From Clostridiaceae bacterium (GTDB lineage Bacteria > Bacillota > Clostridia > TANB77 > CAG-508): a stretch of 37,955 bases of DNA. The notes beneath the pieces are model-generated. The model searched no databases. It was not told the origin of the DNA and was given only the letters and a program-made list of their open reading frames with translations. The DNA is taken from positions 1 through 37,955 of the forward strand of contig JAAZCX010000036.1 of NCBI GenBank assembly GCA_012513065.1. The letters are read 5' to 3'. Positions 1 to 37,955 of this stretch are shown here, piece after piece (the first letter of the stretch is position 1; each line of letters begins with the position of its first letter). A program made the position numbers and the translations under genes.

Positions 1-48
1 ATAAAGAGATATATTTAGAACATAAAAATTGAAAGGAGAAAAAACAAA

Positions 49-1218
49 ATGTCAAAAACAAAATCAAAAATTTTATTATCATTATTTCTTATTACAATTC
101 TTGTTTCTTCTTGTTGTTTTGCAACAGATGTAGCACCTGTTACTGAAAATGCAATTACAAATACAGTTACAACTGATGATCAATCAAATGTAGCTGCAAC
201 AGATGAACAAGATTTGGTAAATACTGATTTTTATGCAGCAGAAGATAGTGTTACTATTTCTAATGTAGTAGATGGAAACGCTTTCGTAGTTGCTAAGGAA
301 GTAACTGTTACTGGAGAAATAGGAGGAGATCTTTTCGTAGTTGCTGAAAAATTAAATATAGATGGTGGTTATGTTTATAGTAGTATATTCGCTTGTGCTG
401 AAGAAATCACTATAAATGGTGTTATCTACGATTTATATGCAGTATGTAATACTCTTAATTTAGGTACTAACGGATTTATCTATCGTGATATGAGAGTTGC
501 TGGTTCTTCTGTTAATATGAACGGAAAAGTAAGAAGAGATGCTTACATTTCTTCTGAAAATATTAGCTTTGCAACAGATGCTGGAACTATAGTGTATGGT
601 AATTTAGAATATTCTTCTGATGAAGCTGAATTTAATGCTCCTGAAGGAGTTATAGCTGGTACTACTACATATACAGCAGAAAATGCTTCTGCTAAAGAGC
701 CTGCTTCAATAGGAAATACTATTATATCTTATGTTTTAGATTTATTAAGAACTCTAATTTTAACATTTGTTATAGTTGTAGTTTTATTATGGTTGACACC
801 TAATTTTGTAGAAAAAGTAGGAAAAATGGGAGTTGCAAAATCTTTTGTATCATTAGGTATTGGTTTTGCTACACCAATTGCTTTTATATTTGCAGGTATA
901 ATTTTAATACTTAGCAAAATTGGAATTTCTATATTTATACCATCTATATTCTTATTTGCTTTACTTGGATTTATAGGAACTTCAATAGCAAGTATATTCT
1001 TTGGTAAATTATTTACAAAATTATTTAAAATGGAAGGAAAAGTTAAATTTGTATTATTTACTTTAGCTTCTGCTTTAATAATCTGGGCTATTACTATAAT
1101 ACCTTTTATCGGTGGTTTCTTAGGATTCCTTGTTTGGTTATTTGGTATCGGAACTATTATTGTAAATATTTTTTGCAAAGAAAAAATTAAAGAAGATAAA
1201 AAAGAAATAAAAGAATAA
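49..1218 (+). CDS. Bactofilin/polymer-forming-like secreted domain protein with C-terminal membrane helices
   Basis: ORF with AGGAG RBS, signal peptide, repeated beta-solenoid-like segments (VDGNAFVVAKEVTVTGEIGGDLFVVAEKLNI...), then several hydrophobic helices. Confidence 0.75.
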   Translation: MSKTKSKILLSLFLITILVSSCCFATDVAPVTENAITNTVTTDDQSNVAATDEQDLVNTDFYAAEDSVTISNVVDGNAFVVAKEVTVTGEIGGDLFVVAEKLNIDGGYVYSSIFACAEEITINGVIYDLYAVCNTLNLGTNGFIYRDMRVAGSSVNMNGKVRRDAYISSENISFATDAGTIVYGNLEYSSDEAEFNAPEGVIAGTTTYTAENASAKEPASIGNTIISYVLDLLRTLILTFVIVVVLLWLTPNFVEKVGKMGVAKSFVSLGIGFATPIAFIFAGIILILSKIGISIFIPSIFLFALLGFIGTSIASIFFGKLFTKLFKMEGKVKFVLFTLASALIIWAITIIPFIGGFLGFLVWLFGIGTIIVNIFCKEKIKEDKKEIKE

Positions 1219-1226
1219 TTTATAAT

Positions 1227-1264
1227 AAAAAATAAAAGTAGATTGTATCTACTTTTATTTTTTT
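1227..1264 (+). terminator. Intrinsic terminator, probably bidirectional (after the bactofilin-like gene and rpe)
   Basis: AAAAATAAAAGTAGAT-TGT-ATCTACTTTTATTTTT perfect stem with flanking A/T tracts. Confidence 0.8.
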
Positions 1265-1295
1265 GTTTTTATATACTTATTTTGTTTTTAACATT

Positions 1296-1955
1296 CTAAT
1301 CTTTTAATTTTTTAATTGCTTCTTTATAATTACCTGAATTAATAATATAACTGCCTGCTACTAATATATTTGCACCTGCTTCTACCACTTTTTTAGCAGT
1401 ATTATCATTAATTCCTCCATCTACTTCTATATCTATATCTAATCCATTTTCATAAGCATATACATTTAATTCATGTATTTTATCTAATGTTCCTTCTATA
1501 AATTCTTGTCCTCCTTCTCCAGGCTCTACACTCATAATTAAAACTTTATGAATATAAGGTAAATAATTGTATAATTTTTCTATTGCTGTTTTTGGATTTA
1601 TTGTTAATCCTACTTGAATATTGTTTTCTTTTATATACGAAATTAGTTCTAATACTTGTTTTTCAGTTTTACAACTTTCTATATGAAAAATAATACAATT
1701 TACTTCCATATCTATATATGATTTTGCATATGATTCTACATCTTCAACCATCAAATGAACTTCTGACTTTGTATTTGCAATTTGTTTAATATATTCTGTA
1801 TATTGTCTCATTGTATTAGTATTATCTTTTTCTACAAATTTTCCATCCATAACATCTATATGAAAATAATTTGTTCCAGCTACTTCTAAATCATATATTA
1901 TTTTTACTATATTTTCTTTATCTGCAGATAAAAGAGATATTGATACTTCTACCAT
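1296..1955 (-). CDS. rpe: Ribulose-phosphate 3-epimerase
   Basis: ISLLSADKENI, FHIDVMDGKFV, HLMVEDVE, MSVEPGEGGQEFI, DIEVDGGIN, VAGSYI motifs. Confidence 0.93.
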   Translation of the reverse strand: MVEVSISLLSADKENIVKIIYDLEVAGTNYFHIDVMDGKFVEKDNTNTMRQYTEYIKQIANTKSEVHLMVEDVESYAKSYIDMEVNCIIFHIESCKTEKQVLELISYIKENNIQVGLTINPKTAIEKLYNYLPYIHKVLIMSVEPGEGGQEFIEGTLDKIHELNVYAYENGLDIDIEVDGGINDNTAKKVVEAGANILVAGSYIINSGNYKEAIKKLKD

Positions 1956-2828
1956 TTATGTTCCTCCTTTTCTTTTAGTTCTTCTCTTAATTTACAATAT
2001 CTATCATATCTTCCTATATTTATTTTGTTTTCATTAACTGCTTTTTTTATCCCACATTTTTCTTCTTTTACATGTTCACAATCTCCATATTCACATTGTG
2101 ATAAATATTGTTTAAATTCTTTAAAATAATAAGCTAATTTTTCACTTTCTATTTCATCTATTGTAAAAGTTGAAAATCCAGGTGTGTCTGCTATATATCC
2201 ATCTTGTATTTTATATAATGTAGTAGAAGTTGTTGTATTTTTTCCTTTTTGATTTCTATTACTTATCATTCCTTCTTGCGTTTTGTTTTCATTAAATAAG
2301 TTATTAATTAATGTTGATTTTCCGAACTCCTGAATTTCCTGAGAAAGCTGTAATATTTCCTTCTAATACCTTTGCTATCTCATTTATACCTTTACCTTCC
2401 TTTGCAATTGTATCAATGACTTTATAACCTATTGTTTCATATATATCATGTATTTCTCTTAATATATCTTTATTTTCTAAATCTACTTTATTTATACATA
2501 TAACTGGTTTTATTTTTAAATATTCACTATATGCTAATTGTTTATCTAATAATAATAAATCAGGTTTTGGAGATTTCAATGATATAACTAATATTATTTG
2601 AGTTATATTTGCAATCTTTGGTCTTTTACTATACATTTTTCTTGGAAGAATATTAGATATAATTCCTTTATTTTCATCTTTTAGTTCTTCGATTTCCACA
2701 TAATCTCCTACTACTGGGGAAAGTTCATCTTGTTTCATTTTTCCTCTTGGTATACATTCGATTATACTATTTTCGATTTGTACTTGATATAAATTAGAAA
2801 TATTACTTATTATTAATCCTTTTTGCAT
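1949..2828 (-). pseudogene. rsgA: Ribosome small-subunit biogenesis GTPase RsgA, split by a single-base frameshift in the P-loop
   Basis: ORFs 2304..2828 and 1949..2269 are the N- and C-terminal parts of RsgA (ICINKVDLEN, AFSGNSGV | GKSTLINNLF...DTPGFSTF...C-X4-C-X-H zinc site). Removing one base near 2324 joins them. Confidence 0.88.
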
Positions 2829-2897
2829 TTTTTCTTCCTTTTCTATTATAAAAGAGGACTGGTATGTTTATAATTTCCAATCCTCATTTTTTGTTTT

Positions 2898-4901
2898 TTA
2901 TTCAAAACTTAATACTGGATTTGAGTTATTCAAATCTAATGTTTTTGTTCTTGTTCCTAATGATCCATCAATAAATACTTTTACTGTTATATTTCCTACT
3001 CCTCTTACTGGAACAGTTATTTTAGTAGTATCTTTTGCATGTTTTTCTTCATAAACTGTATCTTCAACTCCTGCTGAAATTACTTTTACTGTTACTGATG
3101 ATTTTGGTACATCTACAGTTTGTTCTTCATTTGTAGCAACTGGTTTTGTATAATTTAAAATTGATTTTAAATTAATATTTACAGTACCATTCTTTATCTC
3201 AGCAATTTTATTAACTGTAAGAATTATTGTTGTTCCTTCGTCTACAACTTCTCCTACGTCTTTACTTTGTTTTAATACAATTCCATTTGTTTTTGTTGTA
3301 TCTTCTTGATATACAATTTCAACTTTTAATTTTGCTTCTTCTAATTCTTTTTTAGCTGTTTCTTCTGATTTTCCTACTACTGAAGTTAATGGTACTTTTT
3401 CTAATCCATTGCCTATACTTACATAAAGTTTTATAGTATCTCCTGCATTTACTTCTGTATTTTCCTCTATCTCTTGTCTTATTACATATTTCTCTTGTAT
3501 TTTATCATTCTTTTCTTCTATCTTTTCAACCTTTAACTTTGCATTATTTAGTTCTGTAACTGCTGCATCATATTCCATTCCAACAACTTTTGGAACTATA
3601 GTTTTTTCTGTTCCTTTACTTATTACTAAAGATATCTTTGAGTTTTCTTTAATTTTATAGTTTGTACGATATGAAGGATCTTGAAAAATTACTTTTCCTA
3701 CTTCCACTTCAGTATTATATTCTTCTGCTTTAATTTCATATGTTAGTTTAGTTCCTTCAAGTTTAGCTTTTACTTCTTCTTCAGTTAATCCAACTAATTC
3801 TGGAATATCAATATCTTTTACTGCTCCAGCATCCATTGCCAACTTAGTTACAAATAATGTTATAACAAATACTAATATACATATAATTGCTGCTAAAACT
3901 ATTTTCATTTTTGGATGTTTTTCAAAATATTGTTTTATTTTACTATCTTTACCTTTAGTTTTTACTTGTGAATGAGATTTTTGTTGTTTTCTACCTTCTT
4001 CATCATCAATTGTCTGTATTCTTTGAGTAACTCCATAATTATAATTTAAAGATTCGTCTGATACAAATTCTCCTTCTGGATTTTTTAATGCCATTGTTAA
4101 ATCTTTTAACATTTCTGTTGCTGAAATATATCTCATTTCTGGTTCTTTTTGCATTGCTTTTACTATAATTTGATTAATCGCAAATGGGATATTAGGATTT
4201 AATTTTATAGGCTCTATTGGCTTTTCTTGCATATGTTTTAATGCAATTGAAACTGGTGTATCTGCATCAAATGGTACTCTACCTGTTAACATTTCATACA
4301 TTACTACTCCAAGAGAATAAAGATCTGATTTTGCATCAGTATGTCCTCCTCTAGCGTGTTCTGGTGAAAAATAATGTACTGATCCTATTGTCGTTCCAAA
4401 TGCTGTAATTGTAGAATTAGAAACTGCTTTTGCAATTCCAAAATCTGTTACCTTTGCAACTCCATCTTCAGTAATTATAATATTATGTGGTTTTATATCT
4501 CTATGAACAATGTTATTTTTATGTGCTGCTTCTAATGCTGATGCTATTTGAATAGTAATGTTTATAGTCCATTTCCAAGGAAGAACTCCATCTTCGTTAA
4601 TAATTTGTTTTAATGTTTTTCCTTGAACTAATTCCATAACGATATAATAAATTCCGTTATCATTCCCTACATCATATACAGATACAATATTAGGATGTGT
4701 AAGTCCTGCTGCAGATTGTGCTTCTATATTAAATCTTCTTATAAACTCATCATCTGTAGTAAATTCTTCTTTTAATACTTTTACTGCTACAAATCTATTT
4801 AAAACATGGCATTTTGCTTTGTAAACTGTGGCCATCCCACCATTACCAATTTTCTCTATAATTTCATATCGACTTCCAATATATTTTCCTACTAAATCCA
4901 T
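2898..4901 (-). CDS. prkC: Eukaryotic-like Ser/Thr protein kinase with PASTA repeats
   Basis: Kinase motifs GNGGMATVYKA, HRDIKPHNIII, DFGIAKA; TM segment; three PASTA-like repeats. Confidence 0.95.
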   Translation of the reverse strand: MDLVGKYIGSRYEIIEKIGNGGMATVYKAKCHVLNRFVAVKVLKEEFTTDDEFIRRFNIEAQSAAGLTHPNIVSVYDVGNDNGIYYIVMELVQGKTLKQIINEDGVLPWKWTINITIQIASALEAAHKNNIVHRDIKPHNIIITEDGVAKVTDFGIAKAVSNSTITAFGTTIGSVHYFSPEHARGGHTDAKSDLYSLGVVMYEMLTGRVPFDADTPVSIALKHMQEKPIEPIKLNPNIPFAINQIIVKAMQKEPEMRYISATEMLKDLTMALKNPEGEFVSDESLNYNYGVTQRIQTIDDEEGRKQQKSHSQVKTKGKDSKIKQYFEKHPKMKIVLAAIICILVFVITLFVTKLAMDAGAVKDIDIPELVGLTEEEVKAKLEGTKLTYEIKAEEYNTEVEVGKVIFQDPSYRTNYKIKENSKISLVISKGTEKTIVPKVVGMEYDAAVTELNNAKLKVEKIEEKNDKIQEKYVIRQEIEENTEVNAGDTIKLYVSIGNGLEKVPLTSVVGKSEETAKKELEEAKLKVEIVYQEDTTKTNGIVLKQSKDVGEVVDEGTTIILTVNKIAEIKNGTVNINLKSILNYTKPVATNEEQTVDVPKSSVTVKVISAGVEDTVYEEKHAKDTTKITVPVRGVGNITVKVFIDGSLGTRTKTLDLNNSNPVLSFE

Positions 4902-4919
4902 TTTATTATCTCTCCTTAA

Positions 4920-5645
4920 TTAATGTATTACAATTGCTGTTATATTATCATATCCACCGTTCTCATTTGCTTTTTGAATAAGTTTTTCTGTAGCTATCAT
5001 ATAATTTTCTTTTATTAGTTCATAAATTTCTTTTTCATCTACCATGTTTGTTAATCCATCACTACACATTAAAATAGTATCATCTTTGATAAATCCTTTT
5101 ACTGTTACATCTGGTTCTACAAATGCTCTACATCCTAAAGCTTTCATTAACATATTTTTCTTTGGATGATGATTAGCTTCTTCTTTAGTTATTGTTCCAT
5201 CTTTTACTAACTTTTCTACATAACTATGATCATGTGTAATTTTTCTAATAAAGTCTTTTCTGATTCTATATACTCTACTATCTCCAACATGTCCTATATA
5301 TACTTTATTATTATATATTAAACATACTTCTAAAGTAGTACCCATTCCCTCTAAGTTTTTATCCTCATTAGATTTTTCATATACTACCATATTAGCATAT
5401 TCCATTGAACTTTTTACTAATTTTAAAATATCTTCTTTTTCTTTTGATATTGTTTCAAAATTACTTTGAATATAATTAAGTGCTGCCGAAGTTGCTAATT
5501 TGCTTGCAATTTCTCCACCATTATATCCTCCCATTCCATCTGCTAAAATAAATATTTGAATTGGGTCTTGGTCTTTTGAAATATAATAATAGTCTTGATT
5601 CATCTCTCTTGCTTTTCCAATATCTGATTTCGCAAAAGCTCTCAT
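4920..5645 (-). CDS. prpC: PP2C-family protein phosphatase
   Basis: GKAREMNQDYYY, FILADGMGGYNGGEIAS, GHVGDSRVYRI, DDTILMCSDGLTNMV; likely start MRAFAKSD at 5645. Confidence 0.93.
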   Translation of the reverse strand: MRAFAKSDIGKAREMNQDYYYISKDQDPIQIFILADGMGGYNGGEIASKLATSAALNYIQSNFETISKEKEDILKLVKSSMEYANMVVYEKSNEDKNLEGMGTTLEVCLIYNNKVYIGHVGDSRVYRIRKDFIRKITHDHSYVEKLVKDGTITKEEANHHPKKNMLMKALGCRAFVEPDVTVKGFIKDDTILMCSDGLTNMVDEKEIYELIKENYMIATEKLIQKANENGGYDNITAIVIH

Positions 5646-6676
5646 TATTTTTTTCCTCCTAAGTTTTTTCTTCTTAATTGTCCACAAGCAGCATCTATAT
5701 CTGATCCTAATTCTCTTCTAATTGTTGCTACTATTCCATGTTCATTTAGATAATCTCTAAATTTTATTATATTATCATTTGTACTTTTTGTATATTCTCC
5801 ATTTTCTATTTTATTAATTGGAATTAAATTTACATGTGCATTCATTCCTCTTAGTAATTTTATTAATTCCTTTGCATCTTCTAAATTATCATTACTGTCT
5901 TTAGCTAATGCATATTCAAAAGATATTCTACGATTTGTTGCTGCAATATAGTCTTTACAAGCTTTAATTAATTCTTCTATTTTATATACATTATTTACTG
6001 GCATCATATTACTTCTTTTTTCATTATTAGTTGCATGTAATGAAATTGAAAGTGTACATGGTATATTTTCTTTAGCCAAATCATATATTTTTGGAACTAA
6101 TCCACTTGTAGATACACTTATATGTCTTGCACCTATATTAATTCCATTAGGATGATTTATAATTCTAATAGCTTTTATAACATTATCATAATTATCTAAA
6201 GGCTCTCCTATTCCCATAAATACTATATTTGAAATTCTATCTCCAATATCTTGTTCTACTGCTAATAATTGTTCTACTATTTCTCCACTAGTTAAATTCC
6301 TAATAAATGGTATTCCTGTTGAAGCACAAAATTTACATCCCATTTTACATCCAATTTGTGAAGATACACATATAGTTTTTCCATGGTGATATTGCATTAG
6401 CACTGTTTCAATTGCATTTCCATCTAATACATCAAATAAATATTTAATTGTTCCATCTGATGACTCTTGTTTCTTTAATATATTAAAATTACAAATTGTA
6501 TAGTTTTCTATAAGTTTTCCTCTTAGGGAAAGTGATAAATTTGTCATATCTTGAAAATTCTTTACTTTTTCAATATATAACCAATGAAATATTTGCTCTG
6601 CCCTAAATGGTTTCTCACCAATTTCCTTTAATTGTTCTTTTAATTCTTCTAAAGTATAATCTTTTATATTTTTCAT
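5645..6676 (-). CDS. rlmN: 23S rRNA (adenine2503-C2)-methyltransferase, radical SAM
   Basis: CX3CX2C (CKMGCKFCASTG), GIGEPLDNYDNV, HISVSTSG, LGSDIDAACGQLR. Confidence 0.96.
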   Translation of the reverse strand: MKNIKDYTLEELKEQLKEIGEKPFRAEQIFHWLYIEKVKNFQDMTNLSLSLRGKLIENYTICNFNILKKQESSDGTIKYLFDVLDGNAIETVLMQYHHGKTICVSSQIGCKMGCKFCASTGIPFIRNLTSGEIVEQLLAVEQDIGDRISNIVFMGIGEPLDNYDNVIKAIRIINHPNGINIGARHISVSTSGLVPKIYDLAKENIPCTLSISLHATNNEKRSNMMPVNNVYKIEELIKACKDYIAATNRRISFEYALAKDSNDNLEDAKELIKLLRGMNAHVNLIPINKIENGEYTKSTNDNIIKFRDYLNEHGIVATIRRELGSDIDAACGQLRRKNLGGKK

Positions 6677-6838
6677 ATTATTCTTTCTTCTTTTCCTTAT
6701 TTCCGTATAATAAATTTATATCATAAAGTATTACTTTTTTCAATAGTTTTGAATAAAAGTATATAAAGTAAAATTTTTTACTTTTATTTTTACTTTTTTA
6801 TGTTATAATGCATATATTAAATTTAAAGGAGATCTTTT

Positions 6839-7696
6839 ATGAATCGTTACGAAGCAACTAAAAAATGTGGATTAATTGGTATTATAGGAAATGTTTTTTT
6901 ACTCCTACTAAAAGGAAGTGTTGGATTAATCTTCAATAGTCAATCAATGATTGCAGATGCAGCTAATAGTGCAGGGGATATCTTTGCTTCTTTAATGACA
7001 TGGATTGGAAATAGAATTTCAAGTACTCCACAAGATGAAAATCATAATTTTGGCCATGGAAAAGCTGAATATATTTTTTCTTTATTTATTAGTATTTCCA
7101 TGATTGCAGTTGCTTTTAAATTACTTTATGATTCTATGATTACTTTAATATCAGGAAGCACTTTAGAATTTTCATGGCTTCTGGTTTTTGTTTGCATTAT
7201 AACAATTGTTGTTAAATTTTGTTTATATTTATATACAAATAACATAAGTAAAAAATACAATAATATTTTAGTTGAAGCTAATTGTAAAGACCATAGAAAT
7301 GACTGTATTGTAACTACATTTACACTTATTTCAATATTAACTAGCCTTATTGGTATTACATGGGTTGATGGAGTTGTTGGTATATGTATCTCAATATGGA
7401 TTGCTTTTACTGGTATTAAAATTTTTATTGAAAGTTATAATATCTTAATGGACAAATCGATAGATGAAATTACAAAAGATTTAATTCTTAACTATGTTAG
7501 ACATTATAAAGAAATTAAAAAAATAGACTATTTTTCCTCAACACCTGTTGGATATCAATATGTTATCGTTTTAACAATATTTGTTGATGGAAATATGACA
7601 ACTTTTAAGAGTCATGAACTTGCTGATAACTTAGAAAAAGATATTAATTCTTTGGATAAAGTTTATAATACAATTATACATGTTAACCCAATATAG
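6839..7696 (+). CDS. Cation diffusion facilitator family transporter
   Basis: SQSMIADAANSAGDIFAS, NFGHGKAEYIFSL; multiple TM helices; AAGGAG RBS. Confidence 0.9.
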   Translation: MNRYEATKKCGLIGIIGNVFLLLLKGSVGLIFNSQSMIADAANSAGDIFASLMTWIGNRISSTPQDENHNFGHGKAEYIFSLFISISMIAVAFKLLYDSMITLISGSTLEFSWLLVFVCIITIVVKFCLYLYTNNISKKYNNILVEANCKDHRNDCIVTTFTLISILTSLIGITWVDGVVGICISIWIAFTGIKIFIESYNILMDKSIDEITKDLILNYVRHYKEIKKIDYFSSTPVGYQYVIVLTIFVDGNMTTFKSHELADNLEKDINSLDKVYNTIIHVNPI

Positions 7697-7702
7697 AATA
7701 AT

Positions 7703-7737
7703 AAAAAATAAACAGAATTTAAATCTGTTTATTTTTT
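7703..7737. terminator. Bidirectional intrinsic terminator between convergent CDF and clpC genes
   Basis: AAAAATAAACAGA-ATTTAAA-TCTGTTTATTTTT. Confidence 0.75.
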
Positions 7738-7750
7738 GTTTATCTTTATA

Positions 7751-10204
7751 TTATTTAATTATAATTTTTCCTTCTTCATTAATTGTTAATATAGTTTTTT
7801 TGTTAGGTTTTATTTTTCCATCTAATATTAATTCTGCAACCTTATCTTCAATCATATTTTGAATAGTTCTTTTTAATGGTCGAGCTCCATAATTGTTATT
7901 AACACCTTTTTCAATTACTTTATCTTTAACAACTTCTTCTATTTCAATCTTTATATTTTGTTTTTCCATACGATTAATAAGTTGTTTTATCATAATATCT
8001 ACTATTTGTTTCATTTCTTCTTGTTGTAATTTATGAAATACAATTATTTCGTCTATACGATTTATAAATTCTGGTCTAAACTGTTTCTTCAATTCTGACA
8101 TTACATCTTTTTTTATGTTTTCATATTCTTGTTTATTTTCAGAATTTTTTTCCGATGCACTTGTAAATCCTAGTGTTTTCTTGTCTGTAATTAATCTTGC
8201 TCCTACATTAGATGTCATTATTATAATTGTATTTTTAAAATTAACTGTTCTTCCATTACTATCTGTTAGTCTTCCATCATCTAATATTTGTAGTAGCATA
8301 TTCATGACGTCTGGATGTGCTTTTTCTATTTCATCAAACAAAATAACTGAATATGGATTTCTACGTATCTTCTCTGTTAACTGTCCACCTTCATCATATC
8401 CTACATATCCTGGAGGTGAACCTATTAATTTTGAAATAGAGTGTCCCTCCATATATTCTGACATATCTATTCTTATAATATTTTCATCATTTCCAAATAA
8501 GCTTTCTGCTAATGCTTTAGATAATTCTGTTTTTCCAACTCCTGTAGGACCTAAGAATAAAAATGATCCTATTGGTCTATTCGGATCTTTTAATCCTACT
8601 CTTCCTCTACGAATAGCTTTTGATACCGCTTCAACTGCTTCATTCTGTCCTATAACTCTTTCATGTAACATTTTTTCTAAGTTTTTTAACTTTTCATTTT
8701 CATCTTGAGTTAATTTTTTTACTGGAATTTTAGTCCAATTACTAATTACCTCTGCAATATCTTCTTGCGTTAATGTTATTATTTCTTTACTATTTTTATT
8801 TTTCCATTTTTGTTTTTCTTTTTCTAGCTTTTCTTTGCTTATATGTTGTTTATCTCTTAATACTGCAGCTTTTTCAAAATCCTGAGCTCTTATTGCCTCT
8901 TCTTTTTCTTTTTCAATTGAATCTAATTCTTCTTCCAATAGTTTTAAATTATTAGGTTGTGTATATGCTTTCATTCTAACTTTTGATGATGCTTCATCAA
9001 TCAAATCTATAGCTTTATCTGGTAAAAATCTATCGTTGATATATCTTGTAGATAATTCTACTGCTGCTTTTATTGCTTCTTCTGATATTTTTACATTATG
9101 ATGAGCTTCATATTTATCTCTGATTCCCTCTAATATTTTTATAGTATCTTCCATATTAGGTTCTGTAACTGTTACAGGACTAAATCTTCTTTCTAATGCA
9201 CTATCTTTTTCAATATATTTGCGATATTCATTTAATGTTGTTGCTCCTATTAATTGAATTTCACCCCTTGCAAGTAATGGTTTTAATATATTTGCAGCAT
9301 CTACTGCACCTTCTGCTGAACCAGCACCTACTATAATATGAATTTCATCAATAAAAAGTATTACATCTCCAGCCTTTTTTACTTCACTTAAGCATTTTTT
9401 TATTCTATCTTCAAAATCTCCTCTATATTTTGCTCCTGCTACCATGCTAGATATATCTAGTGTTACAACTCTCTTTCCTTTTAATTGTTCTGGAATATCC
9501 TCTGCTATTATTTTTTCTGCCAAACCTTCTACAACTGCAGTTTTACCAACTCCAGGCTCTCCTATTAAACATGGATTATTTTTCATTCTTCTAGACAAAA
9601 TTTGAATTACTCTTTCTATTTCTTCTTTTCTTCCTATAACAGGATCCAACTTTCCATCTGCTGCCTGTTTTGTTAAATCTGTTCCATATTGATTTAATGT
9701 CTGTGTTTGATTGTAACTACCTATTGTTTTTGTACTTGCTGATCTTTTATTTGTTTCGTTCCCAATTTCATCTTCATTAATAACTTTTATAATTTCATTA
9801 TATACTCTTTGTGGATTTATGTTTAAATCTAATAATATATGAACAGCTACACTGTCAGTTTCTCTCATTATTCCAATTAATAAATGTTCTGTGCCTATAA
9901 AATCTGACCCTATTTTTTTTGCTTCTCTATATGCATTTTCTATAACTCTTTTTGTCCTAGGAGTAAATCCTATTATTTCTTCTTTAATATTTTCATTATT
10001 TTTTCCTACTAAAATATTAATTTCTTCTTCTACTTGTTGTTCAGTAATATCCTGATTTTTTATTACTTTACTTGCTACTCCAGAACCTTCTTTTATTAAT
10101 CCATATAATAAATGTTCAGTACCAATATAATTATGTCCAAAACTAATTGCTATTTCGTTTGCTATCTCAATAGCTTTTTCTGCTCTTTTTGTAAATTTAT
10201 ACAT
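7751..10204 (-). CDS. clpC: Class III stress AAA+ ATPase ClpC
   Basis: Two Clp_N repeats, Walker A GEPGVGKTA and GPTGVGKTE, UVR motif (EEAIRAQDFEKAAVLRDKQ), ClpB/C C-domain. Confidence 0.95.
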   Translation of the reverse strand: MYKFTKRAEKAIEIANEIAISFGHNYIGTEHLLYGLIKEGSGVASKVIKNQDITEQQVEEEINILVGKNNENIKEEIIGFTPRTKRVIENAYREAKKIGSDFIGTEHLLIGIMRETDSVAVHILLDLNINPQRVYNEIIKVINEDEIGNETNKRSASTKTIGSYNQTQTLNQYGTDLTKQAADGKLDPVIGRKEEIERVIQILSRRMKNNPCLIGEPGVGKTAVVEGLAEKIIAEDIPEQLKGKRVVTLDISSMVAGAKYRGDFEDRIKKCLSEVKKAGDVILFIDEIHIIVGAGSAEGAVDAANILKPLLARGEIQLIGATTLNEYRKYIEKDSALERRFSPVTVTEPNMEDTIKILEGIRDKYEAHHNVKISEEAIKAAVELSTRYINDRFLPDKAIDLIDEASSKVRMKAYTQPNNLKLLEEELDSIEKEKEEAIRAQDFEKAAVLRDKQHISKEKLEKEKQKWKNKNSKEIITLTQEDIAEVISNWTKIPVKKLTQDENEKLKNLEKMLHERVIGQNEAVEAVSKAIRRGRVGLKDPNRPIGSFLFLGPTGVGKTELSKALAESLFGNDENIIRIDMSEYMEGHSISKLIGSPPGYVGYDEGGQLTEKIRRNPYSVILFDEIEKAHPDVMNMLLQILDDGRLTDSNGRTVNFKNTIIIMTSNVGARLITDKKTLGFTSASEKNSENKQEYENIKKDVMSELKKQFRPEFINRIDEIIVFHKLQQEEMKQIVDIMIKQLINRMEKQNIKIEIEEVVKDKVIEKGVNNNYGARPLKRTIQNMIEDKVAELILDGKIKPNKKTILTINEEGKIIIK

Positions 10205-10240
10205 TACTTATCACCTTCCTTTATAAAACTCATAATATTA

Positions 10241-11263
10241 CTATTTATTATCGTTTTTTACTATTTCTCTTATTACTTCTGTACGAGTAATATCTCTTTG
10301 CATTTCATCCAATTTTTTTCCTACTCTTTTTTGTAAATTTGCAGGTTTTGTATATAACATTAATTTCTTTACTTTTTTATCATCTATTTCTGAGATTATA
10401 CCCAAATCTGTCCCAAGTTTTATATCAGATAATAAATTATTACATTCTTCTGATGTTAACTTTTTTGCATTTGATAATATTCCATAAGAACGATATACTT
10501 TATCTTCTAATTCTATACTATTTTTTGCCAAATATTTTCTTGCCAATCTTTCTTGTTCCATAACTTTTTTTGTTATATTTTCTAAATTTAGTACTATTTC
10601 CTTTTCATCAATTCCTAAAGTCTGTATATTTGATATTTGATATATATCTCCCTTACTTTGACTATCTTCACCATATGTTCCTCTTATTGTCATTCCAAAG
10701 TTATTAACAATATGCAATACTTTTGATAAATTACCAGTAATTTTTAAAGCTGGAAGATGAACCATAACAGAAGCTCTTAACCCTGTTCCAACATTAGTTG
10801 GACATGCTGTTAAAAATCCATATTTTTCGTTACAACTAAAGCCTAATATTTCATCTAATTTTTTATCTATTTCTATTGCTAAATTTAAACTATTTGATAA
10901 ATCTAATCCACTGGTAAATACTTGAATACGTAAATGATCTTCTTCATTTATCATAATACAAATATTTTCTTCATCATTAATTAAAATAGCTTTTTTGTCA
11001 TCTTTATCTAATACCATCTCTGGACTAATTATATGTTTTTCTATAAGTTCCATTTTGCTTATATCGTCAATATCATTTAAATAAAAAAATTTAATTCCAT
11101 ATCCTATAGTCGGAGTCACAAATTTCACTTTTTCCAATAACTGTTCTTTTTGTTCTTTTGTCATTTTTGTCTTAAATGGGAATTCTTTTATGTTTCTAGC
11201 AAATCTTATTCTAGAACTAACAATAACATCTGAATCTTTTCCATTCTCTAAATACCAATTCAT
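10241..11263 (-). CDS. mcsB: Protein arginine kinase McsB
   Basis: SSRIRFARNI, TACPTNVGTGLRASVMVHLPAL, RGTYGEDSQ phosphagen-kinase motifs; adjacent to mcsA/clpC. Confidence 0.95.
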   Translation of the reverse strand: MNWYLENGKDSDVIVSSRIRFARNIKEFPFKTKMTKEQKEQLLEKVKFVTPTIGYGIKFFYLNDIDDISKMELIEKHIISPEMVLDKDDKKAILINDEENICIMINEEDHLRIQVFTSGLDLSNSLNLAIEIDKKLDEILGFSCNEKYGFLTACPTNVGTGLRASVMVHLPALKITGNLSKVLHIVNNFGMTIRGTYGEDSQSKGDIYQISNIQTLGIDEKEIVLNLENITKKVMEQERLARKYLAKNSIELEDKVYRSYGILSNAKKLTSEECNNLLSDIKLGTDLGIISEIDDKKVKKLMLYTKPANLQKRVGKKLDEMQRDITRTEVIREIVKNDNK

Positions 11264-11281
11264 ATACTACAGCACTCCTTT

Positions 11282-11848
11282 TTATTTTTCTAATTTTTTT
11301 ATTTCATCTCTAGTTTTTGCAGCATCTTCATAACGTTCTTCTTTTATTTCTACTTTTAATTTTTCTTTTAGTTTATTAATTATATCTTCATTTGAATTTG
11401 TTTTTTTATTATCTTTAACTTTTTCTTCTCCTGTTTTATTTATATTATCTGTTCTTTCAATTGAACTTCCTATTCTTCCAACATGTCTATTAACTCCATG
11501 AATATTTTTTAACAACAAATCTATTTTGCTTTTAAATTCATCATAGCAATTATCACAACCAAATTTTCCATTTTTTATAAAATCATCATAACTAGTATTA
11601 CATTTATCACATAATAAAGTTTCTGGTTTTATAATATCAGGCATAAATATATTTCCGTCATCTTTAAATACATCTTCTAAAAAATTTGAAAAATTAATAC
11701 TAGGCATATTAAATGAAATATTATTTATTCCAAGTTTATTAGCACATTTATCACATAAATTCATTTGTTTCTTAGTACCATTAATTATTTGTGTATATTT
11801 TACATTTGCTTCATTTTCATTGCAATTTTGACATAACATAAAAATCAC
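11282..11848 (-). CDS. mcsA: McsA, zinc-binding UVR-domain activator of McsB
   Basis: MLCQNCNENEANV, CDKCANKLG, CDKCNTSYDDF...GCDNCYDEF, C-terminal UVR motif. Confidence 0.93.
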   Translation of the reverse strand: MIFMLCQNCNENEANVKYTQIINGTKKQMNLCDKCANKLGINNISFNMPSINFSNFLEDVFKDDGNIFMPDIIKPETLLCDKCNTSYDDFIKNGKFGCDNCYDEFKSKIDLLLKNIHGVNRHVGRIGSSIERTDNINKTGEEKVKDNKKTNSNEDIINKLKEKLKVEIKEERYEDAAKTRDEIKKLEK

Positions 11849-11881
11849 TCCTTTTTATTATAATTTACTTGTCTTTTAATA

Positions 11882-12328
11882 TTATTCAATTAAATTTACT
11901 AACATGTTTTTAAATATATTAGCTCTTATTCTATCTCTTTCTGGCTGTGCTATTTTTAACACATTATCACTAGTAGCAACTTTTAATAATTTTGCTTCTA
12001 CTTCTGAGATTAAATCATAAGATAGAAAATTACTAATAAATATATCAACTTCTTGACCTGTTAGATAATCTTCAATACTATTAATAATATGCATGAAGTA
12101 ACTACTTTTTGTGATATTTATTTTTTTTATTCTTATATGTCCTCCTCCACCTCTTTTACTTTCTACATAATAACCTTGTGAAGGTTTAAATCTAGTTGCT
12201 ATTACATAATTTATTTGAGATGGTACACATTTAAACTGTTCTGCTAAATCATTCCTTTGTATCTCTATTAAATCTTCTTCTTCAAATAATTCTTTAATAA
12301 ATTCTTCTATTGTATCTGATATTCCCAT
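11882..12328 (-). CDS. ctsR: Transcriptional repressor CtsR
   Basis: GISDTIEEFIKELFEE, QRNDLAEQFKCVPSQINYVIATRFKPSQGYYVESKRGGGGHIRI. Confidence 0.95.
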   Translation of the reverse strand: MGISDTIEEFIKELFEEEDLIEIQRNDLAEQFKCVPSQINYVIATRFKPSQGYYVESKRGGGGHIRIKKINITKSSYFMHIINSIEDYLTGQEVDIFISNFLSYDLISEVEAKLLKVATSDNVLKIAQPERDRIRANIFKNMLVNLIE

Positions 12329-12351
12329 ATTATTACCTCTCTTTTTTCGAC

Positions 12352-12368
12352 TTTGACTTTCTTTGACC
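12352..12368 (-). promoter_or_regulatory. CtsR operator (tandem heptad)
   Basis: Minus strand GGTCAAA-GAA-AGTCAAA, exact match to the CtsR box (RGTCAAA NAN RGTCAAA), 24 nt upstream of ctsR. Confidence 0.92.
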
Positions 12369-12394
12369 TTTATTATATTATAGTTTCTTTTTTT

Positions 12395-12568
12395 CTATCT
12401 GTCAATACCTTTATTTTCCTTTGTCATTTTATCCATTTCTTCTGTCTTTTTTCGTTGTTCTTCTAAAGTAATCCATGTAAAATATGATGGAATAAATTCT
12501 CCACATTCTGTTACATCTTCTTTATTTTTCTTTATATCTTTACTATTATACTTTTTTTTATTATCCAT
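12395..12568 (-). CDS. Hypothetical small protein, 57 aa (MDNKKKYNSKDIKKNKEDVTECGEFIPSYFTWITLEEQRKKTEEMDKMTKENKGIDR)
   Basis: Complete ATG-TAG ORF with AGGAGAAAAGTAAT-ATG RBS; absent from the ORF track because it is under 60 aa. Confidence 0.6.
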   Translation of the reverse strand: MDNKKKYNSKDIKKNKEDVTECGEFIPSYFTWITLEEQRKKTEEMDKMTKENKGIDR

Positions 12569-12717
12569 ATTACTTTTCTCCTATTTATATATCTTTCTAT
12601 TTATATTTTTTACTAATTCATATTAATTTATTCATAAATATATTTTTAGATTTTTATAAATAATTTTTTTATTTTTTTATTTTAATTTTTTTATTTATTT
12701 TTATATTTTTTTAACAT

Positions 12718-12757
12718 AAAAAATAAAACTTCAAATATAATTTGAAGTTTTATTTTT
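12718..12757 (-). terminator. Intrinsic terminator
   Basis: AAAATAAAACTTCAAAT-ATA-ATTTGAAGTTTTATTTT. Confidence 0.8.
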
Positions 12758-12771
12758 CGTATATTACTTTC

Positions 12772-12957
12772 TCATTCCTTATTTTTGATTTTTCTTATTT
12801 CCTTTATTATTTCTACTTTTTCATTAGTGGTTTTTGAAGACAAATCAATTTTTAATGCTTTTTTTTCTTTAGATACTTTTCCTTGTCTTGAATTTACAAG
12901 TAAAACAATATCATTTACTTGCTGTTCATCAATTTTGGCGATATTCATCATAATCAT
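12772..12957 (-). CDS. Hypothetical small protein, about 60 aa
   Basis: ORF with GAGGT RBS, followed by terminator 12718..12757. Confidence 0.5.
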   Translation of the reverse strand: MIMMNIAKIDEQQVNDIVLLVNSRQGKVSKEKKALKIDLSSKTTNEKVEIIKEIRKIKNKE

Positions 12958-13144
12958 AATGTTTACCTCACATACTTTTTTGTAGTTTACAATAGTTACT
13001 TTTTTATTATATCACACTTTTCGTTTTATTTCTACATCTTTTTCATTTTTTACCAGTTTAATTTCACTTTTTTTGAACAACATATATATTGAAAAACATT
13101 TTTGTTTTTTAATATATATTCACATTCTAGGAGGTGAAAATAAA

Positions 13145-13345
13145 ATGACAAATTCAAATTCAAAAGTAGTTCCAGAAGCTAGAGAAGCTTTAAATAAGTT
13201 CAAATATGAAGTTGCTAGTGAAGTTGGTGTTAACTTAAAAAATGGATATAATGGAGATATCTCTTCAAGAGATGCTGGTAGAATTGGTGGAAACATGGTT
13301 AGAAAATTAATCATAGAAGCTGAAAAAAATATGGCTAATAAGTAG
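13145..13345 (+). CDS. Alpha/beta-type small acid-soluble spore protein
   Basis: MTNSNSKVVPEAREALNKFKYEVASEVGVNL...GYNGDISSRDAGRIGGNMVRKLI; RBS AGGAGGTG; ORF-track start at 13073 is too far upstream. Confidence 0.96.
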   Translation: MTNSNSKVVPEAREALNKFKYEVASEVGVNLKNGYNGDISSRDAGRIGGNMVRKLIIEAEKNMANK

Positions 13346-13368
13346 TTTTTCCAATAATCAAATAAAAA

Positions 13369-13394
13369 GACAGGAATACAATTCCTGCCTTTAT
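13369..13394 (+). terminator. SASP terminator hairpin
   Basis: ACAGGAAT-ACA-ATTCCTGCCTTTAT. Confidence 0.65.
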
Positions 13395-13431
13395 GAATTT
13401 ACTTTTATTTTTTATTATAAAAAGTTAATAC

Positions 13432-13462
13432 ATAAAGGCAGGAATTGTATTCCTGCCTTTAT
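13432..13462 (-). terminator. Terminator hairpin for the CDF/arsR unit
   Basis: ATAAAGGCAGGAAT-TGT-ATTCCTGCCTTTAT perfect palindrome. Confidence 0.8.
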
Positions 13463-13477
13463 ATTATATTTTTATTA

Positions 13478-14359
13478 TTAATGATGATGATGTCCTTCTT
13501 CTTTGTGAAGATGTGGATGACACTCTTTTTCTCCACATATTTCTGTTTCAGTCTCTAGAATAGAATGACATATATTATGTTCTTCTAATTCTTCTCGTAT
13601 TTTATGTTTTACTTCATCAATATTCTTACTTTTGCTAACTATATGCATAGTTGCATAATTATTAAAACCATCTATACTCCATACATGTATATGATGAACA
13701 TCTTCTACATCTTCTATTTTTAATAAATGCGTCTTTAACTCGTCAATATCTATATTATAAGGAGTTTTTTCTAAAAATAAATTTAAAACTTTTTTTAAGT
13801 TTTCTAGTGTATTAATTAGGATAAATAGTGCTACACCAATGCTCATTATTGGATCTATTATTTTTATATCAGTAAAGTTCATTATTATTGCTCCAATTAA
13901 TACAACAATCCATCCTAATACATCTTCTAACATATGAAGATTAACTGATTTTTGATTAATTGAATCTCCTTCTTTTGTTACATATGCAGCAATAAGGTTT
14001 AATACTACACCAATAACAGCAAATATTATCATTCCATGATAATTAACTTCTACTGGATTAATTATTCTACCTATTGCATTATATATAACTAAAATAGATC
14101 CTACCATCAATATAACAGTAGTAATTAGTCCTCCAAGAACAGAATATCTTATATATCCATAAGTATAATTTTTGTCAGCACCTTTTTTACTTTTCTTTTC
14201 TAGAAAATACGATACTCCAATTGAAATAGCATCCCCGATATCATGAATTGAATCAGATAAAATAGCTACAGAATTTGTAAATATTCCTCCAAAGAACTCA
14301 AATATTGAAAATCCTAAATTTAAAATAAAAGCAATTAATATATTTTTTTCTGTCTTCAT
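13478..14359 (-). CDS. CDF-family metal (probably Zn2+) efflux transporter with His-rich C-terminus
   Basis: AILSDSIHDIGDAISIG, HMLEDVLGWIVV, HHIHVWSIDG, C-terminal CHPHLHKEEGHHHH. Confidence 0.92.
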   Translation of the reverse strand: MKTEKNILIAFILNLGFSIFEFFGGIFTNSVAILSDSIHDIGDAISIGVSYFLEKKSKKGADKNYTYGYIRYSVLGGLITTVILMVGSILVIYNAIGRIINPVEVNYHGMIIFAVIGVVLNLIAAYVTKEGDSINQKSVNLHMLEDVLGWIVVLIGAIIMNFTDIKIIDPIMSIGVALFILINTLENLKKVLNLFLEKTPYNIDIDELKTHLLKIEDVEDVHHIHVWSIDGFNNYATMHIVSKSKNIDEVKHKIREELEEHNICHSILETETEICGEKECHPHLHKEEGHHHH

Positions 14360-14362
14360 TTT

Positions 14363-14710
14363 TTACTCCTTTACATGAGATAGAGAAATTTCAAATACTT
14401 GTGTAACATGCTCATCATTTAATGTATAAAAAACTTCTTTACCCTCTTTTTTTGATTTTACTAAGTTATTTTCTTTTAATAGTTTCAACTGATGTGAAAT
14501 TGCACTTTTTGTCATTCCAAGGCTATTTGCAATATCACATACGCACATTTCATGTTGGTCTAATACAAATAAAATTTTTACTCTTGTGCTATCTGCTATT
14601 AATTTATAAAAATTAATTAACTTGTCAAAAGTACCCTCTTCTGGCATTTTATCTACTGCAATTTTAACTGCATCTTGATGAATAATGTTACAATCACATT
14701 GATATTCCAT
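14363..14710 (-). CDS. ArsR/SmtB-family metal-responsive repressor
   Basis: ADSTRVKILFVLDQHEMCVCDIANSLGMTKSAISHQLKLLKENNLV; likely start MEYQCDC at 14710 (AAAGGAGG RBS). Confidence 0.93.
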   Translation of the reverse strand: MEYQCDCNIIHQDAVKIAVDKMPEEGTFDKLINFYKLIADSTRVKILFVLDQHEMCVCDIANSLGMTKSAISHQLKLLKENNLVKSKKEGKEVFYTLNDEHVTQVFEISLSHVKE

Positions 14711-14722
14711 ATTGCCTCCTTT

Positions 14723-14742
14723 AGTTGAATACTCGTTCAACT
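14723..14742. promoter_or_regulatory. Probable ArsR/SmtB operator
   Basis: AGTTGAA-TACTCG-TTCAACT perfect inverted repeat just upstream of the arsR RBS. Confidence 0.7.
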
Positions 14743-14810
14743 ATTTTAATTATATTTTATTTATATTCACTTGTCAATATATTAATATCACATTTTAATT
14801 AGTTATCAAA

Positions 14811-14839
14811 AAAAGTAGAACAAAATTGTTCTACTTTTA
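14811..14839 (-). terminator. Intrinsic terminator after the pentapeptide-repeat gene
   Basis: AAAAGTAGAACAA-AA-TTGTTCTACTTTT. Confidence 0.75.
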
Positions 14840-14860
14840 AAAATATATTATATATATTTT

Positions 14861-15496
14861 TCACTTAATTTTTACTCCTATTAAATATACTAAATCTAAA
14901 ACTTGATATTGATCAATTATAGCCCCTTTTATATCTTCTATTGATACTGCAATTCCTTCTATATTATTATTGGATAAATCAATTCCTTTTAAACTAGATT
15001 TAAAAAATTGTGATTGTCTTAAATCTACATCTTTAAAATGGACATTCTTTATTTTCACTTCTTGAAAACTACTATTTTTCATTGGTAAATTTTCAAATAA
15101 TGTATCTTGTATATTACTCATTGAAAAGTTAATATAATTAGCATTTGTTTCTATAAATGAAACATTATTTAATATATTTTCTGATAAGTTACATCCTGAA
15201 ATCTTGCAATTATTAAACCTACACCTTATAAAAGTGCATTCATAAAAACTATTATTTGAAAAATTACATTCTTCAAATACAGTGTTTATAAAAGTAGTTT
15301 TTTCTAATTTTGTGTTTTGTATACAAACATTTTTGAATTTACAATATTGAAAATCTAAATTTAAAAAATTGATACTATTATATTCTTGATTTTCAAAAAT
15401 ATAATATTTTATATATCCATCATTATTAATTATATCTTCTATTTTCTTATCTTTTAATTCTTCATTATATCTTTGAGGTTGCTTTACTAAATCCAT
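14861..15496 (-). CDS. Pentapeptide-repeat protein
   Basis: Repeated A(N/D)LXX-like units (CKFKNVCIQNTKLEKTTFINTVFEECNFSNNSFYECTFIRCRFNNCKISGCNLSEN...), C-term DQYQVLDLVYLIGVKI. Confidence 0.82.
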   Translation of the reverse strand: MDLVKQPQRYNEELKDKKIEDIINNDGYIKYYIFENQEYNSINFLNLDFQYCKFKNVCIQNTKLEKTTFINTVFEECNFSNNSFYECTFIRCRFNNCKISGCNLSENILNNVSFIETNANYINFSMSNIQDTLFENLPMKNSSFQEVKIKNVHFKDVDLRQSQFFKSSLKGIDLSNNNIEGIAVSIEDIKGAIIDQYQVLDLVYLIGVKIK

Positions 15497-15560
15497 TCAT
15501 TTTCTCCTATTTAATTTTATTTAAAATAATTATATCATATACTCAGAATTTTATTATGTT

Positions 15561-15588
15561 ATTTTTTATTTTTTATTTTTTATTTTTT
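15561..15588. repeat. 7-bp tandem repeat (ATTTTTT)x4
   Basis: Four consecutive exact ATTTTTT units in the intergenic region. Confidence 0.8.
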
Positions 15589-15695
15589 ATTATTATAATT
15601 TTTGATAATTTTACCAGTTTAATTAAATGTTTTTTGAGCATTCTATATATTGAAAACAAAATTTTCAAATTTTAAGTTTACAGGAGGTGAATAAT

Positions 15696-15890
15696 ATGAC
15701 AAATTCAAACTCAAAAATAGTTCCAGAAGCTAGAGAAGCTTTAAATAAATTTAAATATGAAGTTGCTAGTGAAGTTGGTGTAACTTTAAAAGATGGTTAC
15801 AATGGGAATATCTCTGCAAGAGATGCTGGTAGAATCGGTGGACAAATGGTTAAAAAATTAATACAACAAGCTGAAAATAACATGAAATAG
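15696..15890 (+). CDS. Alpha/beta-type small acid-soluble spore protein (second copy)
   Basis: MTNSNSKIVPEAREALNKFKYEVASEVGVTL...NISARDAGRIGGQMVKKLI; AGGAGGTG RBS. Confidence 0.96.
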   Translation: MTNSNSKIVPEAREALNKFKYEVASEVGVTLKDGYNGNISARDAGRIGGQMVKKLIQQAENNMK

Positions 15891-15904
15891 TTTTATATTA
15901 ATTA

Positions 15905-15940
15905 AAAATACCAATAGGATTTATATCCTATTGGTATTTT
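15905..15940. terminator. Bidirectional intrinsic terminator (SASP / hpf)
   Basis: AAAATACCAATAGGAT-TTAT-ATCCTATTGGTATTTT. Confidence 0.85.
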
Positions 15941-15949
15941 ATTTTTCTT

Positions 15950-16486
15950 TTAAGCTTCTGGTTCTACTAAACCAAAATTTTTACCATCTTTTAATCTATA
16001 TATAATATTTACTTTTTGTGTATCTATATTAATAAATGCTAAGAAATTATTTCTTGGTTTATCTTTTAATTCTAATTTTGCATCTTCTGGTGCCATTGGC
16101 TTTATTTGATAATAAAGAGTTTTAATTATTTCATCCTCTATATCATGATCATTTTCATTAAAAGCTAATGTTTCTTTTAATCTTATTGAATCTGTTATGT
16201 TTTGTTTGTCTTTTTTAGTTTTCATTTTACGTACTTGACCTTCTAATATGTCAATATCTTTATCAATAGATGCATATAAATCACGATGTGCTGTAACTGA
16301 TCTTAATGTATTTCCTTCTACTGTTAATTGTAATTCTGCTACTTGTTCATTTCCTTCAGTTTTTATTGTAGCTGATACATCTAAATCTTCTCCAAAGTAT
16401 TTTACTAACCTTTCCATTTTTCTTTCAATATAATCTTTAATAGATTCTGTTGCTTTTAGTTCTTTTCCTGTAATTTTTATGTTCAT
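15950..16486 (-). CDS. hpf: Long-form ribosome hibernation-promoting factor
   Basis: MNIKITGKELKATESIKDYIERKMERLVKYF...; C-terminal IIKTLYYQIKPMAPEDAKLEL...NVIYRLKDG-type dimerization domain. Confidence 0.93.
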   Translation of the reverse strand: MNIKITGKELKATESIKDYIERKMERLVKYFGEDLDVSATIKTEGNEQVAELQLTVEGNTLRSVTAHRDLYASIDKDIDILEGQVRKMKTKKDKQNITDSIRLKETLAFNENDHDIEDEIIKTLYYQIKPMAPEDAKLELKDKPRNNFLAFINIDTQKVNIIYRLKDGKNFGLVEPEA

Positions 16487-16643
16487 AAAAATCGCTCCTT
16501 TCAACTTAGTTCTTTTGTTTTTATGTTATATCTTAATTATACCTTGTTTCTTTTAATTTTTCAAACATTTTTACATTTTTTTCATATTTTTTGATATTTT
16601 TTATCTTTTTATTAATTTTTTATTAACTTTTGTTTATAAACTC

Positions 16644-16672
16644 TTGCAAAAATAGTGTTTTTATGGTAGAAT
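16644..16672 (+). promoter_or_regulatory. Sigma-A-type promoter of rpsT
   Basis: TTGCAA-17 bp-TAGAAT. Confidence 0.7.
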
Positions 16673-16713
16673 TTTATTTGCTATATTTTAATAACTTAAA
16701 GGAGGTGTTAAGT

Positions 16714-16980
16714 ATGCCAAACATTAAATCAGCTATGAAACGTGTTAGTGTTATTGAAAAGAAAACATTAAGAAATAATATGATTAAATCTAGCTATAGA
16801 ACTGCTGTTAAAAAATTCGAACAAGCAATCGAAGCTGGAAATAAAGAAGAAGCTACAAAATTATTCACTGATGCTACAAAGAAAATTGATCAAGCTTGCA
16901 GTAAAGGTGTTATAGTAAAAAACACAGCAGCTAGAAAAAAATCTAACATGTCTAAAAAATTAAATGCAATAAATGCATAA
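16714..16980 (+). CDS. rpsT: 30S ribosomal protein S20
   Basis: [35 protein letters not shown]...[33 protein letters not shown]. Confidence 0.96.
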
Positions 16981-17014
16981 GAAAAATAAAAAATTGTGCA
17001 CAGTTTTTTATTTT

Positions 17015-17048
17015 AAAAGCATATAGAATAATTCTATATGCTTTTTTT
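17015..17048 (+). terminator. rpsT terminator
   Basis: AAAAGCATATAGAAT-A-ATTCTATATGCTTTTTTT. Confidence 0.8.
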
Positions 17049-17057
17049 ACATTTATA

Positions 17058-17954
17058 TTAAATTAACGTTGCCCCTATCATTCCTGCATCATTTTCTAAT
17101 TTTGCTAATATTATTTTTGGCTTATCAAATTGATAAGAATTACATTCTAATCTTTCTAGTAATCTTTGAAATAGTATTTCTTTAAAATATATAAAACCAC
17201 CGCCTATGCAAATAGTAGTAGGATTTAATATATTAATAATATTTGAAATTCCTATAGTTAGATTATCTATGTATTGAGTTATATAATTATTTATAATTCT
17301 ATTATCTTTTTGATGTGTTAATATTGTTCTTATTTCTTCTGATTCAATATCTTTATTTAATTGTAATAATTCTATTACATTATTTTTAAATGATTTCATT
17401 GAACAATATGTTTCAAAGCATCCATTTTTTCCACAATTACATAAGCTTTGTTCATCTTTTTTTATAATCATATGCCCCATTTCTGATGTTATAACATTGT
17501 TATCTATACCAATTGCACTTCCAATTCCTGTTCCTAAGCATAAAAATATAGATTTATTACTATCTTTTAAATTTCCATATTTTTTTTCTGCTGTTGCTGC
17601 ACATAATGCATCATTTTCTAGTTTTACATTCACATCATAATAATCTTCTAATTCTTTTGCTAAATCCCAATCATAAATTTTAAATTTATTGCATTTTTTA
17701 ATTTTATTATTTTCTATAATTCCTGGTATTCCTATTCCTATTCCATCAATTAAGAATATTGGTATTTTTATATCTCTTAAAACAGCATTAATCAGAGATA
17801 TTATTGTATCTCTGATTAAATTTTTAATTTCATCATTTTTCTGCTCTGTAAAAAGTATATTTTTTTCTTGTTTAGTAAGTACTTTTCCATCTTCTGATAT
17901 AACACCTACTGATATATGGCTACCACCTAAATCAATTCCTATTTTCATAATCAC
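17058..17954 (-). CDS. ROK-family sugar kinase / transcriptional regulator-like protein
   Basis: KIGIDLGGSHISVGVI, GIGIPGII, CLGTGIGSAIGI, GHMII, CNCGKNGCFETYCS zinc motif. Confidence 0.9.
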   Translation of the reverse strand: MIMKIGIDLGGSHISVGVISEDGKVLTKQEKNILFTEQKNDEIKNLIRDTIISLINAVLRDIKIPIFLIDGIGIGIPGIIENNKIKKCNKFKIYDWDLAKELEDYYDVNVKLENDALCAATAEKKYGNLKDSNKSIFLCLGTGIGSAIGIDNNVITSEMGHMIIKKDEQSLCNCGKNGCFETYCSMKSFKNNVIELLQLNKDIESEEIRTILTHQKDNRIINNYITQYIDNLTIGISNIINILNPTTICIGGGFIYFKEILFQRLLERLECNSYQFDKPKIILAKLENDAGMIGATLI

Positions 17955-17983
17955 TCTCTTTTCTTTTTATACTAAAATATATT

Positions 17984-19333
17984 TTATACACCTGCTGCTG
18001 AGAACATGAAGTTACCCATATATAATCCAATCATTGGTACTAATATTACTAATACGAAGAATATTAATACGATACCAACTATAGAATACATTACTTGAGG
18101 CATTACTTTCATAATTTTATCTAGTATTGCGTTTATATCCATTTCCATATATTCTACTAATTTTTGCATCATCTCAGATAAATCTGTTTTCATACCAATT
18201 TTCAACATTTCTGTTGTCATAGCAGAAGATAATCCTGATTTTTCAAATGGTTCTATCCAAGATTGTCCAATTAATATATTATTAATTGAAGTTTCTACCA
18301 TAGATAAAAATACATAATTATTTACTACATTTTTACTAACTTCTAAAGCATCTTGAATTCTCATTCCATTATCTAAGTTTAATAGCATAGCTTTTATAAA
18401 TCTTGAAAAATCTAAACCATACATTAATTTTCCAAATATCGGCATAGTATATTTAAAGTAATGGAAGTTATATTTTCCTTTTGGTGTATTAATATAAAAT
18501 GTAACTCCTACAACAAGTCCTACTATAATACTTGTTGGTATATACCAATGTGCTATAGTTGCATTTACGAAATCACTAAATGCTAATGTAATTCCTGGAA
18601 GTGTATCTTTACTTCCTACTTTATCATATACTCCTTGAATTGCTGGAACTGCAATTAATGTACCAGCAATTAACATTATAAGAAGTCCTATTAATTCAAG
18701 AACGTTTGGAATAACGATTTTCTTTACTCTTTTACTAATATCTGCTGAATTATCTAGATATCTTACTGCTTGTTGAAGAGAATTTGTAAGTGATCCTGAT
18801 AATTCTCCTACTTTTATCATATTAATGTATATATATGGAAATATATTTGAATAGTATTCCATAGTTGTATACATATAGTCTCCACCTTCTACACCAGCTA
18901 GTATATCTTCTAATATACCTCTTAAAGACATATTTTCTGTACTTTCAATTATAGTGTTTAATGCATGTATATTATTAAAGTTAGCCTTTTTTAATAAATA
19001 AAAATTTTGTGTAAAAATAACTAAATCACGATTAGTTATTTTTTCTGTTGAATCTAGCATTAAGTTAAGTTTTTCTACTAAAGTAACTTTTTTCCTAGCA
19101 TCACCATTAAATACATTACTAGAATTAGCTGTTTTCATTATGTCTTCCATGTTGCTTATATTTCTTTTTTTCTTCTTTTGTTTTTTAGACATATATCCAA
19201 CTTGCACAACTTGAATAGGCGTTAAGTTGTTGTGTTTAAGCTTTCTAATTAAAGATTGCTTGCTAGACTCTTCTACTTTATTCTTAACTATTAAGCCTTT
19301 ATCAGTTACTGCTCTGTACACATATTCTGGCAT
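17984..19333 (-). CDS. pilC: Type IV pilus/T2SS inner-membrane platform protein (PilC/GspF)
   Basis: EYVYRAVTDKG N-terminus, two T2SSF repeats, three TM helices. Confidence 0.9.
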   Translation of the reverse strand: MPEYVYRAVTDKGLIVKNKVEESSKQSLIRKLKHNNLTPIQVVQVGYMSKKQKKKKRNISNMEDIMKTANSSNVFNGDARKKVTLVEKLNLMLDSTEKITNRDLVIFTQNFYLLKKANFNNIHALNTIIESTENMSLRGILEDILAGVEGGDYMYTTMEYYSNIFPYIYINMIKVGELSGSLTNSLQQAVRYLDNSADISKRVKKIVIPNVLELIGLLIMLIAGTLIAVPAIQGVYDKVGSKDTLPGITLAFSDFVNATIAHWYIPTSIIVGLVVGVTFYINTPKGKYNFHYFKYTMPIFGKLMYGLDFSRFIKAMLLNLDNGMRIQDALEVSKNVVNNYVFLSMVETSINNILIGQSWIEPFEKSGLSSAMTTEMLKIGMKTDLSEMMQKLVEYMEMDINAILDKIMKVMPQVMYSIVGIVLIFFVLVILVPMIGLYMGNFMFSAAGV

Positions 19334-19377
19334 ACTGTTTTTCCTCCATTTTTATTTTAGCTATCTTTTTAATAATT

Positions 19378-20481
19378 TTAATTATTACCTTTTTTAATTT
19401 TTAATTGCATTATTGTTCTGTTTAATATTTCAAGGTTTTTCTCTTCTATTTGTGCTTTAGCTTGTTCTAATGTAATTTTATCATCTACAAATAATTCTGC
19501 AATAGAATTTATTAATCCTATACTTCCTTTTTCTAGATTACTTTGAATTGCATCTTCTATTTCTGATACACTTATTTTTTCTTTACGTATTATTCCTGCA
19601 ATGATATTATCTACTACCATTACCTCTGGAACTAATACTAATTTTCCAGTTTTACCTTTTAATAATCTTTGAGAAACTACTAATTTTAATAATGATGCTA
19701 CTAAATATTTTACACTAGGTTGATCACTAATATCATAAAAGTTTATCATTCTATCGATTGTTTCTGCACAAGATTTCGTATGTAATGTACCAATTACTAA
19801 ATGTCCTGCTTCTGCAGTTTCTATAGCTGCATCCATTGTTTCTCTATCACGAATCTCTCCTACTACTATAATATCACAATCTTCTCTTAAAGAGTTCTTA
19901 ACACCATCACTGTAGCATAAACAATCTCTTCCCTCACCAACTTCTTTTTGTACAATCATTGATTTTTTTGATGTATGTTTATATTCTACGGGACTCTCTA
20001 ATGTTAATATTTTTTTATTTTGTGTTTCATTAATATCATTAATTAATGCATTTAGTGTAGTTGTTTTACCTGAGTTAGTTTTACCTGTTACTAGTAAAAG
20101 ACCTTGTGGTTGATATGTCATTCTACGAACTATATCTGGCACTCCTAAATCTTCATATTTAGGAAGCGTATTTTTTATTAATCTAAGTGTAAATGTAGGT
20201 ATTTCATCAGAATATGAAGCATTTACTCTTAGACGAATATCTTCAAATTCAAATGAAGCATCAAGTTTTTTTGTTTCTTTAAAAACATTATCCTTTTCCA
20301 AGTTTCCTCTTACAAAATAATCATAAATTTCATTTAGATCTTCTGCTGTTAATTCTTCTATTTCTTCAATTGGTAATAAATCTCTAGAGATTCTAAGCAT
20401 TGGTTTTAACCCAAAAACCAAATGTACATCTGATGCCCCTTTCTCTTTTGCTATCTTTAGTACTTTATCCATATTTACCAT
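19378..20481 (-). CDS. pilT: Type IV pilus retraction ATPase PilT
   Basis: KGASDVHLVFGLKPMLRI, GLLLVTGKTNSGKTTTLNALI, ILTLESPVEY, DIIVVGEIRDRETMDAAIETAEAGHLVIGTLHT. Confidence 0.93.
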   Translation of the reverse strand: MVNMDKVLKIAKEKGASDVHLVFGLKPMLRISRDLLPIEEIEELTAEDLNEIYDYFVRGNLEKDNVFKETKKLDASFEFEDIRLRVNASYSDEIPTFTLRLIKNTLPKYEDLGVPDIVRRMTYQPQGLLLVTGKTNSGKTTTLNALINDINETQNKKILTLESPVEYKHTSKKSMIVQKEVGEGRDCLCYSDGVKNSLREDCDIIVVGEIRDRETMDAAIETAEAGHLVIGTLHTKSCAETIDRMINFYDISDQPSVKYLVASLLKLVVSQRLLKGKTGKLVLVPEVMVVDNIIAGIIRKEKISVSEIEDAIQSNLEKGSIGLINSIAELFVDDKITLEQAKAQIEEKNLEILNRTIMQLKIKKGNN

Positions 20482-20502
20482 TTGTTGTTCCCCTTCCTTT
20501 TT

Positions 20503-22131
20503 CTAATAAATTACTAACTTATTATTTAATTCCTCTAAAGTTGTTTTTCCGTTTAATACTTTATCTAATCCATCGATGATTAATGGTTTATAAGAACCCT
20601 TTAATGCTTCTTTTTGTATTTCTATACTTGATGCTCCATTTATAATCATTTGTTTGATATCATCATTAATAATCAATATTTCATAAATACCTATTCTATC
20701 ATAATAACCTGTATGATTACATTTTTCACATCCAATTGCATCATAAGTCTTTTTATTTTCGAAATTTAATTTTACATTATATTTTTCTGCTATTTTATTC
20801 ATTATATCTTTTTCTTTTTCTGTAAAATCTCTTTCTACTCCACAGTGTGGGCATACTTTTCTAACTAATCTTTGAGAAACTGATGTAGCTAAAGTACTTG
20901 CAATATCATAATCAGATATTCCCATTTTTCTTAATCTTGTAATTACTTCTATACTATTTATTGTATGTATTGTTGATAAAACGTAATGTCCTGTTTGTCC
21001 AGATTGCATTGCTATTTCTGCTGTTTCAGTATCACGAATTTCTCCTACTAGAATAATGTCAGGATCTTGTCTTAATACAGTTCTTAATGAATCAGAGAAA
21101 GATGCTTTTACATCTACTTCAATTTGATTTAATCCATCTATACGAATTTCAACTGGATCTTCAATTGTTGTAATATTTATATCTGATCTATTTAACATAT
21201 CTATAACACTATATAAAGTAGTTGTTTTACCTTCTCCAGTTGGAGCAGCAATAATTGTTATACTATTCTTTTTATTGAAACTATTCTTAAATAATTCATC
21301 ATCATTTGGGAACCCTAAATCATATATCTTCTTTATTCTTGCATTTTTCTTTAAAAGTCTTAAAACGAATTTTTCTCCATATACATTTTTTTGTGAAGAT
21401 ACACGAATATTATAATCAGGATATGAAATAATTCTACCATCTTGTGACTCTTGTTTTTCTTGATGCATATTTGAAATAGCTTTTAATCTACCTATAATCT
21501 GAGCTTGTTTATCTTGGTCTACGTTAACTGCAGTTATTAATTGACCATCAATACGATAACGAATTCTTAATCTGTCATCCATTGGTTCAAAGTGAATATC
21601 ACTAGCTCTCTTTTCCATAGCGGTTTTTATTACACTATCTACTAATCCTGTAATGTCTCTATTAGTATTAATATTATCTGAGGCAAATCCCTCTAAAGAA
21701 TCTAATATTTGTTGAATATTTGTTTCAAAAGTAATATATTTTTCCATAACAAGACCTTTGTTTAATAATAAAAGTCTTATTGTTTCTATTGATCTTTTAT
21801 TGCTTGTGTCTGCAAAGCACACTTTTATTTTTCCTGCTTCTATTTCAAATGGTATTGCTTTGTTATTTTTTGCAATATCTAATGATATATAATCTGCAAC
21901 GCTTATTTTTATATCTGTTTCTTTTAACAAAATTGCTTTTTCGTCTAATATTTCTCCAATTGCGTTAATTAATTTTGTAGAATCACATAAATGCAATATG
22001 TTTATTATATCTCCTAATTTTTTAGTTGGATTACTTCTTTGATATTCTAATGCTTTTTCTATATCTTCTTCTGTAATTAATCTTCTTTTTGCAAGTTCTA
22101 TTCCGATTGGTTGTGTTGATTTTGGTGCCAT
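20503..22131 (-). CDS. pilB: Type IV pilus assembly ATPase PilB/GspE
   Basis: ASDIHFEPMDDRLRIRYRIDG, APTGEGKTTTLYS, ITTIEDPVE, DIILVGEIRDTETAEIAMQSGQTGHYVLSTIHT, tetracysteine CPHC...CEKC. Confidence 0.95.
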   Translation of the reverse strand: MAPKSTQPIGIELAKRRLITEEDIEKALEYQRSNPTKKLGDIINILHLCDSTKLINAIGEILDEKAILLKETDIKISVADYISLDIAKNNKAIPFEIEAGKIKVCFADTSNKRSIETIRLLLLNKGLVMEKYITFETNIQQILDSLEGFASDNINTNRDITGLVDSVIKTAMEKRASDIHFEPMDDRLRIRYRIDGQLITAVNVDQDKQAQIIGRLKAISNMHQEKQESQDGRIISYPDYNIRVSSQKNVYGEKFVLRLLKKNARIKKIYDLGFPNDDELFKNSFNKKNSITIIAAPTGEGKTTTLYSVIDMLNRSDINITTIEDPVEIRIDGLNQIEVDVKASFSDSLRTVLRQDPDIILVGEIRDTETAEIAMQSGQTGHYVLSTIHTINSIEVITRLRKMGISDYDIASTLATSVSQRLVRKVCPHCGVERDFTEKEKDIMNKIAEKYNVKLNFENKKTYDAIGCEKCNHTGYYDRIGIYEILIINDDIKQMIINGASSIEIQKEALKGSYKPLIIDGLDKVLNGKTTLEELNNKLVIY

Positions 22132-22220
22132 ACTTTTTCTCCTTTCTTTTGTTAAATCTATACTTTATATTATACTATATTTTATTGTTTTTCTACATAT
22201 TTTTTATCAAATTACATAAA

Positions 22221-22664
22221 TTACCAATATTTTAAAGTGTAATCATTTTCAGTTTCAAATAATTTTGATCCATTTATTATAATTCTTACATTTATAATTT
22301 TTTTTGTAATATTGTTTACTATTTGTTCTTTGTTTTGGAAATTACAATAAACTATATTATTACATATTTTAACTTTATTTCTATATATTCCATTATCTGG
22401 ATTTTGTTTATAAGTATAAACTGTTCCATCTTCAAAAATAATTTGATTTGAGCTTACTGCATAAGTATTTTTATTATTCTTTATATCTTCCAAGAAATAC
22501 ATGTTAAATTTATTAAACTCTGAAACGTACTTTGAGTTTTCTGTAATAAACTTAGTGTTTAAAAAGAATAATTCACTCATTCTACTTAGCATAGTTATTA
22601 CTATAATTAACAATATTACATATAAAATTAATGATATTAGAGTAATTCCATTTTCTCTTTTCAC
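22221..22664 (-). CDS. Prepilin-like minor pilin
   Basis: N-terminal KRENG|ITLISLILYVILLIIVI class III signal-like sequence in the pilus operon. Confidence 0.7.
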   Translation of the reverse strand: MKRENGITLISLILYVILLIIVITMLSRMSELFFLNTKFITENSKYVSEFNKFNMYFLEDIKNNKNTYAVSSNQIIFEDGTVYTYKQNPDNGIYRNKVKICNNIVYCNFQNKEQIVNNITKKIINVRIIINGSKLFETENDYTLKYW

Positions 22665-22685
22665 CTAAGTTAAAACCACCTTTTC

Positions 22686-23114
22686 CTAATATTCTCTTAT
22701 TTTTAATTTTTGTATTTTATAACTTCTATCTTGATCATAGCAGCTATAATTTATATTAATTGTTACTATTTTTATGATATCTGCTTTTTCGGGATCATCT
22801 TTATTATATTTTTCTACTTCTATAGACATATTAAAACCTTCTGGAACTTCATAATCTGTATTTAAAGAAGCATTTAAACTATTATCAATTTTCTCATAAG
22901 GCATTACATCTATATCTTCTGCTAGTTTTACTGCATAATGAACCGCAACTGCATTCATTTTAATCAAATTACTATTTAATCCAATCTGATAAAATAATGA
23001 ACCTACAACACCAACAAACATACATAATATCATCATTGCTATTATTATATCTATTATTGATATTCCTTTATCTGATTTCGTCTTTTTTATATTCATTTTA
23101 CCCCCTACAAGCAA
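22686..23114 (-). CDS. Prepilin-like minor pilin
   Basis: SDKG|ISIIDIIIAMMILCMFVGVVGSLF class III signal-like sequence; likely start MNIKKTK near 23096. Confidence 0.7.
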   Translation of the reverse strand: MLVGGKMNIKKTKSDKGISIIDIIIAMMILCMFVGVVGSLFYQIGLNSNLIKMNAVAVHYAVKLAEDIDVMPYEKIDNSLNASLNTDYEVPEGFNMSIEVEKYNKDDPEKADIIKIVTININYSCYDQDRSYKIQKLKIREY

Positions 23115-23913
23115 TCCAATTAACTATGATTATAGTTAAAATATTACTACAACATAGATAAAAACCTATTGGTAAATTTATAAAATATTTACTTTCTTTT
23201 TTTATTACTTTATTTTTATGTTCTTTTATATAATTAAAAATTCTTTCTATTGCTATTGTTAATAAAGTTAATATTACTGTAAATACAAAAATAAATTCAT
23301 ATCCAAACATAGCCATAAGCATACTTAATTGTAAAATTTGTAATACATAATAATCTTTCAGTTTACTTTTTAAATATGTATTTTCTAAAACCAATAATAT
23401 TGTTACGACAAATAAATATATAACATATCTATATATATTAGCATATTCTACTGTATATAGATAAATCATATATAATGATAAAACAACTATTTCATAAAGT
23501 ACAAGTGATTTTTGTATTTTACATTTTTCTTTATCAATTCCTGCTATAATTATTAGTCCTGCTATATATAAAAGTCCAAATACAAAATAAATCAATTTAC
23601 TTATATTTATAATTTCAAAATTTATATTTAAAGACATGGCAAATAACAGAAATACAATTCCTGTTAATATTTCTAGACATAAATATCTAATTCTTATTTT
23701 TTTCTTACAATATCTGCATTTTCCACCAAGAAATACATAACTTAAAATTGGAATCATATCCCAAAATGATAATTTGTGGTTACAGTTTGGACAATATGAA
23801 CGTTTATGAGTAATATCTTGATGTAACGGTATACGATAAACTGCTAGTGTAAAAAAACTTCCAAATACAGTCCCTATACAAAATATTAAGATATAAAAAA
23901 TAATTTGTTCCAT
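23098..23913 (-). CDS. pilD: Prepilin peptidase/N-methyltransferase
   Basis: GTVFGSFFTLAVYRIP, YCPNCNHKLSFWDMIPILSYVFLGGKCRYCKKKI; A24 peptidase-like TM region with GID. Confidence 0.9.
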   Translation of the reverse strand: MEQIIFYILIFCIGTVFGSFFTLAVYRIPLHQDITHKRSYCPNCNHKLSFWDMIPILSYVFLGGKCRYCKKKIRIRYLCLEILTGIVFLLFAMSLNINFEIINISKLIYFVFGLLYIAGLIIIAGIDKEKCKIQKSLVLYEIVVLSLYMIYLYTVEYANIYRYVIYLFVVTILLVLENTYLKSKLKDYYVLQILQLSMLMAMFGYEFIFVFTVILTLLTIAIERIFNYIKEHKNKVIKKESKYFINLPIGFYLCCSNILTIIIVNWIACRG

Positions 23914-23943
23914 GCTTTTAATTTCCTCATTTTTAAAAAATTA

Positions 23944-23983
23944 GAGGTTACCTAAATATAATGTTTTTTTCTTAGGTAACCTC
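23944..23983 (-). terminator. Hairpin/attenuator between pilin and pilD
   Basis: GAGGTTACCTAA...TTAGGTAACCTC, followed on minus by a T-rich tract. Confidence 0.7.
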
Positions 23984-24007
23984 ATATTTAGTTTGTTACT
24001 AAATAAA

Positions 24008-24217
24008 TTAATATTCGTTAACGTAGGTAAAAATGTTTTGTAATACTCCAGTTTCTTCATTAGCTGCTAAAGCATAATTTTGAGCTCCTGATTTAGCTTT
24101 GTTTACTATTCCGTCATCTCCTAATACAAGAGCTATAGAAACTCCTGCTAAGATAATTAGAACAATAATTGTAATAACTAATGCTACTAATGTGATACCT
24201 TTTTGTCCTTTTAACAT
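24008..24217 (-). CDS. Short (69 aa) type IV pilin, probable major pilin
   Basis: MLKGQKG|ITLVALVITIIVLIILAGVSIALVLGDDGIVNKAKSGAQ; strong RBS; own terminator. Confidence 0.8.
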   Translation of the reverse strand: MLKGQKGITLVALVITIIVLIILAGVSIALVLGDDGIVNKAKSGAQNYALAANEETGVLQNIFTYVNEY

Positions 24218-24280
24218 AAAAAACTCCTCCTTATTAAAGTATTTTGTATATATTTATTTTATAAATATAACCTAATTAAA

Positions 24281-24712
24281 TTATTTTACCCCAGTAGGTT
24301 TACTACCAGATACTTGATTATTTACCGCATTTGTATTTTGACCTGCTGGGCTTGTACCCGCTTCAGATGAAGTATTTGTTTTCACTGTAGTACCTGATGA
24401 TGCTGTATTTGTTTCTTCACTTGGCGTAGACGCAAATGGGTTTTCCTTACTTGGATTGTAACTTTTACTTTTTTTGTATATATTTAAGTCAGATCCATCT
24501 ATTGTATAAACTTTATTTTCAGTTGTAAGTGTTGTATCAATATTTTCTTCTTCTAATTCTTGTGCTATGTTTTCTGGTGTTGTATAAGCAACTTTATTTG
24601 GTACAACCTTACTTATTGGATTGTAATCATAAAATAAGATACTTAATACAAGTAATATAGCTAAGCATAGAAATAAGATAATAATTAATTCTTTTAAAAT
24701 TGTTTTTACCAT
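24281..24712 (-). CDS. Single-TM pilus-operon protein with low-complexity Ser/Thr/Asn tail (positional PilP-like)
   Basis: N-terminal TM, disordered C-terminus; sits between pilO-like and pilin genes. Confidence 0.5.
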   Translation of the reverse strand: MVKTILKELIIILFLCLAILLVLSILFYDYNPISKVVPNKVAYTTPENIAQELEEENIDTTLTTENKVYTIDGSDLNIYKKSKSYNPSKENPFASTPSEETNTASSGTTVKTNTSSEAGTSPAGQNTNAVNNQVSGSKPTGVK

Positions 24713-24730
24713 ATTAATAACTCCTTTTTA

Positions 24731-25450
24731 TTATTGTGCTGTTGTATTTGTATTCGCATTCGCATTCGCATTTGCATTTGCATTAGCATTTGAATTTGCA
24801 TTGGCATCTGCATTTTGTTGTGATTGTTCATCTGATTGTCCTGTTGTTCCTAAATTCTGTGTTGAAGTATTTCCTTGAATTGATATATTTGGCACATTAA
24901 ATGTTCCTTGTAGAATTTCTTGTTGATATGGCAATAATTTAAAATTTTGAATTCTAAAATCTAATTCAGAATCATTTTCAATCGAATAAATGAAATTTGT
25001 AATTGCAATATAAGAACCATCAACTGTAAATTTTAAATCATTTACATTATTTGCTCCTGTATTACTTCCTGTTATTTCAAATTTTAGATTAATTCCTTCT
25101 TGCCTTGCATGAGTTCCTAATTTAGCCCACAAAAATTCAATTGCATAACTTTTTTCTGTTCTTGCTGCTAAAATTTCTTCATCACTGCTTAAGTTAGTAT
25201 ATTTTAAATATTCACTTTTAGTATTTTCTAATTTATTACTTGCTGAATGTAAATCATTGATTCTATTAGGAAAATCTACATCTATTAGCATATTAGCTTC
25301 TTCTATTTTAGCCTTCAAATTTTTACTTTCGTCTTCGATTTCTCTCATACTTAGTATTTGAAAATCTCCAAATTGAAGTCCATTAGTTAAAGTTACATAT
25401 CCTAAAGCTAGTAATAAAACGATTATAACCACTAGTAATATTTTTCTCAT
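24731..25450 (-). CDS. PilO-like type IV pilus assembly protein with (Asn-Ala)n tail
   Basis: N-terminal TM then coiled coil then ferredoxin-like C-domain, downstream of pilMN. Confidence 0.65.
   Translation of the reverse strand: MRKILLVVIIVLLLALGYVTLTNGLQFGDFQILSMREIEDESKNLKAKIEEANMLIDVDFPNRINDLHSASNKLENTKSEYLKYTNLSSDEEILAARTEKSYAIEFLWAKLGTHARQEGINLKFEITGSNTGANNVNDLKFTVDGSYIAITNFIYSIENDSELDFRIQNFKLLPYQQEILQGTFNVPNISIQGNTSTQNLGTTGQSDEQSQQNADANANSNANANANANANANTNTTAQ
24745..24815. repeat. Hexanucleotide repeat (TTTGCA/TTCGCA) encoding (Asn-Ala)n
   Basis: ttcgcattcgcattcgcatttgcatttgcattagcattt...; encodes NANANANANAN. Confidence 0.8.
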
Positions 25451-27102
25451 GGCAAATCTCCTTCTATTACGATTTTAATAATTCCATTTTGTTTTACTCC
25501 TGAAGTAGATACTACTGTACTAGGACTTAAAATTCCATCTATAATTAAACTTCCTTTAAAGAATCCTAATAAATCATAGTTTTCAGATTGAGCATTAATT
25601 ACGATATGTGTTCCAGTTGTATTTTCTATTGATGTAAGTGTAACTCCTTGTGGAATTACATTCATAATTCTAGTTAATAGTAATGGAATTACATTTTTAG
25701 TTTTTAAATTTTCAGTAACTTTATTACTATAATTTTTTAAATTTTCAGTCATTTTTTGATAATCGCTTGATTTATTGTTTATTGATTGTATATCTTTGCT
25801 AGCTAATATCATTTGATTATTTGTATCGTCTTTTACTTCTTGTATTTCTGATAATTTTATATCAGTTTGTATTTTCAAGAAAGTAGTAATAGCAGTATAT
25901 ATTACTAAAAATGCTAAAATACCTGAAATTGTTCTTAAAAGCCATTTTTCAGTTCTATCCCATTTTGCTTTAAAATCAAAAGAAAAATCAATTTTTTTAT
26001 TTCCAATACTTATAGATTTTTCCTTATTGTCTTTGCCTTCTTTTTTGTTTTTATTTCCTATATCTAATTTTAACCAATCTGGTAATTGATCTGCAAAATT
26101 TGGTTTCTTAAAGTTTAAATCTTTAATTCCATATCCTAATCCTTGCATTGCAAGTGCAATTGCTGAATTTACTTCTATATAATCTTTAATGTTTATTTTT
26201 ACATTTTCACTAATAAAAAATGGTTTTAATATTTCACATTTCATATTTGAAAAATATTCTTGGAAATATAAATCAATATTATTAATAACGCAACCTGTAC
26301 CAGTAATATATATTTTTTCGATACGATTTAAAGAGCTATCAACAAATTCTTTTACTTTTTGAACAATATTATATAATGTAGGCATAATATCTTCTAAGTA
26401 TACATTTTCCTCTTCTTGTAATAATTCTTTACCTTCCATTGTATAAATCGTTGTATTTTTACAAATTTCATAAGCTTTTGAATAAGAATTTTCTTTTTCG
26501 TTAATATTATATAATATAGAACCCATTCCTTCTTCTATTTTATCTACACTATAAATATTACCTTCTATAATTGTAGTTAATGTGGTTTTTTCTTCCATAT
26601 TAACTATAAGAATATTTTCTTTTTCCTTTACTTCTGTAATATTAGGAATGCACATTGGTAATGGTAAAATACTTGATACTGAATTTCCTTCTGTATCTTG
26701 TATTTTTTTATTTATTTCTGCTTTATTAATAGTTACAAATATTGTTTTTAATCTTTCTTTGTCTTGAACATCTTGTACTAAAGCATATCTACTTTCTAAT
26801 GCATTTCTATTATATCCTTTTTCGTGGCAATATGATTCAAATTCTGTTTCTATTGCTTTTTTTAAATCATTTTTATTTAATAAACTAAAAAAGTAAAAAT
26901 ATTGATATGCCTCTTCTGACAAATTAATACTTATTGGTGTTTTAAAACTGAATGTCTCTGAAACAATTTGATTAATTGCTTCGCCTAAAGAATCATAGAA
27001 TTTGACACCAAAAGATTCAACTTTTAGCAAGTCGCGATCTTTTGTTACTTTTGCATATTTTATTAAATTAGTCTCTATATACAATCCTAAGCAACTTGGC
27101 AT
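25447..27102 (-). CDS. PilM-PilN fusion type IV pilus assembly protein
   Basis: N-terminal actin-like PilM domain (GLYIETNLIKYAKV..., YITGTGCVINNI) joined to a TM + PilN-like C-terminus (WLLRTISGILAFLVIYTAIT...MNVIPQGVTLTSIE). Confidence 0.78.
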   Translation of the reverse strand: MPSCLGLYIETNLIKYAKVTKDRDLLKVESFGVKFYDSLGEAINQIVSETFSFKTPISINLSEEAYQYFYFFSLLNKNDLKKAIETEFESYCHEKGYNRNALESRYALVQDVQDKERLKTIFVTINKAEINKKIQDTEGNSVSSILPLPMCIPNITEVKEKENILIVNMEEKTTLTTIIEGNIYSVDKIEEGMGSILYNINEKENSYSKAYEICKNTTIYTMEGKELLQEEENVYLEDIMPTLYNIVQKVKEFVDSSLNRIEKIYITGTGCVINNIDLYFQEYFSNMKCEILKPFFISENVKINIKDYIEVNSAIALAMQGLGYGIKDLNFKKPNFADQLPDWLKLDIGNKNKKEGKDNKEKSISIGNKKIDFSFDFKAKWDRTEKWLLRTISGILAFLVIYTAITTFLKIQTDIKLSEIQEVKDDTNNQMILASKDIQSINNKSSDYQKMTENLKNYSNKVTENLKTKNVIPLLLTRIMNVIPQGVTLTSIENTTGTHIVINAQSENYDLLGFFKGSLIIDGILSPSTVVSTSGVKQNGIIKIVIEGDLP

Positions 27103-27331
27103 AATTACTCCTTAATTTATTTTTTATAATCTGTTATTATATTTTACAAAAAACCACAAAAAAATACTTGTTTTTTTCTATATCATTTACCATTCTTTGT
27201 ATTTACAATATAATCGTCGAATTATGAGTTAATTTTATCTTTTTTTTATAAAAAGTCAATAGTTTTAATAGAGTTGTAATTCAAATGTAATATTATTGTA
27301 ATATTGGCTTTTATTTCTATTTTTTACAAAA

Positions 27332-27358
27332 AAAATAAAGGATATCATCCTTTATTTT
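27332..27358 (-). terminator. Intrinsic terminator after uppP
   Basis: AAAATAAAGGAT-ATC-ATCCTTTATTTT. Confidence 0.75.
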
Positions 27359-27415
27359 AATTTTAAATTTTATTTTTTCATTTTATTTTTTAATATCAAG
27401 TTTGGCATATTTTTA

Positions 27416-28243
27416 TTATCTTATGAAACACATTCCTATAATTATAATTCCTAAAATTATTCTATAAATTGCAAATATCTTGAAACTTCCTTTTTTTAGA
27501 TAGTTTAATAAGAATTTTATTACAACCATTCCTACTATAAAGCTTGTAATTATTCCAATAAAGAATGGTAAATTAATTGTGAAATATTTTAGTTTGTATA
27601 GTGCTGCTGCTGCAATTATAGGTGTAGATAGTAAAAATGAATATTTTGCAACAGATTCTCTGTCTATTCCTATTGATCTTCCTACTGTCATTGTTATTCC
27701 TGATCTTGAAACTCCTGGAAATGCAGCTGCAATTGCTTGTGAAATTGAAATTAAAACTGATTGTTTCAATGTAATATCTTTATATTCAACATTTGATTTT
27801 GATTTTTTATCTATAATATATAAAACTATTCCCATTACTATAAGAGCAATTGCAATTAATACCATTTCTATTGAGATTTCTTGTACATTAAACTTTTGTG
27901 CCAACGTTTCAACTATTTTCCCTGATATTTTATCTAGTATAAGACTTAGTATTCCTGCAGGTATTGTTGCTATTACAATATACCAGAATATTTTTCCGTC
28001 TGTTGTTTTTTCTTTCTTTACTACTTGTTTGTATCCACCTTTAATTAAATTAATCCAATCTTTAAAGAAAAATACGCATATTGCTAATAAAGTTCCAATA
28101 TGTAAAGCTACATCAAATGATTCTCCCATTTCTCCCCAATTAAACATCCATGGAAATAAGTTCAAATGTGCTGAACTTGAAACAGGTAATAATTCTGTTA
28201 ATCCTTGTACAACTCCTAAAATCAATGCTTGTATTTCATTCAT
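27416..28243 (-). CDS. uppP: Undecaprenyl-diphosphatase UppP/BacA
   Basis: LGVVQGLTELLPVSSSAHL, AAAFPGVSRSGITMTVG. Confidence 0.95.
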   Translation of the reverse strand: MNEIQALILGVVQGLTELLPVSSSAHLNLFPWMFNWGEMGESFDVALHIGTLLAICVFFFKDWINLIKGGYKQVVKKEKTTDGKIFWYIVIATIPAGILSLILDKISGKIVETLAQKFNVQEISIEMVLIAIALIVMGIVLYIIDKKSKSNVEYKDITLKQSVLISISQAIAAAFPGVSRSGITMTVGRSIGIDRESVAKYSFLLSTPIIAAAALYKLKYFTINLPFFIGIITSFIVGMVVIKFLLNYLKKGSFKIFAIYRIILGIIIIGMCFIR

Positions 28244-28265
28244 TATTTTTCCTCTTTTCTTCTTT

Positions 28266-29138
28266 TTATTTTTCTTCTTTTAGTATATTATATAATGTAT
28301 CTTTTATAAATTCAGCTGATGTTAATGGTGCAATTTTCCCCGGAATTGAAAGTGCCAAAATGGATTTTATTCCTGCTTTTTCTGTTTCTTTCATATTAAC
28401 TCCTCCAGGCTTTGATGCTAAATCTATAATCAAACAATCTTTTCTTATACATTCTATTTGTTCTTTTTCTATTATCATAGTTGGTATTGTATTAATTATA
28501 ATATCAAATTTATTTAATTGTTTATTTAATTCTTCTAATTTTACAACCTCGTATCCATATGTTTTAATCCATGCAAAATCCTTATTCTTCCTGGCTTCGC
28601 AATATATATTTGCATTCATTGCTTTAAAGACATTCGCTACTGTTTTACCTACTCTTCCAAATCCTAATATTAATACATTGCTCCCATGTATAGTCTTTAT
28701 CGTTTCTGTAATTGCTATTTGAAGTGCTCCTTCTGCTGTTGCAATAGTATTTAATACAACTAATTCTTCTCTTTCTAATATATTAACAATTTTTATATTG
28801 TTTTCTTCAAATAAATATTTTAATTCTTTTTTTATACTTCCTGCAATAATTTTTTTACCTTTTACATTGTCTATAAATTCTTTTATTGTTATTTTCTTTT
28901 CACTAAATGGTGTATTTATTTCTATACTATTAGTAGATAATGGTATTGGCCCTAAAATTAATTCAGTATTTTCTGTTGCTTGTTTTATAGATTCGCATAT
29001 CTTTATTTGTTCTATATTTTTTAATTCATCTGAATTTTCTAAAGCATAAGTATTTATATTAAATTTGTCTTTTGCAAGTATTTGAGCTAATTTTACCATT
29101 CTTAGGTCTCCACCTATTATGGCTATGTTTTGAATCAA
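28266..29138 (-). CDS. dpaA: Dipicolinate synthase subunit A
   Basis: IAIIGGDLRMVKLAQIL, AEGALQIAITETIKTIHGSNVLILGFGRVGKTVA, DLASKPGGVN, PGKIAPLTSAEFI. Confidence 0.93.
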   Translation of the reverse strand: MIQNIAIIGGDLRMVKLAQILAKDKFNINTYALENSDELKNIEQIKICESIKQATENTELILGPIPLSTNSIEINTPFSEKKITIKEFIDNVKGKKIIAGSIKKELKYLFEENNIKIVNILEREELVVLNTIATAEGALQIAITETIKTIHGSNVLILGFGRVGKTVANVFKAMNANIYCEARKNKDFAWIKTYGYEVVKLEELNKQLNKFDIIINTIPTMIIEKEQIECIRKDCLIIDLASKPGGVNMKETEKAGIKSILALSIPGKIAPLTSAEFIKDTLYNILKEEK

Positions 29139-29193
29139 TTAAATGCACTCTCCTTTTTTGTTTTTAATAAATTGTATTCAAAACATATTTTTA

Positions 29194-30414
29194 TTATTCT
29201 CTTTCTTTATCTTTTTCTTGTTCTTCCTGTCTTTTCGTTTTAATAATTCTCATTACTTTTATATCATTATGATTTAAATTTCCAACTAATTCAAATGTGC
29301 GTTTTAAATGTAACATAGTTTCTTTATCTTTTTTACTTACTTTTGGACGCTTTTTATTTTCTTCAACTTTTATTTTCTTTGTAGGCTTTTCAACTTTGTT
29401 AAAAATAATTCTAAATATTAATTCTTTTCTTATTGTTTCATATATTTCTGGATTTTCATCTACAGCTGCATTTAGATATTGAACTGCCTTTTCTTCATCA
29501 CCTTTTAGCATTGCAATATAAGCCAAGTAATAATATGCATCTTCTTCTAATTCTTCATCTTGCACGCATTCCAAAAAATATTGTTCTGCTTCTTCTAATT
29601 CATTATACAATAATGCAATTTGTCCTAAACTATATTTTGCACGGTATAATAATGAATTTAATTCTGCTGCTTTTTCATAATATTCTTTTGCACTTTGAAA
29701 ATCATTCAATCTAGTATAAATCATTCCTAAGTTATAATATAAATCATAATTTTCTGGATGATATTGTAATGCATCTAAATAAACGCTAACGGCTTCTTTA
29801 AATTTTTCTTGTTCATACAAAATATCTCCAAGTAAAAATGTTGCATTTTCCCAATCAGGTCTTTTTTTAAGTAATTCATTTAATATTTTTACAGATTCAT
29901 TTGAATTTCCTGTTTTATGAAATAAATCTGCTATTTTATAATTTATATTATCATCTTGTGGTCTAATATTTATTGCTCTTATATATTCTTCAATTGCTGT
30001 TTGTAATTGTCCTTCTTTTTCATATTTTTCTGCTAATAACTTATGTCCATAATAGCTATTAGGATTTTTTTCTACTAATTGTAATAATATTTTTTTAGAT
30101 TTTTCTTCATTACCAATTGTAAAATACAATTTAGAAAGTGAGATATAAATAGCTTCTGTTAATGTTATTCCTTTTCTTTCTATTAATATAATAATTATAG
30201 GCAATATAACAGAAAATACATATGTTAATATTAGTAGAAGTATATTTAATTCTACTTCTATTATTAATGCTATAAATCCAATTGTAATACCCAAAGCTTG
30301 TAATACTAATACATATATATAGTTAGTATCATTTTTTTGTATCATTCTAAAAAATAAAAATAAAAATAATCCTAATGCAAACACATTAAATAAAATTCTT
30401 TCTATCATAAGCAT
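29194..30414 (-). CDS. Membrane-anchored tetratricopeptide-repeat protein
   Basis: Several TM helices then TPR units (GHKLLAEKYEKEGQLQTAIEEYIRAI; YYNLGMIYTRLNDFQSAKEYYEKAAEL). Confidence 0.85.
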   Translation of the reverse strand: MLMIERILFNVFALGLFLFLFFRMIQKNDTNYIYVLVLQALGITIGFIALIIEVELNILLLILTYVFSVILPIIIILIERKGITLTEAIYISLSKLYFTIGNEEKSKKILLQLVEKNPNSYYGHKLLAEKYEKEGQLQTAIEEYIRAINIRPQDDNINYKIADLFHKTGNSNESVKILNELLKKRPDWENATFLLGDILYEQEKFKEAVSVYLDALQYHPENYDLYYNLGMIYTRLNDFQSAKEYYEKAAELNSLLYRAKYSLGQIALLYNELEEAEQYFLECVQDEELEEDAYYYLAYIAMLKGDEEKAVQYLNAAVDENPEIYETIRKELIFRIIFNKVEKPTKKIKVEENKKRPKVSKKDKETMLHLKRTFELVGNLNHNDIKVMRIIKTKRQEEQEKDKERE

Positions 30415-30420
30415 TCTCCT

Positions 30421-30951
30421 TTATTTTGAAAACTTTTTGTTATAGTTATCAATACATTCTTGGATAATTCTTTCTGCTTCTTCTCTTCCCATGATTTTAT
30501 CTATCGTTGTTTGTTTTCCTTCTAATTGTTTATATACTTCAAAAAAGTGCATAATTTCTGCTGATATATGTCCTGGAACTTCTGTAATATCTTTATATTC
30601 ATTTAAAAATGGATCTTGTTTAGAGATTGCTATAATCTTTTCATCATAATCTTCTCCATCTATCATTTTTAATACTCCTATTGGATATACCTCAACTAAT
30701 GCTAATGATACTATTTTTTCTTGGCAAAGTACTATTACATCTAAAGGATCGTTATCTCCTGCATAAGTTCTTGGTATAAAACCATAATTTGCTGGGTAAT
30801 GTGTTGAAGTATATAATACTCTATCTAACCTTAACATTCCTGTTGGCTTATCTAATTCATATTTATTTTTACCACCTTTTGAAATCTCTATAACAGCAAC
30901 AAAATCATCTTTTTTAATTCTTTCTGGATCGATGTCATGCCATATGTTCAT
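30421..30951 (-). CDS. ppa: Inorganic pyrophosphatase (family I)
   Basis: YELDKPTGMLRLDRVLYTSTHYPANYGFIPRTYAGDNDPLDVIVL. Confidence 0.95.
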   Translation of the reverse strand: MNIWHDIDPERIKKDDFVAVIEISKGGKNKYELDKPTGMLRLDRVLYTSTHYPANYGFIPRTYAGDNDPLDVIVLCQEKIVSLALVEVYPIGVLKMIDGEDYDEKIIAISKQDPFLNEYKDITEVPGHISAEIMHFFEVYKQLEGKQTTIDKIMGREEAERIIQECIDNYNKKFSK

Positions 30952-31050
30952 AATTCTTCCCCCTTTTATATTTTCTTATCTATTTTAGGCTATTTTTGTC
31001 AAAAAGTCCATAGGAAATATAATTTTTTTCATATTTTTTAAATTTCACTA

Positions 31051-31080
31051 TTGACAAACTATCTTTTTTGGTATTATAAT
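31051..31080 (+). promoter_or_regulatory. Sigma-A promoter of tRNA-Leu
   Basis: TTGACA-18 bp-TATAAT. Confidence 0.8.
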
Positions 31081-31107
31081 ATGTCTTGTCAGTTGCAAAA
31101 CTTATAT

Positions 31108-31195
31108 GCAGATGTGGCGGAACTGGCAGACGCACAGGACTTAAAATCCTGCGGTTGAATAAACCGTGCCGGTTCGATTCCGGCCATCTGCACCA
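31108..31195 (+). tRNA. tRNA-Leu (anticodon UAA), CCA encoded
   Basis: GCAGATG...CATCTGC-A-CCA acceptor; anticodon arm CAGGA-CTTAAAA-TCCTG; long class II variable arm; T arm GCCGG-TTCGATT-CCGGC. Confidence 0.95.
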
Positions 31196-31252
31196 ATAAA
31201 TAGCAATTTTTAAGAGATTTCAACAGAACTCAAGAAAATTCTAAAATGGTTA

Positions 31253-31288
31253 AAAGCCAGTATTCAAAGTGATTTGAATACTGGCTTT
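31253..31288 (+). terminator. Intrinsic terminator just downstream of tRNA-Leu
   Basis: AAAGCCAGTATTCAAA-GTGA-TTTGAATACTGGCTTT followed by a T-rich tract. Confidence 0.85.
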
Positions 31289-31420
31289 ACTTTTTTCTAA
31301 AATTCTAACAAGTTTCGATAATATGTGAAAAAATGTTAGGAAACGATGTTAGGAAAAATTTAATTCAAATTATTGAAATTACATGCTTTCACAAAATTCA
31401 TAGCTTAGAAAGGAAAAGTT

Positions 31421-31936
31421 ATGGAATTTATACCTTATTGTGCAGAAGAAGCATTCCAATTTTGTTTCTATCAAATTCCAAAAGAACTATTTACAAATAA
31501 AAATTATAAAGGAAAATTAAGTTCAGATGCAATAATATTATATAGTTTATTGCTAGATAGATTATCAATATCTATTAAAAACAAATGGATAGATGATGAA
31601 GGACTTATATATCTAATTCTTACAAGAAAAGAAGCTCAAGAAAAGCTAAACATTTCAGATAAAACAGTAACTAAAGCTTTTAGACAATTAGAAGAACTTA
31701 AGTTAATAAGTGAAAAAAGAATAGGTAAAGGAAAAACATATAAAATATATGTCGGAAAAATTAATCGTAAAATTTACGATTTAAGTACCGGAAATTTTAC
31801 GACTGAACTACCGGAAAAAGTACGACATAGTAAGAATAATAATATTTATAATAAAAATAGTAAGAATAATGATTTTGATAAAAGAGATTATAAAGATTTA
31901 TCATTTTTATATGCAAACAATGATTGGAATAAATAA
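31421..31936 (+). CDS. RepA_N-type replication initiator-like protein
   Basis: FCFYQIPKELFTNKNYKGKLSSDAIILYSLLLDRLSISIKNKWIDDEGLIYLILTRKEAQEKLNISDKTVTKAFRQLEELKLI. Confidence 0.82.
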   Translation: MEFIPYCAEEAFQFCFYQIPKELFTNKNYKGKLSSDAIILYSLLLDRLSISIKNKWIDDEGLIYLILTRKEAQEKLNISDKTVTKAFRQLEELKLISEKRIGKGKTYKIYVGKINRKIYDLSTGNFTTELPEKVRHSKNNNIYNKNSKNNDFDKRDYKDLSFLYANNDWNK

Positions 31937-31942
31937 TAAAAA

Positions 31943-32314
31943 TTGAATGGAGAATTTAGAATGAATATTGAATATACAAAATATGGAGATTATTATTTGC
32001 CAAATTTAGTAGCACCACAAAATATGAGAGGTTTCAAGTTAGGAAAATATGGAAAATTAAGATTAAATTATTTGAAAGAAAATAAAAGAGCAGAATATAT
32101 GATTTTGCTTATGAACAATAAATTGCAACAACATTTAATGGAAATAGATAAATCAGCTAATAGAAGATATGAAATTTTAATAAGGCAACTTACTGAAAAA
32201 GAAAATATTACTGAAGAATTAAAAACAAACAATCAAATGGAATGGATTGGCAAAATGAATTATATTAAAAATTGTGCTGAAGAAATTATATTTAATGAAT
32301 TAATTTATGTATAG
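31943..32314 (+). CDS. TnpV-like transposon-encoded protein
   Basis: YTKYGDYYLPNL...GKYGKLRLNYLKENKRAEYMILLMNNKLQQHL; likely start MNIEYTKYG. Confidence 0.75.
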   Translation: MNGEFRMNIEYTKYGDYYLPNLVAPQNMRGFKLGKYGKLRLNYLKENKRAEYMILLMNNKLQQHLMEIDKSANRRYEILIRQLTEKENITEELKTNNQMEWIGKMNYIKNCAEEIIFNELIYV

Positions 32315-32329
32315 AATGGAGAGTATGTT

Positions 32330-32653
32330 ATGGAAGAAGAAAGATTATATGATATAGGTTCAATTGAATTAACAGATCTAATTGAACAAAGAAGAATGAG
32401 TTTAGTTGATAAGAATGAAGATTACAAAAAATTATCCAAAGAATTTAAGAAGATAATGGACACATAACCAAATTTGCAATTAATATTAGAAAAAGACAAA
32501 GAAATTATTCTAAATGAAATTGATTGCAAAATGTTACAAAAGTTAGTCAATATTTATTTAGAAATGACAATGTATGAAGAACGAGAAATTTTCTTTTTAG
32601 GGGGAAAAGAAGCATATTATTACTTCAAAAATATAGGAATTTTAAAGGACTGA
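32330..32653 (+). pseudogene. Small element-borne hypothetical gene interrupted by an in-frame TAA
   Basis: MEEERLYDIGSIELTDLIEQRRMSLVDKNEDYKKLSKEFKKIMDT*PNLQLILEKDKEIILNEIDCKMLQKLVNIYLEMTMYEEREIFFLGGKEAYYYFKNIGILKD; stop at 32465..32467 in one continuous frame. Confidence 0.75.
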
Positions 32654-32790
32654 ATATTAAATAGCAAGCCATGAATTGTTACTACCACAATTCGAAAATA
32701 GGAAAATCCCAAACCCATTAGATAAGGATAGAATTTGCAAATAAAATTATGTAAGTTCTTCCTTTAATATAAAAAATTGGAGGTAAATAT

Positions 32791-33102
32791 ATGAGAAATA
32801 GAACAATAAAAAAACAAGTTTGGTTAAATGAAAACGAAGAAAAGTTATTAAAAGAAAAATGTTATAACGGATTAATAAGTGAATCAGATTTTTTTAGAAG
32901 ATGTATTACAAATAAAAATTTAAAAGAAAAACCAGATGAAGAATTTTACAACATATTGCAAAATTTAAATAAAATTGGAACTAATATAAATCAAGTTGCA
33001 AAGAAAGCAAATATTTATGGAATTGTAGACACTTATAAATTCGACAAATGTTATAGAGAAATTTTAGATATGAAATTAAAGTTAGAGCGAAAATATTTGT
33101 AG
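32791..33102 (+). CDS. MobC-like relaxosome protein
   Basis: VWLNENEEKLLKEKCYNGLISESDFFRRCI...NILQNLNKIGTNINQVAKKAN; GGAGG RBS; next to relaxase. Confidence 0.85.
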   Translation: MRNRTIKKQVWLNENEEKLLKEKCYNGLISESDFFRRCITNKNLKEKPDEEFYNILQNLNKIGTNINQVAKKANIYGIVDTYKFDKCYREILDMKLKLERKYL

Positions 33103-33114
33103 GAGGTTTTGCAT

Positions 33115-34428
33115 TTGGCAGTGACAGATTTAAGTCCAATAAAAACTGGAAAAATTAAAAGTGTAATTGATTATGATATGAATCCATTAAAAACAAAAGA
33201 TAAATTATATGTGTCAGGAATAAATTGTATTCCTGACATTGCTTATGATGAAATGATGATTGTAAAAAATGGTTACGGAAAGACTGATAGAATTATAGGA
33301 TTCCACGGATACCAGTCATTTGAAACAGGAGAAGTAAGTCCAGAGATAGCTCATGAAATAGGTGTAAAATTGGCACAGGAATTATGGGGAGATAGATTTC
33401 AAGTTATTGTTTCAACACATATTAATACTGACAATATTCATAATCACTTTTGTTTAAATTCTGTATCATTTAAAGATGGTAAAAAATATTATTGGAATAA
33501 AGCTGAAAAATTCAATATGAGAAAGGCTTCAGATATTCTTTGCAGTGATTATGGATTATCTGTATTGAATGAACGAAATAGTAATAGAACTAATGCTTTT
33601 GCAGATAAATATGCAAATAGCAATAAAACTTTAATTGAAATAAAGCAGGATATAGATTATGCAATTTATATGAGTAATAATTATAATGATTTTAGAATGT
33701 ATATGAAAAACATGGGATATAAATTAATTGATTATGGTGTAAAATTTAGTATTTCTTGCGAATTCTTGAAAAGAAATATACGACCTGAAAGGAGATTTGG
33801 AAAAGATTATAGTTTGGAAAGAATTAGACAGAGAATACGAGAAGAAAAAGGTATATTATATAATTCTAGTTATTTAAAAAGTGGTGTTAATAAACATTTT
33901 GTTTCAAAGGTTTATAAGGATTATAAATATAAAAACAAACGAGAACCTAGTTTATTTGAGATTTTGTTTGAGTTTATAATATTTGTCACTATGGGAATTG
34001 ATTTAACTAAAAAAGGTAATTTCAAAGCAATAAAGCATAAATTATCTAAAGATCAGAAAAAGGCAGTAAAGATAATGGAAAAATATTCGGATGAAAATAA
34101 AATGATAGCCCAATATAAGATTATTTCTTTTGAAGATTTAGAAAGTATTAAAGAAACGAAGCAAGCTGAATTATCTAAGTTAAAAAGTGAAAGAGAAGAA
34201 TTGCAAAGAGAAAATCGAAAGAATATTCCTGAAGAAAAGAAAAATGAAAATATTAATTTGATTGAAAAATTAAGTGTTGATATTAAAGAAGTTGGTAGAT
34301 TGGTGTATTTGTGTAATGATATGTTATTTGTTAGGAATAAAATTAAGGTTGAAAGAGAATTGTATTTAATTCAAAAGGATGAAATTGAAAAACAGAACAA
34401 AGAAAAGAATAGAAAATATGAAAGATGA
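33115..34428 (+). CDS. MobA/VirD2-like relaxase (probable TTG start)
   Basis: AVTDLSPIKTGKIKSVIDYDMNPLKT, YVSGINCIPDIAYDEM, HGYQSF, VIVSTHINTDNIHNHFCLNSVSFKDGKKY (HxH...N HNH signature). Confidence 0.93.
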   Translation: MAVTDLSPIKTGKIKSVIDYDMNPLKTKDKLYVSGINCIPDIAYDEMMIVKNGYGKTDRIIGFHGYQSFETGEVSPEIAHEIGVKLAQELWGDRFQVIVSTHINTDNIHNHFCLNSVSFKDGKKYYWNKAEKFNMRKASDILCSDYGLSVLNERNSNRTNAFADKYANSNKTLIEIKQDIDYAIYMSNNYNDFRMYMKNMGYKLIDYGVKFSISCEFLKRNIRPERRFGKDYSLERIRQRIREEKGILYNSSYLKSGVNKHFVSKVYKDYKYKNKREPSLFEILFEFIIFVTMGIDLTKKGNFKAIKHKLSKDQKKAVKIMEKYSDENKMIAQYKIISFEDLESIKETKQAELSKLKSEREELQRENRKNIPEEKKNENINLIEKLSVDIKEVGRLVYLCNDMLFVRNKIKVERELYLIQKDEIEKQNKEKNRKYER

Positions 34429-34457
34429 CGAATTTGTATTTGATAAAATTGAAAAAA

Positions 34458-34482
34458 CTGAGGTCTAAAAAATAGACCTCAG
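34458..34482 (-). terminator. Intrinsic terminator of the minus-strand cargo operon
   Basis: CTGAGGTCTA-AAAAA-TAGACCTCAG, followed on minus by TTTTTT. Confidence 0.82.
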
Positions 34483-34489
34483 CTAAAAA

Positions 34490-35578
34490 TTATTTCAAAG
34501 TTTCAGTATACATTTTAAAATATTGTGTTAATGCATTCTTAAATGTATCTGATAGGATAATTTCGCCATGCAATTTCATAATTGCATAGTTATAATTGTC
34601 TAAAACAGGTTTGATTTTGTACAATTCATTCCACGAGCCATACCTCAAATATTCTTTACTAGTGTATTTCAACATTTTAGGACTATAAGTGATATCGCGA
34701 CAATGACCATGAACAACAACATTGGATGTATGATAAGCTTCAAAGAGTTCTAAAACTAAAGGTGTCTCAGAAGACGGCATATTTTCACCAGACCATTCTA
34801 CACAATGATTTTTCCATGTGTGAATGAGTGTCAAATGCTCTCTAGAAAGATTTCCCAAAGAAGATCCAGTTGAAGTAATTAATATACCTTCTGGAATGCG
34901 TTTTGCAATGAATCCAGCAACTCCATTTGAATATTGATTATCCTGAATATATTTTCCCGTCTTAAAAAATTCAGGATAATATAAATCAATGATTTTCTGC
35001 ATATTATAGTTTACTTTTTTTCCAAAATATCTGATTTTAGAATATTTGTGACAAACACTATCTAAAATTTTTTCCCAAGGAGCCATAGTAATTTTTTCTA
35101 GAATGCCATCATCATTGTATACATATTCAGGATAAATAATAGAGATATTCCCAAATGAAAGGATTTTATTGAAGTTTTCCTTTGTAATTGGATGGTTAAA
35201 GTATCCCTGATTCATTGATGGAGCTATAATAATATATTTTCCTTTTCCTATAGCCTCATGTAAAATCGATAATGGGTAATTATCAGCAATTCCGTTTGCA
35301 ATTTTTGAAAAAGTATTAAATGTACACGGTGCAATAATTACAATATCTTCCTCAGGAATTCTATCATCAGCTGAAATATGATTAAAAGTATATTCTCTTT
35401 TTATCCGATAGTCCTCCAACAACGATAAATCCATAATTGAGCAACTCATTTCTGTTGGCATCACAATACAAGTAGCACCTTCATTACTCAAGTCATCCAA
35501 AAGATTTTTAACATTTTTAGACTTTGTTGCACCAGTTGTAATAAGATAAATTACTTTACCTTCTAACACAATAATCAC
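34490..35578 (-). CDS. Two-domain protein: HFCD/CoaC-like flavoprotein fused to class II aldolase/adducin-like domain
   Basis: Flavoprotein: FNHISADD...VIIAPCTFNTFSKIANGIADN...IIIAPSMNQGYFNHPITKEN. Aldolase-like: ILITSTGSSLGNLSREHLTLI...MPSSETPLVLELFEAYHTSNVVVHGH...IMKLHGEII. GTG start at 35578 or 35569. Confidence 0.8.
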   Translation of the reverse strand: MIIVLEGKVIYLITTGATKSKNVKNLLDDLSNEGATCIVMPTEMSCSIMDLSLLEDYRIKREYTFNHISADDRIPEEDIVIIAPCTFNTFSKIANGIADNYPLSILHEAIGKGKYIIIAPSMNQGYFNHPITKENFNKILSFGNISIIYPEYVYNDDGILEKITMAPWEKILDSVCHKYSKIRYFGKKVNYNMQKIIDLYYPEFFKTGKYIQDNQYSNGVAGFIAKRIPEGILITSTGSSLGNLSREHLTLIHTWKNHCVEWSGENMPSSETPLVLELFEAYHTSNVVVHGHCRDITYSPKMLKYTSKEYLRYGSWNELYKIKPVLDNYNYAIMKLHGEIILSDTFKNALTQYFKMYTETLK

Positions 35579-35584
35579 CTCCTA

Positions 35585-36058
35585 CTAGAAATTGTATCTC
35601 CGATACAATTCATAAGCAATAGCAGATACGGCAACAGGTAATGTTAAAAAGTCAACTTTAGATTTATCCATTGGCAATTTAACAGTTGTATCTAACATAG
35701 CCTGTTTTACATCTGTTAAACCAGATGTTTCTGTACCGAAAACAACAACAATATCTTGACTTTCTGGTAAATTTAAATCGTAAAAAATTTTGTTAGTGTT
35801 TCCAGATGTTCCAATTAGATATTTTCCTTTGCTTTTTAAATCAGCAATAGCTTCTTCAAAGGTTTCATAATGTATTTCGGTGATTTTTTCAGTAATATTC
35901 CAAGATTTTACTTTACTTTGAATCTTTGGAAGATTAAAAGGAATTGAGTTCTTTCCAGCCGTATATATTACACAATCAATTGCATTCGCAATCTGAATAA
36001 TATGTGCAATATCATAGGGTGACCGAATTGTGTCAAACAATAATTCAACTTTTTTCAT
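35585..36058 (-). CDS. SPOUT (TrmH/SpoU-like) RNA methyltransferase-family protein with altered motifs
   Basis: LLFDTIRSPYDIAHIIQIANAID (motif 1-like), VVVFGTETSGLT (motif 2), VKLPM...VDFLTLPVAVSAIAYELYRR (motif 3-like). Confidence 0.82.
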   Translation of the reverse strand: MKKVELLFDTIRSPYDIAHIIQIANAIDCVIYTAGKNSIPFNLPKIQSKVKSWNITEKITEIHYETFEEAIADLKSKGKYLIGTSGNTNKIFYDLNLPESQDIVVVFGTETSGLTDVKQAMLDTTVKLPMDKSKVDFLTLPVAVSAIAYELYRRYNF

Positions 36059-36079
36059 AGTAATACCGCCTTTCAGTAA

Positions 36080-36787
36080 TTAAAGTTTTTGAGTTACTAA
36101 AATAAATGGATCAGAAGTAATCTTTATATTGATACTTCCAAAAGCATTTTTAATGCAATCTTCATCTTTGGATGAATAATCTTGAATAAATGGATAGCTT
36201 TTTACTACATTTAACAAATCTGTTATTTTTGTAAAGGTTCGTTCAATGTAGTATGTTTCTAAACTTATAAGATGCATATGTTCTCTTTCTAATTTTTCAA
36301 CATAAAATGTTGGAATTCTAGAACGAATAAGTCGTTCTGGAAAAAGAGTTGCAATTTCGACTAATCCTTTCCCTGTACCATATTCCCTAAATATAAAGTA
36401 TCCATTAGGTTTTAATACTCTAAATATTTCGCAAGAGCTAAATCTAGTTACATTCTTTGCTGTAATAATATCAAATGAAGAATCGTCGAATGGCAAATGA
36501 GTATTATCTCCTTTCACAATAAGTGCAGTTCCGTTTAAATTTTTGTTTGCTTCTTTTATCATTGCCTCGGAATTGTCTAAACCAACAAGATTACAACTAA
36601 AGTTGCATTTTTCTTTTATTTGACTTAAAACAAAACCATTTCCAGTTCCAATGTCTAATACATTATCATCCTCCTTTAATAATGAAATAATTTTCCGAAA
36701 GAACAAGTCATTTATATTAATTTCTTGTTCAATGGGTGCTGTACTTACAGAATTTCTTATGCTTACTACTTTTTCGTCATAAAACAT
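36080..36787 (-). CDS. Class I SAM-dependent methyltransferase
   Basis: NVLDIGTGNGFVLSQI, LVGLDNSEAMIKEA, LPFDDSSFDIITAKNV, RVLKPNGYFIFREYG; start MFYDEK with AGAGGTG RBS. Confidence 0.9.
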   Translation of the reverse strand: MFYDEKVVSIRNSVSTAPIEQEININDLFFRKIISLLKEDDNVLDIGTGNGFVLSQIKEKCNFSCNLVGLDNSEAMIKEANKNLNGTALIVKGDNTHLPFDDSSFDIITAKNVTRFSSCEIFRVLKPNGYFIFREYGTGKGLVEIATLFPERLIRSRIPTFYVEKLEREHMHLISLETYYIERTFTKITDLLNVVKSYPFIQDYSSKDEDCIKNAFGSINIKITSDPFILVTQKL

Positions 36788-36821
36788 AATTATCACCTCT
36801 TTTATAAGTTTTACGAATACT

Positions 36822-36850
36822 ATTCTATCATATTATGTAAATTATGTCAA
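36822..36850 (-). promoter_or_regulatory. Sigma-A-type promoter of the three-gene cargo operon
   Basis: Minus strand TTGACA-17 bp-TAGAAT. Confidence 0.78.
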
Positions 36851-36855
36851 TATAA

Positions 36856-36886
36856 ACAAAGGCGATGCATTATACATCGCCTTTGT
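36856..36886 (-). terminator. Intrinsic terminator of the 36890..37693 methyltransferase gene
   Basis: AAACAAAGGCGATG-CATTATA-CATCGCCTTTGTTT-like stem. Confidence 0.82.
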
Positions 36887-36889
36887 TTA

Positions 36890-37693
36890 TCATTTTTTGC
36901 AACTAATTAGCAGAATTTCAGAGCCAACATCAAATATTTCTACAGATTCAAAACCACTATTTAAGATTGCTGCCTGTACCCAATCCAAATTTTTCTGTGT
37001 TTCAACATTGGAACATTCCTTTGTAGAGGGGTTATAGATACCTTTAATAATAGTTCTAGAACCATTAGAAAGGTCAATATAACCATTAGAAATAGAAAAA
37101 ATCACAATTCCATAAGGTTTCAAACTCTTATAAGCCTTCTTTACGATAACATCCAAATCATTTCCTGCACAATATGCAGCTCTTAAATTAAGATAGATAT
37201 CATAATAATTATGCTTGGGTTCAAAAGAATCCATTGACTGACAAAAAAAGTTAATCCTTGGGAATAATTCTTTCCCGTTTTTCACAGCTGTCTTAGATAT
37301 TTCAACAACATCAAATTCAATATCATTGAATCCATTAAAAATCTGAAATAATTCAGAACCATTATTAGAGCCTACAGCTAAAACTTTGCAATTAGTCAAA
37401 CAAGATTTATATTCTCTAATTTTTGAAAGGAACTGAGTATTCCAATTTGGGCATTCTAAACGATAATCATTTTGATAGTTATATGTCCCATATTTTTTGT
37501 TAAAAGCATGATCTCTTGCTTGTTTAGCCAATCTAAATACTTGTAATTTTTGAGATGGAGGAAGATTTTTGGTCCATCTTTTTACTTCATCATCAAAAAA
37601 TTTTGTTGTATCAAATTCTACATTGTAACCATGATTCCGCATAAATTCTTCTACAAGTTCCTTAATGCTAATTTCATACCAATTTTTACTCAT
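36890..37693 (-). CDS. Class I SAM-dependent methyltransferase with helical N-terminal extension
   Basis: CKVLAVGSNNGSELFQIF, FDVVEISKTAVKNGKELFP, SLKPYGIVIFSISNG; start MSKNWYE with AAAGGTGG RBS. Confidence 0.82.
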   Translation of the reverse strand: MSKNWYEISIKELVEEFMRNHGYNVEFDTTKFFDDEVKRWTKNLPPSQKLQVFRLAKQARDHAFNKKYGTYNYQNDYRLECPNWNTQFLSKIREYKSCLTNCKVLAVGSNNGSELFQIFNGFNDIEFDVVEISKTAVKNGKELFPRINFFCQSMDSFEPKHNYYDIYLNLRAAYCAGNDLDVIVKKAYKSLKPYGIVIFSISNGYIDLSNGSRTIIKGIYNPSTKECSNVETQKNLDWVQAAILNSGFESVEIFDVGSEILLISCKK

Positions 37694-37719
37694 ATAAATT
37701 CCACCTTTCAGTTGTGTTA

Positions 37720-37761
37720 GATAGTTAATAATTAAATTAATCAATTTAATTATTAACTATC
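37720..37761. promoter_or_regulatory. 19-bp perfect inverted repeat in the 5' leader of the 36890..37693 methyltransferase
   Basis: GATAGTTAATAATTAAATT-aatc-AATTTAATTATTAACTATC, between predicted promoter and RBS. Confidence 0.8.
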
Positions 37762-37786
37762 CGTTTTTCTGCTAAGTTGCGAACAT

Positions 37787-37815
37787 ATTATATCATAAAA
37801 AAACAAAACAGTAAA
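37787..37815 (-). promoter_or_regulatory. Sigma-A-type promoter for the 36890..37693 methyltransferase
   Basis: Minus strand TTTACT-17 bp-TATAAT. Confidence 0.65.
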
Positions 37816-37822
37816 CATAATT

Positions 37823-37955
37823 TTAATTAAATACATCGATTTTTTCCGTTTTATTTATAATTTTCCCAGTTAATGCATTAAAAAGAACATTTTTTAAAAA
37901 ATTTTTATCTCCATACCATTGTATCAAATTTATAAATTCATCTAAGTCACACCAT
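37823..37955 (-). CDS. 3' end of a CDS continuing beyond the window (unknown function)
   Basis: Open minus frame to the window edge: ...WCDLDEFINLIQWYGDKNFLKNVLFNALTGKIINKTEKIDVFN*. Confidence 0.5.
   Translation of the reverse strand, partial: WCDLDEFINLIQWYGDKNFLKNVLFNALTGKIINKTEKIDVFN

Follow-up and report, generated by a model that had tools for sequence, protein, structure and literature searches.

An apparently mobile cassette of class I methyltransferases, an altered SPOUT protein and a flavoprotein–aldolase fusion shared by Clostridia and Patescibacteria

The catalytic histidine and the asparagine of the PxMN motif are functional residues of the HFCD cysteine decarboxylases. Among SPOUT proteins, roles have been assigned to an arginine, a serine and an asparagine in the 2′-O-ribose methyltransferases (PMC12123411), and according to a comparison of the superfamily, no active site is conserved in all SPOUT families (PMC1829167). 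The known SPOUT proteins almost all modify RNA; one exception modifies protein (PMC9508554). Relatives of both groups are encoded side by side in the DNA analysed here (the window), a whole contig of 37,955 bases from a genome of 1.27 Mb in 77 contigs. A first-pass annotation had described four genes in it, encoding two class I methyltransferases, a SPOUT protein and a flavoprotein–aldolase fusion; the open reading frames exist where it placed them, all on the minus strand, and Pfam bears out the four classes. The genes and the signals around them are as follows.

34456..34484, minus strand, intrinsic terminator after FAl, from sequence
34490..35578, minus strand, FAl (flavoprotein–aldolase fusion), open reading frame; Pfam Flavoprotein PF02441 (residues 10-176) and Aldolase_II PF00596 (residues 204-298 matched)
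35585..36058, minus strand, SPOUT-fold protein of 157 aa, open reading frame; Pfam SpoU_methylase
36080..36796, minus strand, MTA (methyltransferase A), class I, open reading frame; Pfam Methyltransf_11/31
36822..36850, minus strand, promoter of MTA-SPOUT-FAl, TTGACA-17-TAGAAT with TG before the -10; 11/12 consensus match, well placed
36852..36890, no strand assigned, inverted repeat or terminator ending MTB, 19 pairs
36890..37744, minus strand, MTB (methyltransferase B), class I with an N-terminal extension, open reading frame; Pfam Methyltransf_25 just above cut-off
37720..37761, no strand assigned, MTB-leader palindrome, inverted repeat with 21-bp arms and one mismatch
37787..37815, minus strand, promoter of MTB, 10/12 consensus match

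Judging from homologues and ribosome-binding sites, the true start of MTA is likely the ATG at 36787 and that of MTB the ATG at 37693. The promoter shared by MTA, SPOUT and FAl and the terminator behind them, which we read as 34484-34456, are present as annotated, as are the promoter, palindromic leader and terminator that set MTB apart. Promoter-type matches in the region are not in excess of shuffled sequence (34 found, 30 expected), so that the promoter assignments rest on position and quality and not on statistics. The palindrome at 37720..37761 could be an operator or a hairpin. Consistent with the earlier remark that no named pathway is known with this set of genes, no characterised match was found, and the literature searched contains no description of the cluster, an absence that is no proof of novelty.

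The genes had also been taken for the cargo of a mobile element, and the DNA beside them agrees with this: the cassette lies behind a relaxase, and a tRNA-Leu repeat of the attachment-site type lies upstream.

31108..31195, plus strand, tRNA-Leu (TAA), integration target, from a tRNA search
31140..31196, plus strand, presumed left attachment site, the 3′ part of tRNA-Leu; recurs beyond inserts in congeners G331, G101, G257 and G125
31421..31936, plus strand, RepA_N replication initiator-like protein (PF06970)
31943..32314, plus strand, TnpV (PF14198)
32791..33102, plus strand, MobC/NikA-like accessory mobilisation protein (Pfam-level profile match)
33109..34428, plus strand, MobA/VirD2-type relaxase (PF03432, 7.7e-36)

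In the four congeners, inserts of 3-10 kb adjoin the same tRNA and carry the repeat, 94-100% identical, at their far side. Three of these inserts encode integrase-type and mobilisation-type proteins (judged by eye), and the cargo is different in all four. This tRNA is thus an integration hotspot, and the window element probably sits there. The contig ends before the right side of the element, and the left repeat, the relaxase and the mobilisation protein all lie within the window. The carrier of the window cassette is probably a small mobilisable element inserted in tRNA-Leu. An Rfam search of the DNA returned tRNAs only, the rest being sub-threshold matches.

The cassette is not an oddity of one strain. 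A search of the order (388 genomes) revealed one further carrier, which has homologues of all four genes; scanning 85,462 species genomes with a pattern gave 13 full-length FAl loci (L004-L016), and two more loci, from divergent Patescibacteria sequences, came from a profile search. As L015 is the same locus as L003, the total is 16 FAl loci including the window; L017-L027, which match the flavoprotein half only, were left out of membership. The hosts of L004-L016, named from the record titles of metagenome-assembled genomes, are Clostridia, Saccharibacteria, Paceibacterota, Moraniibacteriota, other Patescibacteria and one Bacteroidetes bin, and the length of several carrier contigs (142-456 kb) argues against binning artefacts. 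The core trio of MTA, SPOUT and FAl occurs together in 14 of the 16 loci, 11 of which keep the exact MTA-SPOUT-FAl order and strand; the exceptions are L006, where no MTA is seen, and the Bacteroidetes locus L016, whose genome contains no SPOUT variant at the cut-off used. Among the genomes searched, the SPOUT variant occurs only where FAl is also present. The first-pass annotation had asked whether the homologues ever co-occur outside this strain: they do so across distant lineages, as a gene set above chance that is conserved in 15 further loci. The cassette is nonetheless rare, with a frequency of roughly 0.3–1% in the genomes sampled (order, 2/388; Patescibacteria, 5/380; Bacteroidota, 1/396; phylum, 1/399), and these tallies are upper estimates because they include already known positives.

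The window FAl is 70% identical to those of L004 and L005 (Clostridia) and 57-58% identical to those of L008 and L006 (Paceibacterota/Moranbacteria), and it shares 45-46% identity with that of L003, which comes from a genome of the same order. The FAl and SPOUT trees, whose deeper forks include several with poor support and in which L003 sits on a long branch, group the window with L004 and L005; the nearest neighbours of this group are bacterium E14 and Paceibacterota, and the grouping does not follow taxonomy. That the window copies are nearer to Paceibacterota than to a genome of their own order points to horizontal transfer, with which the rarity and patchy distribution agree. From these comparisons the cassette appears to move as a unit among gut Clostridia, tiny Patescibacteria and one Bacteroidetes genome.

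The predicted structure of FAl (mean pLDDT 91) consists of two domains, which separately match PPC decarboxylase/EpiD and L-fuculose-1-phosphate aldolase. In the aldolase half, the metal-binding histidines H290, H292 and H337 are invariant in 16/16 sequences, the catalytic acid E271 is found in 15/16 (D in L106), and an SSE motif precedes the metal site in 14/16. In the flavoprotein half, the segment bearing the decarboxylase catalytic histidine is a gap in the profile alignment with AtHAL3, and the PxMN asparagine position holds N, G, D, A or S across the family. With the histidine segment missing and the asparagine not conserved, ordinary cysteine decarboxylation by FAl is unlikely; the earlier label "decarboxylase-like" thus holds for the fold but not for the decarboxylase residues.

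The SPOUT protein has replaced active-site residues. It is a single bare domain of 157 aa without an RNA-binding extension, and its model (pLDDT 86) matches RlmB, AviRb and TrmH, the best Foldseek matches being RlmB and AviRb (TM-score 0.76-0.80 by query length). The positions of the catalytic arginine of motif 1 and of the serine and asparagine of motif 3 are occupied by Q22, F137 and T139, invariant in 15/15 sequences, and the motif-1 asparagine position holds D16, giving an invariant replacement set of D, Q, F and T. As read from this alignment, the protein is without the catalytic residues of the RNA 2′-O-ribose methyltransferases. Since no SPOUT active site is universal (PMC1829167), losing a site of the ribose type would still permit other methylations, and since SPOUT proteins are almost only RNA modifiers (PMC9508554), an RNA or protein target would still be conceivable.

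Around the core, the partners vary with lineage. The four-gene set of the window is a real cluster, as first described, but the full pathway has lineage-specific partners outside the window. In the eight loci of Patescibacteria type (L007-L014), the core is joined by a divergent pair consisting of a radical SAM enzyme and a methyltransferase. MTB is present in Clostridia loci (the window, L003 and L005), and a Nudix gene occurs in five loci (the Clostridia L003, L004 and L005, and also L007 and L016). L003, L016 and L107 share a TrxB-like (pyridine-nucleotide) oxidoreductase, in which the alignment does not reveal the usual CxxC, as well as a protein of ~190 aa. An assignment of the latter by eye to nucleoside-hydrolase/SLOG-type Rossmann proteins was unsupported by Pfam and PDB profile searches, and its weak botulinum-neurotoxin match is due to chance. 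Neither the window nor the Clostridia loci encode the radical SAM enzyme, which among the genomes searched was found only in those that also bear FAl. The genes flanking the Patescibacteria loci (pilin, a MacB-type ABC exporter, H+-pyrophosphatase and other unrelated genes) have no shared theme, and neither an exporter nor a resistance gene accompanies the cassette consistently across loci.

These observations bear on several possible functions. The SPOUT protein and the class I methyltransferases might modify tRNA or rRNA, with FAl installing or preparing a group, so as to alter translation or confer antibiotic tolerance. The nearest folds of the SPOUT model, which include the avilamycin-resistance protein AviRb, and the predominance of RNA among the substrates of SPOUT enzymes (PMC9508554) speak for such a module, and with active sites that vary by family (PMC1829167) the loss of the arginine would be compatible with base methylation. 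However, the equivalents of Arg, Ser and Asn are invariantly Q, F and T, the RNA-binding extension is lacking, a flavoprotein, an aldolase and a radical SAM enzyme are unusual partners for RNA methylation, and the cassette is too rare for a housekeeping modification. We therefore regard RNA modification as unlikely, and the resistance role suggested in the first-pass annotation is not supported.

Two further possible functions involve the radical SAM enzyme. In an anti-phage or conflict system, a viperin-like radical SAM enzyme, Nudix and methyltransferases would make or process an antiviral modified nucleotide: pVip models recognise the radical SAM partner (7e-27), a phmmer search of PDB places viperin and cytosylglucuronate decarboxylase among its top matches, Nudix recurs in five loci, and distant MTB relatives on Streptomyces plasmids adjoin nucleoside-deoxyribosyltransferase, uracil-DNA-glycosylase and Nudix genes, a neighbourhood that gives a weak hint of nucleoside substrates. 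Yet the enzyme fits the mycofactocin maturase model better (5e-35), stays below every curated cut-off shown and is missing from the loci of the window and the Clostridia. PADLOC gives the window proteins only generic methyltransferase matches, the defence role proposed earlier is not supported, no significant match in the defence library going beyond generic methyltransferase and radical SAM similarity, and the flanking genes form no clear defence island, the mad3/mad8 matches including ordinary ABC ATPases. In viral contigs neither the SPOUT variant nor a full FAl was present, and the radical SAM enzymes there were only distant ones; plasmid and phage protein searches gave single-domain flavoprotein or methyltransferase matches with no full-length FAl or SPOUT variant; we consider a defence function improbable. 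Maturation of a ribosomal peptide by methyltransferases acting together with an EpiD-like flavoprotein and a radical SAM maturase is more doubtful still. The N-terminal half of FAl is nearest to EpiD and other peptidyl-cysteine decarboxylases, and the extra conserved C-terminal cysteines of the radical SAM partner may recall SPASM/twitch enzymes. Such a RiPP pathway has to contend with a flavoprotein that is without the catalytic-histidine region and does not conserve the asparagine, with an aldolase domain that has no known place in RiPPs, and with the lack of any short open reading frame bearing a ribosome-binding site that is conserved across distant loci, the near-identical L010/L011 pair being the only instance.

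The metabolic enzyme classes, the intact metal site, the altered SPOUT site and the lack of an RNA-binding extension favour chemistry on a small molecule, as do the lack of a precursor peptide and of significant defence matches. We propose that the horizontally transferred cassette probably serves as a mobile unit of small-molecule biosynthesis or tailoring. The two class I methyltransferases would methylate a small substrate, probably phosphorylated or sugar-containing. The first half of FAl would bind FMN and carry out a redox or lyase step, and its product could be channelled to the metal-dependent aldolase, epimerase or dehydratase site of the second half. The SPOUT protein, having left ribose methylation, may bind SAM, or a ligand resembling it, and serve in a different reaction or in regulation. 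Further steps, whose order is likewise conjectural, would be supplied by the lineage partners: the radical SAM enzyme and methyltransferase in Patescibacteria, Nudix and MTB in Clostridia, and the pyridine-nucleotide oxidoreductase elsewhere. Because some loci do without radical SAM, Nudix or MTB, the core may do one self-contained reaction, or the products may differ by lineage. More tentatively, and with somewhat less than even confidence, we suggest an undescribed pathway that Clostridia, Bacteroidetes and ultra-small Patescibacteria share by horizontal transfer and whose SPOUT protein has given up RNA methylation, acting instead on a small molecule together with a new fusion of FMN-flavoprotein and aldolase. 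A SPOUT family with a fixed, different active site and a gene-order tie to FAl allows a test of whether small-molecule chemistry is within reach of the knot fold. As a conserved gene set, the cassette is moreover a rare candidate for the synthesis of a metabolite in Patescibacteria of 0.7–1.1 Mb, whose exchanges with their hosts are largely unknown.

Each component can be set against a described system. The carrier resembles the integrative mobilisable elements of tRNA genes in its relaxase, MobC, RepA_N and a tRNA-Leu repeat used in four congeners, but differs in its cargo, and this contig contains neither its right end nor an integrase. The radical SAM enzyme of the Patescibacteria shares the core CxxxCxxC and GGEP motifs with viperin, the cytosylglucuronate decarboxylase BlsE and the mycofactocin enzyme MftC, yet it forms a distinct family, under all curated cut-offs shown and with the extra C-terminal cysteines. 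The likeness of the SPOUT protein to the SpoU/TrmH methyltransferases (RlmB, AviRb, TrmL) consists of the fold and, in most members, the GxExxGL and PM motifs, whereas Q/F/T in place of Arg/Ser/Asn and the lone domain set it apart. FAl is like the HFCD flavoproteins (PPC decarboxylase AtHAL3/CoaC, EpiD, MrsD, TvaF) in its fold and in the FMN-site region NT-x-x-KIAxGIADN, but it is without the catalytic-histidine segment, its PxMN asparagine is variable, and its flavoprotein is joined to an aldolase domain instead of CoaB. With the class II aldolase/epimerase family (L-fuculose-1-phosphate aldolase, YgbL/OtnC, MtnB), FAl has in common the fold, the three metal histidines and the SSE motif; it differs in falling far below every curated cut-off, in sitting behind a flavoprotein and, in the window protein, in having Phe at the position equivalent to Asn29 of FucA.

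The tRNA-Leu(TAA) gene (window 31108-31196; also in L122-L125) is an integration hotspot in the window's genus. The same 56-72 bp repeat terminates inserts of 3-10 kb, whose unrelated cargo comprises, as assigned by eye, Fic-like, HNH-like, mobilisation and integrase-type proteins.

The leader of MTB, the second class I methyltransferase, carries a near-perfect, AT-rich 42-bp palindrome (window 37720-37761). A smaller one occupies the matching intergenic position in the Clostridia locus L005 (8109-8129), and none was found at the equivalent position in L003, from the window's own order. In Saccharibacteria, the leader 5' of MTA, the core methyltransferase, contains a conserved stretch, TTAATCGTTTTTTAATA...AAGCGTATTTC, for which Rfam gave no match. 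A protein of ~190 aa, without Pfam, NCBIfam or credible PDB match, is a recurring cassette partner at three loci.

L010 8700-8775, conserved MTA-leader stretch (also in L013 and L014)
L012 4920-4997, the same stretch
L003 9375-10001, ~190-aa partner
L016 1260-1799, ~190-aa partner
L107 8145-8696, ~190-aa partner

At one Patescibacteria locus, a zeta-toxin-like P-loop kinase immediately follows MTA (L106 11849-12694).

Streptomyces linear plasmids hold a cluster (L126 11416-22150; L127 7398-15452) with an MTB-like methyltransferase, together with a UDG-family protein, a nucleoside deoxyribosyltransferase (annotated in L126), an AMP-binding protein, two ketoacyl synthases and a thioesterase/hydrolase; this cluster possibly encodes another unusual nucleoside-linked pathway.
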